Below, piece by piece: positions 1 through 64,000 of a stretch of DNA of 64,000 nucleotides; position 1 is the first letter of the stretch, and each line of letters opens with the position of its first letter. The position numbers were made by a program, and so were the translations under genes. This DNA comes from Promethearchaeota archaeon Loki_b32. Its GTDB lineage: Archaea > Asgardarchaeota > Lokiarchaeia > Sigyniarchaeales > SOKP01. The stretch lies in contig NJBH01000017.1 in NCBI GenBank assembly GCA_005223125.1, positions 1 to 64,000 of the forward strand. Reading direction: 5' to 3'. The notes beneath the pieces were generated by a model. It did not search any database. It saw nothing but the letters and a program-made list of their open reading frames with translations, and was not told the DNA's origin.

Positions 1-2
1 TT

Positions 3-392
3 GGATATCGTTTTTATAAAAAACAAGAAAAAGAATCTCGAGTAGTAAATATACCTCTTGAATCCAAACTTATAAATCTTAAAATTCTTAAAGATTCAGG
101 AAGATTAGAGGAATCTATATCATATTTATTTAATGCAATTTATATGGATTTAATTAATGCTAAGTATGGTAGAGTTAGGAAAGAAAATGAAACAATTCGG
201 GATTTTGCTATAATCTCTGTTAAAGAATTAAGATTAACTCCTGCGGCGGTATACCCATTTATCCAAAGAGTTGAGGCAATAATCTATGCAAAGCCTTTTA
301 AAATAACAGAAAATGATTTCTATAACACATGTGAATTATTTTCACCAATATATTTCCAATTAACAGGATTTAATTTTGCATTGAATTTTTAA
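3..392 (+). CDS. DUF4129-like protein, C-terminal part (gene cut by window start)
   Basis: The reading frame is open from the first bases of the window, so this is the C-terminal end (about 129 residues) of a longer gene and the first ATG at 144 is internal. The visible part is helical. The stretch around ETIRDFAIISVKEL, followed by an IIYAKP block, resembles the C-terminal DUF4129 domain found with MoxR/DUF58 clusters. It is a clear paralogue of the next gene (523-900): both have an AV/SVYPF segment, an IIY block and a terminal ITGF/KTFNF-type ending. Its job is unknown. Its position just upstream of DUF4350, MoxR and DUF58 genes suggests a role in that membrane-associated complex. Confidence 0.6.
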   Translation, partial: GYRFYKKQEKESRVVNIPLESKLINLKILKDSGRLEESISYLFNAIYMDLINAKYGRVRKENETIRDFAIISVKELRLTPAAVYPFIQRVEAIIYAKPFKITENDFYNTCELFSPIYFQLTGFNFALNF

Positions 393-522
393 TTAAGTTT
401 TACATAAAAATACTAAAAAATAATAAATATTAAATAAAAAAAGTTGTACAAAAAAATTATAAATTTGAAAAAAATTATTAAATAAATTATTTAAAAAAGT
501 ACAGAAATAGGTAAGAAAAAAA

Positions 523-900
523 ATGGCTAAAAAGAAAAAAAAACAAGTAGAACCAGAAATAGATATTAAACAGAGACTTGCTAATGTAAAAATTTTAGTT
601 GAAACTAATAGAGCTAAGGAGGCAATTGCGTATATTTATCTTATATATGACGATATTATCAATACTAAATTCAAAAAACCAAGATTAGCTTATCAGACTA
701 TTCGTGAATATGCAATTGAATGTGTAAATGAATTAGAAAAGAAGCTTAAGCCAGAATCGGTATATCCCTTCATAAAAAAAATTGAAGACATTATTTATGG
801 TGGTGTAGACCCAACAAATAAAGAATTGAATTTCGCAATTGATTTGTTTTCCAATTTATACAATGAAATTACGGGAAAAACGTTCAATTTCAAGTTATAG
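523..900 (+). CDS. Small DUF4129-like soluble protein, paralogue of preceding gene
   Basis: A 125-residue protein that begins with a very lysine-rich segment (MAKKKKKQ) and is otherwise helical. It aligns by eye over most of its length with the protein ending at 392, so the two are tandem duplicates. The QTIREYAIECVNEL and KPESVYPFIKK stretches are the shared core, similar to DUF4129-type C-terminal domains. An AGGT purine run precedes the ATG. It lies 71 bases upstream of the DUF4350-like membrane gene on the same strand and is probably part of the MoxR operon. No catalytic motif is visible; an adaptor or regulatory role is only a guess. Confidence 0.65.
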   Translation: MAKKKKKQVEPEIDIKQRLANVKILVETNRAKEAIAYIYLIYDDIINTKFKKPRLAYQTIREYAIECVNELEKKLKPESVYPFIKKIEDIIYGGVDPTNKELNFAIDLFSNLYNEITGKTFNFKL

Positions 901-971
901 AGAGATAATTTATAAAATTTTAAGGAAATTATTTCAAATAGTATAAAAAATAAAAAAAAATCAAAATCAAA

Positions 972-2750
972 ATGGTAAAACCGGGAAAAGCATCTAAAAA
1001 AAGTATTAATATCTCAAAAGGGATTATATTTACATTTTTTACAATATATTTCATAGTTTTTGGATTAATTATTAGTGAGTTTACAGACTCATTAAAAAAA
1101 GATAATCCAACAAGTTTTCCTGTTTTTATGACTTATATACCTCTTTTATGTTATGTTGGCGCCTTATTCTGTGGAATTAGTTTTATTATATTTATTAGAA
1201 ATGCTACTTCCCAAAAAGTGCGACAAACACAGTCCCGAAAAAAAATCAAAACAGGTTCAATATATAAGCAAGCATTATTTTTGATAATTTTTATTTTTGT
1301 ATTTATTCCTTTATTTTCCCCAATGATTGACCAGGGAAAAAATGATCAAAATTTCTCAATATATAATTATAGATGGAATGGAGCTTCTGATTTTAAACAA
1401 ATGATAGATGAAGAAGAAGATTATGACGTAATGGCAGTACAATCAAGTTTAAGTGCCACTGAACGGCTAGATAAAAAAATTCTATTAGTTTTATTAGGAC
1501 CAAACCAATTTTATGACCCAATTTTCGAAATACCCTATTTTATAAATTTCTTTCAAGCTGGAAATTCGCTATTATTATGTCATGACCATGGTTCCACAAG
1601 CACCTTGTTATGGGAAATTTTTATTGCCAATCTACTTGGTATGTTTAGTCAAAATGTGACGGAAATGTTTCCGGTTACATTATTTCCTAATGGAATTTTA
1701 CATGATAATGAATCTTATGATCCAACACCTCAATTTCCTGTAATTCGAGATTTCAATTCTCATCCTACAACAGAAGGGATAGAGGAAGTTATTCTCTCAG
1801 TTGCCTCTTGTGCTGCTGGAGGTCCGCTTGTAGAATTTTTTGGATGGGATATTATAGGTTCTGCTAGTGATACATATAGTTTTGTGGATAAAAATGGCAA
1901 TGGTAAAGTGGATCCTGATATTGATGTCCTTGATATAGGATTCATAGGTGAAGCACTTTTTGACCAGGGATTTCCTGCTGACGCATTGAAAATTCCTTTG
2001 TACCATCCTCTAACACCCCATGTTTTTTTGGCTAAAGAATTGGGAAATTCTCGTATATTTGTATCAGCAGATGCAAGTTTGTTTAATAATGAATTAATAA
2101 ATGAACCCGGCTATGATAATCGTAAATTTGGTAAAAATATAATTGATTGGCTTACTTATAATGATAATGGAGCGGGAGGAAACAAAGATGATTGGGTTGT
2201 AGTCTTCGATGAAGCGCATATACGTCCAGAATATTCGAGAGATCTGAGTTCTGCGGGGATTTATGGCTTCATTATGCAATATATAGTACATTTATCTACA
2301 AATCCTATAACAGCATGGATTTATCCCGTACTTGCATTATATACATTAAGGAAATACCTACCAAAAAAAGATAAAAAGAAAGAAGAAGAAAAAATTGCTA
2401 AAGAGGAGGAAAAGAAAGAAGAAATGGCCAGGTTTCGAACTTCTTCATTTTTTGCCCAAAAAATTGAAGAATATAAAGATAAGATGAAATATGGAGAAGC
2501 GTTAAAATTACTTTACAGAAGGTTAGAAAGAAAATTAAATACTCAATTAAGAGGTAAAAAAATATCTACTAAAAATGTAATAGATTTGGTCATTGGTAAA
2601 GATCCTTCAACAACAAAATTAAAAATCAAAAGATTAAGTAAATTTATGGATAGGATTTTATCAATTAAAGAAGGAAAATATAAAATAAAAACTGAACAAG
2701 ATTTCGAAGAATTATTTTTCGAGATGGGTTGGGCAGTTAATAATATTTAA
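972..2750 (+). CDS. DUF4350-type membrane protein of the MoxR cluster
   Basis: A 592-residue membrane protein. Three hydrophobic segments lie at about residues 20-45, 53-76 and 97-118. A long domain outside the membrane follows (about 120-420), with a Rossmann/GATase-like look (KILLVLLGPNQFYDP, later NSLLLCHDHGS). Further hydrophobic stretches lie near residues 425-450, then a charged coiled coil rich in Lys/Glu and a C-terminal helical domain (YGEALKLLYRRLERKL) resembling the DUF4129-type proteins upstream. This is the organisation of DUF4350 proteins that accompany MoxR and DUF58 genes. The MoxR gene begins 68 bases downstream. The function is unproven; such clusters are thought to take part in protein maturation or envelope assembly. 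Confidence 0.6.
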   Translation: MVKPGKASKKSINISKGIIFTFFTIYFIVFGLIISEFTDSLKKDNPTSFPVFMTYIPLLCYVGALFCGISFIIFIRNATSQKVRQTQSRKKIKTGSIYKQALFLIIFIFVFIPLFSPMIDQGKNDQNFSIYNYRWNGASDFKQMIDEEEDYDVMAVQSSLSATERLDKKILLVLLGPNQFYDPIFEIPYFINFFQAGNSLLLCHDHGSTSTLLWEIFIANLLGMFSQNVTEMFPVTLFPNGILHDNESYDPTPQFPVIRDFNSHPTTEGIEEVILSVASCAAGGPLVEFFGWDIIGSASDTYSFVDKNGNGKVDPDIDVLDIGFIGEALFDQGFPADALKIPLYHPLTPHVFLAKELGNSRIFVSADASLFNNELINEPGYDNRKFGKNIIDWLTYNDNGAGGNKDDWVVVFDEAHIRPEYSRDLSSAGIYGFIMQYIVHLSTNPITAWIYPVLALYTLRKYLPKKDKKKEEEKIAKEEEKKEEMARFRTSSFFAQKIEEYKDKMKYGEALKLLYRRLERKLNTQLRGKKISTKNVIDLVIGKDPSTTKLKIKRLSKFMDRILSIKEGKYKIKTEQDFEELFFEMGWAVNNI

Positions 2751-2804
2751 TCAAATTTAAAATATAAAATAAGAAAATTAAAGAAAAAAAGGAAAATAAT
2801 TAAA

Positions 2805-2809
2805 GAGGT
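2805..2809 (+). promoter_or_regulatory. Shine-Dalgarno site of moxR
   Basis: GAGGT lies 9 bases before the ATG at 2819. Most genes in this window lack a clear Shine-Dalgarno sequence, so this site supports internal translation initiation within an operon and fixes the moxR start. Confidence 0.5.
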
Positions 2810-2818
2810 TGTTAAAAT

Positions 2819-3799
2819 ATGGAAACTCCAGATAAAGCAAAGTATTATGACCACGAAGAAATTGATGTAACACCCATAAGAGAGATTGCACAAGAAGTAC
2901 TAAGTGAAGTGTCTAGAGTGATAGTAGGTTATGGAGAAATTCTCCAACAACTTTTTATCGCGCTCTTAGTAAATGGACATGTTCTATTGGAAGGAGTTCC
3001 AGGTCTCGGAAAAACTGTTATGGCAAAAACATATGCTCGTACTCTTGGTATATCTTTTCGTAGAGTTCAATTTACACCAGATTTACTCCCAGCAGATATT
3101 ACTGGTACAAAGATTTTTGATCAAAATGAAGGTGCATTTATTCTCCAAAAGGGACCTATATTTGCAAATGTAGTTCTTGCCGATGAAATTAACAGAGCCG
3201 CTCCTAAAACTCAAGCAGCTCTTCTAGAGGCTATGGCCGAGCGACAAGTAACTATTGAAGGCCAAACACTAGTACTTGAAAAGCCCTTTATTGTTGTTGC
3301 TACTGAGAACCCTGTAGAAATGGAAGGAACATATCCCTTGCCCGAGGCACAAATTGATCGATTTTTGTTCAAACTCTGGCTTGATTATCCAGAACAAGAT
3401 GAAGAGGTAGAAATTATGAGAAGACAGATTTCAGGTGAGTCTCCTTCAATAGAAGCTATAACTAATGGGGAAGAGATTCTTGCAGCTCAAAAGATCATGA
3501 ATCTAGTTTATATTGATGATCGTATCTTAAAATATATCAGAGACCTTATATTAAAGACTCGAAATCATCCTCAGATTGCTCTTGGATGTGGACCTAGAGC
3601 TTCACTCACCTTAATGAAAAGTGCTAAAGCAAGAGCTGCCATACTTGGCCGTATCTATGTTACTCCTGATGATGTACGAGCTTTAATAGTTCCTGCATTA
3701 AATCATCGACTTCTCTTAAAACCAGAAACAGAACTCGAAGGTCTTGATACAAAAGCAGTGTTAAAATCAATTATCGAAGAAATTCCTATCCCAATTTAA
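2819..3799 (+). CDS. MoxR-family AAA+ ATPase
   Basis: A 326-residue AAA+ ATPase of the MoxR family, close to the family's usual length. Walker A is GVPGLGKT at about residues 60-67 and Walker B is VVLADEINRA near residue 120. The sensor region ATENPVEMEGTYPLPEAQIDR is the MoxR hallmark, and a C-terminal lid domain follows. MoxR proteins act as chaperone-like ATPases, often with a DUF58/VWA partner that inserts cofactors or remodels substrates. Here the partner is the DUF58 gene just downstream, and DUF4350/DUF4129-type membrane proteins flank it. The substrate cannot be read from the sequence. Confidence 0.92.
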   Translation: METPDKAKYYDHEEIDVTPIREIAQEVLSEVSRVIVGYGEILQQLFIALLVNGHVLLEGVPGLGKTVMAKTYARTLGISFRRVQFTPDLLPADITGTKIFDQNEGAFILQKGPIFANVVLADEINRAAPKTQAALLEAMAERQVTIEGQTLVLEKPFIVVATENPVEMEGTYPLPEAQIDRFLFKLWLDYPEQDEEVEIMRRQISGESPSIEAITNGEEILAAQKIMNLVYIDDRILKYIRDLILKTRNHPQIALGCGPRASLTLMKSAKARAAILGRIYVTPDDVRALIVPALNHRLLLKPETELEGLDTKAVLKSIIEEIPIPI

Positions 3800-3849
3800 A
3801 AAATTCAATTTTTTTTTAAATTGGTGTTGAATTTAAATCATAAAATAAA

Positions 3850-5211
3850 ATAAAAAAGGTAAAAACACAGCGGTGGAAAAACATTTTAGGAGGAAAAGGA
3901 AGAAGTTTAATTCTATTTGCTGTATTTTTTCTTACAGCCGGATTTGCATTTGAAAATTATTTCTTAATCTACTTCGCAATTTTATTATTATTTAGTACAA
4001 TTATTAGTTTACCTGTTTTCTACTATAAGATGAATGTAGAAGAATTACGAGTACATAGAGAACTCGAAAAGGAAAAAGTGTTCAAAGACGATTTCGTTCA
4101 TGTAAAAGTGGTTATTGAAAATATAGGTCGAAATAGCTTTGATTTTATTGAAATAAGAGATAACTACAACCCACAGCTTTTTAGATTAATTTTAGGTGAA
4201 AATTTTATATCTACAAGAATTGGTCCTAAAGCAGTCATTAAATTCTCTTACGTTCTTGAACCAAAAGTAAGAGGTGAATATGCACTTGGACCTTTATCAA
4301 TTATAGTTAAGGACAGATTAGGTTTTAATTCATTAGAGAGAATTGTTCCAGATAGTGTTACTGATATACTAATATATCCTCCTTATGAAGATATTAAAAG
4401 AATTGAAATACTAGGTTCTAAAAGATCATTACAACTTAACTATGGTATCCAAAGATCGAAACAAAAAGGGCTTGGTTCAGAATTTTATGGTATGAGAAAG
4501 TACGTTTTTGGAGATCAATTTAGGTTAATAAATTGGAAAGCAAGTGCCCGCTATCAAAAATTAATTGTTAAGGAATATGAAAGTGAAAGAGATGTAACTG
4601 TTATGATTTTAGTAGATTCTTCAGATACAATGGCAGGAGGGGCTATTGAAAATACAAAATTTGAATATGCAATAAGAGCATGTATGCTTTTAACAAAAGT
4701 AGCACTAACCCGAAGGGATAATGTAGGTGTATTTACTTTTTCAGATAAAAAGAATCTTAATTTCCTGAAACCGAATAGTGGAGAAGAACATTTCTATAAA
4801 GTTCTAGATTTTGTTGCAAGGGTGAAACCACAAGGAAAATGTAAAATGATTGAAGCAATGGATCATTTTACTAGACGTTTTCAAAAGCGAAGTTTAATTT
4901 TCATTATTTCTGATTTGGAGGCAAATCCTAAAGATATTACACAGGCTATTAAAAAATTAGTACCTTTTAATCATTCTATCATTGTTATTAATCCATTCAG
5001 TCCATGGTTTGAGATTCATGAAATAGATTTGTCTTCAACAGATAAAGCTTTAGCAGAAGCAATTAGTGAAGAAATGATGGAACATATTTTAAGTACTAGA
5101 CAAGTTCTTCGAAATCTGGGTATTAATATAATAACATGTGGGCCTGATGATATGATGAATCAAGTTTTAAGTAACTATATGGAAGCAAAGAAAAAGGGGA
5201 AGGCGTATTAA
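3850..5211 (+). CDS. DUF58/VWA-like membrane protein, start codon not canonical
   Basis: The first ATG in frame is at 4030 (393 residues), but the frame is open back to 3844. The upstream part encodes a basic segment (KTQRWKN) and two hydrophobic helices ending just before that ATG, exactly what DUF58 proteins normally carry at the N-terminus. No ATG, GTG or TTG exists in this extension; ATA at 3850 or ATT at 3883 or 3910 would have to serve, and the coordinate here assumes ATA. The rest shows a beta-rich domain, the DUF58 core (GSEFYGMRKYVFGDQFRLINWKASAR) and a VWA-like domain with DSSDTM. It partners the MoxR ATPase and sits 4 bases before the next gene. Confidence 0.75.
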   Translation: MKKVKTQRWKNILGGKGRSLILFAVFFLTAGFAFENYFLIYFAILLLFSTIISLPVFYYKMNVEELRVHRELEKEKVFKDDFVHVKVVIENIGRNSFDFIEIRDNYNPQLFRLILGENFISTRIGPKAVIKFSYVLEPKVRGEYALGPLSIIVKDRLGFNSLERIVPDSVTDILIYPPYEDIKRIEILGSKRSLQLNYGIQRSKQKGLGSEFYGMRKYVFGDQFRLINWKASARYQKLIVKEYESERDVTVMILVDSSDTMAGGAIENTKFEYAIRACMLLTKVALTRRDNVGVFTFSDKKNLNFLKPNSGEEHFYKVLDFVARVKPQGKCKMIEAMDHFTRRFQKRSLIFIISDLEANPKDITQAIKKLVPFNHSIIVINPFSPWFEIHEIDLSSTDKALAEAISEEMMEHILSTRQVLRNLGINIITCGPDDMMNQVLSNYMEAKKKGKAY

Positions 5212-5214
5212 AAA

Positions 5215-6651
5215 ATGGCTCGTGGGTATTTGTTAACATTAAAAATTATCAATCTAGCAGTATTCTCCTTCATTATTACTGTTTTTCTAATATCTATTTT
5301 TGATTTTGATACTGTAATAGTCACAGCTGACGATGAATTTGTAATATTAGCCTTTTTTGGAGCAGTAAAAAATGTATTTTCATACATAATTTATGGAGTC
5401 AGTTTACTTATTGCCTATGGTTGTACGTTTGTAATTGCGAGTATATCTCAAAGTAATTTTATGTTTGATTTTGTTCATGGATTTTTCGAAGGCTATCTAA
5501 GTAAATGGTTTTCAGTACCCCAACCTGAGATACAAAATATCCCATCGTTAATTTTTGATGAATTGGGTGTGTTATTTAATGATCTTTATTTGTTTATTTT
5601 TCAAATTTTATTCGTAATAGCAGTTATTTATGCAATTAGAGGTTTTTTCAAAAGCGATCCTAAACATTCATTTGTTTCAATTGGTTCAATAATTTTAATG
5701 ATTATTGTCACTCTAATGGTGGCCGGATTAAGAGATATGTTGAATTTATTCAATGTTCATTTTACTTATTTGGATGAGATGGCTAACCCTCTTGACTCAA
5801 TATTATTCGAGATCCCAATTGATAATTTTTTTGCTTTTATAGCAAGTCCGGTTATTTTATTCAGTATTATCTCTTACATTTATTTAGAACTTGCATTCCA
5901 GATCAATTATGCTGATACGGTCACAAAACCCTCCTTAGAGAGAAGTGATAGATTAGAAGCTCAATTGAATATTCTTGCAAGAGAATCACATTTTGTAACA
6001 GCTAATATTGATAAAATAAAAGAGGAAGCAAAAGAGAAGATGAGACAAATTGAATTAGAGCAAAAAGAGGGATTAGCTATTGGAAAATTCTTCGCCAAAA
6101 CAGGCAAACGATTCTCATACGTAAAAGAAATGATAGAAAGGAAAAAGTTAGAGGAAGAGGAGAAAAAATTAGTAACTGCGGCCTCTAAGACAAGAAGACT
6201 CGGGAGATATATAGAACGTCTTTTCCAGGAGGACACTGAAGCCAGAGAAACATTAACTGCAAAATCATCAGCACCACGGGCTCGAAATCTAGCAACATCA
6301 ACATTATTAAACTTCATATATCGTGTAGGTTTACTTTTAATCATAAGTTATATTATAATACACCCACATTGGTTTTTAGACACAGTAATACAATTACCCG
6401 ATGCGATTACTGAGAGTGTTGCAATGTTCTCTCCAGAAGTTATCATAATTCTATTAGCCCCAATCATGCTAATTTTTCCAGTAATTTCTAAATTAATTTC
6501 ATTTATTAAACATAGAAATTTAATTATTAGATTGCAACAAGAAGGCCGGATAAAGGAACTTCTAATTTCAGTTGGAGATTATGTTAAAAAAGAAGAAGTT
6601 GAAGTGGCATTGGAAGATGAAGCTGAAGAAGTAGCAACTGAATCTGCATAA
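5215..6651 (+). CDS. Multi-pass membrane protein with internal coiled coil, MoxR cluster
   Basis: A 478-residue integral membrane protein starting 4 bases after the DUF58 stop, so surely co-transcribed. Hydrophobic segments are visible near residues 8-30, 44-68, 118-142, 150-172 and 198-224. A long Lys/Glu-rich coiled coil follows (about 230-335), then two or three more membrane helices (about 360-380 and 395-425) and an acidic tail. I do not recognise a named family. Its place as the last gene of the MoxR-DUF58-DUF4350 cluster suggests it is a membrane component or client of that system. Transcription then meets the convergent cofD gene 17 bases away. Confidence 0.7.
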   Translation: MARGYLLTLKIINLAVFSFIITVFLISIFDFDTVIVTADDEFVILAFFGAVKNVFSYIIYGVSLLIAYGCTFVIASISQSNFMFDFVHGFFEGYLSKWFSVPQPEIQNIPSLIFDELGVLFNDLYLFIFQILFVIAVIYAIRGFFKSDPKHSFVSIGSIILMIIVTLMVAGLRDMLNLFNVHFTYLDEMANPLDSILFEIPIDNFFAFIASPVILFSIISYIYLELAFQINYADTVTKPSLERSDRLEAQLNILARESHFVTANIDKIKEEAKEKMRQIELEQKEGLAIGKFFAKTGKRFSYVKEMIERKKLEEEEKKLVTAASKTRRLGRYIERLFQEDTEARETLTAKSSAPRARNLATSTLLNFIYRVGLLLIISYIIIHPHWFLDTVIQLPDAITESVAMFSPEVIIILLAPIMLIFPVISKLISFIKHRNLIIRLQQEGRIKELLISVGDYVKKEEVEVALEDEAEEVATESA

Positions 6652-6668
6652 CTATAATTTTTTATAAA

Positions 6669-7625
6669 TTATAGATTTATTACATATTGAGCCAATTCTA
6701 TCTTTTTTCTTAAATCTACCATCAAAGTATCAAAACAATAAGTATTTATTCCTAATTCTTCAACTTTGGGTTTAAAAAAGCAATCTTTAATATCAATAAT
6801 AAAATTTCCTAAGAATTCCTTATAAAAATTTGCAACACCTAAGCATGAGATCTCTAAACCGATGCAATTCATCAATTTATCTGCTGGACCTTTAACGGTG
6901 GCTCCTTCTATAATTGGACTTATTCCAAAAACTCTATCCTTAACATTAGAAAGTGCTTCTTTTATTCCTTTCACTTGAAGGATAGTTCCTATTGATACAA
7001 TAGGATTTGATGGACATATTATTATTTTTTTAGCTTTTTTTATATAATTTAATACATTATTAACAGGTGTTGCTTTTTCAATCCCTCTAAATTCAATCTT
7101 TAGAACCTTTGGTTTACACTGGTGTTTAATGAAATACTCTTCGAAATGCATAGATTTTGAAGGTGTATAAATATATGTCTCAACTGATTCATTTGTCATA
7201 GGAATAAGATGAGATTTCACTCCTAAATTGTGACATATCAATTTTGTTATCTCTGCTTTACTAAAACCTTGTTTAAATAAATCAGTACGATAGATATGAG
7301 TAGCTAAATCTTTATCACCAATGTTAAACCATCCAGAATCATAGTATTTCTTTAAGATGGTTAAACAATTAAATGATTCATCAATAAATCCCCATCCTTT
7401 TTCTTTATCAACTAAATTTGCTAATGTATAAGTAATTATATCCAAATCGGGACATATTTTAAGTCCAAACAATTCGATATCATCACCAGTATTTATAATG
7501 ATTTTCAATAATTCTGGTTTAATTACATGAGCCAATCCTTCAATTAATTTTGCTGCTCCAACACCCCCTGCTAAAATTACATAATAGTCTTCTTTCATTT
7601 TTCTTCTTTTAAATGATAGGTTCAA
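6669..7625 (-). CDS. cofD: 2-phospho-L-lactate transferase CofD (coenzyme F420 biosynthesis)
   Basis: A 318-residue protein with the CofD signature: GGVGAAK at residues 20-26, NTGDD at 45-49, and the later CPDLDIITYTLANL and PSNPIVSIGTIL segments. CofD joins the lactyl- or enolpyruvyl-phospho moiety to the deazaflavin Fo to give (dehydro)F420-0. The annotated start overlaps the upstream cofE-like gene by 17 bases. An internal ATG ten codons in (7598) would leave an 11-base gap and gives the usual start just before the nucleotide-binding strand, so the true start is uncertain. It is downstream of cofE on the same strand, forming a two-gene F420 unit. Confidence 0.9.
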   Translation of the reverse strand: MNLSFKRRKMKEDYYVILAGGVGAAKLIEGLAHVIKPELLKIIINTGDDIELFGLKICPDLDIITYTLANLVDKEKGWGFIDESFNCLTILKKYYDSGWFNIGDKDLATHIYRTDLFKQGFSKAEITKLICHNLGVKSHLIPMTNESVETYIYTPSKSMHFEEYFIKHQCKPKVLKIEFRGIEKATPVNNVLNYIKKAKKIIICPSNPIVSIGTILQVKGIKEALSNVKDRVFGISPIIEGATVKGPADKLMNCIGLEISCLGVANFYKEFLGNFIIDIKDCFFKPKVEELGINTYCFDTLMVDLRKKIELAQYVINL

Positions 7626-9021
7626 ATAATATATCTTTCAATTCTTTACGATTTGGTGCTTTTACAGCTTTAAGAGGATATCCAACTGTAAAAAATGCCA
7701 TTGGGATATATGTATCAGGAAGTTGTAAACTTTCTTTTATAATATCTTTCGCAAAGATAGGTGCACAATACCAGCATGCTGCTAATTTTTTCATTTCAAA
7801 AGCTAGGAGAAGATATGTTGCCGAACTACTAATACTTTGGATACCTAAAATAAATTCATTTTGTGTTCTCTCAGGATCGGGATATTTTTCTAAATCTAAT
7901 GAATCTAAACATAATATTATTAAAATTGGGGCTTTAACGAAATTGTTTCTTGTTCCTTCTATTTTAAGTTTAATGAATTCTTTTGATTTACCATTTTTCT
8001 GTAAATCATTTCGTAATTTTTCATTCATTTTATCTATCAAATTTACACGTGTTTTATCTCTTTCCAATATTGTATATCTCCAAAATTGTCCATTATGAGC
8101 ACTCGGAGCCCAGCGCGCAAGCTCAATACATTCTTCAATAATTTTTTTATCAACAATTCTAGGTGCAAATGGCAATTTATAGCTCCTACGATTTTTAAGC
8201 AATTTATTTATCATGTTTACTTCATTATCCCGGAAAATATCAATCTCCTTCTTTCTTAATATAGATTTAATTGATGTTTTCTCATTAAATTCAAAATTAT
8301 ATCCTCTTATTAACACAATTGGAATTCCCTCATCCGATTCACCCATAACTAATTGTGCTGCAGCAGCAATACTATCAACTTGACCAATTATAGTTGTCTG
8401 GAGTTCATATCCAAATAAATCCTTTTTACCTCGTACATCCAAAATTGGATTTATACCTGATACTCCGATAGCGGTTCCGATAGCTCCCAATCTAAAAGGT
8501 CTCCCAAAAGAATCCGATATTATTATAGCAATTTCCTTTTTGGTTTTGTTCTTCAATGTTATTCTTATTTTTTCAGCTTCATTATCTGGGTTTTTAGGTA
8601 AAAGGGTCACTATTCCTTCACCTTCAACATTAGACTTATCTATTCCAGCATCTGCACAAATGAATCCATGATTAGTTTCAGTTATTAATACATGTTGACT
8701 TTTTATAATTTGCTCAGATTCATCTAAAATAGCTTGTATTAATTGCGGCTTTTTTTCTGGTAATCCATGCAGTTTTGTCTTTGGCATAATAGATTTGTAA
8801 ATTTCAAGAGCTTTCTCACTGGGTACGATTTCATTTAAATTCCTCGTTCTTCCACTGCTTTTAGAAATGATTGTTTGAGCAATAACAATAATATCTCCAT
8901 CTTGTAAGGGTAATCCATTTCTATCTAAAGCCTTTATTATAATATCAGAGATATTATCCCCCTTTTTAATTAATGGAATTTCTTTTAACCCAATAATTTT
9001 TATTTTATCTTTAAAACTCAT
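7609..9021 (-). CDS. cofE: F420-0:gamma-glutamyl ligase fused to nitroreductase domain (FbiB-like)
   Basis: A 470-residue two-domain protein. Residues 1 to about 250 are CofE, the GTP-dependent F420-0:glutamate ligase, with the conserved DSFGRPFRLGAIGTAIG block at 170-186 and a QVDSIAAAAQLVMGE segment. Residues about 277-470 form an FMN-binding nitroreductase domain (RRSYKL at 278-283, WAPSAHNGQFWRY at 304-316). Stand-alone archaeal CofE is about 250 residues; the fusion matches mycobacterial FbiB, whose C-terminal domain reduces dehydro-F420-0. By analogy this protein may reduce and then glutamylate the CofD product. It immediately precedes cofD with overlapping ends. Confidence 0.88.
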   Translation of the reverse strand: MSFKDKIKIIGLKEIPLIKKGDNISDIIIKALDRNGLPLQDGDIIVIAQTIISKSSGRTRNLNEIVPSEKALEIYKSIMPKTKLHGLPEKKPQLIQAILDESEQIIKSQHVLITETNHGFICADAGIDKSNVEGEGIVTLLPKNPDNEAEKIRITLKNKTKKEIAIIISDSFGRPFRLGAIGTAIGVSGINPILDVRGKKDLFGYELQTTIIGQVDSIAAAAQLVMGESDEGIPIVLIRGYNFEFNEKTSIKSILRKKEIDIFRDNEVNMINKLLKNRRSYKLPFAPRIVDKKIIEECIELARWAPSAHNGQFWRYTILERDKTRVNLIDKMNEKLRNDLQKNGKSKEFIKLKIEGTRNNFVKAPILIILCLDSLDLEKYPDPERTQNEFILGIQSISSSATYLLLAFEMKKLAACWYCAPIFAKDIIKESLQLPDTYIPMAFFTVGYPLKAVKAPNRKELKDILFEPII

Positions 9022-9033
9022 GATACGACAATT

Positions 9034-10089
9034 TTAGATATTAAAATATCTTTTTATATCTGATTTTTTACTTTCAGCTAACTTTTCAAATTTATTAGGG
9101 ATTGCACAACATGCAGAAAAATACTTAAATTGGATTTTAGAATTGTAGTTTTTTAGCCATTTTAAAGTGTCTTTAGATGGAATTTCAATTCTTGTTATAC
9201 CCGCTTTAATTGCAACTTTTTCAATCTCATTCTTAATTTTTCCGCGTGGTCTCATACACCCTAATGAAATTTCTGTTTTAGGAAAAACCAATCTTAAGAC
9301 AGCTATAACTTTCGCTATTTCTTCTGGTTTTGGTGACTCGAATTTGATCTTGGAATCTTTAGGAGGAATTAAAATAATAATAACGATTAAAGACGGGTTA
9401 ATTTCAGTTTCCTTAATAAATTTAATAGATTCTAATTCTTTATTGAGTCTTCCATAATATAAGCCAATACAAATATGAGGTACAATATTTAAATCATATT
9501 CTTTTAACAACTTTATTGCCGTTTTGTATTCACTTAATTCAATATCTAAATGATAAATATTCCGTACAACTTCTTCATCCATATTTATATCAAAAGATAC
9601 TATATCAACATCAGCATCTGCAAGTCTCCTTGCAGTTTCTTCATTTAGTAGGCCGGTATGAGTATTAATAATTAAATTTGTTTCTCTCTTCACTCTTTTG
9701 ATAGTATCTATAAAATCTAATAAAGGAACAGAACCATCAGAGCTGCTACCACCAGAAATTAAAGCTCCTACCCCATTATTTTTCGAAAGTTTTATTAAAA
9801 AATCCTCTAAATCCTTTTTCTCTAATATCTGTTCCATTCCGTGCAAATATTTTTTATTACAATGCTCGCACTCTAAGGCACATTCAGTCCCTGTAATACT
9901 TATAGCAGGAAATCTCTTTGTAGGATTATATATTTTTAAAATATTACCAAAATTTTTACGAGTAATCTTCTGAGCTAGTGTGAATACGGGTTCTAAATCA
10001 TTTGAATCTAAGTTTAAAAGCATTGTAAAATCTAACCATGATCCTAATCCAGATTCGACCTTATCCAATAATAATTGAGTTTTATTCAT
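9034..10089 (-). CDS. Radical SAM protein of LipS1/LipS2 type (lipoyl synthesis)
   Basis: A 351-residue radical SAM protein. The CxxxCxxC cluster motif is C70, C74, C77 within TGTECALECEHCNKKYLHGM, followed by GGSSSDGSVPL, a SAM-contact-like glycine motif. A second cysteine group (YFSACCAIP) lies near the C-terminus and could bind another cluster. Adjacent genes are a lipoate-protein ligase (8-base overlap) and a second radical SAM protein. This trio matches the archaeal LipS1/LipS2 system, in which two radical SAM proteins together replace LipA for sulphur insertion into octanoyl groups. Which of the two is LipS1 and which LipS2 I cannot decide from memory. Confidence 0.7.
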   Translation of the reverse strand: MNKTQLLLDKVESGLGSWLDFTMLLNLDSNDLEPVFTLAQKITRKNFGNILKIYNPTKRFPAISITGTECALECEHCNKKYLHGMEQILEKKDLEDFLIKLSKNNGVGALISGGSSSDGSVPLLDFIDTIKRVKRETNLIINTHTGLLNEETARRLADADVDIVSFDINMDEEVVRNIYHLDIELSEYKTAIKLLKEYDLNIVPHICIGLYYGRLNKELESIKFIKETEINPSLIVIIILIPPKDSKIKFESPKPEEIAKVIAVLRLVFPKTEISLGCMRPRGKIKNEIEKVAIKAGITRIEIPSKDTLKWLKNYNSKIQFKYFSACCAIPNKFEKLAESKKSDIKRYFNI

Positions 10090-10861
10090 ATTTTTGTAAC
10101 CATTTTAAATTAGAATATTTCTCTTTTACTAAAATATCGGCTAATTCTTTCTCCTCTGCTGAAAAAGAGCCATTTATTAATTCAATTCTTAGTGTTTTTT
10201 CAAATCCGCGTTTTAGTGAAAATATTAACTTATTTTCATCATAATTTTTTATATAATTTTTAATTCCTATACACTTAGCACGAACAGATCTGACCATTCT
10301 AGATTTCTCGACATTATCAGGTGTTTTTAATACAGAATACATTAATTCAGGGTCTATATCCAATAAAATAGTGCCATGTTGGAGAATATGTCCTTTCCGT
10401 CTAACTTGAGCATTCCCCGAGAATTTTTTTCCATCTAGTAGAATAGCAGGACAGTGAATAACATCCTTCTCTGGTTTTAATCCAAAAATCATTAATCCAC
10501 AAATAATTCCTTGAGTAATGATTTCAAACTGTTCTAATACTTTTACAGCTCTTAATTTCTCTAAAAATTTGATGGGGCATACAATTGAATATGTAATTTC
10601 TCTGAATTCATCATGAAAGACGGCACCTCCTCCAGTAATTCGTCTTATAACATTAAACCCATTATTTTGAGCAAATTTGATATCAATCTCATTAATTAAG
10701 CTCTGATTTCTTCCTATACTTATGGTTGAAGGTTTCCATTTATAAAATCTTAAAGTGTTCGGTGATTTTTTCTCTATAACCATCTTTAAAATAGCCTCAT
10801 CTAAAGCCATATTCCAGAATCCATCCCTAGCCTCTAGCGATAAAAATCTCCAAACGCTCAT
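10082..10861 (-). CDS. lplA: Lipoate/octanoate-protein ligase, LplA family
   Basis: A 259-residue protein of the biotin/lipoate ligase fold, containing the catalytic domain only. RR at 73-74 followed by TGGGAVFHD (76-84) is the lipoyl-AMP loop, and DGKKFSGNAQ (143-152) carries the conserved lysine (K146). It begins MSVWRFLSLEARDGFWNMALDEA-like, with the usual N-terminal NMALDEA motif. It activates lipoate or octanoate and transfers it to lipoyl domains. The next gene in the transcript overlaps by 8 bases and the preceding one lies 11 bases away. Both are radical SAM proteins, so it probably loads octanoyl onto acceptor proteins for them to sulphurate. Confidence 0.85.
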   Translation of the reverse strand: MSVWRFLSLEARDGFWNMALDEAILKMVIEKKSPNTLRFYKWKPSTISIGRNQSLINEIDIKFAQNNGFNVIRRITGGGAVFHDEFREITYSIVCPIKFLEKLRAVKVLEQFEIITQGIICGLMIFGLKPEKDVIHCPAILLDGKKFSGNAQVRRKGHILQHGTILLDIDPELMYSVLKTPDNVEKSRMVRSVRAKCIGIKNYIKNYDENKLIFSLKRGFEKTLRIELINGSFSAEEKELADILVKEKYSNLKWLQKYE

Positions 10862-10872
10862 TTTATTAGATC

Positions 10873-11883
10873 TTAATTCATAAATTTATATAATAGATCA
10901 TAAATTTCAATCTTTTCATTTTCTTTTAATTTCCGTGGATAGTTATAAATAAGACCAGATGGTTTAGAAGTATAAAAGGGACGATTACATCCAGGACATC
11001 CAGAAGTAAAAAAAGCATCTGAGTCCATAATAATCGTATTTAACTCTTTTTTACTAATATTAATATTTATAATTACTCCTTTACTATTAAACGTAAAATC
11101 CTCTAGACTCTTTTTGTTATTAATAATAAGATTTCTTCCTAGTTGTATTTTTCTAAAACTTAAGAGTGCTGGCGGTGTTATATTTTCAAATTTAGTACCT
11201 TTTATGGGTGTAAATGCAAATAAGGAAACAAGAATATCTAATTTATGAAGTTCTTCTATTCGTTCGATAACTTCTTTTTCTGTTTCTCCTAATCCAATTA
11301 TTATATGTGTACTTACTAAACCTGGTGAAAAAACCTCTAGTGCTTCCTTTAATTTCAGAAAATGTTCCTCCCATCTATAAGGACCTTCAACAATCCTCCC
11401 TTTAATCTTATCAAAAATTTCTGGTGTTGTACCATCCAAAGCAATACCAACTCTTTGAACCCCTCTAATTTTTAATTCTCTCAATTTTTCTTTTGACATA
11501 GGTGGTATTGCAACAGAAATTGGAGTATTCGCATGAATCTTAATTTGATTTATAATTTCTATCAAATCTCTAAAGTTATCGGGATAATTGAGAGTTTGTA
11601 TACAAATCCTTTTAAATCGTTTTGAAAAAGGTAAGTACTTTAATTTTGTTAGGAAATCTTTAAATGAATAAATTGGCCATGTAACTCGAGAAAGTTTTTC
11701 TATCGAACTTTTCGATGATCGCGCTTGAGGACAAAAACCACAATTCGCTAAACAATGACCTTCCGTAAATGTCATAATGTAACAGGTGGTTGGGGGGTTT
11801 TTGAATGAGGGTAATGAGCCTAACCCTAAAACAGAAGCGCTTCCAACGGATATCCTTATTTTTTTTATTGTCACAAATTTCAC
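10873..11883 (-). CDS. Biotin-synthase-related radical SAM protein, LipS1/LipS2 type
   Basis: A 336-residue radical SAM protein, first gene of the lipoate module. The cluster motif is C44, C48, C51 in EGHCLANCGFCPQARSS; the CPQAR ending is typical of the archaeal biotin-synthase-related family. A C-terminal SGCPGCNRPFYTSKPSG segment adds two cysteines, plausible ligands of an auxiliary cluster such as the sulphur donor in lipoyl synthases. Together with the second radical SAM gene and the lplA gene it fits the LipS1/LipS2 pathway. An ordinary biotin synthase is less likely, because no other biotin gene is nearby. Confidence 0.7.
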   Translation of the reverse strand: MKFVTIKKIRISVGSASVLGLGSLPSFKNPPTTCYIMTFTEGHCLANCGFCPQARSSKSSIEKLSRVTWPIYSFKDFLTKLKYLPFSKRFKRICIQTLNYPDNFRDLIEIINQIKIHANTPISVAIPPMSKEKLRELKIRGVQRVGIALDGTTPEIFDKIKGRIVEGPYRWEEHFLKLKEALEVFSPGLVSTHIIIGLGETEKEVIERIEELHKLDILVSLFAFTPIKGTKFENITPPALLSFRKIQLGRNLIINNKKSLEDFTFNSKGVIININISKKELNTIIMDSDAFFTSGCPGCNRPFYTSKPSGLIYNYPRKLKENEKIEIYDLLYKFMN

Positions 11884-12071
11884 TAGTAAATAAGTAAAAT
11901 TAAGTTTTATGGCTTCAGTTTATTATTTTTATACTCATTATGCATAGTATATTTTTGATGTAAATCAAGATTTACCATGGATAAATAACTACATAAAAAA
12001 TTTATTGAATCGATTACTAAACTATTAAATATTGTGAATATCCCCTAATTTTTGAAAAGTGTTATAAATTT

Positions 12072-14861
12072 ATGGTTGAGTATGAAGCACAAAAAATAGA
12101 AAAGAAATGGCAAAAAAAGTGGGAGCAAGACAAAATTTTTGAAGTCAAAGTGGATCCAAAGAAGCAAAAATATTATGTGTTAGAAATGTATCCATATCCT
12201 TCAGGTAAACTCCATATGGGACACCTTAGGAATTATACAATTGGAGATAGCTATGCCCGATTTAAGAGAATGAATGGATTCAATGTTCTTTACCCTATGG
12301 GTTATGATTCGTTTGGAATGCCAGCAGAAAATGCAGCAATAGATCATGGTGCTAATCCAGAAGAATGGACTAATAAAAACATAAATACAATGAAAAATCA
12401 GCAAAAAAGGATAGGCTTTTCATATGATTGGACAAGAGAGATATATAGCCATAATCCTAATTTTTATAAATGGGACCAATGGTTTTTCTTGCAGATGTTA
12501 GAAAAGGGCTTAGCTTATAAACAAGAAAGCTACGTTAATTGGTGTCCTAAATGTGCTACTGTCCTAGCAAACGAACAAGCTCAAGGAGGAAAATGCTGGA
12601 GATGCAACTCAATTGTTGATCAAAAATTTTTAACACAATGGTTCCTTAAAATTAGTGATTACGCAGAAGAGTTACTCGAAGGGTTAAATCTAGTCGATTG
12701 GCCTGATAAAGTTAAGATAATGCAACGAAATTGGATTGGAAGATCAGAGGGTACAATCATAAAATTCCCAATTGTTGAAGATGATAGAACTATAGATATA
12801 TTTACTACAAGACCGGATACACTTTATGGGGTTATGTTTATGGTCTTTGCTCCAGAACATCCTTGGGTTAGAGACTGGGTGAAAGGGACTCAATATGAAA
12901 AAGAATTTGAAAGATTCTATCAAGAAGTAATGCATCAAAATATATTTGAGAGAACTGATATCGATATTGAAAAAAAGGGAATGTTTATTGGAAAATATTG
13001 CGTCAATCCAATAACCAAAGAGGAAATACCTGTTTACATTTCAAATTTCGTCATTTATAAGTATGGTGCCGGAGCTGTAATGGCAGTACCTGCGCATGAT
13101 CAGAGAGATTTTGAATTTGCAAAAAAATATGATATTCCTATTAAAATAGTAATTCAACCACATGACTACGAATTGAACGTAGCTAAAATAACTCGCGCCT
13201 ATGAGAGTGATGGAGTTCTAGTAAACTCTGAAGAATTTAATGGTATGGAGAATCGATCCGCTGTTAAGAAAATAACTGAAAAATTAGATGAACTTGATAA
13301 AGGATATGCAACTATAAATTATAAGTTAAGAGATTGGGGAATTTCACGTCAACGTTATTGGGGCTGCCCAATTCCAATAATATATTGCGAGGAATGTGGT
13401 ACGATTCCAGTACCATATGAAGATTTACCTGTTTATTTGCCAAAAGATGTTACTTTTTCGGGTGTAGGGAATCCATTAGAAACAAGCAAAAGTTTTATTA
13501 CAACACAATGTCCGAAATGTGGTTATAAAGCAAAACGTGAGACTAATACAATGGATACTTTTGTTGATAGTTCTTGGTATTTCTTTGCTTACTGTGATCC
13601 TCCATCTATTGAATCAGATATACCCTATACTAAAACTAATGTAAATTATTGGGGTAATGTCGATTTCTATGTGGGAGGTATCGAGCATGCGATACTCCAT
13701 TTGATATATGCACGATTTTTCACAAAAGTAGCTCGCGATCTAGGACTTCACAAATTTGATGAGCCTTTCCAAAGGTTGTTGACTCAAGGAATGATTAATA
13801 AAGCTCAACCATTCTGTACTAACTGTAATGCCTTCCTTATGAAAGCTGATTTAGAGCAAATGAAGTGTAGAAAATGCGGAAGCAAAGATCTCATTCAAAA
13901 GTCTGTAAAAATGAGTAAAAGCTATGGAAATACAGTAAATCCAGAGGAAATTATTGAAAAATATGGAGCAGATGCGGCAAGATTATTTATATTATTTGGA
14001 GCTAGTCCTGAATCAGGATTAGAGTGGAGTGATGAGGGAGTCAATTTTGCTTATAAATTTGTGAGAAATTTCTTTCATTTGTTAACTACTCCAATTCAAG
14101 ATAAAGGGAATAAAAGATCTATTAGAGATGAGTTAATTATATATAAATTGAATAAAACTATTAAATTGGTTACTGAAAGTATTAACAGAATTGCGATTCG
14201 AGGAGCCATTAATTATATTATACAATTTGTTTCGGAGTTAGCAAAATATAAAGAAGAAGGAATTATGAAGAAAATCTATGATGAATGTAGAGAAAAATTG
14301 TTAATGCTTTTCCATCCATTTGTTCCACATGTTACAGAAGAAATCTGGGAATTCATTGGACACAATAAATTTCTAAGCTTAATTTCTTGGCCAACTTATA
14401 ATAGTGCTCTACTCAATATGGAAAATGATTACAAATGGAATTTATTAAACAATATTATAGAGGACATCAAAAAGATTAAGTTTGCAGCAAACATAAACGA
14501 GATTAAAAAAGCAATAATTATCACAGCTAGCGAATGGAAGTATAAATTCTATTCATTATTAATGATATTAATTGAAAAGACAAAGGACCAAGGAGAGATT
14601 ATGAAAGAATTGATGAAAAATGAACATTTAAAAATTCATGGTAAATTCATCAGTCAAATAACAACTAAGATTCTCAAAAATATTGGAAAGTATTCCAAAC
14701 CATATATTGATGCATCAGAAGAATTTCAATTTTTCAATGAAATAAAATTAATAATTGAAAAAAGGTTTAATTGTGAAGTAGATATAGTGGTAGAGAAAGA
14801 TTCAAATTTAAGAAAATCCTCTCAAGCCCTACCAGGACGCCCTGCTATTGTTATAATTTAA
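12072..14861 (+). CDS. leuS: Leucyl-tRNA synthetase, bacterial type
   Basis: A 929-residue class I synthetase charging tRNA-Leu. The signature HMGH lies at 48-51 inside PYPSGKLHMGHLRNYTIGD, and KMSKS lies at 613-617. The zinc module NWCPKCATVLANEQ and the CP1 editing domain (TTRPDTLYG, then VMAVPAHDQRDFEFA) are complete. This wording and the position of the editing domain after the zinc module are those of bacterial LeuRS rather than the archaeal/eukaryotic form. A second zinc ribbon (CTNCNAFLMKADLEQMKC) lies before KMSKS. The ORF is intact, unlike the truncated relative at 19530-20812. It diverges from the lipoate operon across a 188-base intergenic region. Confidence 0.95.
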   Translation: MVEYEAQKIEKKWQKKWEQDKIFEVKVDPKKQKYYVLEMYPYPSGKLHMGHLRNYTIGDSYARFKRMNGFNVLYPMGYDSFGMPAENAAIDHGANPEEWTNKNINTMKNQQKRIGFSYDWTREIYSHNPNFYKWDQWFFLQMLEKGLAYKQESYVNWCPKCATVLANEQAQGGKCWRCNSIVDQKFLTQWFLKISDYAEELLEGLNLVDWPDKVKIMQRNWIGRSEGTIIKFPIVEDDRTIDIFTTRPDTLYGVMFMVFAPEHPWVRDWVKGTQYEKEFERFYQEVMHQNIFERTDIDIEKKGMFIGKYCVNPITKEEIPVYISNFVIYKYGAGAVMAVPAHDQRDFEFAKKYDIPIKIVIQPHDYELNVAKITRAYESDGVLVNSEEFNGMENRSAVKKITEKLDELDKGYATINYKLRDWGISRQRYWGCPIPIIYCEECGTIPVPYEDLPVYLPKDVTFSGVGNPLETSKSFITTQCPKCGYKAKRETNTMDTFVDSSWYFFAYCDPPSIESDIPYTKTNVNYWGNVDFYVGGIEHAILHLIYARFFTKVARDLGLHKFDEPFQRLLTQGMINKAQPFCTNCNAFLMKADLEQMKCRKCGSKDLIQKSVKMSKSYGNTVNPEEIIEKYGADAARLFILFGASPESGLEWSDEGVNFAYKFVRNFFHLLTTPIQDKGNKRSIRDELIIYKLNKTIKLVTESINRIAIRGAINYIIQFVSELAKYKEEGIMKKIYDECREKLLMLFHPFVPHVTEEIWEFIGHNKFLSLISWPTYNSALLNMENDYKWNLLNNIIEDIKKIKFAANINEIKKAIIITASEWKYKFYSLLMILIEKTKDQGEIMKELMKNEHLKIHGKFISQITTKILKNIGKYSKPYIDASEEFQFFNEIKLIIEKRFNCEVDIVVEKDSNLRKSSQALPGRPAIVII

Positions 14862-14947
14862 AAAACCAATTTTATCTGAACTTTATAATTAAATAACTGA
14901 AAGTATGGAGTTTTATAATAAATTAATCAAATTTAATAAAAAACTAT

Positions 14948-15064
14948 TTAGAGTCTTGATAATTTGATTTCAGCAAGACTAATACTAAAATCTTTTTTTT
15001 CTGCAAGAAGTTTTATAGTTATTGTTATTACCTTCAAATCAGCTGTGAACTCATTTGAAGACAT
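14948..15064 (-). CDS. Possible 38-residue small protein
   Basis: A minus-strand reading frame, MSSNEFTADLKVITITIKLL... ending LAEIKLSRL, in the gap between leuS and the 1221-residue gene. The composition looks protein-like (amphipathic, balanced charge), unlike the poly-Lys/Asn/Ile typical of random frames in this AT-rich DNA. There is no Shine-Dalgarno sequence and no recognised family. It lies downstream of the large gene on the same strand. It may equally be a chance frame. Confidence 0.25.
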   Translation of the reverse strand: MSSNEFTADLKVITITIKLLAEKKDFSISLAEIKLSRL

Positions 15065-15149
15065 TTTTGAGAAAGTTTAATTATATTTTTATCATGAAGG
15101 GGGGGTTTCAAGAAATATTAAAGAGGGTAGTAAATATAATATAAAAATC

Positions 15150-18100
15150 TTATAAATCAGCCTTGGTTCGCATTATACCGTCCTTCTGTTTTAAAAACAA
15201 TTCAGGATATAAATATTCAAAATTCTTACTAAACAATTTATGGTTCATCCACTTTTCAGTTTTTGTATCCCAAATTAAATTTTGTAAGGGATTATACTTT
15301 TCAAGAAAATTATTATTTCCATAGACCGATTTGATAATAGAGTCACCTTTTACCAAATCTGTTAATATCAAATATTTCTCAACCTTTAAGTATTGAAATA
15401 TATATTCAAAAATTCTTAAGAATTCAGCAAGTTCGCAATCTGGAAGATATAATTTGATCATTAAACCACTATAAATCTTTTTCTTCTTGTTAAATCCATG
15501 AATATAATATTCTCCTTCAATTTCGTAAATAAAACCTAGATTAAAATATTGGAATATATATTTAAGAATATCAACTGTATCTTTTTTTAGATTTAACAAA
15601 AGAAAATGGATAGTTTCATTCAATCCTAAATTCTTGGGAGTAATAAAGGGAAAGATTATTTTTTTCTGAATTAAAGCTTGAATCTCATCGAAGATAGATT
15701 GGTTAATTATATTAAGATTTTTCTTAATATCAATAGAATGCCAATTATATATATGCAATAATGCATTAAAATAGGAAGAATCAGGTTTATAATGATCTGA
15801 ATTTATTAAATCACCAATTTCAAAATGCTTCACTTCTGAAGTTTGAATTCTATAATTTGGATTGAAAAGAATATTTTGTATATAAGTATTAAAATTATTA
15901 GAGTCTAAATACCATCCATTTGAACTTAAATTATAATTGAAATGGAAAATTTGAGATATAGATTTAATAGTAAATAGACAATATTCTCTGATTTTGTTTT
16001 TACTTCTCAACCAGTTAAGGTATGAAGAGTTGGGCTTGTTATAAGGAAATATATAATTAATAAACATGGATTTTGAACTATCAATTGAGGCGATGTGCTT
16101 AATTTTTTGAAATGTATTTGTGAATAATAATTTTAAATCTATATCATCTACATCAAAAGGAGTAATATATAAAGAATATTCTCCTAATCCAAAATTTTGC
16201 CAAGCAGGAAGGAGTTTTATTGATTTTATATATTGTCTAAAGAAATTTTCTTTTTTTATTATTTGAAATTCTTCTATATTCATTAAATGTTTTTCAAGAT
16301 TTAAGTGAAAATGAATTAATTTTTGAATATCTATTGGTTTAAAACTGATACTTTCAGATCTAATTCTTTTGTTGATTTTCTTAATAAGATTTGCTATATT
16401 TTCTTTTATAGGCCAATATTTAACCGTATTACCAGATTTTTCTTTTACATTTTTTAATTCTTCGCCACAAATACTTTTAGCGTAAAGAAAGAATTGCCCA
16501 AAAAGATCTTTTGTATAGAAAAACTCTTTCTTATTGAAATCATAAAAATCTTTTCTTGAAAAAGTATGTAAAAAACCGTCCCATGAATAGCGTTTAAATG
16601 ATATAATGTTTTCTTTAAAAATTTTAAATATTATTGAAATTAATGATATCTTTTCGTTATTATTCAAATATGGAATAAAAAGTTGTAAAAAGATAAATTC
16701 TTGGCTACTGAATAAATCTATTGTTTCATAGAAATAACTTTTAGGAAAATAATTTTTTATTTTGTATATTGTCGCTCTTACTTCAGGGGAATTTTTTAGT
16801 ATTATTTGAGGAAAATAGCTTGCGACTGAATTTGTCCATATAGTAGCTATTAAGTAGGGTTTAATTATCTTGGGATCTTTATTTATAAATTCATCTATCT
16901 TAAGATTAATTGTCTTACTTGATATATCATAAGTTTTATTATTCTTTTTTAAACTTCTTAAACAAGATTTTTTTGTTTTAGTAATATTAATTAAGAGATT
17001 TGGATCGTTAATTAATTTCTTAATTGATTTGATACTAAAAATTTTTAAATTAGAACATAACTTTAAAAATTCGCAAAAAATTCGGAGCTTTTCAACATCT
17101 TTTGTATATTTGTCACTAGAATTCAAATAATTCAGGAAGAGATTTTTAAAAGCAAAGGAATTTGAATCTATATGGTCAAATATATTACTTTCTTCAATTG
17201 ATTGTATTATGTTTTCTTTCTCAATAAATTCTTTAAATTCAATAAAATTATTCATTCTGTTTGTATCTTTTGATTCTTTTTCAATTATTTTGAAATAATT
17301 TACCCATTTTTCTAACTCATCTTTAATATAAAAAAATCCGAAATTTTGATTTCTTTCTAAAAAATTTAGGAATTCCTTTCGGAGTTCCGGAGAATCAATT
17401 AATATTTTCAAAGTATTCTCCAATTCTTCAATTAAACTATTTTCCCCGATAAAAAAATTAGAATGATCAGATTTTATTATGTTTGAAATTTCCCTTTTTC
17501 TTGAAAAGTTTATTCCAACATAAGAAAAAAATCTTATTCTCTCTAAAATTAAAAAATCCAAAAGTGTTAGATTTGGTTTATTAAAGTCTTTATTATAATT
17601 TTGTATAAATTCAAGTTCAAAGTCTTCTAAGTATCTTTTTTTTTTAAAATCTATTATCTGCCCATTTTTATAAGATTCTCTAAAATAATTTAAATTCAAC
17701 GAAAAAACATACTTCTTTGCTAAAGAACAATGCTTTTTTATTATGTATCCAAATCTCTCCATTTCTTCCAACATATCAACTAAATCTTTAATATAAATCC
17801 TTGGAATTACAAAATATGCTGATAATTCTACTGTAAAATTAGTTATCGAAAGTTTTGGCATAATTAGAAATGGCATTTGGTTAATGATCTTGTCAATTTT
17901 AGCTTTTTCTAGAAGTGGATTGAATTTCAGATGGCATGTAATAATAGCCATATTAATTGCTTTCCAATCATAATAGTATGATGGGGTTATATAGCTATAT
18001 TTATTTATCCATCGAAGGTTTTTTCTAAAACTCCGTGAACTTAAATCAGTTTGGATGATTTTCTGTTTTTTAAAATTATTAAAGTAATTATGAAATCCTT

Positions 18101-18815
18101 CCAATGTATCACAGTTTTTTATTTTGTAGAAAATTTTAGTTAAAATTCTAAGAGTTTCTGTAATCTCATTACTCTGTAAATTTTTTGAAGATTTAAACAT
18201 AAAATCTTCATACATTTTATTAAAGTAAAATTGTAGATTCTCATCGAAATCTAGGTTTGAATTTCGTCTGATATATTCAAAAAAGAATTGTTTTGGACTT
18301 TCGGAATCTTTTATTTCTTTTAATTCAAGGAATTTGTCAAAACGGAATTTATCTGATTGATTCGATAGAAATTTGTAATTCAAAAATCTTTCTCTTATGA
18401 AAAGGCCCCATTCTATAACCGAGGTGAATTCTTGTAAATCAATTTCTACAAATTGGTTAATAGCAAAATTAATGAGATTTTTTTCTTTTAGATTATTCGG
18501 GATAAAAGTAAGATAAGCACTTTGAAGTAATAGAAAAGGAAAGAACTTTCTATAATTTTTAAAAAGTTTAATATGATATATATCATCTCTTATGGATCTA
18601 TTCACTCCGTAACTATGTAATCTTGTATCTGAATCTCTGTTCTCATTTACTTCATCAACGACATGTATTTTTACTTTTTTGTTGATTACATCTAAATTTA
18701 AATAAGCTTTTAACTCATTCATTAGATAAATGAAAATCTGATTTATCTTAATAGGATCTTCCATATTAGATAATTCTTTCAACTTATCTAAATTAAGAGA
18801 GTTAACCAAATTCAT
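15150..18815 (-). CDS. Very large orphan protein (1221 residues), function unknown
   Basis: One uninterrupted 3.7-kb frame in very AT-rich DNA, which is itself strong evidence of coding. The product is rich in Phe, Tyr, Ile, Asn and Lys and appears mostly alpha-helical. I see no signal peptide, no membrane helix longer than short hydrophobic patches, no nucleotide-binding motif and no zinc cluster. The N-terminal region contains an HVVDEVNENRDS stretch; the C-terminal 250 residues have mixed beta-like segments (FIYEIEGEYYIHGF). It is transcribed alone, with over 250 bases of non-coding DNA on each side. I do not recognise it; a lineage-restricted cytoplasmic protein is the safest description. 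Confidence 0.75.
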   Translation of the reverse strand: MNLVNSLNLDKLKELSNMEDPIKINQIFIYLMNELKAYLNLDVINKKVKIHVVDEVNENRDSDTRLHSYGVNRSIRDDIYHIKLFKNYRKFFPFLLLQSAYLTFIPNNLKEKNLINFAINQFVEIDLQEFTSVIEWGLFIRERFLNYKFLSNQSDKFRFDKFLELKEIKDSESPKQFFFEYIRRNSNLDFDENLQFYFNKMYEDFMFKSSKNLQSNEITETLRILTKIFYKIKNCDTLEGFHNYFNNFKKQKIIQTDLSSRSFRKNLRWINKYSYITPSYYYDWKAINMAIITCHLKFNPLLEKAKIDKIINQMPFLIMPKLSITNFTVELSAYFVIPRIYIKDLVDMLEEMERFGYIIKKHCSLAKKYVFSLNLNYFRESYKNGQIIDFKKKRYLEDFELEFIQNYNKDFNKPNLTLLDFLILERIRFFSYVGINFSRKREISNIIKSDHSNFFIGENSLIEELENTLKILIDSPELRKEFLNFLERNQNFGFFYIKDELEKWVNYFKIIEKESKDTNRMNNFIEFKEFIEKENIIQSIEESNIFDHIDSNSFAFKNLFLNYLNSSDKYTKDVEKLRIFCEFLKLCSNLKIFSIKSIKKLINDPNLLINITKTKKSCLRSLKKNNKTYDISSKTINLKIDEFINKDPKIIKPYLIATIWTNSVASYFPQIILKNSPEVRATIYKIKNYFPKSYFYETIDLFSSQEFIFLQLFIPYLNNNEKISLISIIFKIFKENIISFKRYSWDGFLHTFSRKDFYDFNKKEFFYTKDLFGQFFLYAKSICGEELKNVKEKSGNTVKYWPIKENIANLIKKINKRIRSESISFKPIDIQKLIHFHLNLEKHLMNIEEFQIIKKENFFRQYIKSIKLLPAWQNFGLGEYSLYITPFDVDDIDLKLLFTNTFQKIKHIASIDSSKSMFINYIFPYNKPNSSYLNWLRSKNKIREYCLFTIKSISQIFHFNYNLSSNGWYLDSNNFNTYIQNILFNPNYRIQTSEVKHFEIGDLINSDHYKPDSSYFNALLHIYNWHSIDIKKNLNIINQSIFDEIQALIQKKIIFPFITPKNLGLNETIHFLLLNLKKDTVDILKYIFQYFNLGFIYEIEGEYYIHGFNKKKKIYSGLMIKLYLPDCELAEFLRIFEYIFQYLKVEKYLILTDLVKGDSIIKSVYGNNNFLEKYNPLQNLIWDTKTEKWMNHKLFSKNFEYLYPELFLKQKDGIMRTKADL

Positions 18816-19093
18816 CAGTCTATAATGTAATTTTTGTCTTTAATCTAATATACTGCAATTTACTTTTTAAACTTATTCATTGGAACTCTTTTTGTATCAA
18901 ATAAATTATTCCTTTATAAAGAAAAAATTAAAATAAAAATAATCCTACATAAAAATTCTGTAAATATTCTTGATTCACTTTAAGTGCAGTTTAACCTAAT
19001 TTTTATCTAAATTTAGAAAATTCTTTCTGTTTAAATAGAAGAATATAGAAGAAATGATATCAATTCAGTTAATTTAATAAAAAGGTAATTAAT

Positions 19094-19207
19094 TTGAAAT
19101 TATTTAAAGTATATAGAGTTCTTTTATTTGTATTAATCGGCATTGCTTCCTTTTTGCCTATGATTAGCATTGTATTAGGTTGGAAAGGAGATGGTGGAGG
19201 ACCATAA
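19094..19207 (+). CDS. Small single-span membrane protein (37 residues)
   Basis: A TTG-initiated frame preceded by AAAGGT about 8 bases upstream. It encodes a short basic start (KLFKVYR), one hydrophobic helix (VLLFVLIGIASFLPMISIVL) and a tail GWKGDGGGP. Single-helix proteins with glycine-rich tails also include Sec61-beta, but no cytosolic region is present here, so homology is not claimed. It sits alone in the 700-base gap before the leuS fragment. The purine-rich site and the clean helix make translation plausible. Confidence 0.35.
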   Translation: MKLFKVYRVLLFVLIGIASFLPMISIVLGWKGDGGGP

Positions 19208-19529
19208 TACAAAAAGCCCATTAATCAAATAAAGAATATTTCAAATTTTTTTTACATTTATTCCTCTGATTACTGCGTCTTTCAAATTAAAATGCATGAA
19301 ATTGAAGCTACTTTATTGAATTTTGGATGACATGTTATTCTTTCATATATATTAGTATAGGTATTTTAGAAATATATTAAAGATCAATAAATACTATTGT
19401 TTTTCTATAAAGTATTTATCTTCGTTAGTTTATACTTGTATAAGGTAAAAATTAGTTGGCAATTTATCTCTAAAATTATTTAAAGTTGAAGTTTTATTTG
19501 TGTATTAACTAAACTCTTTCTTAGACGTT
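19208..19529. other. Non-coding gap before leuS fragment
   Basis: About 320 bases of AT-rich DNA with no convincing reading frame, tRNA-like fold or repeat. Short T runs just after 19240 could end transcription of the small gene upstream. Confidence 0.4.
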
Positions 19530-20812
19530 ATGTTGGAATATAAAATCAACAATTATATTACTCTAAAATTAGAGGACGAAACAACACAAATTTATGTCAA
19601 TGATGAGAATTTAGGAATTTTCTGCAAAAAACTTTTCATAAACGTTATGCACTTAATATATGCTAGATTTTTCACAAAAGTAGCTCGTGATCTCGGTTTA
19701 CACAAATTTGATGAACCTTTTCAAACTTTACTTACTCAAGGAATGATTAATAAAACTCACCCTTTCTGTACTAACTGCAATGCCTTTCTAATGAAAGCTG
19801 ATTTAGAGCAAATGATATGTAGAAAATGTGGAAATACAGATCTTATTCAAAAGTCTGTAAAAATGAGCAAGAGTTATGGAAATACTGTAAATCCTGGAGA
19901 AATAATTGAAAGATATGGAGCAGATGCAGCAAGATTCTTTATTTTATTTGGAGCAAGTCCATCATCAGGTTTAGAATGGTCTGAAGAGGGTGTAGATTAT
20001 GCTTATAAGTTTATTAAAAATACATTTATTTTGTTATCTGAACCTCCTAAAATTATACATAAGAATTTATCGATAAGAGATACATTAATCCAATATTATT
20101 TAAATAAGACAATTAAAGAATTTACAGATAATATGAAGAAACTCGCAATTAGAAATGCTGTAAATAATTTGATACAATTTACGTCAGAATTTGGAAAATA
20201 CAAAAATGAAGGGATAATCGAAGAGGTTTTTGAAGATTGTAAGGAAAAATTAATCCTATTATTTCATCCTATAACCCTCATATGACAGAAGAAATCTGGG
20301 AAATGATTGGTAAAAAAGGTTATGTGAGTTTAACATCATGGCCTTCTTACGATAATGAATTACTTACACAAGAATCTGATTACAAATGGAATCTGATGAA
20401 TAATATCATTGATGATATTAATAAGATAAAGCTTGCTCTGAAAAAAGATTCTTTAGAAAAGATCTCCATAATTATAGCAGATCAGTGGAAATTAAGGTTT
20501 TATTCTAAATTCATGTCATTATTAGAAGAAACTAAGAATCAAGGAGAAATAATAAAAATTTTAATGCAAGATAATGAATTAAAAATGTATGGGAAATTCA
20601 TAAGTCAAAATGTTGGTAAAATACTGAAAAATGTAGGAAAATACCCAAAATTTACACTCCCCTCGAAAGAAGAATTTCTATTTTTTAATGAAATAAAACC
20701 TGTAATAGAGAAAAAATTCCGCTCTGAAGTACAAATCAAATTTGAAAAAGATTCAAATGAACAAAAAGCAGCCCAAGCACTCCCTGGTAAACCAGCGATC
20801 GTTATTTTTTAA
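19530..20812 (+). pseudogene. Truncated, chimeric and frameshifted leuS duplicate
   Basis: About 39 unrelated N-terminal codons (MLEYKINNYITLKLE, IYVND) resembling the opening of a repeat-protein family common in Lokiarchaeota, then an abrupt switch to LeuRS at HLIYARFF. That point corresponds to residue about 542 of the intact LeuRS at 12072-14861. From there it follows LeuRS to the end: zinc ribbon, KMSKS motif and anticodon-binding domain, finishing ALPGKPAIVIF. The HIGH motif and editing domain are absent. Near 20276 one base appears to be missing in the HPxxPHxTEE region, giving a stop at 20283-20285; the frame resumes in a second ORF at 20282-20812. It cannot aminoacylate and is most simply a decaying partial duplication. 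Confidence 0.85.
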
Positions 20813-20976
20813 AAATTTTTATTGAAAGAATGAAATCAAATTATGTAATAGGTTAAATTTCTATACGATTTTATTAACTTAAGATTAAAGAAATTATTAT
20901 AAATTTAAATATATTAAATTTTGTAAAAAAAACAGTGAATTAATTAAAAAATATAAGAATATTATTTCAAAAATAA

Positions 20977-21846
20977 ATGACTATATATGAACTTAGTATT
21001 ATTTCTACTACTGGATTTCCTTACTTCAATACATTAATTAAACCTATCCCGGAAGGTGTAAAAATATTTCTTAGATTTTTTGATTTTTCTAAAGAAATGT
21101 CTATAGTTCAAGATCAACTAGATATGAACTCAAAATTCGACCTTACTGCGGGCTTAATATCGGCCCTTTTTGAATTTGCTAGAAATATTGATAAAAAAAT
21201 AGAAGTACTTGAATTTAAGCCTAAAAAAGAAAAAGAAATACATAAAGATTTCAAAAAAAAAGGGAAGTATCAAGGAGATGTATTAATCACCACACAGACA
21301 GAATCATTTCTATTACATAAATCAGTTAGAGAAAAAACCAAACTAATCTATACTAATTTTATAAATTCTAAAATTCCACTTGATTCTGCTGAAGTGATTT
21401 ATGAAAATGAAGAAAATAAAATAATTGACATTTTAACAGATTCCAAAGCAAGAAAAAAAATATCAAAACATCGAAATGATATTAAGCGTATCGCAAATGA
21501 TTTCTTGAGTGAAATGAAAGATTATGGTTTATGGGGTATTTGTATCACTTCTTTTGATCTTTCTCCATTAGTCACTTTTGGGAGAAAATATTCATTAGAA
21601 AATGTATATGAAATTTTAAGACATATTGGATATATTCCTGAAATAGTTCCTTTGGAATGGATATATAGACAATCTTTTTTTTCTGATGAACAAATTCAAG
21701 TTTGCATTGTTAAATCAAATGTTGGCCCTACAATTGAAAATATTTTGTTTGAACCATACTTTTATTTGCTGTTTGCAGATCCTCAGAGTTATTTTGGTGA
21801 GTTTCCAGCAAAACTTACTTCTTCTTTTAGTACAATTCTAGGATAG
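20977..21846 (+). CDS. Longin/Roadblock-like protein, conserved Asgard type (tentative)
   Basis: A 289-residue soluble protein. The first 85 residues show the pattern of a longin or Roadblock-like fold: a strand (YELSIISTTGFPYFN), a second strand, then a helix (LTAGLISALFEFARNI) and a strand (IEVLEF). After a lysine-rich linker a second strand-like region (DVLITTQTESFLL) continues, then a C-terminal alpha/beta part with no known motif. Asgard archaea carry many longin and Roadblock proteins linked to small GTPases. No GTPase gene is in this window, so a partner cannot be named. The assignment rests on secondary-structure pattern only. Confidence 0.5.
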   Translation: MTIYELSIISTTGFPYFNTLIKPIPEGVKIFLRFFDFSKEMSIVQDQLDMNSKFDLTAGLISALFEFARNIDKKIEVLEFKPKKEKEIHKDFKKKGKYQGDVLITTQTESFLLHKSVREKTKLIYTNFINSKIPLDSAEVIYENEENKIIDILTDSKARKKISKHRNDIKRIANDFLSEMKDYGLWGICITSFDLSPLVTFGRKYSLENVYEILRHIGYIPEIVPLEWIYRQSFFSDEQIQVCIVKSNVGPTIENILFEPYFYLLFADPQSYFGEFPAKLTSSFSTILG

Positions 21847-21920
21847 TAAAATATATTTACAAAGATACTATGAAAAGCTCTAATAAAATAAGATAAAAAA
21901 ATATAAAATTTAAAAAGTTT

Positions 21921-22691
21921 TTATCTAATTGATTTGTCAGCAGCTTCTATTATCTGAAAAAATGAATTTGCTTGTAGTGAAGCCCCTCCAACTAGGCCTC
22001 CGTCGATATTATTTTTATTAAACAAATCTTCTGCATTATCTGGTTTAATTGAGCCCCCATATTGTATTCTGATGGAGTCGGCAGTCTCTTTATCAAATTT
22101 TAGACTCAAAAGATCTCGAATGAACATATGAATTTCTTCTGCTTGTTCTGGAGTAGCAGTTTTTCCAGTACCTATCGCCCAGATTGGCTCATATGCTATA
22201 ACAGTTTTTATCATCTCTTCTTTTGAAAGATCTTTAAATGTTTCATTAATCTGATACTGTATAATATCTTTTGCTTTTCCCGTCTCTCTCTCTTCTAGAT
22301 GTTCCCCTATACATACAATGGTTTTTAAATTCATAGATAAAGCTTTTTTGAGTTTTTTATTAATTAAAGCATCTGATTCTTTAAAGATGTCTCTTCTTTC
22401 ACTATGGCCAAGAATGACAAATTCTACTCCAATTTCTTTTAAAAATTGTGGTGAAATTTCACCAGTATAAGCTCCTTTATCTTTATAATACATGTTTTGT
22501 GCTCCTAACTTGATGTCTGTATTCTTTAAAACCTTATAAGCACTAGTTAAAACTGTGAAAGGTGTTGCTATTACTATATCGACAGAATCAATTCCTTCTA
22601 CCTGTGGAATTAAACTTTCTAACATTTCTACTGTTTCATTGGGGGTTCCTCTATTCATTTTCCAATTTCCCCCAACTATAGGTTTTCTCAT
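21921..22691 (-). CDS. tpiA: Triosephosphate isomerase, bacterial type
   Basis: A 256-residue TIM-barrel enzyme interconverting dihydroxyacetone phosphate and glyceraldehyde 3-phosphate. Catalytic Lys11 lies in GGNWKMN, His96 in ILGHSERR and Glu168 in AYEPIWAIGTGKTATPEQAE; the phosphate site QYGGSIKPDNA and GGLVGGASL are intact. The length and the motifs match bacterial/eukaryotic TIM, not the shorter (about 220-residue) archaeal form, which points to a bacterial origin. It is transcribed in the same direction as hdrC, which lies 126 bases upstream in that direction. Confidence 0.95.
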   Translation of the reverse strand: MRKPIVGGNWKMNRGTPNETVEMLESLIPQVEGIDSVDIVIATPFTVLTSAYKVLKNTDIKLGAQNMYYKDKGAYTGEISPQFLKEIGVEFVILGHSERRDIFKESDALINKKLKKALSMNLKTIVCIGEHLEERETGKAKDIIQYQINETFKDLSKEEMIKTVIAYEPIWAIGTGKTATPEQAEEIHMFIRDLLSLKFDKETADSIRIQYGGSIKPDNAEDLFNKNNIDGGLVGGASLQANSFFQIIEAADKSIR

Positions 22692-22817
22692 CTTTTTTCC
22701 TCTGAAATTTTATTAATTCTGCATTAATTTCACGGTATAATTCAATTATAGAATTAGTCTATAAAATTCTAACGAATCTTTAAATAAAATTTTCCAGCAA
22801 AAAGAAATAAGAAAAAA

Positions 22818-23321
22818 TTATTCTGTTTTAGGAAGTTTTTCACTTAATTTTGTTGCTTCTAATAATTTTTTTACTTCACTCACATCGGGATTCATGATTG
22901 CGGGTAATCCCAATTGAGTACGTCGCCTTTCAATAGCGGGTTGCATAGGAATGGCTTTGCCATGTTCCAAAACAGTTGAAGCTTGGCCAGTATAATGAGT
23001 GGGGGCTTCCCCTCGCTCCACGCTCATGTTTTTTAGAATTGTGAAAATTTCTGTAAGCTCAACTTTCTGAGGACATACTTCATCACAAGTATCACATACA
23101 GTACAACCCCAAATGCTAAATGAATTTTCTGAACCAAATATTTTTTCCTTAAGTCCTAATAAAGCATCTAAAATTAAACGTCTTGGGTTATATCTGCCTT
23201 CAGTTACTTGTGCTACAGGACACGCACCACTACAAGTAGCGCATTGATAACAATATGCGAGAGTATTACCAATATCATTACCAAGAATTTGATTTCTGAA
23301 ATTAAAATCTATAGTTGCCAT
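22818..23321 (-). CDS. hdrC: Heterodisulfide reductase subunit C-like ferredoxin (HdrC)
   Basis: A 167-residue protein with two four-cysteine 4Fe-4S motifs: C24-C27-C30-C34 (CYQCATCSGACP) and C73-C76-C79-C83 (CTVCDTCDEVCP). The NPRRLILDALLGLKEKI region between them is typical of HdrC. HdrC passes electrons between flavin-containing HdrA and the HdrB disulfide-reducing subunit. Neither hdrA nor hdrB is in this window, so the partner must be encoded elsewhere. The C-terminal 70 residues (VEXGEAPTHYTGQA-like) also follow the family. It is soluble, with no membrane segment. Confidence 0.85.
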   Translation of the reverse strand: MATIDFNFRNQILGNDIGNTLAYCYQCATCSGACPVAQVTEGRYNPRRLILDALLGLKEKIFGSENSFSIWGCTVCDTCDEVCPQKVELTEIFTILKNMSVERGEAPTHYTGQASTVLEHGKAIPMQPAIERRRTQLGLPAIMNPDVSEVKKLLEATKLSEKLPKTE

Positions 23322-23549
23322 TTGAGATGATCAGTTTGTAATAATATTATATAATATAACTTATTGTTGATTTTAAAATTAATTCTTTTAAAATCGCGTT
23401 TTTAAATTGGAATTAGTCTTTTCTTTTATTTATTTTTGGAGAAATGATTTTTTATTGTAAATGAAATTAATAAAAGTAATTAAATATTTATTCTCTCAAT
23501 AATATTTTAAAACAAACTTAATAGGAAATTATTTAAAAATTGAGATGAT

Positions 23550-23906
23550 ATGACAAATATAGAAGAACTAAAAGAATTTGGATTCGAAATTACGGAGGAA
23601 ATGAAACAAGGGAAGGTCATTATAGATGTCTATACCACATGGTGCGGACCCTGTCGTTTTTTAAGCCCAATTTTAGAAAAATTGGATGAAGAAGGATTAA
23701 TAAAGCTATTGAAAGAAGATCTTGATCAAAATAAACCTCTTGGAGAGAAATTTGGAATTACAGCAATACCTACACTCCTCCTCTTCAACAATGGTGAACT
23801 CTTGAATCATCCTATAGAAGTTCAAGGGCAATTACTTGTAAGAAATGGAATTATGGTTGGTTCAGCTGGAGAACAAGTTCTTAGAGAAGTAATTGAAAAA
23901 ATGTAG
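23550..23906 (+). CDS. Thioredoxin-family protein
   Basis: A 118-residue thioredoxin fold with the active site WCGPC at residues 31-35 and the cis-proline segment TAIPTLLLFNNGE. The region after it (HPIEVQGQLLVRNGIMVGSAGE) is slightly longer than in E. coli thioredoxin. No signal peptide is present, so it acts in the cytoplasm as a disulfide reductase. Its neighbour hdrC is divergently transcribed across a 228-base gap; a thiol-redox link between the two is conceivable but unproven. Confidence 0.9.
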   Translation: MTNIEELKEFGFEITEEMKQGKVIIDVYTTWCGPCRFLSPILEKLDEEGLIKLLKEDLDQNKPLGEKFGITAIPTLLLFNNGELLNHPIEVQGQLLVRNGIMVGSAGEQVLREVIEKM

Positions 23907-24170
23907 GCAATAACCTCAATTTAAAATTAATTTAAAAATTTCCAATTCCTTTTTAAAAAGAGATTATGGATCTCCTATATCAATGATAGATTTTCTGATT
24001 TTTTTGATGAAAATATTTAATAGATAATGGGATTAATTAATGGAAATTATCCTTAATTAATTAAAGAAACATAGTTTTAATAGAATTTAGACCTAATTTA
24101 GAAATCATACAAATAATCTATTAATCAGATTAAAAATTTTTTATTTAATGTAAGATTTCATAATAGAACT

Positions 24171-24683
24171 ATGAATTATTCAAGGAAAGATTTAGTACAA
24201 ACTGATGCCACTATGAATCAAATGCGTAACAGCATTTACATTCTAGAGCGCTTCATGGAAAAAAACGGAGTTCTTGATTTGAAAGAAAGATTAAGAAAAA
24301 TGGGACTAAATATAGCTAAAACTTATATTCGATACTGGAAACCAACAAATGTTGTCACAAGTTCGAATTTAAAAGATGTTATTACAACTATTTATCAAAA
24401 AGTACTTAACAGTTCTACTTCAATTGAAATAGATGATACGGAGAATTTAATTAGAGTTCAAGACTATAGATGTGCATTATGTAAATATCATTATGATGAT
24501 ATTGAAATTGCTGGATGTGAAATTACTTTAGGAATGGTATCTGGAATCATTTCTCTTATTAGTAAAGAATCTAGCGATCCTTCTTCTATATTTTTAGAAC
24601 CATATGAAGTAAAAGAATCTCGAGCATTAGGAAACAAAACATGTATTCAATTATATAAATACGAAATAGGGAGGAAACTCTAA
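24171..24683 (+). CDS. TRAPP/4VR-like (Bet3-type) domain protein
   Basis: A 170-residue protein with the layout of the Bet3/4VR fold: an N-terminal helical half (LKERLRKMGLNIAKTYIRYWKP), then strands and a cysteine motif (CALCKYHYDDIEIAGCEITLGMVSGIISLI) where 4VR domains have their conserved Cys-rich strand-helix, and a final beta segment. It is followed after 2 bases by a longer gene with the same type of domain. TRAPP-like proteins have been reported in Asgard archaea, where they are discussed as ancestors of eukaryotic vesicle-tethering factors. Alternatively it may be a plain 4VR small-molecule-binding sensor as in other archaea. Confidence 0.55.
   Translation: MNYSRKDLVQTDATMNQMRNSIYILERFMEKNGVLDLKERLRKMGLNIAKTYIRYWKPTNVVTSSNLKDVITTIYQKVLNSSTSIEIDDTENLIRVQDYRCALCKYHYDDIEIAGCEITLGMVSGIISLISKESSDPSSIFLEPYEVKESRALGNKTCIQLYKYEIGRKL
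24669..24674 (+). promoter_or_regulatory. Strong Shine-Dalgarno site of second TRAPP/4VR gene
   Basis: GGGAGG inside the 3' end of the preceding gene, 11 bases before the ATG at 24686. It is one of the best ribosome-binding sites in the window and implies coupled translation of the two 4VR-like genes. Confidence 0.6.
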
Positions 24684-24685
24684 AA

Positions 24686-26158
24686 ATGGGAGCATTTCAG
24701 TGGCTAATGAAGAAGATAACAAAAACTTTTGGGCGTTCTACTAACGCTTTATATTATACATTACTTTATAGAGAGGTTCTTAAGGAGATCAATGAGATTA
24801 CTAAAAATGAAGAAGATAGCTTAATTATCCTTAGAGAAATCGGAAAGAGAGCTGCTTATGAATCTTGTGAACGGCATTCAAGTATTTTTAAATTTATGCC
24901 AGGATCTCCTAAAAAAGTTTTGGATTATTTCGAGATTCTCTGGGTTGTAGTATTTGGGAGAGAACTAGAAGATTATACCTATGAAGAGATACTTAAAGAG
25001 GGTTCAAAATATAATGATTATGTTTTAAAAATCAAAAATTGTCCGATCTGCGCAGATTATGGCCAAGATAATGAAGATATCTTTACTTTTGAAAAGTTAA
25101 AGGATAGAAATACAGAAGGATTGGCTTGTGGACTTTGCGGAATGTTAGAAACTGTAGCTAACTTTATATTAAAAATAAAAAGGAATAATTATAGGATTCA
25201 AATTGTGGAACAAGCATGTATTGCTAAAGGAGGAGATTCCCTACAATTTATCTGTAAAATACACGATCTAAAAGAATGGAATGACCTTATGGATTCAAAA
25301 ATTCAAGAGAAAAGTATATTAAGAAAATATTTTGGAGAAACTATTAAAGAAGAAGAAATTGTTCAAGAAACTAAACTTGATATTATCGATAAACTACAAG
25401 ATATTATTTCAATTGACAAATTAGAGGAATATCTTGATGAACCATTAGAAGGTATTAAGGAGAGACTTTCAGATATCATTAAAGATAAATTGAATATGGA
25501 ACCCGAGCACTTTTTTGATTATTTTAGGAATTATGAGGATGACATGATTCGGATTATTGGGTACCTCGGAACTCATCTCTTAAATGAATATGGTGGATTA
25601 TTGGAAAAATCTCTCCAGAACGAATGGTTTGCAAAAATTCTTGGATATGTTTTTAAACAATTAAAAGAAATGACTTTATTATTCATTCCTCTTGATGTAA
25701 TACGAGATTATAATTTATTACTTGTAAGTTTTCTAGAGGGTTTAGCACCACAAGAAATGGTTGATAATGTGAAGCTCTTTACTGCCAAAGATACAATTAA
25801 CTATCTTTTTGATGGTGCCCAAATGGCTCTAGAAAATTTGGGTATTAATTTTTCTGAATTAAAAGAAAATATTTGGGAAGAATTAAAAGAAGAACGCGAG
25901 AACGGATTAATCTCGTCAGAAACATCTACTATTGATAGATCTCGTGAGAAAGTGCCTCAAATCATCAATATTATTCAAGAATTCTTGATGGTACTCAATG
26001 ATATACTAACTTTACCAATAAGAGTCTTAATATCAGAAAGCCATTATGGATTAAAAACAGCGATTAATTCAGTTGTATCTGAAGAAGAAGGTTTATATGG
26101 TTCAATTAGAGAACGTTTTGATAATATTTTTGATCAGATTCAAGAAGTAAGGAAGTAA
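24686..26158 (+). CDS. TRAPP/4VR-like domain protein with long helical C-terminus
   Basis: A 490-residue protein. Residues about 15-205 read as a Bet3/4VR-like domain: ALYYTLLYREVLKEI, then ILREIGKRAAYESCERHSS, a paired CPIC / CGLCGMLETV cysteine set, and EQACIAKGGDSLQFICKIHD, the usual last strand with cysteines. Residues 215-490 are acidic and helical, with no known motif, and could be an interaction platform. It starts 2 bases after the previous 4VR-like gene with a strong ribosome-binding site, so the two products are likely made together and may form a heterodimer, as TRAPP subunits do. That last point is inference. Confidence 0.55.
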   Translation: MGAFQWLMKKITKTFGRSTNALYYTLLYREVLKEINEITKNEEDSLIILREIGKRAAYESCERHSSIFKFMPGSPKKVLDYFEILWVVVFGRELEDYTYEEILKEGSKYNDYVLKIKNCPICADYGQDNEDIFTFEKLKDRNTEGLACGLCGMLETVANFILKIKRNNYRIQIVEQACIAKGGDSLQFICKIHDLKEWNDLMDSKIQEKSILRKYFGETIKEEEIVQETKLDIIDKLQDIISIDKLEEYLDEPLEGIKERLSDIIKDKLNMEPEHFFDYFRNYEDDMIRIIGYLGTHLLNEYGGLLEKSLQNEWFAKILGYVFKQLKEMTLLFIPLDVIRDYNLLLVSFLEGLAPQEMVDNVKLFTAKDTINYLFDGAQMALENLGINFSELKENIWEELKEERENGLISSETSTIDRSREKVPQIINIIQEFLMVLNDILTLPIRVLISESHYGLKTAINSVVSEEEGLYGSIRERFDNIFDQIQEVRK

Positions 26159-26160
26159 TA

Positions 26161-27636
26161 TTACTGTTTTTTATCATTTCTTTCATATTTATTTACATTA
26201 TTTTTGTTTTCATTCTTTAATTTTTCAGTCTCATAAATTTCATAAAACCAATTTGTTATATATTGAAAGAAAAATCTTTCCCTTAAAATGTCATAATGGG
26301 ATTTTTCTTTTAGACTTGTCAATTTTGCAATATCTTCTGATTTTAATAGTCCTCTTGCAACTAAATCCATTCGAGCTTTATATTGATCCATCATTTTTAT
26401 TGGTCTCAAAATTGCATGAATTGCATTTGTAATTTTATTTTCAACTCTTTTGAGATTATTCTCTGAAAACTTTTGATATTCACCATCCTCTAATAGAAAA
26501 TTTTTAATATTTCTTAAAACGGACTCTTTTTCAAAATAACTGATTAATTCTTTTTTATCCAATGCATCGATAAGGTAGTTTACAACTTTTTCGATAGTAA
26601 TTTCTTTTATGTGTAAGTTTGTCATTTCTTTTCCCAATTTTTCAATAAATTGTGTTTTCAAGAATTTTTTAAACTTGATTATAATAGCTTTATTTTGTCT
26701 TGTATCTGAGCATATTTCAATTACTTCTCCTTTAGGAGTAGAATATGTAAAACCTAGACCCTGTGGTCCTAAACCTCCATGAAGAACCATGGATAAGTTA
26801 TAAAATTTATAGTTATTCTTTTTTAAAACTTTACTTAAATTTTTGATAATATTATTTGGAGATACAAGATGTTTCTTAATCTCTTGATTTTCATGTTCTT
26901 CTTCCGTATCATAATAAAATGTTCGATATCTATATAATACCTCAAATTCTAATAATTCTTTAACTTTATTGGTTAATTCTTCCTCATGTTTTTTAAATTG
27001 GCTTTCATTAAATGGATAATTCTCCTTAAAAACTTTAATAAAATTGTCAATTGGGCTTATATTTCTAACGCTAAGCCCATAAATAGAATATTGGTTAAAA
27101 AAAATATTCTTGATATAATGCATTAGTCCATCACGATCAGGAATAAAAGAAATTGGACTTTTTATAAAAAACTCGTAAAGTTCTTGAGGCATTACTTTAT
27201 AAACATATAAAATAAATGAATTCGACACTTTGCCAAATAAATCATTTAAATTTGCTAAAAACAAGGTATCTTTCTTAAGATTCCTTAGACTATATTTTTC
27301 TAAATTGCTTATATCTCTTTCTAAAAAATTATATTCATTACAAAATCTTAAAGTATCAAGGATTTCTCCTAATGCTGAAGTTTGATATCCAGTGGATATT
27401 TTATCAATGCTATTTAAAAGTAATTTTGAAATAATATCAAATCTGTTGGGAATTTTTTTAATATCAATAAAAAGATTGAAATCAACAGACGCATTGAATA
27501 ACAATTCGAAAGCTTTAAATTTCCTAGCTTTAAGACATTTGGTAAGTTTTTCGTAATAAACTCTTTCAAGTTTATTTTTATCTTTTATCTTTAATAATTC
27601 TGTTTTAAACTCGATAAAAAGTTGATTTGATATCAT
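26161..27636 (-). CDS. Hypothetical protein, 491 residues
   Basis: An intact frame convergent with the 4VR-like pair, ending only 2 bases from the end of that gene. It is soluble, mostly helical, rich in Lys, Asn and Phe, with a lysine-rich C-terminus. One segment (YNLSMVLHGGLGPQGLGFTYSTPKGEVIEICSD-like, cut here into GGLGPQGLGF and TPKGEVIEICSD) is more conserved-looking and strand-rich than the rest. I recognise no family, catalytic motif or membrane helix. The next gene on the same strand (upstream) is a Roadblock protein about 70 bases away; the two may be co-transcribed. Confidence 0.7.
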   Translation of the reverse strand: MISNQLFIEFKTELLKIKDKNKLERVYYEKLTKCLKARKFKAFELLFNASVDFNLFIDIKKIPNRFDIISKLLLNSIDKISTGYQTSALGEILDTLRFCNEYNFLERDISNLEKYSLRNLKKDTLFLANLNDLFGKVSNSFILYVYKVMPQELYEFFIKSPISFIPDRDGLMHYIKNIFFNQYSIYGLSVRNISPIDNFIKVFKENYPFNESQFKKHEEELTNKVKELLEFEVLYRYRTFYYDTEEEHENQEIKKHLVSPNNIIKNLSKVLKKNNYKFYNLSMVLHGGLGPQGLGFTYSTPKGEVIEICSDTRQNKAIIIKFKKFLKTQFIEKLGKEMTNLHIKEITIEKVVNYLIDALDKKELISYFEKESVLRNIKNFLLEDGEYQKFSENNLKRVENKITNAIHAILRPIKMMDQYKARMDLVARGLLKSEDIAKLTSLKEKSHYDILRERFFFQYITNWFYEIYETEKLKNENKNNVNKYERNDKKQ

Positions 27637-27707
27637 AGCATTGCTATCAAGTCATAGGAAACCTATGAAAATAAAATTTTGTATAAAAAAATATTAATGA
27701 ATAATAA

Positions 27708-28079
27708 CTAATCTAATAATTCCGCGATTTTCCTAGAAACATTCTCAATATTTAAGAAAACCATCCCAAGCGAAGCATCATTTTTTGTAAGAGTACATAA
27801 TATAGCGTTTTCTCCTGCTTTTGATAAAATAATTTTGCCATCAACACCTTCTATAAGAATTCTCTTTAGATCTCCTCGAGCAAGTTCTTCTACGGCGCGT
27901 TCTGAAACACTTAAAATAGCAGCACTCATTGCACTTACAATCCCGTCATTAACATCTCTAGCAAGAACAGAACAGATGGGTAAACCTTGAACGCTAACGA
28001 TAGCGCTGCCTTGAATATCGGAGTTGACTGCTTCCATTCGCCTCAAAAGGTCAATGAGTTCGCTGATATTTTCACTCAA
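27708..28079 (-). CDS. Roadblock/LC7 domain protein
   Basis: A 123-residue single-domain Roadblock/LC7 protein: an N-terminal helix (ISELIDLLRRMEAV), strand GSAIVSVQGLPICSVL, the long central helix (VSAMSAAILSVSERAVEEL), strands ILIEGVDGKIILSKAG and ILCTLTKNDASLGMVF, and a final helix. Such proteins act as dimeric scaffolds and as regulators of small GTPases (MglB type); Asgard archaea have many. No GTPase gene is next to it. It heads the minus-strand pair with the 491-residue protein. Confidence 0.9.
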   Translation of the reverse strand: MSENISELIDLLRRMEAVNSDIQGSAIVSVQGLPICSVLARDVNDGIVSAMSAAILSVSERAVEELARGDLKRILIEGVDGKIILSKAGENAILCTLTKNDASLGMVFLNIENVSRKIAELLD

Positions 28080-28200
28080 AGATTTATCAACTTGAACAAA
28101 TAGTAGGTTATTGATCTAATAATATAATAATATTATAATATTATTTTTATTTTTAATTTTAATCTAATTTTAATAAAAACTTTATTAATAAAGTTAATAC

Positions 28201-28211
28201 TTATTTAAAAA
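28201..28211 (+). promoter_or_regulatory. Probable TATA box of MetAP gene
   Basis: TTATTTAAAAA centred about 39 bases before the ATG at 28245. With the usual TATA-to-start distance of about 25 bases the transcript would begin near 28232 and have a very short leader. In DNA this AT-rich the assignment is weak. Confidence 0.3.
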
Positions 28212-28244
28212 ATATTTTTATCAAAATCCACATTAGTTATTATA

Positions 28245-29222
28245 ATGACTGAGAATGAAAAAATAAAAAGCGAAACTCAAGAAGAAAAAAGTAAGGAAGA
28301 ATTGGATAAAGAAAAAGAAGAAAAATTAAAAATAGAATCACTTCAAAAAGCCGGGAAAATTGCACAAAAAGTTAAAGAGTATATCAAGCCTAAAATTAAA
28401 GTTGGGGCGAAAGTGTTTGATTTAATATCTGATACCGAAGCAAAAATCGAAGAATTAGACGGATTATGCGCTTTCCCTGTAAATTTAAGTATAAATAATA
28501 TTGCAGCACATTATACCTCTCCTATAAAAGACGATGGCTTAGAAATAACCGAAGAAGATTTAGTTAAGATTGATTTAGGAGTGCATATAAAGGGATATAT
28601 TGTAGATACTGCTTATTCTGTAAATTTTAATGAAGATGAATCACTTGAAAATATAATTCAAGCAACTGAAGTAGCTCTTAATGCTGCAAAGATGATGGTT
28701 AAGCCAAAAACAAATACCCAAGATATAGGTAAAAAAATTGAAGATATTGTTAAAGGTTTTAAATATAACCCAATTAGAGAACTTGGTGGTCATCAAATTG
28801 AAAGATGGACTGTTCATGGTAAAAAACAGTTACCCGAATTAGGATCTCAAGGTGGTGATATAATGGAAGAAGGTGAGGTTTTTTCTATTGAAATATTCGC
28901 TAGTACTGGTGAGGGCTCAGTTCATAACACCCAATATTCATACATTTATGAAATTAACCCTTATGCTGGGAGAGTACCATTACGCAGAAAGACGTCTAAA
29001 CAACTTCTTGGCTTTATTAATAAAAATTATAAAACTCTTCCATTTGCAGAGAGATGGTTAGCAAAAGAATTTAGGTTGGGGGTAGCTTTTGGACTTCAAG
29101 AATTAATACAACAAGGGAAATTACAAGCTCATTACGTACTATCAGAAAAAAAAGGTGCTTATGTAGCTCAATCAGAAGAAACAATCTTAGTAACTGAAGA
29201 TGGGTATGAACAATTAACTTGA
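28245..29222 (+). CDS. map: Methionine aminopeptidase, type II
   Basis: A 325-residue enzyme removing N-terminal methionine from new proteins. The metal ligands are visible: D110 and D121 (KIDLGVHIKGYIVDTA), H183 (GGHQIERWTVHGKK), E216 (FSIEIFA) and a glutamate in QSEETILV. The insertion after H183 is the type II mark. The first 33 residues are an extremely charged Lys/Glu stretch, longer than in most archaeal MetAPs and reminiscent of the charged N-terminal extension of eukaryotic MetAP2 that contacts ribosomes and eIF2. It is followed 41 bases later by a glycosyltransferase gene. Confidence 0.93.
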   Translation: MTENEKIKSETQEEKSKEELDKEKEEKLKIESLQKAGKIAQKVKEYIKPKIKVGAKVFDLISDTEAKIEELDGLCAFPVNLSINNIAAHYTSPIKDDGLEITEEDLVKIDLGVHIKGYIVDTAYSVNFNEDESLENIIQATEVALNAAKMMVKPKTNTQDIGKKIEDIVKGFKYNPIRELGGHQIERWTVHGKKQLPELGSQGGDIMEEGEVFSIEIFASTGEGSVHNTQYSYIYEINPYAGRVPLRRKTSKQLLGFINKNYKTLPFAERWLAKEFRLGVAFGLQELIQQGKLQAHYVLSEKKGAYVAQSEETILVTEDGYEQLT

Positions 29223-29263
29223 ATTAATCATTATTGATACTCACAAGACCTTTCTAATTCAAA

Positions 29264-30376
29264 ATGGATAAATTAAATATATGTTTCGTTTCTTTAACAT
29301 TTGCTCCTGATGCTCAAGACGGAGCAGCTAAATTTTTCACTGGGATTTATAATTATTTTAAAAATCAAGGTCATAATGTTAAAGTTATTACGGGGAAATG
29401 GAATAAAGAAATTTTAGATCCAGATATTTTACAAATTGAGATAATTAGAAGACGATTTTTTTGGTTTCCACAATTTAATTTACACACTATAAAATATCTA
29501 ATGAAAAATGAATTCGATATCATTCATGGAAACAGTCCTAAAGGAGTTTTGCCTATAATCTTAGCTAATAAGAAGCAATTCATATCTACGATTCATGATT
29601 TAGGCCCATTCGAGACGACCTTTACGAGAATTCCAATTGAAAAATTGTTGATTAAATACGCAGTTAACAAATCGACTTATATTACAACGTGTTCTGAATT
29701 TATAAGAAGAGAGATCAAGTATTACATACCAAAAGTTGCTATTAATAAAATCTTCAATCTCTATTCTGCGATTGAAGATAAATATAAACCTCTTCCTAAA
29801 GAAGCTCAAAAATTAAAAGAAGAATTAAATATAAGAGGCCCAATTCTTTTATATATAGGGCGTATAGCTAAATATAAAGGAGTAAGTGATATTATTAAAG
29901 CTTATCAAATAGCAAAAAAGGAAATACCTGAGCTTAATTTAGTCATGGGAGGTAAACCTGACTTTTACATGGAAAATACATACCAAGAATGGAAACAGAA
30001 ATACAAAGATATCTATTTTGCTGGTTTTATTTCTGAAAAAGAGATTCCTGCATATTATTCGATGGGAGATATATTTGTGACATATTCATATGCTTCTGAA
30101 GGGTTTGGTTTAACACCAGTCGAAGCGATAGCATGCGGAACTCCTGTTATTTGCTCATCAATGGTTGCTTATAGAGAGGTTTTAAAAGATAATGCCATTT
30201 TAGTGCCTCCTAGAAAACCTAAACAATTAGCAGAAGAAATTATTAATTTGTTGAAAAATGATTCTAAAAGACAAATGTTAATTGAAAAAGCTCAGGAATT
30301 TGTAAAAAGATATACATGGGATGAGGTTGGTAAAAGACTTGAAGTTCTTTATCAAAAATTTATCAATAATAAATAA
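29264..30376 (+). CDS. Glycosyltransferase, GT4 family
   Basis: A 370-residue GT-B glycosyltransferase. The N-terminal half begins with the acceptor-domain pattern SLTFAPDAQDGAAKFFTGI. The C-terminal half has the nucleotide-sugar site: ILLYIGRIAKYKGVSDI, then the EGFGLTPVEAIACGTPVI block with its E-x7-E pair. It uses an activated sugar to extend a glycan; donor and acceptor cannot be told. No membrane anchor is seen, so it probably works at the cytoplasmic membrane face. A convergent DUF354 gene lies 18 bases downstream, and further glycosylation genes follow at 32-38 kb. Confidence 0.88.
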   Translation: MDKLNICFVSLTFAPDAQDGAAKFFTGIYNYFKNQGHNVKVITGKWNKEILDPDILQIEIIRRRFFWFPQFNLHTIKYLMKNEFDIIHGNSPKGVLPIILANKKQFISTIHDLGPFETTFTRIPIEKLLIKYAVNKSTYITTCSEFIRREIKYYIPKVAINKIFNLYSAIEDKYKPLPKEAQKLKEELNIRGPILLYIGRIAKYKGVSDIIKAYQIAKKEIPELNLVMGGKPDFYMENTYQEWKQKYKDIYFAGFISEKEIPAYYSMGDIFVTYSYASEGFGLTPVEAIACGTPVICSSMVAYREVLKDNAILVPPRKPKQLAEEIINLLKNDSKRQMLIEKAQEFVKRYTWDEVGKRLEVLYQKFINNK

Positions 30377-30394
30377 AATTTAACTTGAAGTAGT

Positions 30395-31513
30395 TTATTT
30401 AGCTATAAGTCTGTTCTTTACATGTTGAAAGCAAATTACATTAGGATTATCAAATTGGTTAATTTTTTCTTTAAACGAACTTATCTTAAATCTATCTGGA
30501 GTAGGATTTTGATTAAGAATATCAATAGCTCTTCTACCTATTTGATTTGAATCTCGCAAATGTTCTAAAGGAAACCCATTATTTATTAAAAATTTATCCT
30601 GTGGAGCTGACTCTCCTGGAAAAAACTCTATACTAGGCACATTCAATAAACTAGATTCTCTCACAATTGTTCCTCCTCCGCTTATTACTAACGCTCCATA
30701 GAAGCATAAATCCAATAGATTTGGCAAATATTGGGTTATAATAACATTTCTTTCTTTACTAAGACTTTTAAGCCCTTTAGAAAGAAACATTTCTTGTTTT
30801 TTTGAACGAACCAAAAGGAAGTATTTATAATTAGGGAATTTTTTGAATATGGGGGGAAAAAACTTTTTTATCTGAGTTTCTTCCGGTTTAATTTTATGAA
30901 TTAGATATGAAGCATGAGTGGGTTCAGTTCTTATTATAACATATTTTCCTTTTTCTACATTAATATTTTTAAGAATATCTGGATTGGGAGTGTATTCTGA
31001 AATCCATGCAATCTCATCAAGACCATTATACCTGATAATTTTCTTTGGATCAGCATAAAGTTTTATATACAAATCTTTAGGTATGCATTCGGGAGTGATA
31101 ATATTTTCAATATAAGGGTGTATTAATTTACATACAGGTTCATTTCGCGGTTCATCATTAAATCCTATCGAAGGAATTTGTAATCCATATGCGATCCTTG
31201 TACCTTCTACAGAAAGAAAAGTAACAAAATAATCGGGTGAAAATTTCTTAATTACAGGAAAAAGTTGATTCAAACGGTTTATATAGGTATTTAACTTTTC
31301 TTCTAGTTTTTCACCACCATGTTTTCCAATTTTTTTGTATTTTACTCCAAAATCATCTAGAATTTGGTATGTAGAATCATAATCTCGGGCTGTGATTAAA
31401 AGCTCTGGATCTTCTTTTTCAAACAATTTAAATAGTGAATTAAACATTATGGCAGTTTTAGGTTGTTCAACGTCAATCCATATTCTTTTTCCAGAAAGAC
31501 TCATAGTAAGCAC
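30395..31513 (-). CDS. DUF354 family protein (GT-B-like)
   Basis: A 372-residue protein of the DUF354 family, which has a GT-B glycosyltransferase-like fold. It opens with KRIWIDVEQPKTAIMFNSLF, where the family has a conserved WIDI-x-P-H-like motif. In the C-terminal half, LVISGGGTIVRESSLLNVPSIEFFPG matches the nucleotide-sugar-binding loop of related transferases. The listed ATG and a second Met three codons later are both possible starts. DUF354 genes usually occur among surface polysaccharide genes, and here it faces a GT4 gene. A role in glycan synthesis is inferred; no reaction is assigned. Confidence 0.8.
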   Translation of the reverse strand: MLTMSLSGKRIWIDVEQPKTAIMFNSLFKLFEKEDPELLITARDYDSTYQILDDFGVKYKKIGKHGGEKLEEKLNTYINRLNQLFPVIKKFSPDYFVTFLSVEGTRIAYGLQIPSIGFNDEPRNEPVCKLIHPYIENIITPECIPKDLYIKLYADPKKIIRYNGLDEIAWISEYTPNPDILKNINVEKGKYVIIRTEPTHASYLIHKIKPEETQIKKFFPPIFKKFPNYKYFLLVRSKKQEMFLSKGLKSLSKERNVIITQYLPNLLDLCFYGALVISGGGTIVRESSLLNVPSIEFFPGESAPQDKFLINNGFPLEHLRDSNQIGRRAIDILNQNPTPDRFKISSFKEKINQFDNPNVICFQHVKNRLIAK

Positions 31514-31629
31514 TAAAATGATGATAAAATTTTAATATTTTTTGTAAATGTTTCAATATTTATTAGAAAATTTGACACTATATTGAAACTTTGATTAATA
31601 TCAATTTAAATCTTATATTGAAAAAAAAG

Positions 31630-31923
31630 TTATTTCTCACAAGCACATGGTTTTGCTTTGCATTTAATACATATACCAGGATATTTTTTTGAAACTGCAG
31701 ATTCAAGATCGATTTCTAATAAATTTGCTAGGGAATTTGTCCAGGCAATTATATCGGCTAATTCTTCTGAAGCATTTTTTTCATCAATTGCTTTATTTCT
31801 TAAAATATGAGCGAATTCACCAATTTCTTCTATTAACCAAATAAAAGTACCATTAATTCCTCTATTTAGATCTCTTTTTATGTAAATATCTTTAATTAAC
31901 TTTTGAAATTCTGAAATTTTCAT
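31630..31923 (-). CDS. MazG-like nucleotide pyrophosphohydrolase with cysteine-rich tail
   Basis: A 97-residue all-helical MazG/MazG-like NTP pyrophosphatase. The metal-binding ExxE motifs are WLIEEIGEFAHILR and SEELADIIAWTNSLANLL. Such enzymes hydrolyse NTPs or dNTPs to monophosphates and can clean the nucleotide pool. The last 16 residues (CIKCKAKPCACEK) hold four cysteines, not needed for MazG catalysis, which may bind a metal ion. It lies 34 bases beyond the Sec61-beta gene on the same strand and is probably co-transcribed with it. Confidence 0.85.
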   Translation of the reverse strand: MKISEFQKLIKDIYIKRDLNRGINGTFIWLIEEIGEFAHILRNKAIDEKNASEELADIIAWTNSLANLLEIDLESAVSKKYPGICIKCKAKPCACEK

Positions 31924-31957
31924 TCATTTTCAACAATAAACAGTTATTTATCATAAA

Positions 31958-32179
31958 TTATCCCCCACCAGGTGTGAATAACCAATTAAACACACCTATG
32001 TGTGCTAATATCACAATCAGTATTAGTGTTATCGATAATATAACTGTACTTATAGGTCCTATTTTAATCCCAACTGAGCTATCCTGAAAAAATCTCATCA
32101 AACCTGCTCCCCCCATTGGCATCGGGGCACTACCACTTCTTCTTTTTTTACGTCTTGACTGAGTTCCACGAGATGACAT
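31958..32179 (-). CDS. Preprotein translocase subunit Sec61-beta
   Basis: A 73-residue tail-anchored subunit of the SecYEG/Sec61 channel. The cytosolic part is basic (QSRRKKRRSGSAPMPMGGAGLMRFFQD), then comes VGIKIGPISTVILSI, which enters the single membrane helix (VILSITLILIVILAHIGVFNWL), ending in a short TPGGG tail. The GGAGLMRFFQD motif and the GPxxV entry are diagnostic of archaeal and eukaryotic Sec61-beta. It is divergent from the ribophorin I-like gene (160-base gap), so translocation and glycosylation genes share a promoter region. Confidence 0.93.
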   Translation of the reverse strand: MSSRGTQSRRKKRRSGSAPMPMGGAGLMRFFQDSSVGIKIGPISTVILSITLILIVILAHIGVFNWLFTPGGG

Positions 32180-32338
32180 AATTAAAAATAGTACTAAAAT
32201 TTGTAATAACTTTGTTTTAAAATAATTGCCAAAACCATATAAAATTTTATCTTGAAATTAAAAAAAAAAAATTGGTAAATTTTTATATCTTGTTTTAATT
32301 ATTTTTAGATAATTTAAGGAATAAAAGGTTGTCATTTA

Positions 32339-34186
32339 TTGAAAAGAAAAGATTTTTTATTAATTTTAATGGGTTTACTGTTAATTATAGTAACATTCTC
32401 ATTTGTGTTTGATAATTCAGAAATAGAGTTAACAGATTATAATAATAATAATAAGAATCCACAATTTTCTGCCGACTTGGATGGAATCGAAAATATTATA
32501 ATAACAAAATTATATAGGAACGCTAACATAACTACATATGGGTTATTATATATAGAAGATACTATAACATTTAAAAATTTAAATAATCACCCTATAACTT
32601 CAATATTTTTGGGGATTCCTATAGATGTAACTGAAGATCTAATCTTTTTTAAAGCCACTGGAACTAGTGATAATACTCTACTATCTGACTGTTCATCGAT
32701 GATAATGAATGGAAATCAGATGGTAGTAATTTATTTTGATTCTCCTTTGTTACCATATCAAATTAGGGATGTTAAATTTACACATACATATAAGAATATT
32801 ATTTCATACTCCTTATTAGAAGATGATCAACACGTAGTTTTTTATCCAATAGTTTATCCATTGGCACCATATAATATAGAAGGTGAAGCTTCTGCGATCT
32901 TCAATTATCCTGTAGTGGCAACATCAGTAGATGGAGGATGGGGTTTTGTAAATCCTGCACTTTCTCGTATTTCATATGATTTTGATTCGATTAAAGATGA
33001 ATTAGAGATTGATTTTATATCCCCATTTTTAGAAAATTTGGGTGAAAAAAAGGAAGCCCTCATACATTTCATTGATAATGATAATTCAAAATTAGAGATG
33101 GAAGAAGTTAATCGTGAAATTTTTATCTCTCCATGGGGGATTATTAAAGTAAAAGAGAAGTTCTCATTAGTAAACTTCGGATATAAAGATATTAATGTAT
33201 TCACAATAAAAATTCCTAAAGCTGCAACAAATCTTTATGTTTTTGATGATTTAGGTGAAATCCAAGGTACAGAGATAATTGATCAAGGTGAATCAAATTA
33301 TAAAACTGTACAATTTCTCTTATATATTAATCGAGTAATTCTTAAACCAAATACAAATTTTGAATTTACTGTTGAGTATAACTTACCATTTGAAAATTAC
33401 GTTTCTTTAAATTGGTTTGAACAATCAATTCAAATTGATTTATTAACAACAACTTATGACTTTCTTGGCAAAAACCAGATTATCAACGTTATTATAGATG
33501 CCTGTAGCAGTATTAATTTAATTACCGAATCTCCTACAGCTATTACGCGGTCTAAGGGTGCTACAACTCTTTCATTCCTATCTGAAACGGTTTGCCCTTT
33601 GGAAAGAAAAATAATACAATTTACATTTACTATTGATGTGTTCGATATATTATTGAGACCTATTACATTCATATTAATAATATCACTGATTGCTTCAACA
33701 TATGTATTACTAATTAAAACAATAAAGAAAGCCGATACTACAATTTTATCAACAAAATATATACCGGTTAATGAAATTAGGGAGTTCTGTTCTTTATATG
33801 AAGAAAAAAATGCTTTAACCTTAGAAATTAGACTAGCAAAAGATGATGCTAAAAGAAAAAAGATAGCAAAAAAAAAGTATAAAAATATTTTAACTAAAAA
33901 TGTTTCAAAAATTGATGAAATTCAAAAAGAAGTAACTCCTTTTAAGAAAGTATTAATGGAAACAAGTGAGATCTTTGAAACTATTGTAAAGCGATTAGAT
34001 ATTTTAGAAGCAGAGAGAATAAGTGTTAAGGACAGTTTAGCTCTGTTAGAATCCAGGTATAGAAGAGGAAGATTACCATCCAGAGCGGCATATCTAAAAT
34101 TATCAGATGATTTTATAAAAAGAAGGAAAAAGATTGATAAAACAATTGACAAATTAATTCAGCAAATGAGGAGCTATCTATTATAA
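32339..34186 (+). CDS. Ribophorin I-like protein (oligosaccharyltransferase subunit homologue)
   Basis: A 615-residue membrane protein starting at TTG, with AAGGT about 10 bases before it. It has an N-terminal signal/anchor (about 6-26), a 410-residue beta-rich external domain, one membrane helix at about 438-462 and a cytosolic coiled coil. Several places match eukaryotic ribophorin I (OST1/RPN1): NREIFISPWGIIKVKEKFSL recalls its SHWGNIAVEE region. KIPKAATNLYVFDDLGEIQ recalls the LPAAAQDVYYRDEIGN region, and the C-terminal coiled coil has LEAERIS like VEAERLV. In eukaryotes ribophorin I holds substrates near the glycosylating subunit next to the Sec61 channel. Its neighbour here is Sec61-beta. 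Confidence 0.78.
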   Translation: MKRKDFLLILMGLLLIIVTFSFVFDNSEIELTDYNNNNKNPQFSADLDGIENIIITKLYRNANITTYGLLYIEDTITFKNLNNHPITSIFLGIPIDVTEDLIFFKATGTSDNTLLSDCSSMIMNGNQMVVIYFDSPLLPYQIRDVKFTHTYKNIISYSLLEDDQHVVFYPIVYPLAPYNIEGEASAIFNYPVVATSVDGGWGFVNPALSRISYDFDSIKDELEIDFISPFLENLGEKKEALIHFIDNDNSKLEMEEVNREIFISPWGIIKVKEKFSLVNFGYKDINVFTIKIPKAATNLYVFDDLGEIQGTEIIDQGESNYKTVQFLLYINRVILKPNTNFEFTVEYNLPFENYVSLNWFEQSIQIDLLTTTYDFLGKNQIINVIIDACSSINLITESPTAITRSKGATTLSFLSETVCPLERKIIQFTFTIDVFDILLRPITFILIISLIASTYVLLIKTIKKADTTILSTKYIPVNEIREFCSLYEEKNALTLEIRLAKDDAKRKKIAKKKYKNILTKNVSKIDEIQKEVTPFKKVLMETSEIFETIVKRLDILEAERISVKDSLALLESRYRRGRLPSRAAYLKLSDDFIKRRKKIDKTIDKLIQQMRSYLL

Positions 34187-34192
34187 GAGCAT

Positions 34193-34834
34193 TTGAATGT
34201 GAATGAATTTATGAAACCATGGTTATTTGACATATTAGCATGTCCTATTGATAAACAATTTCCATTAAAATTATATATTTTTTCTTTTGAAAATAAACCA
34301 GAAGAATTTCAATCTATTATTGATATTTATAAAAACAGAGATATCAACATTATTAAAAAAGAAAAAATAATTGAGGTTTTTCAAGAAAATGACGAATATT
34401 TCTTAAGGGATAACATAGTCATTGAAAAAACCAAACTTAAATCCTATCTTGAGTTAATAATTTCGAGTATAAATGAATTTGAAAATGTCTTTAATAATTC
34501 TACAAACCAATTGAGTAAAAAAAGTTTTCAAATCATAAATTCTGAAGTTAAATCTAAAATTTTAGAACTTTTTAAAGATTTAAAATTCCATCATATTGAA
34601 GATATATTTCCTGAGTTATATTTTATAAATAAAGTAAAATTAGACATTGAAATTGAATCAGGTATATTATTTTGCAGCAAATGTAACCGTTGGTATCCTA
34701 TTATAGATACAATTCCACAGATGCTCCCTGATAAGTATCGTGATGAAAGAAAAGAAATTGAATTCCTTGAAAGCAATAAAAATTTATTAGATGAAAAATT
34801 TTTTAATCAAGATCTTAAACCATTTAATATTTAA
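34193..34834 (+). CDS. Trm112-like zinc-ribbon protein with central insertion
   Basis: A 213-residue protein that starts (TTG at 34193; GTG 34199 or ATG 34211 also possible) 6 bases after the ribophorin I-like gene. The ends form a Trm112 domain: PWLFDILACPIDKQFPLKL at the N-terminus and ILFCSKCNRWYPIIDTIPQM near residue 165, with C17 and a CxxC pair as zinc ligands. Between them is about 130 residues of helical insertion, larger than in yeast or bacterial Trm112. Trm112 activates several methyltransferases that modify tRNA, rRNA and release factors. The partner here is unknown; co-transcription with a glycosylation gene may be accidental. Confidence 0.75.
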   Translation: MNVNEFMKPWLFDILACPIDKQFPLKLYIFSFENKPEEFQSIIDIYKNRDINIIKKEKIIEVFQENDEYFLRDNIVIEKTKLKSYLELIISSINEFENVFNNSTNQLSKKSFQIINSEVKSKILELFKDLKFHHIEDIFPELYFINKVKLDIEIESGILFCSKCNRWYPIIDTIPQMLPDKYRDERKEIEFLESNKNLLDEKFFNQDLKPFNI

Positions 34835-34896
34835 GAATTAAATAACATAAAATCTATGAACTGTTTCAAATACAAACTCTTAGCCCGGTGGTGTAG

Positions 34897-34926
34897 ATTA
34901 ATACATATATTATGTATTGAGTAAAT
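34897..34926 (+). other. tRNA-Gln intron 1, in the D loop (30 bases)
   Basis: The insertion after position 15 of the tRNA folds into a long hairpin (34898-34907 with 34911-34920, about 10 pairs). Cutting at AG|A and AT|T, each in a 3-base bulge, restores the D loop AGTGGCCAA. The central helix between the two bulges is weak (one mismatch, two G-T pairs), so this is a relaxed bulge-helix-bulge site. Confidence 0.75.
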
Positions 34927-34970
34927 TGGCCAAGCATTTGGGGCTTTGAACCCCGCGACCACGGTTCGAA

Positions 34971-34999
34971 TATTAAAAAGGTTTCTGATTAATCGAAAT
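34971..34999 (+). other. tRNA-Gln intron 2, in the T loop (29 bases)
   Basis: A textbook bulge-helix-bulge. The outer T stem is followed by a central 4-base helix TTCG (34965-34968) with CGAA (34994-34997). Bulges are AAT (34969-34971) and ATT (34998-35000), and the inner helix is ATTAA (34972-34976) with TTAAT (34989-34993). Cleavage after the second base of each bulge gives the 7-base T loop TTCGAAT. Confidence 0.88.
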
Positions 35000-35013
35000 T
35001 CCGTGCCGGGCTA

Positions 35014-35367
35014 TTATTTTTAATAATACTACTTAAAAAAATTTTTCAATTGCCGGTATTTTTAATTTTTTCTTTTTGACTAAAAATTAAAAGTCATCAA
35101 TTCAAGACTGATAATAATCTTGGTTATATCAATCTTTTTTATTTCGGAAGAGATAAAAATATAATTTTTGTTTAAAAAACGCTATTTTGTCACTGTTTGA
35201 TTATTTAAAAATTTTAAAATTAACTCAATTCTTAATTTGTATTTATCATTTGATTATAAAAAATTTTAAATAAATCAAAAAAACCGAAATTTATCTATAA
35301 TAAGAAGAAAGATTTATTTGTCTTGTAAGTAAAATACTATTTAATTAAAATTAAAGAAAAGATTACA
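35014..35367. other. Non-coding stretch after tRNA-Gln
   Basis: About 350 AT-rich bases. T runs just after the tRNA (from 35017) could be a terminator. I see no reading frame, second tRNA or repeat. A TATA-like run near 35270-35285 could serve the small gene at 35368. Confidence 0.35.
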
Positions 35368-35553
35368 ATGCTTAACTTCAGTTGGGTAAGAAAAATAGGA
35401 AATAAAAGATTATTTATACTATGTCTTTCAATTGCAGTGATTACTACTTTATCTCTTGTTATTTTTATTGCATTTTCAAATACAACTGTTAGCCTTAATG
35501 ATTCTTCTGATGATTCTTCTGATGATGGGGGAGACGATGATGATTGTTTTTGA
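35368..35553 (+). CDS. Small membrane protein with acidic Ser/Asp tail (61 residues)
   Basis: The product has a basic start (MLNFSWVRKIGNKR), one hydrophobic helix (LFILCLSIAVITTLSLVIFIAF), a short polar spacer, and a tail made almost wholly of Ser, Asp and Gly (DDSSDDSSDDGGDDDD-like) ending Cys-Phe. Positive-inside topology puts the acidic tail outside the cell, where it might bind cations. No family is recognised. The upstream sequence AAAGAAAAG is a weak ribosome site. The simple-sequence tail could also arise by slippage, but the helix in front of it is not random. Confidence 0.45.
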   Translation: MLNFSWVRKIGNKRLFILCLSIAVITTLSLVIFIAFSNTTVSLNDSSDDSSDDGGDDDDCF

Positions 35554-35577
35554 CATAGAATTTATGGGAGTAATCTA

Positions 35578-35679
35578 ATGGAAGATAGTGTTCTATACAA
35601 AAAAAATTCAGTCGATAATCATAATTTTGATATAGATCTCAAAAATATTAAATCCTATTTGTATGATCCTTATAAATAA
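35578..35679 (+). CDS. Possible 33-residue polar peptide
   Basis: An ATG frame 24 bases after the acidic-tail gene: MEDSVLYKKNSVDNHNFDID and onward, ending YDPYK. GGAG lies 8 bases before the ATG. The composition is unlike a random frame here, but the peptide is short and has no relatives that I recognise. It could be a second gene of a two-gene unit with 35368-35553. Confidence 0.25.
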   Translation: MEDSVLYKKNSVDNHNFDIDLKNIKSYLYDPYK

Positions 35680-36664
35680 ATAGTAGTTATAAGAGGACAA
35701 CCACGCAATGGTGTTGGATTTAAAAAGAAATTTTTTTTTCTTAATTTTTTTATTTGAGGAAATATTCGGCTATTGAAATATAAAGTAATTGTATAAGTAA
35801 GTTTTTTGAGAATATTTAATATTTTTTGAATAGAATTTTAGTTTAAGTTCTAGAAAATCAACAGATAAATTGCTAACAAAATTAAGATTGTACCATTTAT
35901 TATCCTTAAATGAGTTCGATATTTCAATTGAAATTCTTTGATATTTGATGATTTTATACCTAAACAAATCAAAATTAACACATCTACGATAAGGTTAATC
36001 ATTCTTATCAAATACACAGTAATAAAAACCATTATTAATGGATTATTTCTAAAAGAGATTTTAATAAAGCTAAACAGATAGGGCTAAAATGTTAGATTAT
36101 AATCAAAACATAGCTAATTTATACTAAAAAACTATAGAATGCCGAATTTTTTTCTAAAAAGTCTTTTACAAGGTTTTTTATTTTTTCTGGGATGTTATAC
36201 TTTTACTTTATTCTTTATTACATTCTATTTCTGTTATACACCAATAAAAATTAATAGTTCTGCAAATGTATATGAAAAAAAAAGGAGAAATTTATTACTA
36301 ATTATAAAAAATTGATACATAATATAGAAAAAAAAAGATAACTTAAAATTATTCCAGAAAGTAATCCAATAAAGATTTCCCAAAACTTTCTTCATTCTTC
36401 ATTTAATATTAGTGATATGCCAAAAACACTTAACATTAACATTTACTTTATGAATTTACATGGTGATATCCCTTTTATAAACACAGATACAAAAGCTATA
36501 ACAATCTTAACATCAGTCATATTCAATAATTTAATTATTCATACATTCCATTTTACATAACGTAAAAAATCGCAAAATATAATATTAAGCCAAATATTTT
36601 TTTTTTCAACCTCAAAGTTCAAAATATTAACATTTTCAAAATAGCTTTTAAATTTGTAAAAATT
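35680..36664. other. About 1 kb with only small or decayed reading frames
   Basis: No gene of normal size. Visible are a minus-strand frame at 35850-36032 (60 residues, two hydrophobic stretches), a plus-strand frame at 36139-36315 listed separately, and a plus-strand open frame of about 70 codons ending at 36560 whose first ATG is at 36417. Together they suggest either small membrane proteins or the remains of a lost gene. No tRNA, CRISPR or inverted repeats were seen. Confidence 0.35.
36139..36315 (+). CDS. Possible small membrane protein (58 residues)
   Basis: The frame begins MPNFFLKSLLQGFLFFLGCY, continues as one or two hydrophobic segments up to ITFYFCYTPIKIN, and ends with a basic tail (EKKRRNLLLIIKN). 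AT-rich DNA easily yields Phe/Leu/Ile-rich frames, so the hydrophobicity alone proves little. No ribosome site is visible. Confidence 0.2.
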   Translation: MPNFFLKSLLQGFLFFLGCYTFTLFFITFYFCYTPIKINSSANVYEKKRRNLLLIIKN

Positions 36665-38035
36665 ATGATTCCATTATCTGGTTTGAAATGGGGATTTTTA
36701 GAAATATTTTATTTAATTATTATTTTTATTGTAGGCTTTCTAATTACTTACTTAACCCTCCCATACATAATCAAATTGATGAAAAAAAAGAATTTTGTTG
36801 GATATGACATCCATAAGAATGCTCAACCAGAAATTGCCGAGTCTGGAGGTATTAGTATAGTTATTGGTTTTTCTATTACTTCAATATTCGTAATTATATT
36901 TTTTCCTAATTTCATAAATGAAACCATTGTCTTTTTATTAACTGTTTTGATAGCAGGAGCTATTGGATTTATCGATGATAGAAAAAAACTCAGATCACGT
37001 TACAAAATAATATTATCAATTTTTTCTGGTACAACTATTTTTTTTGCTAATTTAATTGGTTTTATTACAATAACCTCACCAACTATTCCCTTCCTCGATC
37101 AAACTCGAATGACAATTATTTATCCTTTCTTAGTTCCCATTATTGTAGCTGTTTTTACCAATACAGTAAATATGCTAGAAGGTTACAATGGCGAGGGTTC
37201 AGGAACGTGTTTAATCGCGGTCTGTTTTCTTTTTATATGTAGTTTAATATGGAATTCTACTGAGGGAGTGATTTTTACAATTCCAGTCATAGCAGTACTA
37301 ATTCCTTTTTTCATATATAATAAATTTCCAGCAAAAATATTTCCTGGAGATATAGGTACATTAAGTATGGGTGCAATGATTGCATGCATTATGTTATTTG
37401 GGTCATTGGAAGTTGCCACTTTTTGTGCTCTTTTAATTCATATATTCAACAGTTTTTATTATATTTATTCTGTACGTGGGTTTTTTGAGAGCAGTGATAT
37501 TAAAGGCAGTAAAGAAGATATAATCTTACTCGAAGATGATCGAATTAAAGCTTCAGATCAAAAAGATGCAGCATTAACATTGCCTAGATTAATATTAGCA
37601 AAAGGGCCATTAACAGAACCAGAATTAATAAAAAACTTTTATGCTATTTCAATAATATGTGGTTTTTTTTCCATTCTCTCTATCTTACTCATGCAATACA
37701 GTTTAGGGAACCTAAATATCTACATCTTAATTATTACTTTAATCGTTCTTTTAGCTCCAACTATTTTCATATTATATAAATTCCCCAGAATTCAAGGAAT
37801 AATTTTTCTGATGATGGTCCTATTAATTTCTATTTTGTCATTCCTAATATTTATTGAAGCTGTAATTATGCCACTTCCTTTTGAAGATGTAAACCTAGGG
37901 ATAATAAGTATTCCAATTCATCTATTAATTTCCTTTATACTAATGATTCCTATATTGTTATTATGGTATCTAATTACAATAAAGTATTTCTGGATTGAAA
38001 TTGATAAGATGAATAAAATCGAAACCCAAAATTAA
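36665..38035 (+). CDS. UDP-GlcNAc-1-phosphate:lipid phosphotransferase (GPT/AglH/MraY family)
   Basis: A 456-residue polytopic enzyme of the polyprenyl-phosphate N-acetylhexosamine-1-phosphate transferase family. The conserved loops are present: AESGGISIVIGF, the aspartate pair in GAIGFIDDRKKLRSRYKI, NTVNMLEGYNG, and FPAKIFPGDIGTLSMGAMIA, which resembles the ARVFVGDT site of eukaryotic DPAGT1. About ten membrane helices are visible. It would transfer GlcNAc-1-P (or a similar sugar phosphate) to dolichyl phosphate, the first step of N-glycan assembly. It lies 2.5 kb from the ribophorin I-like gene on the same strand, which supports a glycosylation role. Confidence 0.88.
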   Translation: MIPLSGLKWGFLEIFYLIIIFIVGFLITYLTLPYIIKLMKKKNFVGYDIHKNAQPEIAESGGISIVIGFSITSIFVIIFFPNFINETIVFLLTVLIAGAIGFIDDRKKLRSRYKIILSIFSGTTIFFANLIGFITITSPTIPFLDQTRMTIIYPFLVPIIVAVFTNTVNMLEGYNGEGSGTCLIAVCFLFICSLIWNSTEGVIFTIPVIAVLIPFFIYNKFPAKIFPGDIGTLSMGAMIACIMLFGSLEVATFCALLIHIFNSFYYIYSVRGFFESSDIKGSKEDIILLEDDRIKASDQKDAALTLPRLILAKGPLTEPELIKNFYAISIICGFFSILSILLMQYSLGNLNIYILIITLIVLLAPTIFILYKFPRIQGIIFLMMVLLISILSFLIFIEAVIMPLPFEDVNLGIISIPIHLLISFILMIPILLLWYLITIKYFWIEIDKMNKIETQN

Positions 38036-38074
38036 ATAAAGTAATCTATTAATTGACAAATTAATTAAAAAAAC

Positions 38075-40636
38075 TTGTTAAATGTTAAGGTATTTTCTTT
38101 GAAAAAAAAAATTAGATATTTACTTTTATTTTCTTATCCCTTTTATTCAATTGGAATTTTTTTAATAGTAAATTCATTTATATTAAAGTTTAATTTATTA
38201 ACACTTCTAACTGATTGGACATTTTTAATAACTTTTGTTCTCTATTTATTAACTATTGAAGAATTTCTGCAATGGGCTAAAAATGGTAAAAGAAGTGAAA
38301 TGAGTGATATTGTCGCAATATTTTTTTTCTTTTTTCTCATTTTTTTCTTTTCAAAAGATTTTCTAACGTCAATAATGGGCGCATTCTCAATATATTTATG
38401 GATAGGGATATTTGAATTAAAGGATTATCCTATAATTAATAAAATTTTAATAATCTCTCTAATAACTTATAATGTTATTTTTGTTGCTGGTCTTTTTTCT
38501 TACTATTTAGGAGATCCAGTTTATATTAATACTAGTTTTGCGTTTTCTTTCTGGATAATCCTTATTCTAGGATTTTTGTTATTTGGAAGAAAATACATAA
38601 TTGTCTGGCGATTTATGAGCCCTGCATATTTAACCTTATTTCTTTATATTATAGCATGGCTAGCTGTTGTATTTATTAACCAATATACTCCACTAACTTT
38701 TATTGTAGATAGACCTATTGGTTCTAGTGAATTCAAGATTACTGACCTCTTTTTTAATGTCTATTTTATATTAATTGCAGTTAATTGGGGAATTTATTTC
38801 GTATCAGGATTCATTTTGGATAAATTACTCGGAATTCATAAAGTAAGAGATGAAAATCTATTGAAGATCATAAATAAATTAAAAGTTGATATTGGAATTA
38901 AAGGAAAAGTTAAAGTGGGTTTTGGAAAATATCCCATATTAAATGCTATGGCTTACGGCTCTGTATTTGATAAACGAATTGCTATTATAGCTGATGATAT
39001 AAATCAAATTCCTGAAGATGAATTGAAAGGCATTGTGGCTCATGAATTAGCCCACACAAAAGGAAAACATACTCTTATTTTAACTTTAATTACTTCTGTT
39101 GATCTTTTTGTAAGAATGTTTCTTGGTATTCCTGCTACATACTATGATTATACTTTTGGAAATCCCCAGCTTCCAATGATATACTTTATCATTTTAAATT
39201 TAGCGATATATATAATTCTTTTTATATTTGTAAGAATTTTAGAAGGAAAGGCAGATTTAAAAGCAAAGAAAGCTGGATATGCAAATGAGCTTGCCAAAGC
39301 TCTTTATACCTTAGAAAGTTTTTATTCATCTGGTCGAGAAATTGGATTGAACACTATGCTTTTAAGTGAAGAAAAAATCACAAAAGATAACCAACTATTG
39401 GATTATATGAGTACAGCAATTTATTTAAATCGTTCAATGATAAAACCGTCAAGAGGATCACTTTTGGCTAATTTAATTAATTCTCATCCTCCTAGTTATT
39501 ATAGGATTGCAGCAATTTTAGGTAATGAATTAAAACCTATTAAGGAAGCAATTCTTCCATTTATATGTCTAAAAAAATCTAAGCAAAAAAAATATGCAAA
39601 AAAATTTGAAGAAGCAAGAGTAAAATTTAAAATCTTAGCAAATAATAAATTTAAGGTTTTTTTTAAAATTGATGATATTTCTTTCTTAATGGAGTCACTT
39701 AAAGGAAAAGAATTATATAAATTTAAAATTCAAAAGGACTTCATCTTTAGAAATCTAATTACAGATGAAATCATTGTTGGTAAATTAATTGATGTCCAAT
39801 CTATTGATAATATTACAGATCCTATCCAATTTGTTATTCACAATTTAAAAACAATTCAAAATATTATCTTAAGTCCATCTTTATATTCACACAATCAATA
39901 TGATTTGAATGGAGAGTACTTCTTGAAAAAAAATGCACCTTTTGAATTAATTGATATTAAATTGAATGAAAATAATAAAGATGGATATTATCTTTTCTTG
40001 GACAATAATAATAATAAGATCCAAAAACCTCTTGTTAAAACGAAATTACCAAATTCTCACTTTTTTTTTAAGAATTTTAAAGATCATGAAGTTTTTCTTA
40101 AAATTAAAGGAGAATTAAAAGTTTTTAAATGTATAAATATAAGTACAGCAATAAAATTAGGTGACTTTAAATTAACAATTATAGATAATGATAATCAAGA
40201 TGCGAAACTGGTTAATTATTCTCTTAGTGAATTAATAATTCGCCCGAAAAAAATTTACTTAGCTATTAGCAAAAGCTCTATTTCTCGAAAATCTGAAGTA
40301 AATGTAATGAAGTGGTTATCAAAAAAAAAGTTACAAACATTTATATATCTTAAAAAACCTGTTAATAATTTAGAAATTGGTAATATTCAGAAGATAGACT
40401 TTCATTCTCAGGATTTCAAGAAAGGTACTCTTAAGAGCATGAAGAAAAGAGAAGATGAAATATCAATCAATAACGTTTTTGGGAAGAACATAAAGATACC
40501 TTATAATAAATTAGAATTGATAAGTTTTGAATATAATACAGCAATGATACAACTAAAATCATCAACAAGCTTTTCGAGTCGTTTAGGGTATAGAATATTG
40601 AAGAAATTCAAACCAGATAGAATAATCATGACTTAA
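38075..40636 (+). CDS. M48-family membrane metalloprotease with long C-terminal extension
   Basis: An 853-residue protein. The first 260 residues hold about eight membrane helices. The protease site is HELAH (H323-H327) in GIVAHELAHTKGKHT, with the third ligand expected in RILEGKADLKAKKAG, as in HtpX/Ste24-type peptidases. Preceding text (KRIAIIADDINQIPEDELKGI) also fits M48. After about residue 490 comes a 360-residue soluble part, lysine- and isoleucine-rich, with no recognised domain. The start is TTG at 38075; TTG at 38099 is an alternative. It could act in membrane-protein quality control. The C-terminal extension is unusual for HtpX, which is about 290 residues. Confidence 0.85.
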   Translation: MLNVKVFSLKKKIRYLLLFSYPFYSIGIFLIVNSFILKFNLLTLLTDWTFLITFVLYLLTIEEFLQWAKNGKRSEMSDIVAIFFFFFLIFFFSKDFLTSIMGAFSIYLWIGIFELKDYPIINKILIISLITYNVIFVAGLFSYYLGDPVYINTSFAFSFWIILILGFLLFGRKYIIVWRFMSPAYLTLFLYIIAWLAVVFINQYTPLTFIVDRPIGSSEFKITDLFFNVYFILIAVNWGIYFVSGFILDKLLGIHKVRDENLLKIINKLKVDIGIKGKVKVGFGKYPILNAMAYGSVFDKRIAIIADDINQIPEDELKGIVAHELAHTKGKHTLILTLITSVDLFVRMFLGIPATYYDYTFGNPQLPMIYFIILNLAIYIILFIFVRILEGKADLKAKKAGYANELAKALYTLESFYSSGREIGLNTMLLSEEKITKDNQLLDYMSTAIYLNRSMIKPSRGSLLANLINSHPPSYYRIAAILGNELKPIKEAILPFICLKKSKQKKYAKKFEEARVKFKILANNKFKVFFKIDDISFLMESLKGKELYKFKIQKDFIFRNLITDEIIVGKLIDVQSIDNITDPIQFVIHNLKTIQNIILSPSLYSHNQYDLNGEYFLKKNAPFELIDIKLNENNKDGYYLFLDNNNNKIQKPLVKTKLPNSHFFFKNFKDHEVFLKIKGELKVFKCINISTAIKLGDFKLTIIDNDNQDAKLVNYSLSELIIRPKKIYLAISKSSISRKSEVNVMKWLSKKKLQTFIYLKKPVNNLEIGNIQKIDFHSQDFKKGTLKSMKKREDEISINNVFGKNIKIPYNKLELISFEYNTAMIQLKSSTSFSSRLGYRILKKFKPDRIIMT

Positions 40637-40665
40637 AAAAATTTAATATAAATGTCTCTTTCAAA

Positions 40666-41607
40666 ATGCTTATAATGGTTAGCAAGATAAAAAGTATCTT
40701 CCATCTTTTAAGGATTCGGCAATATTATAAAAATGTACTGGTTTTTGTTGGATTTTTTTTTAGTAAACAATTGTTTGAAATAAAGCTTTATTTTCCTTTA
40801 ATACTCGGATTTGTACTATTATGTTGTGCCTCATCACTTAATTATATAATTAATGATATCAGAGATATTAAAAAAGATAGATCACATCCAGAAAAGATGA
40901 AAAAAAAACCCCTTGCTTCTGGTGAGATCTCTGTTTATTTTGCTCTAATTATAATACTCTTACTATCTGCTATAATTATTTTCTTTTTGATTTTTGTAAT
41001 CCCAAATTTGGGTTTTATCACGATGATTGTCTTTTTAATCATTTCAGGTCAACTTTATAATCATCTTTTTAAAAGGTATGCTTTTATTGACATAATTATT
41101 TTATCTACTGGATACTTATGGAGAGCATTAGCCGGTTGTATGATAATTGAGGAATTTGTTTCTGCTTGGTTATTTTTAGCCATATTTGAAGTAGCTATGT
41201 TTTTAAGTATAGCCAAACGAAAAAGTGATTTAGAGTTTCTCGGAAAGGATAAAGCTATTGAACATAAAAAAATATATGATCAATATTCTGGTAGATTATT
41301 AGATCAATTTCATATTTTAATAGCAGGTTCATTGTTTATGACTTATTCACTTTATCTAATTCTAATTTTTAATTTAGATGAACCTGGAATTGCCACAGTT
41401 TATGAATATATCTCAATTTTTACAATACCAATTTCACTTTATATAATCATGAGATATATGTATTTAACGTCAGCTAAACCTAAAATTGCTCGTAACCCTG
41501 AAAAAGCTTTTTTCGACAAAGGAATCATAATAGCTGGATTTACACTATTTATAATTCTATTTTTTTCTTTTTACTTTGATAAAATTGTCGAAATGTTAAA
41601 TTTATAA
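40666..41607 (+). CDS. UbiA-family prenyltransferase, DPPR-synthase-like
   Basis: A 313-residue polytopic membrane protein. The signature reads LRIRQYYKNVLVFVGFFFSK and then NYIINDIRDIKKDRSHPEKM, followed by KPLASG; the Asp-rich NDxxDxxxDxxHPxK motif binds the diphosphate of the prenyl donor with Mg2+. This form is closest to decaprenyl-phosphate phosphoribosyltransferase-type UbiA proteins, which make lipid-linked sugar carriers, though archaeal UbiA enzymes also make ether lipids and quinones. About eight helices are visible. It follows the M48 gene by 29 bases and so probably shares its transcript. Confidence 0.85.
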   Translation: MLIMVSKIKSIFHLLRIRQYYKNVLVFVGFFFSKQLFEIKLYFPLILGFVLLCCASSLNYIINDIRDIKKDRSHPEKMKKKPLASGEISVYFALIIILLLSAIIIFFLIFVIPNLGFITMIVFLIISGQLYNHLFKRYAFIDIIILSTGYLWRALAGCMIIEEFVSAWLFLAIFEVAMFLSIAKRKSDLEFLGKDKAIEHKKIYDQYSGRLLDQFHILIAGSLFMTYSLYLILIFNLDEPGIATVYEYISIFTIPISLYIIMRYMYLTSAKPKIARNPEKAFFDKGIIIAGFTLFIILFFSFYFDKIVEMLNL

Positions 41608-41923
41608 CAAATTCCTTCCTTTTCTTCCCATCATTTCACTTTTATTAATTTTTAATTAAAATTTTAATAAAGACTACAAGTTAGAATTTCTACTAAAATG
41701 ATGGATTTAATTCGATATTAGGTTTTATTTAGGCAAAACATTAAAAAATAGAAAATTTTGAAATTTTCACGTTTGAAAAGCAACTTATCAATCTAATGTG
41801 ATTTCAAAAAACAATAGAAAAAAAAAGATAAAACTTATAAGTTTACAAAATCAAAAACATATTTAACAACACATCTAATAAAAATTAAAAAAAAAAACAC
41901 ATAAAATATTAAGTGATTTTAAT
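41608..41923. other. Upstream region of the ABC transporter binding-protein gene
   Basis: A 316-base gap without a reading frame. The AT-rich run ACTTATAAGTTT near 41835 is the best TATA-like element, about 90 bases before the ATG at 41924. A T-rich run after 41610 may end the upstream transcript. No operator-like repeats were seen. Confidence 0.35.
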
Positions 41924-43747
41924 ATGGAAATGGAAAAGAAAAATTTAGCCATAATTGTTTTAGCTATTGCTCTTGCTGCTTCAGGAGTTGGTAATATTAT
42001 CCTTGGAATAATGACTGGTGCGATTCAAGTAGAAGCTGAGAAAAAATTAACATTAGTTTATGGATGGGCATCAAACCCAGCGGCTCTTGATCCTGTTGAT
42101 ACGTGGGACGTACCTTCCCATATTATGCAACATCAAAGTACACAATCTCTTGTTGAATACAACCTATCAACTCATCCTGATTATGAAATAATGAATGTGC
42201 TTTGTACAGACTATGTTTGGGAAAGTGATACTAGAATCAGCTTCGCAATAAGAACTGGTGTACTATTCCATGATGGAACATTAATGACTGCCGAAGATGT
42301 TAAATGGAATTTTGAAAGAGTTAATTATTTCGCTAACGTGACAGGGACTCTTCCAGCTAGTGACACATCTTGGACAGGATTTTGTGCCTCATTATTCTAC
42401 CATACTGATGGAACTCCTATCTTTGCCAGTTTTGAAGCAAATGATGCTGTAGATGCCTACAATTTCACAATAGTTTTAAGTAAACCTTTCGGAGCTTTAT
42501 TAGATTTACTCTGTTTTGGTGCAACTAATATTTTGTCACCTGAGTCTACTCCTAGATATACGTATTTATCTTTAGCTGAAGATGATATAGTTGGTACTGG
42601 TGCTTATGATTATCAACACTTTTGGAGAGATCTGGAAGCAAGATTTGATAGGTTTGATGACTACTGGGGTCCTGCACCTTATTTTGAAGAGGTAGTAATG
42701 AGAATCATTGAAGATGATACAGGTAGAATGAATGCGGGTTTAACTAAAATATTTGATTATGTTGGAGGGGTCACAAAAATATATATCGATAGATATAAAG
42801 CTGAAGCAGACTTTCATGTAGAAGATGTTGGTGAAGATCTCTGTTACTTCTATTTAGAAATTTACTGTGGTCCAAGAGATATTCTTGGTAATATGACAAT
42901 TCCGGGCAATTATCAATACCAGAAAAATCCTGCATACTTAAGACGAGCTCTAGCATTAGCGATTAACTATACATATATTTATGAAGAAATTCTAGCTGGA
43001 TATGCTGTTGAAGGAACTACAGCAGTTCCTCGACAAATGCCTGGACATAATGCATCAGTTGTACAAGCCAGTGACTCTAGCTTCACATGGGTAGCCAATG
43101 TCGTAAAAGCAAGAGAAATTCTGATAGCTAACGCCGCTGATATAGAAGATCGTGGTGGCATGCCTGCAGTTGACATTGAGGCACTTGATCCCAATAATGA
43201 TGCTCAATGGATTGATTTAACAAATATCCTTGGAAGAAAACTTGAAATAAACAGACATTTTGGAAGTACCACCAACAAACGAGTAAATCAATTAATGACT
43301 GACAACTTTGATCTGCTTGGAATTGAAATGGATGAATCTATAAGAGAGTGGGGTGTCTATTTAGACGTAGGTGAAAACACACCTTGGATAATGGATATTG
43401 GATATATAGGATGGTGCCCAGATTATTTAAATCCATTCAATATGATTGATCCATTATTCAATTTAGCTTCTGGCTCATGCTTTTCACGGATTAACGATAC
43501 TAGTCCTGGTGGATTAACTGACTTGATGAATACGGCCGCAGCTGAAGGTGATTATAACATACAACTTGGATATTATATGGATATCCAATCATTAATTTAT
43601 GACATAAACCGCCCAATAAATCCAGCAAGCCACTGTCATATCTCAGGTTGGGTGTACTTAGTACAACAAACCCATTTAAAAACCTTAAAGGGAGTCCAAT
43701 ACAACGTTATGACAATGGTTGAATTTGCTCACTGGTACAGGGAATAA
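41924..43747 (+). CDS. Peptide/nickel ABC transporter substrate-binding protein (SBP family 5)
   Basis: A 607-residue extracellular binding protein. An N-terminal hydrophobic helix (NLAIIVLAIALAASGVGNIILGIMTG) acts as signal or membrane anchor; no lipobox cysteine follows it. The mature part has the family-5 pattern: NPAALDPVDTWDVPSHIMQHQ, then LMTAEDVKWNFERVNYF, and NAGLTKIFDY, LRRALALAINYTYIYEEI. The rest is over 500 residues, usual for oligopeptide/dipeptide binding proteins. Base composition is slightly less AT-rich than its neighbours. Its permease and ATPase genes lie 3.8 kb away beyond two insertion elements, so the operon seems split by transposition. Confidence 0.92.
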   Translation: MEMEKKNLAIIVLAIALAASGVGNIILGIMTGAIQVEAEKKLTLVYGWASNPAALDPVDTWDVPSHIMQHQSTQSLVEYNLSTHPDYEIMNVLCTDYVWESDTRISFAIRTGVLFHDGTLMTAEDVKWNFERVNYFANVTGTLPASDTSWTGFCASLFYHTDGTPIFASFEANDAVDAYNFTIVLSKPFGALLDLLCFGATNILSPESTPRYTYLSLAEDDIVGTGAYDYQHFWRDLEARFDRFDDYWGPAPYFEEVVMRIIEDDTGRMNAGLTKIFDYVGGVTKIYIDRYKAEADFHVEDVGEDLCYFYLEIYCGPRDILGNMTIPGNYQYQKNPAYLRRALALAINYTYIYEEILAGYAVEGTTAVPRQMPGHNASVVQASDSSFTWVANVVKAREILIANAADIEDRGGMPAVDIEALDPNNDAQWIDLTNILGRKLEINRHFGSTTNKRVNQLMTDNFDLLGIEMDESIREWGVYLDVGENTPWIMDIGYIGWCPDYLNPFNMIDPLFNLASGSCFSRINDTSPGGLTDLMNTAAAEGDYNIQLGYYMDIQSLIYDINRPINPASHCHISGWVYLVQQTHLKTLKGVQYNVMTMVEFAHWYRE

Positions 43748-43892
43748 AACTAAATGGCTATAAAAGCAAATATATTTAAATGTTATTATAAAAATTTAAT
43801 TAACATTTTTTTTTTTTACTTTATTCAGTATCTAAGTATTTATTTTTTTTCTTTTTATTTTTTATGGTCGGTACACCGACATTATTTGGAAT

Positions 43893-45200
43893 TTATCCGA
43901 TCACCCCCTGTGATTTTTTCTCCAATGAAAAGGCTAATTGTGTTAACAAATCATTGTTTCGATTTAAGGTCCAACCTTTAGTGCTCGATGGTTTTTTTCC
44001 TAAGTTTTTAAGCAATTTTTTGTTAATTTTCCACGAGTTGTAAAGGAGCATCCTAACCAACATGTCTAAATATCTCACATTATCGTGGTTTGATTTCCAT
44101 CGACGATTTATTCGATTTAAGTCGGAAAATCCCGTCTCAATATTCCATCGTTTACGATAAAATCGAGAAGTGCGGGATGCCCAAGAGCTTTGTTTTCCTT
44201 TAGGCTTCCGCGTGGTCATAATAACGAAGATTTTTTTCCGAGCATCTTCAATGGTAAGTTCGCCTTTCCTGACGGCCCTTTTGAGTCCCAATAAAGAATA
44301 TCCTCTTTTTGCGTTAAATATTAGGTAGACCTCCTGTACACATTTATGTCTCCCCCCCGGAGTAGTAGAGAATTTATAAGCGCGGGTTCTACCACTTCTA
44401 CCGCTTAAATATTCTTCGACCATCTTTTTTATTTTTTTGTACATCTTAGCAGGGATTAAACTATCACCTCCCATCGATTTTACCTCATCTATAAGCTCGG
44501 CACGATAAAATTCGCGATCCATCATGACGAAGTCAAACTCAAAACCAATATCAAACAAATGAAACAAGAAATCATTGATGAGGGGTATTTTAGACTGCCC
44601 TTTTGCTACATGCTCTAATCCTGCAAAGAGTTGGGTGTTTCGAGAAAAAATCGAAAATCCAAGATAATGACGCATTTTCTTCGTGCCCTTCTGCCGATTT
44701 GTACCTTTTATCATATTATCTTCCCTTTTCCCGTAATATGGATGCTCTGTAAAGTCAATTAAAACACTTACTTTCTGGGAGATGATTTTCTTATCAATAG
44801 CTTCTTTTAATTGAAAGTCCAGGCACTTACGTAAGATTGTGCGTGCTTTAGTCAGTCCAATTCTGCGTAGATATTTGTTTACTTCGGTTTGATGCGGTAT
44901 CATGCGTTTTCTCCTGCCATCCGCAAAAATTCTTCGCCTTCCTCTTTTACGGCTTAATTGATACTCGTTGAGCATTTCACTGGTGTCACGAATTGATCTA
45001 CCAATAATTTCTGAGAAAAAGAACACCTTAAGAAAGTCTAAATCCTCATATCTCAAGTTTCTAGCCTTTTTGGTTCGCCACATGCGAGATATAATTTCAT
45101 CACAAAACTTTTTAAAAAATGCGAGAATACTATCATTAGAGAGAAGTGATTTAATTCCTAATCCACGAAGTGGAGGCGGAAATATTTCTTGTAGTAGCAT
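43893..45200 (-). mobile_element. Insertion sequence with intact IS4/IS5-like DDE transposase
   Basis: A single 435-residue transposase frame on the minus strand. The DDE acids are plausible as D in VLIDFTEHPYYGK, D in FDFVMMDREFYRAELID and E in FYRKRWNIETGFSDLNRINRRW, the last matching the Y-x-R/K-W-x-I-E motif of IS4-type transposases. The gene is clearly richer in G+C than its surroundings, a sign of recent arrival. I could not fix terminal inverted repeats. A perfect 6-base palindrome pair (GTCGGT-AC-ACCGAC) at 43867-43880 sits just beyond the stop codon, and a partial match (TCGGTTATAAACC on the other strand) lies near 45235-45250, so these may mark the ends. Confidence 0.85.
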
Positions 45201-45366
45201 ACATAAATATTATCGCTTCTTTCTAATAAACTTTGTGGTTTATAACCGAAATTATTAAATATAATAATAGAATATTTAATAATAAAAAATTGGATACAGA
45301 ATTGAATGGGACAAACTGTAGTTCAAAAGATTTTAGAGTTTAAAATCCTTTGCTACTGTTTATTGT

Positions 45367-45411
45367 TATTTGTAATATTATTTTGTCAGTATTTGTAATA
45401 TTATTTTGTCA
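45367..45411. repeat. 22-base direct repeat, two copies
   Basis: Units at 45367-45388 and 45390-45411, separated by one base. Each runs TATTTGTAATATTATTTTGT then CA. The repeat sits between the two insertion elements, near the 3' side of the decayed transposase, and may be part of an element end. Confidence 0.6.
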
Positions 45412-45485
45412 CTCTTCGACTAATTTTATTTGTTGTATATTGTACATATTATTTTGATTAAAATAAAAAAAAAGAGATTTTAGCA

Positions 45486-46818
45486 TCAAATCTTAAAGGT
45501 TAATGTCTTTAAAAGCACGCCGTTCAGGTAGACTAAAAGGTTCTTGCCTTCGTTTATTTCTTGAACCTCCACGGTCTTACCTGCCAACTTATAATCGATG
45601 GAATAAGGTTTTCCCTGATATATGATATTATCATTACTGGTGATTTTCTGCATTTTTTGCTTCAATAATATCGGTACATTGTAAGGATGGGTGATAAGCA
45701 AACCTTCCCTATAGTATATTTCTATTTTATCCTCATATTCAATTACTTCAACTTTTGTCCCTGAATAGCCAGGAGGTACATGAAATTTCTGCGATTTATA
45801 ATGGATTTCATTATACTTATTGACTTTTCTAAATTCAATTTCATGAAGCCAACGGTCCCAATTCACTTTTGCTTTCAGAGGGCGAAAGATGCGTCCCTCC
45901 GTTTCAAGAAATCGTTTCACAGGGGAGCTATTTCCTGGTAAGCTATGGTAAGGTTTTTCAGCATTGTATCAATTCACCCAGTTTTTAAACATCTGATTGA
46001 AATTGGTCAACGTGGAGTTAGGATTGCTTTTCACTTTTAATCGAGCTTCTCCGAGAAACATTTGTTTTACCGTTCCAAACCAGCATTCGAGTTTATGTTT
46101 AGTTTCTGGATGCCTAGGTTTAGAAAAAATGGGTTTTATATCCAAGTTCTCTGAAAGTTTGGTATATTTCGTTCCTAATTCTCCAACAAGGTTCTTGAAT
46201 TGTGTACCATTATCAGCTAAGATTTGATTCAGCCTTCCACATGCCATGACTCCATCACGTATGATTTTAATGATGTTTGTGCCTTTCTGGTTTTTGAAGT
46301 ATTCTGCAGCCACGATAAATCTTGAAAAATCATCGAGTAAGGCAATTAAATAGATTTTTTCCAAGTGTCCAGCAGTTTGAACTCCTGCGATATCAATCTG
46401 CCATAAATCATTTGGTTGTTTCCTCTCAAATTTAACATAGCCTCGTTTTGGATCTTTATTCTTATAAGTAAGGCCTTTGTCTCTGATGTACTTGCGTATA
46501 TAGATAGGGAGGGCATGTTGTTAGAAAACTCTTTTTGGAGTAATTTCCATATTACCGGAACACTTATCCCGGATAATTCTTTTTTGAGGCTAAGTATTCG
46601 ATTAAAAATTTCGGAGGATATTTTCGAGCCCGCTTGTACTTCTTTTTAATTTTCTGTTGATCGGGTGATTTCTCTTGATAATTATTGTTTAGCCATCTAT
46701 ATATTGTTCTTTTGGCGATACCATAACGAGATGCAAGTTCTTCAATCGTAAGACCCTTATTATGATATAATTCGCGTGTTTCTTCTTTTATGATAGATTC
46801 TGGATAGATCTAATACAT
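45486..46818 (-). pseudogene. Decayed rve-type (IS481-like) transposase
   Basis: On the minus strand, pieces in three frames give one transposase. A helix-turn-helix (LTIEELASRYGIAKRTIYRWL) is followed by a linker, then the integrase core with D in WQIDIAG, D in LADNGTQF and E in HKLECWFGTVK, and a beta-rich C-terminal domain. The damage is heavy. An ATG at 46818 is followed by TAG at codon 3, frame changes occur near 46568-46580 and near 46500-46505, and TGA at 45969-45971 replaces the Trp expected in NWVN-W-YNAEKPYHSL. The frame continues unchanged beyond that TGA to the stop at 45486. The element can no longer encode its own transposase. Confidence 0.85.
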
Positions 46819-46871
46819 TCAAAAGCACTCTTATAGGCAAAATACGATTTAGGTCATACAATAACCTATAA

Positions 46872-47006
46872 ATTCCTTCATCGTTTGTTACAACTCACTT
46901 CAAAGATGTTACTTTTAGTACTGATGACAATACATCAGCTGTCAAAAATGACCTGATAAAAAGCTTTGAAAAAATGAAGAATTTTGTGACATTTTTTAAT
47001 TACTGA
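46872..47006 (+). pseudogene. Possible relic of a protein-coding gene (44 codons)
   Basis: An open plus-strand stretch, IPSSFVTTHFKDVTFSTDDN and onward to SFEKMKNFVTFFNY, ends at TGA 47004-47006. Its composition (Asp, Thr, Ser, Lys, Phe in protein-like order) differs from chance frames nearby, but it has no ATG start in frame. It may be the 3' end of a gene cut by the insertion events next to it. I do not recognise the family. Confidence 0.25.
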
Positions 47007-47538
47007 TCACAACTTTATTATACCGATTTAATTAACTATTATTTATTTCCCCTTTTGTAATATTATAAAATTTAAAAATGATATTTTGAATTATAATAGT
47101 TCTAAATAATAAGTTTTTTGATCACTTAAACAGCTAAAAATTTATTAGATATCTTCTAAAATTCCTAAAATCTAATAATATTTATTGATATAAATCAATA
47201 TTTCTTTTAGAATTTAAAATAGAAAGATAGGGTGATTCCAGCTAAGTAAGGGCAGATTAAGAGCCATATCACCCCTAAAATTATGAATTATTGGGACAAT
47301 TTGAAAGTTATAGTTTTAAATAAAATTAACTAAAGTCCCAAAAACCTAGTGTCTATTAAAATTTTTTGCCACCATTTAGATATGAAGTATTAAAATATAA
47401 GGCTGTACTTGTCAAGATACCTTAATGATTTCTCAAATTGACCCAATATTTAATAAAGGATCAAATATAAATTATTTATAATTTTCAATTTACATAATAA
47501 TGTATAAAGTAACTTACAAATTAGCTTGAGAATAAACG
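47007..47538. other. Leader region of the permease operon, with an inverted repeat
   Basis: About 530 bases without a gene. GGGTGAT at 47230-47236 pairs perfectly with ATCACCC at 47268-47274 across a 31-base loop; it may be an RNA hairpin or an element end. A TATA-like run (ATTATTTATAATTTT) near 47471-47486 lies about 60 bases before the ATG at 47539 and could drive the permease genes after the operon was split. Confidence 0.35.
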
Positions 47539-48036
47539 ATGAAATTTTCGAAAATTCAACTCGGTCGGCAAGGAAATTTTATTTTAGGAATATTATTGCT
47601 TTATTTTGTATTATTTGGATATATATGTAATGAATATCCAAGATATTACGATGTATCACTAAAAACAACACTTCAATCACCGGTTGGGCAAAGTTTAATC
47701 TTTTTATATCAAGTATTATTTAACCCTAGTACATTCTTGTCATTTATAATTCTTTTTGCTATTATGTTTGTTGTGGCACTTAGAGAATCATTTTACGAGT
47801 ACGCAATTAGAAATAGTATTTGGTATATTCCAGTAATAATAATAATATCATGGATTTGGTACTGGATACTCTATGGCTTTGACGCTTCTGTGTTCTATAT
47901 CTATTTTATCAGAGTTGAAGGTTATATTACAATAGCGACTTTATTATGTACTAATCTATTAGCCGCAATATTAGCTTCTGTAACAAATGAGAAGCGAAAA
48001 TTGAAGCGAGAGAAAGAAATGGAATTAAAAATTTAA
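47539..48036 (+). CDS. Small four-helix membrane protein preceding the permease genes
   Basis: A 165-residue protein with four hydrophobic segments (about 13-32, 48-80, 95-112 and 128-148) and a basic/acidic coiled C-terminus (NEKRKLKREKEMELKI). It ends 12 bases before the dppB-type gene, whose ribosome site overlaps its end, so the two are translated together. No family is recognised. It is probably an accessory membrane subunit of this transporter, perhaps contacting the permease. The absence of conserved polar residues in its helices argues against a channel or enzyme. Confidence 0.7.
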   Translation: MKFSKIQLGRQGNFILGILLLYFVLFGYICNEYPRYYDVSLKTTLQSPVGQSLIFLYQVLFNPSTFLSFIILFAIMFVVALRESFYEYAIRNSIWYIPVIIIISWIWYWILYGFDASVFYIYFIRVEGYITIATLLCTNLLAAILASVTNEKRKLKREKEMELKI

Positions 48037-48037
48037 T

Positions 48038-48042
48038 GAGGT
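48038..48042 (+). promoter_or_regulatory. Shine-Dalgarno site of the dppB-type permease
   Basis: GAGGT begins just after the stop of the upstream gene, 6 bases before the ATG at 48049. It supports reinitiation within the operon. Confidence 0.55.
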
Positions 48043-48048
48043 ATAAAT

Positions 48049-49080
48049 ATGAGTTTAATAAAATTTATAATTAGAAGAATTATAGTAATGATTCCTGTAT
48101 TATTCGGAGTATTAACCATAACATTCATACTTTCTCGAATGATGCCTGGTGACCCTATTACAGCTCGATTGGCGGCTGCTGGTCTACATAACCCATCAGT
48201 AGATCAACTCAACCAGTTGAAACGCCAGCTTGGACTCTTGGATCCTATAATAGTACAATATTTTCGATATTTGGGTGATCTATTTACGGGGAATTGGGGT
48301 GTATCTGTATCAATTGTAAGAAATCAACCTGTTTGGGATCTTGTTATGACAAGATTTCCTATTACAATAGATCTTACAGTATTTTCTATAATAATCGCTT
48401 CCTATCTAGGAACTAAAGCAGGAGTTGTCTCAGCAGTCCATAGGAATAAAACACCTGATACTATTGTTAGAGGTCTTGCCTTAATAGGTGTAGCACTTCC
48501 CGTATTTTTTCTAGGAATGATACTTCAATATACACTAGGTTATCAATTAGGATGGTTTGAACCAGTTGGTTTTTTAAGTGCTGAATATGAAATGCCTGAA
48601 AGGATTACTGGTTTTATCATATTTGATTCACTTATATCAGGAGAATGGTATTTAATTGGAGATTATATTTGGCATATGTTTCTCCCTGTATTTTGTTTAT
48701 CATTTTTAATGTTGGCATCGATAACAAGACAAACACGTTCCAGCATGCTGGAAGTAATGGAACAAGATTTTGTAAGAACAGCTAGAGCAAAAGGTTGCAA
48801 GGAAAAAACAGTTATACATTCACACACGTTAAGAAATGCCTTAATTCCTACTGTAACTGTTATTGGTCTGAGTATTGCTGGTTTATTAGGCGGCGCTGTA
48901 CTAACTGAAACCACCTTTGCTATAAATGGAATGGGAAGTTTATTTATTGATGCTATTTTGCAAACTGATTATTGGGTTATAGACGCCCTAGTATTTTTGA
49001 TAACAATTATTTTTATAACTGCAAATTTAATAACAGACGTTATCTATGCAATGCTGGACCCAAGAATAAGATATACATAA
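48049..49080 (+). CDS. Peptide/nickel ABC transporter permease, DppB type
   Basis: A 343-residue permease with six membrane helices. It starts with the family's KFIIRRIIVMIPVLFGVLTITFILSRMMPGDP signature (split here as RRIIVMIPVLFGVLTITF and MMPGDP). The ATPase-contact EAA loop is visible as VRTARAKGCKEKTVIHSHTLRNALIPTV-like text (RTARAKGCKEKTV, LRNALIP). It ends LDPRIRY, typical of DppB/OppB. It forms the channel with the DppC-type protein encoded 25 bases downstream. Substrate type is presumed to be peptide but could be another solute, since family members vary. Confidence 0.95.
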   Translation: MSLIKFIIRRIIVMIPVLFGVLTITFILSRMMPGDPITARLAAAGLHNPSVDQLNQLKRQLGLLDPIIVQYFRYLGDLFTGNWGVSVSIVRNQPVWDLVMTRFPITIDLTVFSIIIASYLGTKAGVVSAVHRNKTPDTIVRGLALIGVALPVFFLGMILQYTLGYQLGWFEPVGFLSAEYEMPERITGFIIFDSLISGEWYLIGDYIWHMFLPVFCLSFLMLASITRQTRSSMLEVMEQDFVRTARAKGCKEKTVIHSHTLRNALIPTVTVIGLSIAGLLGGAVLTETTFAINGMGSLFIDAILQTDYWVIDALVFLITIIFITANLITDVIYAMLDPRIRYT

Positions 49081-49104
49081 AAATAAAAAAGAAGTGAAAA
49101 AAAA

Positions 49105-50112
49105 ATGGAAAAACCTTATTTAGTAGTAGAAGAGGAATTAGAAGAAGCGGAAGAGAAAGAAAAGATTACAAAAAACATCATATCTTGGATTTTTAAGAAT
49201 ATTAAATTTCTCATCCTTCCAGGTTCTCGAATAGAAGAATTATCAGCTCGCCAATTTGAATACGAAAAAACTATCAGTAAAAGAAGTCTGATACGAAGAT
49301 TAAAAAATCCATTGACTATTTTAGGTTTTATTGTAATATTTTTGATTATAACTTTAGCCGTATACGCTCCATGGCTCTCTCCTGAAAGTTATAGAGATGC
49401 AATGCTCGTTCATGCTGGTTCATGGAATCCTCCATCTCCAGAATTTCCTTTAGGAAAAACGGCTATGGGGGGTGATGTATTATCACGATTAATATGGGGT
49501 GCTAGGACTTCTATAACAATCTCTTTACCATCGATTACACTTAGTGTAACTGGTGGTGTTTTATTTGGTGTTGTTGCGGCATACTATGGAGGATGGGTTG
49601 ATTCTTTAATAATGAGAATCTGTGATATCATGCTTGCCTTTCCTTCATTAATACTCTCTTTAGTCCTTATTTTTATTTATGGAGGATCTATTGAAATCAT
49701 TTTGCTGGTCTGGGGATTTTTAGGAATTCCTATTTATGCAAGACTGATTAGAGGTAATGTTTTACAAGCGCGTCAACTCCCCTATATAGAGGCGGCAAGA
49801 GTTGCTGGTGCAGGAAACTTGAGAATAATGTTTCGCCACATACTACCAAATGTAATACAGCCAATTATTGTGTTTTTTACTTTTGATATTGGTGCTTATA
49901 TCTTAGGATTAGCAGGGCTTTCATTTTTGGGTGTGAATCAATCTATAATGATTGAATGGGGAAATGATATTAATGTGGCAAGGGAGAATCCCTTTGATGC
50001 ACCATGGGCAGGATTGTGGCCTGGATTTATGATCTTCCTAACTGTATTAGGATTTATGTTAGTTGGTGATGGTATAAGAGATGCTTTAGATCCAAGATTG
50101 AAAAACTTATAA
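49105..50112 (+). CDS. Peptide/nickel ABC transporter permease, DppC type
   Basis: A 335-residue permease. An acidic N-terminal tail of about 70 residues (VVEEELEEAEEKEKITK) precedes the first helix at LKNPLTILGFIVIFLIITLAV. Family marks include FPLGKTAMGGDVLSRLIWGARTS and the EAA loop YIEAARVAGAGNLRIMFRHILPN. It ends GDGIRDALDPRLKNL as usual for DppC/OppC. It pairs with the DppB-type subunit. The N-terminal tail is longer than in most bacterial DppC proteins. Two ATPase genes follow on the same strand after 57 bases. Confidence 0.95.
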   Translation: MEKPYLVVEEELEEAEEKEKITKNIISWIFKNIKFLILPGSRIEELSARQFEYEKTISKRSLIRRLKNPLTILGFIVIFLIITLAVYAPWLSPESYRDAMLVHAGSWNPPSPEFPLGKTAMGGDVLSRLIWGARTSITISLPSITLSVTGGVLFGVVAAYYGGWVDSLIMRICDIMLAFPSLILSLVLIFIYGGSIEIILLVWGFLGIPIYARLIRGNVLQARQLPYIEAARVAGAGNLRIMFRHILPNVIQPIIVFFTFDIGAYILGLAGLSFLGVNQSIMIEWGNDINVARENPFDAPWAGLWPGFMIFLTVLGFMLVGDGIRDALDPRLKNL

Positions 50113-50169
50113 TTAAATCTTGCATTTTTTTTATTAATTTAAACTTAAAATATAGGAAAAAATGGAATA

Positions 50170-51438
50170 ATGGAAATAGCAGAAAATGAGAAAAAACCGG
50201 TAGTTCTTGCTGAAACTGAATCAAAACCTCCTAAAAAATTACTCGAAGTTAAGAATTTAAAAACATATTTTTATACTGAAGAGGGTATAGTTAAAGCTGT
50301 TGATGGTGTATCTTTTGACATTTATGAAGATGAAGTTCTCGGTCTTGTTGGTGAAACAGGATGTGGTAAATCTGTTACAGCACTTTCAATTTTACGACTT
50401 GTAAGAGCACCAGGCAAGATTATTGATGGAGAAATTACCTTTAAAGGAAGGCAACTTTTAGAATTAAATGAAACTGAGATGCGAGAGCGTCGTGGCAAAG
50501 ATATTACAATGATCTTTCAAGATCCTTTAAATTCTCTCAATCCTGTCTTTAATGTTGGTAAACAAGTATCAGAAGTCTTTATGTTACATCAAAAAACAGA
50601 GCTTAAACAAGAACTTGATAATCGTTTACTAGAAAGAAAAAAAAAGATAGAAGAAAGAAAAAATTTAGAAAAATCATTAAAGGATGAAGAAACTAGCAGC
50701 AGATTATCAGAAGAAGAAAAGAGTAACATTAAAGCAAAAATTAAAGAACTTAAAAAAGAGGTATCTCATATCACAAGATTAAATGATATAACACTTGAGT
50801 GGACTGAAAAAATAATAACTGAAGTTGGGATTCCAGATGCAAAAGGAATACTAAAACGATATCCTTATGAATTAAGTGGTGGTATGAGACAACGTGTAAT
50901 GATTGCTATGGGACTTTCATGTAATCCAGCACTTCTGATTGCTGATGAACCAACTACCGCCTTAGATGTAACTATCCAAGCTCAAATTCTTGATTTAATG
51001 AAAGATCTGAAAAATAGATTTAAAACTTCAATTTTTATTATAACCCACGACTTGGGAATTATAGCTGAATTGTGTGACAGAGTGGCTGTAATGTATAGTG
51101 GCAATATCGTTGAATATGCAACAGCAGAACGTTTATTCAAAAATCCACGTCACCCATATACAAAAGGATTGATTGGAGCGATTCCAAGTATAGAAAAAAA
51201 GGATCAAAAATTACAAACTATTCGAGGAATGGTCCCAAATCTCATTTATCCCCCATCTGGTTGTAGATTCCATCCCAGATGTGATAATAGACTTGAAATT
51301 TGTGATAAAGTCAAGCCACCATTAAATGAAATCGCTGAACGATATTTTGTGGCATGCCATCTTTTTGATACAAAATATAAAGATTCACCTAAATTTGATT
51401 GGATCGAAAAAGAAGGAGAAATTACTTCTAAGGTATAG
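50170..51438 (+). CDS. Peptide ABC transporter ATPase, DppD type, with coiled-coil insertion
   Basis: A 422-residue ABC ATPase. Walker A is GETGCGKS (61-68), the Q-loop is [11 protein letters not shown] (115-125), the signature is LSGGMRQR (235-242) and Walker B/D-loop is [14 protein letters not shown]. The C-terminal oligopeptide-type cysteine motif is [18 protein letters not shown], which may bind a 4Fe-4S cluster or metal. Between the Q-loop and the signature, residues about 141-205 form an extra Lys/Glu-rich coiled coil that bacterial DppD lacks; family length is usually about 330. The insertion lies in the helical subdomain that touches the permease. It energises the transporter together with the DppF-type ATPase. 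Confidence 0.93.
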
Positions 51439-51478
51439 AATTTAATTAAATTAAAATATTTAAAATAAAGTGTAAAAA

Positions 51479-52888
51479 ATGACTGTTCCAGATTTAAAAA
51501 CTATAGATATTAAATTGGAGAAACCAGAAAATTCAAAAGGGGAAAAACAAGTAATTATCAGAGTAAAGGATCTTAAAACATATTTTCCTATATATGGTGG
51601 TTTATTCAAACGTAAAATTGGTGAAGTCAAAGCTGTCGATGGGGTTACTTTTAATTTTTATAAAAATGAGACTTTAGGATTGGTAGGAGAGAGTGGGTGT
51701 GGCAAAACAACAATTGGAAATACCATTTTAAATTTAGTTCATAATAATGATGGAGAGATCTATTATGAAGACAGAAGGATTGATCATGAAAGAATGCAAG
51801 GAATATGGGAAAGAATAGCTCAAAAATTCAGCGATATGTATATCAGGGCTTTACCAATCATTTCTGGGAAATATAAAGGAAAAATCAATTCATGGATGAC
51901 TAAAATACCATCTACTAAAACTTCTTCGTTTTTAATCAGTTTAGTTTTTGTTTTTTTGACAAGTTTTGGTGTGGTTTTTAGTGCAGGCTATTTCGGAGTA
52001 ACAGCAGCTTTCATAATTGGTCTAGGTCTTTTATCTATTCTAGTTATGGTTCTAGCTATCTTATCGACTAATTTTTCTTATACCAAAGTAAAATCCAGGG
52101 TTAAACAAATTCAAAAGGATTTACTGGTTGACAAATTTATTCGAAAAAGAATTCAAATGGTATTTCAAGATCCAGATGCTTCTTTAAACCCACGCTGGAA
52201 AGTGGTAAATATAATAGGTGAACCGCTAAAAATCTTAGAAGGTATAACAAAAAGAAGATTGATTAGAAAAAGAGTTCTAGAACTACTAGAAATAGTTTCA
52301 ATGAAAAGAGAACACTTAGATCGATATCCACATGAGTTTTCTGGGGGTCAAAAACAAAGAATCGTGATTGCTAGGGCATTAGCATGTAATCCTAAAGTAA
52401 TCGTTTTAGATGAACCTACATCAGCCCTCGATGTTTCAGTACAAGCTCAAATTTTAAATTTATTAAAAGACCTTCAAACACAATTCGACTTATCATTTCT
52501 ATTCATAACTCATGATCTTAGTGTAGTACAACATATAGCTGATAGAATTCTCGTAATGTATCTTGGTAAATTTGTCGAGACAGGAACTATTGAGGAAGTA
52601 TTTTACAATCCTACACATCCATACACTATAGCTTTATTATCAGCAAGACCCACATTCGATCCTAGTTCAAAAAGTAATAGAATTATATTAGAAGGTGATG
52701 TTCCTAGCCCTATAAATCCACCTACAGGCTGTGCATTTCACCCTAGATGTCCCGAAAAAGATAAGCATATAGGTTGTGGTGTAGAAAACCCTAGAAAAAT
52801 TCATATAGGTGGAGACCATTATATAATGTGTTTACCCTTTAAGAAAGAAAGTAAATCCTATGAAGGAATGCAATATATTTCTGATTAA
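51479..52888 (+). CDS. Peptide ABC transporter ATPase, DppF type, with hydrophobic hairpin insertion
   Basis: A 469-residue ABC ATPase with Walker A GESGCGKT (70-77), Q-loop VFQDPDASLNPRW (228-240), signature FSGGQKQR, Walker B VIVLDEPTSALDVS and the C-terminal cysteine motif (PTGCAFHPRCPEKDKHIGC). Residues about 103-220, between Walker A and the Q-loop, are an insertion absent from ordinary DppF (about 330 residues). It contains two long hydrophobic stretches (about 150-171 and 173-196: SFLISLVFVFLTSFGVVF; AAFIIGLGLLSILVMVLAIL) flanked by basic residues, like a membrane hairpin. All catalytic motifs remain intact. The insertion might anchor the ATPase to the membrane. Confidence 0.92.
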   Translation: MTVPDLKTIDIKLEKPENSKGEKQVIIRVKDLKTYFPIYGGLFKRKIGEVKAVDGVTFNFYKNETLGLVGESGCGKTTIGNTILNLVHNNDGEIYYEDRRIDHERMQGIWERIAQKFSDMYIRALPIISGKYKGKINSWMTKIPSTKTSSFLISLVFVFLTSFGVVFSAGYFGVTAAFIIGLGLLSILVMVLAILSTNFSYTKVKSRVKQIQKDLLVDKFIRKRIQMVFQDPDASLNPRWKVVNIIGEPLKILEGITKRRLIRKRVLELLEIVSMKREHLDRYPHEFSGGQKQRIVIARALACNPKVIVLDEPTSALDVSVQAQILNLLKDLQTQFDLSFLFITHDLSVVQHIADRILVMYLGKFVETGTIEEVFYNPTHPYTIALLSARPTFDPSSKSNRIILEGDVPSPINPPTGCAFHPRCPEKDKHIGCGVENPRKIHIGGDHYIMCLPFKKESKSYEGMQYISD

Positions 52889-53024
52889 TTTTTATATTTC
52901 TATTCAACTTAATATTTTTTATATTATTATTTTTACTTTATTTTTCAATTATTCTTCATAATTTAAGTTATATTTTGATTAAAATTTAGAAATAAAGTTA
53001 AATGATTCTTTTTTTTTTCACCTA

Positions 53025-54197
53025 ATGAACCCAAAAAAATCTCAAGTATTTATTGTTAAAACTTCGCCTAAAACAGTCTTGGATGATTATAAAAATTTAA
53101 TGCAACTTACGAATTATGAAAAATTATATAATAAAGATGAAAACATAATAATAAAATTAAATTTAAGTTGGTCTAAATTCTTTCCCGCATGTTCTAGCCC
53201 ACCATGGCAAGTAGAAGGAGTATTGAAAACAATGGTTGAAGATGGGTACAATCCAAAGAAAATATTCTCCGCTGAAAATAAAACTGTAGTAACAAATATA
53301 GAAAAAGGATTAAAGGGCAATAAGTGGGGCCCAATTTTCGATAAATACGGGGTGTGGTTTGTTCCTTTAACTCGAATCCCATTTGTACCTTACGAATCTC
53401 TAAGATCCAAATTTCTTACACTAAAAAATAAAAGGTTACATGCTTTAGATTCAAAAATTTTTCCCGAAGGTTTTCTTATTCCGAAGTTTTATGTTGGCAA
53501 ACCGATAATACATCTCCCAACTATGAAAACTCATGGTCATACTGGAGCTATTGGTGGGTCTTTAAAAAAGACAAGTGGAAAAATGAAGCATGGTGGTATA
53601 ACATGCGCCATGAAAAATGCTTTTGGAGGTCTTTTGACAAAAAGAAGGCATTTTTCACATCAATATATGTCTGAAGTATTAGTAGACTTACTTATCATTC
53701 AAAAACAAATTCACCCAAACATATTAGCAATCGTAGATGGAACTGTATGTGGTGATGGAGCAGGACCAAGAACAATGATTCCCCATATTAAAAACTTTAT
53801 TATTGCTGGTTATGATCAAGTTGCAGTTGATACGGTTGTAGCCAAAATGATGGGGTTTGAACCTTTAGAATTACCAGCAATAAGAATGGCTCACGAAGAA
53901 GGTTTGGGATGTGGAGATTTCAACCAAGTTGAAATTATTGGAGATGATGTATCGAATATAAACTGGAATTTTAAAGTAAAACGCAGTATAGTTATTTGGG
54001 GAGACCAAATGGTACGTAAAGGACGATTACAATTTCTTTATCCTCTTTTTAAAAACAAACTCTTCTTTTTAGGACCTACTTATGCTTCCATGATATATCA
54101 TGACATGTTCTGGTATCCTACTATTGGTAAACGAAGAATTAAGAAATTTTTTCAAACTGAATGGGGTAAAATCTTCTGTAATTATCCTAAAAAATAA
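53025..54197 (+). CDS. DUF362 domain protein
   Basis: A 390-residue protein of the DUF362 family: ENIIIKLNLSWSKFFPACSSPPWQVEGVL-type start (IIIKLNLSW, PPWQVEGVLKTM), the central HLPTMKTHGHTGAIGGSLKK segment, GGITCAMKNAFGGLL and DGTVCGDGAGPRTM. The family is of uncertain function and often carries ferredoxin clusters; here no ferredoxin motif follows, so this is the short form. It stands alone between the transporter operon and the convergent tlyA gene. Its own promoter is likely in the 136-base gap before it. No reaction is assigned. Confidence 0.85.
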   Translation: MNPKKSQVFIVKTSPKTVLDDYKNLMQLTNYEKLYNKDENIIIKLNLSWSKFFPACSSPPWQVEGVLKTMVEDGYNPKKIFSAENKTVVTNIEKGLKGNKWGPIFDKYGVWFVPLTRIPFVPYESLRSKFLTLKNKRLHALDSKIFPEGFLIPKFYVGKPIIHLPTMKTHGHTGAIGGSLKKTSGKMKHGGITCAMKNAFGGLLTKRRHFSHQYMSEVLVDLLIIQKQIHPNILAIVDGTVCGDGAGPRTMIPHIKNFIIAGYDQVAVDTVVAKMMGFEPLELPAIRMAHEEGLGCGDFNQVEIIGDDVSNINWNFKVKRSIVIWGDQMVRKGRLQFLYPLFKNKLFFLGPTYASMIYHDMFWYPTIGKRRIKKFFQTEWGKIFCNYPKK

Positions 54198-54243
54198 AGT
54201 GATTTCTAAGGATAAATTTATTTTCAATATAACATAAAAACAA

Positions 54244-55026
54244 TTATTTTACAATATCCTTTATCATTTTAATGAAATTTAAACTTGCAGTATGTTTTTT
54301 CAATTTCAAATGAATAAGAAATTCTAATGAACCCTCTTTACCTAATATTGGCGATTTTATGATTCCTAATGTGAAAATTTGATTTTCTCTATTCCATTGA
54401 ATTAGATTTTTGAGAATTTCAAAAAGTTGATTAGGATCTTGTATAACATCAAACTTATCTTTTTTATGAAATTCTGTTTCAAATATTGGTTTTACTAATG
54501 CAATAATATCTCCGTCCTCTTTGAGGACTCGCTTTACATTTGGCAAAATTGTTCTTAATGAGGCAAAAGTAACATCTATCGTACAGATATCAAGTTTTTC
54601 TTTAATGGGTATTAAGTTACGAGCATCTAGGCCAGATATAGGTATAATTTTATCTTTAATCTTTTCTTTCTTTAGTGATGGGTGAAGCAAATCGATGGCA
54701 GTATCGATTGCATATACTCTAGATGCACCATGTTTTAATAAACAATCTGTAAAGCCACCTACAGACGAGCCAATATCAGCACATGTCTTTCCTTTTGGTG
54801 AAATTGAAAATATATTTAATGCTGCTTCTAATTTTATACCACCACGACTAACATATGGGAAATTCTTCTTTAATTGAATTTCTTGATTAATATCTACTAA
54901 TTTTCCAGGTTTTATTACTTTTTTTCCATTAATAAAGACATAACCATTTTTTATTAACCATTGCACTTTAGTTCTACTTTCCACTAAATTTTTTTCTACT
55001 AATATGAAATCAATTCGCTTTTTCAT
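54244..55026 (-). CDS. tlyA: TlyA-type rRNA 2'-O-methyltransferase
   Basis: A 260-residue protein. Residues 1-60 form an S4 RNA-binding domain (KRIDFILVEKNLVESRTKVQWL, NGYVFINGKKV), followed by VSRGGIKLEAAL and an FtsJ-like Rossmann methyltransferase (CADIGSSVGGFTDCLLKHG, the ALVKPIFE segment). TlyA methylates cytidine 2'-OH in rRNA in bacteria; archaeal copies are presumed to act on rRNA too. Its ATG overlaps the stop of the upstream acyltransferase fragment in an ATGA, so translation is coupled. A distant functional link is possible with FtsJ and Trm1 at 58-60 kb. Confidence 0.9.
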   Translation of the reverse strand: MKKRIDFILVEKNLVESRTKVQWLIKNGYVFINGKKVIKPGKLVDINQEIQLKKNFPYVSRGGIKLEAALNIFSISPKGKTCADIGSSVGGFTDCLLKHGASRVYAIDTAIDLLHPSLKKEKIKDKIIPISGLDARNLIPIKEKLDICTIDVTFASLRTILPNVKRVLKEDGDIIALVKPIFETEFHKKDKFDVIQDPNQLFEILKNLIQWNRENQIFTLGIIKSPILGKEGSLEFLIHLKLKKHTASLNFIKMIKDIVK

Positions 55027-55751
55027 TGTATATTCATCTTATTATGTCTTTTGTGTAATCTTTCTTCAACTTTCAACGCATAACCTAAGCTTAATTTTCC
55101 AATCTGCACCTTTATTGATGCCTTCCCTTCCCATGTTTTAAATATAATCCTTAATAAAATTCCCATAAATATAAATGCTCCTGCTATGAAAAACCAAATA
55201 TTAATAACGTTCAATTGTTGGAAAAACAAGAAATACAAGAAATTATGTGCTAAATAAATTGTTAGAGAGTAGTATGAATAATAAAATAAGAATTTATAAC
55301 TTTTGTGAGGTCTAATTATCTCAAAAACTTCAAAAATTAAAAATATAGAAATTAGAACCACATCAATTCCTATTGAATAAATTGCCCACGAAAAACTTCT
55401 TCTCATCAAAAACCTAGGAAAATTTAACAAAATACCAAAAGCTATTAAAAAGATTCCACATAATATGGAGGGAATCAAAAAGTTATGTCCAAAAGCTCTC
55501 TTTTTGTCTTCTTCACTTTGATTTACAAATAATGTATGAAAAAGAGTATCTCCAATTACGGTTCCAAATAGGAAAGAAGGGAAGAAAGTGAGTATTGGAT
55601 CTTGGTTAATATTATGATATAAGATATGAAAAAATAAGCCAAATAAATTGGAATCACCTTCATATGGTAATAATATTGATAGTATAATTACATTAATCTC
55701 TATTTTTCCTTTTCTCCAGTTCCTTAGATAAACCCAATGCCAATTTACCAA
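55023..55751 (-). CDS. Truncated HGSNAT-like membrane acyltransferase (tandem duplicate)
   Basis: A 242-residue frame. From about residue 36 it matches the C-terminal half (about residues 165-367) of the acyltransferase encoded just upstream. Shared marks are DPILxxFPxFLxGTVIGD and SYKFLFYYSYxSLTxYLxHN, and both end in an xQIGKLxLG segment. The N-terminal half with DIFRGL is missing. The first 20 codons overlap the end of the full copy, with no homology, so the listed start may be an artefact. It could be a pseudogene, or a separate half-subunit. Six or seven membrane helices remain. It overlaps tlyA by 4 bases. Confidence 0.6.
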   Translation of the reverse strand: MVNWHWVYLRNWRKGKIEINVIILSILLPYEGDSNLFGLFFHILYHNINQDPILTFFPSFLFGTVIGDTLFHTLFVNQSEEDKKRAFGHNFLIPSILCGIFLIAFGILLNFPRFLMRRSFSWAIYSIGIDVVLISIFLIFEVFEIIRPHKSYKFLFYYSYYSLTIYLAHNFLYFLFFQQLNVINIWFFIAGAFIFMGILLRIIFKTWEGKASIKVQIGKLSLGYALKVEERLHKRHNKMNIQ

Positions 55752-56796
55752 TTTGAATTTTTAGTGAGAAAGAAGAGCCATACTTTTTATATAAAAACTT
55801 TAGTAATATTACATACAGAATAATTGCGACTGTTACAAAAAGCCAAAAATGACCCTCACTCATTTGACCATAAAAAAGAAAATATAAAACATTATGGCTT
55901 AAATAAACGGTCAAAGAAAAGTATGAATAATAAAACAAGAATTTATAACTTTTACTCGTGCTAAATATTCCATACGCTTCCAGTGTTAACAAAACTGACA
56001 TAAAAATTAAGCATACTCCCAATGAAAAATAAATCCAATAAAAGTTTTTACCTTGAAAAAATTCAGGAAATATAAATATAATAGTAAAAACAATTAAACC
56101 AATTCCTATTATCAATGAAGGGAATAATATTTTTTTCTTAACAGCTTGCTTTTTTTCTTTTTGATCTTCCATATTAAAGATCTCTAAAATAAGATCTCCT
56201 ATCACTGTACCGATTAGGAAAAAAGGAAAAGCGGCTAAAATTGGATCTAATTCTATGGTATTGTATAAAACAAAATATAATATTCCATAAAAATTTGGCT
56301 TATTTTTGTACTGAGCTAATAACCAAAATATAAAATCGTTTAGAAAGAAAATTATTATAGCCAATATAATCCTTAATGATTTTGATTTTTTCAATAACGG
56401 CCATGCCATAAAAAGGGAAACTGCTATTGATAATAACATGAACCATGTCCATATTATTAAAGGATTCATTACTCTAATTGCTACAAAAATGTTATAAACT
56501 AAAGCTATTGCCAAGATTAACAGGGCTCTAAAAAGATATTCATTTCTTAACATTTGTAAAGTATAAGTCTCTGATATTTTCTTAATTCTATTATCATATG
56601 AAATGAAAGTGCTAATACCAGAAATGAACATGAACATACCACCTGAAGAACGATCTATAAAGGAACTTGTAATGATATTTAAAGTTGAATTTGGGCCATT
56701 TATTATCCACCAATCCCTTAAATGTACCCACACCATTATGGCCAAGTTTAAACCACGAAAAATATCAATGGCTTTTAATCTCTTCATCGTTAACAC
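55693..56796 (-). CDS. HGSNAT/DUF1624-like membrane acyltransferase
   Basis: A 367-residue polytopic protein of the family that includes heparan-alpha-glucosaminide N-acetyltransferase and bacterial DUF1624 proteins. It opens RLKAIDIFRGLNLAIMVWVHLRD-like (DIFRGLNLAIMVWVH), the catalytic-region signature with an Arg and a His, then GGMFMFISGISTFISYDNR. About ten membrane helices follow. Family members acetylate sugars of glycans or glycolipids. The second start codon (Met4) may be the true one. Its truncated duplicate follows immediately on the same strand. Confidence 0.8.
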   Translation of the reverse strand: MLTMKRLKAIDIFRGLNLAIMVWVHLRDWWIINGPNSTLNIITSSFIDRSSGGMFMFISGISTFISYDNRIKKISETYTLQMLRNEYLFRALLILAIALVYNIFVAIRVMNPLIIWTWFMLLSIAVSLFMAWPLLKKSKSLRIILAIIIFFLNDFIFWLLAQYKNKPNFYGILYFVLYNTIELDPILAAFPFFLIGTVIGDLILEIFNMEDQKEKKQAVKKKILFPSLIIGIGLIVFTIIFIFPEFFQGKNFYWIYFSLGVCLIFMSVLLTLEAYGIFSTSKSYKFLFYYSYFSLTVYLSHNVLYFLFYGQMSEGHFWLFVTVAIILYVILLKFLYKKYGSSFSLKIQIGKLALGLSKELEKRKNRD

Positions 56797-56813
56797 ATTT
56801 TTTTCTCTTGTTA

Positions 56814-57689
56814 TTAAATATAATTAAATTGGTTATAATTACTGTTTTTTGCCATTTTTATTAATTTTATAGATTTACTTAATGATAAATTGCCCAATAA
56901 GACATTTTCAGCAATCTCAATTAGTCTTTGGTCAATTTCCTCATTATCATCCACGGAATTCTCATGAAATTCTTCAGTTTTCATCTTATTATGGCTTTTT
57001 TGTTTTATAATCGTTTGATAATTCTGAGATGTAATTTCAAAACCGTCTCTGAGTGAGATAATCAAGGCAGCTGCTTCATCTTTTGGAATTTTTTTTTTAG
57101 ATTCATCTCGAATTTTATATTTGGAAGTTTTTGATTCATCGATTAATAATACTCTCAACCATTCTTTATTAAAATTTTTAAATATTTCCTCAATTAGTTT
57201 TTGAGTTATAGGCATAATACCTCTTCCAAATTTAAATATTAATTTTAAGGGATTTGGATTGCCTTCTTGAAGTGCAAAAAAATATGTCTGGATTATATTA
57301 ATTAATTTATCATAATCATAAATCGTATGAGAATTTAAATAATAATCATCTAGAAAAATAACTAACCCTAAATGTTTCGTGCCAGGGTCAATTGAAAAAA
57401 TTAATTCTGAATAATTTTTTTTCCCTATTTTTTTTCCCGCTAAAACTTTTACAATATATTGCTCAAAATTGTCTTCTTTCGCATAAGGGAGGATCTTACT
57501 TTTTATCTTATCTACATTTTTAAAATTATTCATTTCTTTTAAAGTTGAAAGAATAATAGAGTTTGGAATATTTGGGATTTTGTTTCCTATATTTAACACT
57601 TCAAATTTAACTTGTAGACGTTCTAACTCCTTATTTAATCGATAGAAAAAATTTAAATCCTCCGTTAACACAAATATATTAGTTCTCAA
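56814..57689 (-). CDS. RuvC/RNase H-fold predicted nuclease
   Basis: A 291-residue protein. The central part has the RNase H-fold order of the RuvC family: first strand SELIFSIDPGTKHLGLVIF with D101, a middle strand RVLLIDESKTSKY with E185 (or D184), and helix KDEAAALIISLRDG with D204/E205. These are the expected acidic metal ligands. The N-terminal 90 residues and the acidic C-terminal tail are unassigned. It would cut structured DNA such as Holliday junctions, or another nucleic acid. It diverges from a RadB-like gene across 44 bases, and a functional link in recombination is likely. Confidence 0.7.
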   Translation of the reverse strand: MRTNIFVLTEDLNFFYRLNKELERLQVKFEVLNIGNKIPNIPNSIILSTLKEMNNFKNVDKIKSKILPYAKEDNFEQYIVKVLAGKKIGKKNYSELIFSIDPGTKHLGLVIFLDDYYLNSHTIYDYDKLINIIQTYFFALQEGNPNPLKLIFKFGRGIMPITQKLIEEIFKNFNKEWLRVLLIDESKTSKYKIRDESKKKIPKDEAAALIISLRDGFEITSQNYQTIIKQKSHNKMKTEEFHENSVDDNEEIDQRLIEIAENVLLGNLSLSKSIKLIKMAKNSNYNQFNYI

Positions 57690-57733
57690 ATTATAATTAT
57701 AAATATTAGATAAAATTAATAATTTCTAATTAC

Positions 57734-58423
57734 ATGAAATTTCCCACTTTAGAGTTAAATAAATGGATTAATTCCATAAAAATTTTGAAAGGAATTTTTT
57801 CAGTATTTGGGGATTTTGGTGTTGGAAAAACTACATTTGCGCTCCAAACTGCAATAAATACAGCTAAAATTGGAAAAAATGTTATATATGTCTATACTAA
57901 ACCCAATTTCCCCTCGGAAAAAATCCAATTGATTAAGAAAGACTCTAAAGAAATTTTAGATAACATAATATTTGTTCATATAACAAATTTTGATGAATTA
58001 TATCGTGTTATTTTTAATTTCGAATTTTTAGTATTAAACTTCTTGAATGAGAAAATGAACAAATTGAACTTTATTATAATAGATTCAATAACGAATTTGT
58101 ATAATTTAGAATTAAATAAAGATAATAAAAAAAAGAATTATAACCGAAATTATCAACTAAATCAAATTTTGGCTAACTTAACTTATCTAAATGAAAGTTA
58201 TGGCATTGAAATATTGATAGTTAATGAGATAAGCAGAAAAATTAGAGAGAATCAAATAATCGAGGTTCAAAGTGGAGGAAAAGTTATGGAATTCTGGGTA
58301 AAATATAATTTAAAAATAAATAAGACCAACAAATTAAATGAGAGAAAATTCATTTTCAACAATATTCCAGAAAAGCAATCAATTGTATTCAATTCAAATT
58401 TGAGAGAAAAAGGATTTGAATAA
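57734..58423 (+). CDS. RadB-like RecA-fold ATPase
   Basis: A 229-residue RecA/RadA-fold protein without an N-terminal HhH domain. Walker A is GDFGVGKT (26-33) and Walker B is KLNFIIIDSITNLYNL. The loop ILIVNEISRKIRENQIIEVQSGGKVMEFW matches the region where RadA/RadB have their DNA-binding loops (broken here as VNEISRKIREN and GGKVMEFW). RadB is an accessory paralogue of RadA that interacts with Hjc resolvase in Euryarchaeota. The divergent neighbour here is a RuvC-like nuclease, so the partnership may be mirrored. No full RadA gene is next to it. Confidence 0.75.
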   Translation: MKFPTLELNKWINSIKILKGIFSVFGDFGVGKTTFALQTAINTAKIGKNVIYVYTKPNFPSEKIQLIKKDSKEILDNIIFVHITNFDELYRVIFNFEFLVLNFLNEKMNKLNFIIIDSITNLYNLELNKDNKKKNYNRNYQLNQILANLTYLNESYGIEILIVNEISRKIRENQIIEVQSGGKVMEFWVKYNLKINKTNKLNERKFIFNNIPEKQSIVFNSNLREKGFE

Positions 58424-58475
58424 TATTAATAAGTCAATTTCGGTTGTTTTCAAATAATTTATTAAATAGTGAACT

Positions 58476-59705
58476 ATGTTAAAAAAAGATCTTATTTTAA
58501 TTAAAGAAGGTTTAACAGAATTTTACATCCATAATATTGATCAAGAAGCAGTCCCCTCAAAGTCAATGAATGTCTTTTATAATAAGCGAATGGAGATTAA
58601 CCGTGATATTTCAATTTTGGCCATTAATGCGTATAATGAATTATATCACCAAAAAAATCTTATCATTATTGATTCTATGGCAGCATCAGGGATTAGCTCA
58701 ATTAGGATGATAAATGAATGCAAGAATATTAAAAAGATTTTTATTAATGATATTAACCCTGAAGCTGTTAAACTAATAAAGAAAAACATTAAATTAAACA
58801 ATCTTGAAAAAATCCCAATTCAAATAGAAATCAGCCAAAAAGATGCAAATCTCCTTTTTTCTGAAATTGCCACTAATAAAGGTAAACATTCAAGTGAAAC
58901 AGAAAAAAAACCAAATGTAATTTCAATTGATCCTTTTGGTACTCCAAATCTTTATACTGACTCTGCTTTCAAGGCATTACAAAATATAAATGGTTTAATG
59001 TGTATTACCGCTACAGATACAGCGGTTTTATTTGGAGTACGCCCCAATGTATGTTTTAGGAAATATTTGGCTAAACCGCTTTATACAGAATATTCTAAGG
59101 AAATTGGAGGACGAATTTTATTATATTTCATTTCTCGAATAGCTAATATTAATAAGATGGGAATAATACCCTTATTAACCTTCTACTCTGGTCATTTTAT
59201 CAGAGTATTTTGTTTAACATTTAAAAATAAAAAGCAAATTTCAAAATCTTTTGAAAATTTTGGGTATATTATTCACTGTAAAAATTGTGGATATCGATCC
59301 TCTATTAATAATAGTATTTTAAAAATACCCAAAGAATGTCCTGGATGCAGGAATAGAGAAAATCTTGATTATGCTGGCCCTTTATGGATAGGTAGAATTC
59401 ATGAAATTAATTTTATTAATAAAATGCTTAAATTAAATGAAATTTCTAAAATAAATTATAAAAAAAGGATAGAAAAACTCTTAACATTCGCTATTGAAGA
59501 AAATAATAAGCCCCTTTCTTATTTCAACCTTCATAAACTCAGTCAAATTTTAAAACTTACTTCTGTTCCAAAAATTAAAAATGTCATCAATATAATTAAA
59601 CAAAAGGGTTACCAAGCTTCGAGGACTCATTTTGATTTATTGTCAATAAAAAGTGACTTGGATATATCCTTATTAAAAAAAATTCTAATCGATACACAAA
59701 AGTGA
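58476..59705 (+). CDS. trm1: tRNA (guanine26-N2)-dimethyltransferase Trm1
   Basis: A 409-residue SAM-dependent methyltransferase that makes N2,N2-dimethylguanosine at position 26 of tRNAs. The Trm1 signature is present: SMNVFYNKRMEINRDISIL, IIDSMAASGISSIRMI, the catalytic DPFGTPNLYTDSA, ATDTAVLFGVRPNVCFRKY, and a zinc-binding pair CKNCG / CPGC in the C-terminal domain. Length is as expected. It starts 52 bases after the RadB-like gene and is followed 14 bases later by ftsJ, so RNA modification genes are grouped here. Confidence 0.95.
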   Translation: MLKKDLILIKEGLTEFYIHNIDQEAVPSKSMNVFYNKRMEINRDISILAINAYNELYHQKNLIIIDSMAASGISSIRMINECKNIKKIFINDINPEAVKLIKKNIKLNNLEKIPIQIEISQKDANLLFSEIATNKGKHSSETEKKPNVISIDPFGTPNLYTDSAFKALQNINGLMCITATDTAVLFGVRPNVCFRKYLAKPLYTEYSKEIGGRILLYFISRIANINKMGIIPLLTFYSGHFIRVFCLTFKNKKQISKSFENFGYIIHCKNCGYRSSINNSILKIPKECPGCRNRENLDYAGPLWIGRIHEINFINKMLKLNEISKINYKKRIEKLLTFAIEENNKPLSYFNLHKLSQILKLTSVPKIKNVINIIKQKGYQASRTHFDLLSIKSDLDISLLKKILIDTQK

Positions 59706-59719
59706 TTATGTAGTATAAA

Positions 59720-60358
59720 ATGGCAAATCATAAAGATTTTCATAAAAAAGAAACCTATTACAAACAAGCCAAAGTAGATGGCTATCGCGCAAGATCTGCC
59801 TATAAATTATTTGATATTCAAAAAAGGTTCAACATTTTTAGAAGAGCATTTTATATATTAGATATAGGATGCGCTCCGGGTTCATGGTTACAAGTAGCAA
59901 AAAAGTATGCCGAAGAGAATCTAGTTAGATACAGCGATCAACACTATCATCGAGATCATTATAAGATAATGGGTGTTGATATTAAGAAAACATCACCTAT
60001 TGAAAATGTTAATATTGTAAAAGCAGATATTACGAAACTAGAAATCCAAACAAAATTTAATCTATTCTTTCAAAGTAAATTAGATTTAATCTTATCAGAT
60101 GCTTCAATAAAGAAGACTGGAAATAAATTCACTGACCATTTAAAACAATTAGATCTTTGTTATAAAATAATGGAAATTGTAAGAAATAATTTAAAATTTA
60201 AAGGTAATCTAATACTTAAGGCTTTCCAAGGTTCCGATTTTGTTAAATTTACCAAAGAAGTGAAACCATTATTTAAAATTTTAAAATCATATAAACCTAT
60301 GTCTTCCAAAAAAAAAAGTAATGAGATTTTTATTATTGGTTTACAAAAAAAAAATTAA
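59720..60358 (+). CDS. rlmE: FtsJ/RlmE-type RNA 2'-O-methyltransferase
   Basis: A 212-residue FtsJ methyltransferase acting on rRNA or tRNA ribose 2'-OH. SAM-binding motif LDIGCAPGSWLQVAKKY, and the catalytic K-D-K-E tetrad in order: K in RSAYKLFDIQ, D in LSDASIKKTG, K in LILKAFQGSD and E in KKKSNEIFIIG. The N-terminal part HKKETYYKQAKVDGYRARSAYK is typical. It lies 14 bases after trm1. Its last 4 bases overlap the end of the convergent RPC34-like gene. Confidence 0.95.
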   Translation: MANHKDFHKKETYYKQAKVDGYRARSAYKLFDIQKRFNIFRRAFYILDIGCAPGSWLQVAKKYAEENLVRYSDQHYHRDHYKIMGVDIKKTSPIENVNIVKADITKLEIQTKFNLFFQSKLDLILSDASIKKTGNKFTDHLKQLDLCYKIMEIVRNNLKFKGNLILKAFQGSDFVKFTKEVKPLFKILKSYKPMSSKKKSNEIFIIGLQKKN

Positions 60359-60966
60359 ATATCTTGCAATCTAGCCTCAATTTCATCAAAATTTATGCTA
60401 TAGTCTTCTCCATTTGAAGCTAATTCAATCCATTCAGTTAACCAAGGGCAATGTTGTGGATTAAATTGATCAAGATTAGTGTCGTTACATTTATCTCGAA
60501 AGGGACATATGAAACAAGGCTGTCTAGAAAACATAATCCAAATAAAATCCTTTTCATTTTTATTAATTTTCAGATTTTTAATTTTTACATCAATTTCCTC
60601 AAGTGCATAGATATGTTTTGTCCATGAGGCATCAACTAATTCTCGGATCATTTTAATTTTTGATTGTAATAATAATAATTCTAAGATAGTTTCTAAATCG
60701 TTACGTTTTTTATTACTTAATTCCATTAACCTGTTAAATAGTATATCTTTTTCGCGATTTATTATATTTAGAACTGTTTTTTCATCTTTTCTTAATGTTC
60801 GGTTGAATTTTTTCTTTTTTTCTTCAATTCTTTCTATTCTTCTCTCAACGTCCGATTTTTCTTCTAAAGGGCCTTCAACACGTTCTTTTATTTTACATTT
60901 ATGACGTGATAAATAAGCAAACCCTTTACCACAATAAGGGCAAATTTCTCTTTTTTTTTTTGCCAT
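60355..60966 (-). CDS. RPC34-like winged-helix iron-sulphur protein with N-terminal zinc finger
   Basis: A 203-residue protein. The last 60 residues carry four cysteines (C151, C154, C160, C173) in the order CxxC-x5-C-x12-C, followed by PWLTEWIEL. This closely matches the cluster end of the RNA polymerase III subunit RPC34/RPC6, in which a cysteine set is followed by MTEWL. Residues about 58-120 can form a winged helix (LRKDEKTVLNIINREKDIL). The N-terminus holds a CxxC-x9-HxC zinc-finger-like set (C9, C12, H22, C24), which is not part of RPC34. It may bind DNA in transcription initiation. It is convergent with ftsJ. Confidence 0.65.
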   Translation of the reverse strand: MAKKKREICPYCGKGFAYLSRHKCKIKERVEGPLEEKSDVERRIERIEEKKKKFNRTLRKDEKTVLNIINREKDILFNRLMELSNKKRNDLETILELLLLQSKIKMIRELVDASWTKHIYALEEIDVKIKNLKINKNEKDFIWIMFSRQPCFICPFRDKCNDTNLDQFNPQHCPWLTEWIELASNGEDYSINFDEIEARLQDI

Positions 60967-61154
60967 TGTAATGATTTGAGTTATTTTGATAAGTTTAAAT
61001 TAAAATCATAAAAATATAAGGACTATGATATAATCTTTATGAATATTTTAAAATTAATTTTACGATTTTTTAAGATTTAACATATATTTATGGCTAATTT
61101 TATATTAGTAATTTTAAATTGTATTTAAACTAGAGAGTTCATTAATAAATAACA

Positions 61155-61982
61155 ATGATGATCAATCAAATATTAGGAATCGATAAGCATCAAGTAATTA
61201 AACTACAAAATATACATGATACTCTCGAAATTAATAGAAATAAAATATATATTTTAGCTTCAGGAGCAAAAAATTTTGATGATACTATTGGAGGTGGTTT
61301 TTACAAAGGTAATAAATATTTGATTTTTGGAGCTAATAAAACAGGTAAAACCCAGTTATGTCATCAACTATGTGTTCAAGCTTTTATACAATTCTCTAAA
61401 ATTGTTAATAACTCTAAAATTAAGAATAAGCAATTTGTATTTTATTTTGATACGGAAAATACATTCAGACCTGAAAGAATAAAGGAGCTAATATTAAAGT
61501 ATAATGTCAATTACGATAAAATACTTAAAAATATTTTAGTTTCTAAAATTATGAGTAATTCTGCCTTCTTACTTTCATTAAAAGAACTCGAAAAATTCTT
61601 AGAAAAAAATACCATTACCATACTTATAATTGATTCAATAAATAACTACTATAATTCTGATTTAGCCAATAAAAGCATTTCCGTTAATAAAGCTAAAGAG
61701 ATTTTTTTGAGAATCTTAGCTTTAATAAATAAACTCACTTTAGAATATAGTTTAATTACCATAACTACAGCTCAAGTAACTTTAAATTTAAATAAAGATT
61801 CCCCCTTAAGAGTGCTTCCTGTCGGTAACTCCATTTTAAACCACTTTTTTTCAGAATATGTATATTTGGATTATAAAGAACAAGATAAAAGATATGTTCA
61901 ATTAGTAAATTCTATTAATCTTCCTGAAAAAAGACTACTTTACAAAATAACTTCTTCTGGAATTCAAGATTATAAAATTTAA
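61155..61982 (+). CDS. RadA/Rad51-paralogue RecA-fold ATPase
   Basis: A 275-residue RecA-fold protein. The RadA-type entry FDDTIGGGFYKGNKYLIFGAN is followed by Walker A GANKTGKT (59-66), VFYFDTENTFRPERIKEL (a RadA/Rad51 motif) and Walker B ILIIDSINNYYNS. TTAQVTLNL lies at the usual sensor position. The HhH domain at the N-terminus of true RadA is missing, and the Walker A has Asn-Lys-Thr in place of the usual Glu-Phe/Ala-Gly, so it is more likely a recombination-mediator paralogue. It is the second RecA-fold gene in 4 kb. MptE is convergent, 10 bases away. Confidence 0.75.
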   Translation: MMINQILGIDKHQVIKLQNIHDTLEINRNKIYILASGAKNFDDTIGGGFYKGNKYLIFGANKTGKTQLCHQLCVQAFIQFSKIVNNSKIKNKQFVFYFDTENTFRPERIKELILKYNVNYDKILKNILVSKIMSNSAFLLSLKELEKFLEKNTITILIIDSINNYYNSDLANKSISVNKAKEIFLRILALINKLTLEYSLITITTAQVTLNLNKDSPLRVLPVGNSILNHFFSEYVYLDYKEQDKRYVQLVNSINLPEKRLLYKITSSGIQDYKI

Positions 61983-61992
61983 TTTTTTAGTA

Positions 61993-62820
61993 TCAGAAAT
62001 TCAAAAATTCTTCTATTGAAAGATGAACAAAATCACTTATTCTATTCTCAGAATTAACAAAATATATAGGATTTATTATCATTTTTTTCAACCATTTTAT
62101 TAGTTTTAATGCATAAGAGAGTTTTTTTAGTTTGGTGGGACTTGCTTCTTGATTTATTTTCATGTCTAACTTGGAATACTTCCCTATGATATTTCCAAAA
62201 TCCATCCCTATTAGAAATAATCTATGAAATGAAGATAATAAAGTTCGTAAAAAAAAAAGTATTCTATCTCCATCAGTAAACCCTCCTGGATTTATAATGT
62301 TTTGTATTGGGTCTACTTGTGTAGTTCCTATAATATTTTTAAATTTTATTATATTTTCTTCAAAAAACCATAATTTCCTAATGTTGTCACCATGGGCATG
62401 GACTATGTTGAATCTTGCATATTCAAGTTCATTTTTTGTAATCCCATCTAAATCTGAAAAAATAGCATCAATATGAATACCTTTTTTCTTTAGTAAGATT
62501 GAGGCACCATCTGCTGCTAAAATGATATAATCTTTAAAAAAATTTGCCCCTTTTTTTCCCCCAATAATATCAATAGTTTTTTCTAATGATGGACCGCATC
62601 CAAATATTAGAAGTGATGATTTTGTTAAAAGCCTTTCTTTAAACAACTTTAAAACATTATTTATTTCCCAATTTTTATTTTTCTTTGAGAGGATTAGCGA
62701 TAAATAATCACGAGCCTCACAATCCTTTTGATAGTCAAATTTGAAATCATTTTTTATCTGATTATACCAATCTTTGAATTCGGTATAAAAATTTAGTTGA
62801 TCCTTTAGATTAAAATCCAT
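61993..62820 (-). CDS. mptE: 6-hydroxymethylpterin pyrophosphokinase MptE (DUF115)
   Basis: A 275-residue archaeal DUF115 protein. Marks are LLIFGCGPSLEKTI, YIILAADGASILLKKKGIHIDAIFSDLDG (split as AADGASILL and IFSDLDG), HAHGDNIRKL, GTTQVDP, and NPGGFTDGDRI. The ADGA and DLDG loops bind nucleotide and metal. MptE transfers pyrophosphate from ATP to 6-hydroxymethyl-7,8-dihydropterin in folate or methanopterin-type cofactor synthesis, so the organism likely makes a pterin C1 carrier. That fits with GcvH encoded next door, since glycine cleavage feeds such carriers. Confidence 0.9.
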   Translation of the reverse strand: MDFNLKDQLNFYTEFKDWYNQIKNDFKFDYQKDCEARDYLSLILSKKNKNWEINNVLKLFKERLLTKSSLLIFGCGPSLEKTIDIIGGKKGANFFKDYIILAADGASILLKKKGIHIDAIFSDLDGITKNELEYARFNIVHAHGDNIRKLWFFEENIIKFKNIIGTTQVDPIQNIINPGGFTDGDRILFFLRTLLSSFHRLFLIGMDFGNIIGKYSKLDMKINQEASPTKLKKLSYALKLIKWLKKMIINPIYFVNSENRISDFVHLSIEEFLNF

Positions 62821-62949
62821 ACTTCCTAAATTATATCTTTGAAAAAAGCAATCATAAAATTTTAAATTATTACCTTAATTAATAAAAACATACTATTTAA
62901 TACAATATTATTATAATTCATAAATTTAATAAAAAAGAGTTAGGTAAAA

Positions 62950-63342
62950 ATGGCTAAATGGTTTACTAAAACACATCAATGGTTTGATGATGCTACAAAA
63001 ATGGTTGGACTTACACCCTACGCAGCAGAACAACTTGGAGAAATCAGTTTTGTTGATGTGGAAGGTCTTGAAGGTGCTACACTTGAACAAGTAAAATTAG
63101 ATGGAGATGAACCATCAAGCGATCCAATTGATTGCACAGTTGAATCAAGTAAAGCTGTTGGCGATATTTATTCGCCTGTAAGTGGTAATGTTATTGAAGT
63201 TAATTCTGACTTGATGGATGAACCAGAAAAAATTAATGAAGATGCTTTTGCAGCTTGGCTATTTAAAATCGAGCCATCAAATTGGGATGCTGAAAAGGGA
63301 AACTTATTAGACGAAGGAGTATATAACGCTTTTATTGGGTAA
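62950..63342 (+). CDS. gcvH: Glycine cleavage system H protein (lipoyl carrier)
   Basis: A 130-residue GcvH. It starts KWFTKTHQWFDDA, with a start preceded by AGGT, and has YAAEQLGEISFVDVEGLEG. The lipoyl-lysine hairpin TVESSKAVGDIYSPVSG has Lys68 as the attachment site. The C-terminal EPEKINEDAFAAWLFKIEPSN is typical. It shuttles the aminomethyl group between the P and T proteins, or may act in other lipoate-dependent exchange. The lipoate module at 9-12 kb would modify it. It diverges from mptE across 129 bases. Confidence 0.93.
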   Translation: MAKWFTKTHQWFDDATKMVGLTPYAAEQLGEISFVDVEGLEGATLEQVKLDGDEPSSDPIDCTVESSKAVGDIYSPVSGNVIEVNSDLMDEPEKINEDAFAAWLFKIEPSNWDAEKGNLLDEGVYNAFIG

Positions 63343-63508
63343 TATAAATAATATTTTTTATTTAATTTCTCTAAATAACTTTTTCTTTTTTTTAATTTTT
63401 ATCAAAACCTCCAGAAAAATTTAATAAATTCATTTTAGTCTTAATAATGGATCCAAAATGAATTTTAAACATAATTTGATAGAAAATTATTATGAATCTA
63501 TAATTTAA

Positions 63509-64000
63509 TTACATTTTTACATCTAACATATATTGCAATAGGATAAATGATATAATTATCATCATTAACCCAATTACTAAAATCGAAACTGCCATCTTTT
63601 TATCATATACATATTTAGATGCTTGAAACAATGCTATAAATCCTATTGAACAAAAAAGAATCAAAATAGAAGCTACAATACCTTCAATAATAAAACTTTC
63701 ATGAATACTATTATAAATAAATATAGGATCTCCAGCGCTATTAGCCCCTAACGCAGGAGGGCCTCTAACTAGGAAATATACTGCTCCAGTTTGAAGAACA
63801 AATAAAATTATAAAAATAATTATTAAGCTTAAAGATCGGGAGGGCATTGGAAAAGATATTCTAGGAAGTTTTAATCTAGGATAACTAATTTTTGGCTTTC
63901 TTAATGAATTTCCAAAAATCCAAGGAGTTCTGCTTTTAATTTTTTCAAAAACAGTTTCAGAACCAATGATTTCCTCTTTTTTAGATGTTTCTTTTTGCAT
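63509..64000 (-). CDS. Ost3/Ost6-like membrane protein (may continue past window end)
   Basis: 163 codons from a Met at the very end of the window, so a longer N-terminus beyond is possible. A basic, proline-rich cytosolic part (RKPKISYPRLKLPRISF) leads to helices at about 57-77, 103-127 and 136-158. RGPP at 79-82 followed by GANSAGDPIFIYNS matches the RGPP loop of eukaryotic OST3/OST6 (TUSC3/MagT1), after the first of the helices visible here. A thioredoxin domain, present in eukaryotic Ost3/6, is absent from what is visible. It would be a subunit of the N-glycosylating complex with the ribophorin I-like protein at 32 kb. Confidence 0.65.
   Translation of the reverse strand: MQKETSKKEEIIGSETVFEKIKSRTPWIFGNSLRKPKISYPRLKLPRISFPMPSRSLSLIIIFIILFVLQTGAVYFLVRGPPALGANSAGDPIFIYNSIHESFIIEGIVASILILFCSIGFIALFQASKYVYDKKMAVSILVIGLMMIIISFILLQYMLDVKM

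Follow-up and report, generated by a model that had tools for sequence, protein, structure and literature searches.

We found that a glutamine tRNA gene at positions 34882–35013 (plus strand) of the window, the whole 64-kb stretch of DNA analysed here, is interrupted in both the D loop and the T loop. Very probably it is a functional Lokiarchaeon tRNA-Gln(UUG) gene with two introns of the bulge–helix–bulge (BHB) type, both of which EndA would cut out and whose exons RtcB would join, the introns coming from a pool of ~29–31-nt units that is still turning over. The two insertions could be read from the sequence, and the coordinates, exon order, intron lengths and insertion positions are all as given in an initial annotation of this DNA:

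34882–34896, plus strand: exon 1, with the acceptor 5′ strand, positions 8–9, the D-stem 5′ strand, A14 and G15 (read from the sequence)
34897–34926, plus strand: intron of 30 nt in the D loop, separating G15 from Y16 (site 15/16; orthologues with a single base there, homologous introns of 29–31 nt in relatives, structure kept in 8 of 8)
34927–34970, plus strand: exon 2, with the rest of the D arm, the anticodon arm, the variable region, the T-stem 5′ strand and T54 to A59
34946–34948, plus strand: anticodon TTG in exon 2, preceded by U33 at 34945
34971–34999, plus strand: intron of 29 nt in the T loop, separating position 59 from 60 (site 59/60; in a set of 26 homologues, 8 of the 9 inner-helix pairs show compensatory changes)
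35000–35013, plus strand: exon 3, with position 60, the T-stem 3′ strand, the acceptor 3′ strand and discriminator A73

Joining the exons (34882–34896, 34927–34970 and 35000–35013) gives AGCCCGGTGGTGTAGTGGCCAAGCATTTGGGGCTTTGAACCCCGCGACCACGGTTCGAATCCGTGCCGGGCTA, a 73-nt tRNA that ends at discriminator A73, with CCA not encoded. The rebuilt molecule is a complete tRNA-Gln (TTG), as had been proposed: it has the tRNA-Gln(UUG) cloverleaf, the anticodon UUG and an archaeal tRNA-Gln sequence, with orthologues across the family. It differs by only three or four mismatches from the uninterrupted UUG genes of relatives (L019, L037, L039 and L042–L044), and exact removal of the T-loop intron thus yields a normal tRNA. 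Uninterrupted genes of relatives also begin with the exact 15-mer of exon 1.

The T-loop intron lies in a canonical archaeal BHB at 59/60, with 3-nt bulges, a 4-bp central helix and flanking helices on either side. As initially described, the motif is of the 3-4-3 form with a 5-bp inner helix; its outer helix is the T stem:

34965–34968, plus strand: 5′ strand of the central helix, TTCG, positions 54–57, pairing with CGAA at 34994–34997
34969–34971 and 34998–35000, plus strand: the two bulges, AAT and ATT

The minimum-energy fold of this motif is shifted to an adjacent register, in which the central helix has 5 bp and the inner helix 4 bp. From the window sequence alone, the intron boundary could be shifted by one base. 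The insertion is nevertheless fixed at 59/60 because the first intron base is A in most relatives, which excludes such a shift. We aligned 26 distinct tRNA-Gln introns, all of 29 nt and without gaps. In this set, which omits three introns of other lengths (L075, L086 and L104), 90.4% of cells were paired across the T stem, TTCG/CGAA and a 9-bp inner helix; taken separately, the T stem was 100% paired, the central helix 98% and the inner helix 82%. An earlier count, of 21 introns, gave 94.7%; it omitted five from CUG genes, in which the inner stem pairs poorly. Pairing fell to 30–47% when the partners were slid, and only 0.04% of trials with shuffled intron bases kept the architecture. Changes were found on both sides in eight of the nine inner pairs, and the covariation score was reached by none of 500 shuffles. 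The BHB at 59/60 is maintained by compensatory changes in these 26 homologous introns.

The D-loop intron lies in a relaxed form of the same motif:

34891–34894, plus strand: 5′ strand of the central helix, GTGT, positions 10–13, pairing with GTAA at 34921–34924 through three pairs and one mismatch
34898–34920, plus strand: inner hairpin of the intron, 9 bp with a 5-nt loop

The strong inner hairpin and weak central helix recognized at the outset are both present. The central helix has 3 bp, two of them G–U, its fourth pair is mismatched and an outer helix is not evident, so the motif at 15/16 is not a strict 3-4-3 BHB but a relaxed, HBh′-like one. We compared eight distinct homologues of the same length. 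The three central pairs (U11–A, G12–C/U and U13–G/A) were paired in all eight introns, with G10 usually unpaired, and the window carries the weakest form of this helix among the homologues, the G12–U version with two G–U pairs and the mismatch. The 9-bp inner helix was 93% paired and the motif overall 88.5% paired, versus 29–55% in slid controls. The covariation score was reached by 2 of 500 shuffles, and 0.02% of trials with shuffled intron bases kept the architecture. The motif was absent from the minimum-energy fold of the whole precursor.

Alignment with tRNA-Gln genes of relatives, which the initial annotation had recommended, showed that in orthologous loci from a family of 65 genomes the introns are present or absent as exact units. 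The middle-exon pattern had matches in 35 of these genomes and the 5′-exon pattern in 55, the latter including some second tRNA-Gln genes and at least one chance match (L095). Directly upstream of the window gene lies a conserved neighbour:

34193–34834, plus strand: Trm112-like open reading frame (Pfam PF03966, E 8.1e-10)

A Trm112-like gene precedes the tRNA in 28 of the 30 tRNA-Gln loci that were fetched, that of the window included, and these loci are therefore orthologues. Some are uninterrupted, with a length of exactly 73 nt. Others are interrupted in the D loop only, in the T loop only or in both, show a third, variable-region insertion, or carry all three. This precise presence and absence fixes the intron boundaries. 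In two other genomes of the genus (G025 and G032) the gene recurs beside the same neighbour, and its introns there are almost identical. Insertions in the D loop, variable region and T loop occur together in the three-intron tRNA-Gln(UUG) genes L024 (genome G018) and L035 (genome G035).

To describe turnover, we mapped intron states onto a tree built from the Trm112-like proteins of 28 loci; many of its deep forks are weak and it does not settle the direction of change. On this tree the T-loop intron changed state at least six times, the variable-region intron at least twice and the D-loop intron at least once. The CUG gene of G027 and both tRNA-Gln genes of G061 likewise have an intron at 15/16, which suggests more than one gain. 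Family tRNA-Gln introns at 15/16, 37/38, the variable region and 59/60 are strikingly uniform in length, mostly 28–32 nt. A phylum-wide search gave few matches outside the family, with a narrow pattern that would overlook genes that have diverged or contain introns. Two adjacent, different tRNA genes (L112 and L113; G000:C4:18299–18339 and 18442–18482, minus strand) carry near-identical T-loop introns. This likeness suggests that introns are copied between tRNA genes, a pattern that agrees with accounts of intron transposition in Thermoproteales (PMC4090602). The best explanation is that the introns form a pool of ~29–31-nt units gained and lost between closely related Lokiarchaea. A wider proposal, which we put forward tentatively and hold with somewhat less than even confidence, is that the Lokiarchaeial tRNA set is riddled with mobile introns of nearly uniform length (~29–31 nt) that spread between genes and sites, 15/16 in the D loop among them, and still turn over within one genus, an Asgard counterpart of the Thermoproteales expansion that arose with a loop-bearing EndA.

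We considered whether the gene might instead be a decaying pseudogene with two random insertions, CAA being read by another tRNA-Gln; this is very improbable. ARAGORN and Rfam at its gathering threshold, two general searches, did not report the gene and gave no matches in the window, which might be taken to favour decay, as might the weak D-loop central helix. Such a miss, however, is expected because the tRNA is broken in its D and T loops. Every exon position is intact, and the lengths, positions and structures of the insertions are kept in relatives with compensatory changes. The 4.13-Mb genome (71 contigs, estimated to be 95.5% complete with 4.6% contamination) also offers no obvious substitute. 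A second, uninterrupted tRNA-Gln(UUG) gene, which the initial annotation had named as a sign of a pseudogene, was looked for in this assembly by pattern searches, and neither an uninterrupted nor any other second UUG gene was found. The sole other tRNA-Gln in the assembly (L072) has the anticodon CUG and is itself interrupted twice, at 37/38 and 59/60; its T-loop intron occupies the same site as that of the window gene, and the two sequences are not alike. By the established wobble rules, a tRNA with anticodon CUG should not decode CAA, which is the main glutamine codon in nine open reading frames of the window (93 CAA versus 13 CAG). Because it is the only UUG gene found, the window gene should therefore be functional.

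Most tRNA-Gln genes of the family, UUG and CUG, have C33 (loop CCTTGAA or CCCTGAA; loci L018–L047 and L072–L111). U33 is near-universal in tRNAs, and the window gene, which has it, is nested among C33 relatives, with at least three changes at this position on the Trm112-like tree. C33 has been reported for the tRNA-Cys of Sulfolobales (PMC7668247).

As improbable as the pseudogene reading is the view that the insertions stay in place and enlarge the D and T arms of a working but unusual tRNA. Both do fold as hairpins atop the arms, but the T-loop insertion, by pairing with T54–G57, would abolish the T loop and its D-loop contact. The conserved two-bulge geometry is, moreover, a known EndA substrate, and there are relatives entirely without insertions. 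An artefact of metagenome assembly or binning is the least credible reading of all, since, despite the 71 contigs and the estimated 4.6% contamination, the gene lies inside a contig (C11) that holds the whole 64-kb window and is shared, with its introns and neighbour, by G025 and G032. The pseudogene, retained-insert and artefact readings were rejected on these grounds.

A functional gene with two spliced introns would need an endonuclease of broad specificity, as the initial annotation had pointed out, and the type of EndA in the genome supports this. The genome has two EndA-type genes. The alpha protein has A. pernix EndA as its best match (3p1z, E 2.3e-35) and keeps the Tyr, His and Lys residues. 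Its segment FFGSPLGISKPR aligns to the crenarchaea-specific loop, with a lysine aligned to K44 that is present in all 15 Lokiarchaeal alphas. Relatives that are 78–83% identical to the alpha occur in Candidatus Lokiarchaeota and Lokiarchaeia records, which marks the host as a Lokiarchaeon and bears out the Asgard origin assumed at first. Insertion of this loop broadens the specificity of a narrow enzyme, and its lysine is required (PMC6379350). The second EndA-type protein aligns to M. jannaschii EndA and has Ser in place of the catalytic His, which fits a structural beta subunit. At the level of sequence comparison, the genome thus encodes a catalytic alpha with the loop lysine and a separate, non-catalytic beta, a pair that would be expected to form an α2β2 EndA able to cut relaxed motifs. 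RtcB is also encoded (E 1e-170).

From these components we infer that both introns are almost certainly removed by RNA splicing. The precursor would be transcribed whole, and a heterotetrameric α2β2 EndA would cut both bulges of each motif, the strict BHB at 59/60 and the relaxed BHB without a firm outer helix at 15/16, after which RtcB would ligate the exons. In S. tokodaii, EndA cuts the D-arm introns of tRNA-Glu at the sites predicted for them (PMC4307357). We found no support for the suggestion that the order of cutting could matter: the two motifs use separate exon stretches (positions 10–16 and 49–65) and relatives carry either intron alone, so that no obligatory order is indicated.

Placing the gene in its genome changes how unusual it appears. 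In a hand count from an incomplete list of Rfam tRNA matches and pattern matches, inspected by eye, we recorded ~32 archaeal-type tRNA loci; ~24 of these seem to be interrupted, and in at least eight the T loop is affected. The initial claim that the introns sit at rare positions therefore fails for this lineage, in which about three quarters of the inspected tRNA genes are interrupted: archaea in general seldom have introns at these positions, but in this genome they are ordinary. One tRNA gene with anticodon GAT (L129; G000:C61:82706–82768, minus strand) seems to have a very unusual interruption of ~40 bases after the acceptor stem, near 7/8. Another locus (L115; G000:C68:23145–23294, minus strand) holds uninterrupted, bacterial-looking Ile(GAT) and Ala(TGC) tRNA genes in tandem, and the 33-kb contig that carries it may be contamination.

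These results extend to Lokiarchaeia the richness in tRNA introns reported for two other Asgard lineages. A set of close orthologues that differ in which fixed sites hold an intron is a good system for studying the gain and loss of tRNA introns, and these Asgard archaea are predicted to have an α2β2 endonuclease of broad specificity. Since genes of this sort escape common gene finders, Asgard genomes will seem poor in tRNAs.

The two other Asgard lineages are Atabeyarchaeia and Freyarchaeia, in which 92–95% of tRNA genes have introns, often non-canonical, and over half have several (PMC11291895). As here, most tRNA genes are interrupted, often at non-canonical sites; that study differs from our analysis in its lineages, and its passages on tRNA introns contain no comparison of homologous introns, structure counts, EndA analysis or Lokiarchaeial tRNA-Gln. 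In Thermoproteales such as Pyrobaculum, too, BHB introns are short, occupy non-canonical sites (59/60 among them), number up to three per gene and are gained rapidly (PMC4090602, PMC4033280), but these organisms are hyperthermophilic crenarchaea, unlike this Lokiarchaeon. Site 59/60 is listed for other archaea, whereas 15/16 is not named in the open-ended list of the same review (20/21, 22/23, 25/26, 29/30, 30/31, 45/46, 53/54, 56/57, 59/60, etc.; PMC4090602). The S. tokodaii tRNA-Glu resembles the window gene in having D-arm introns in BHB-like motifs, but it is of another isotype and its cleavage by EndA was shown by experiment (PMC4307357). The α2β2 EndA of Aeropyrum pernix (3p1z/3ajv; PMC6379350) combines an alpha bearing Tyr-His-Lys and the loop lysine with a separate beta, as the Lokiarchaeal pair appears to do, the latter being known here from sequence alone. 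Twice-interrupted tRNA genes are already known from other archaea, including other Asgards, and the Lokiarchaeial tRNA-Gln is a further case.
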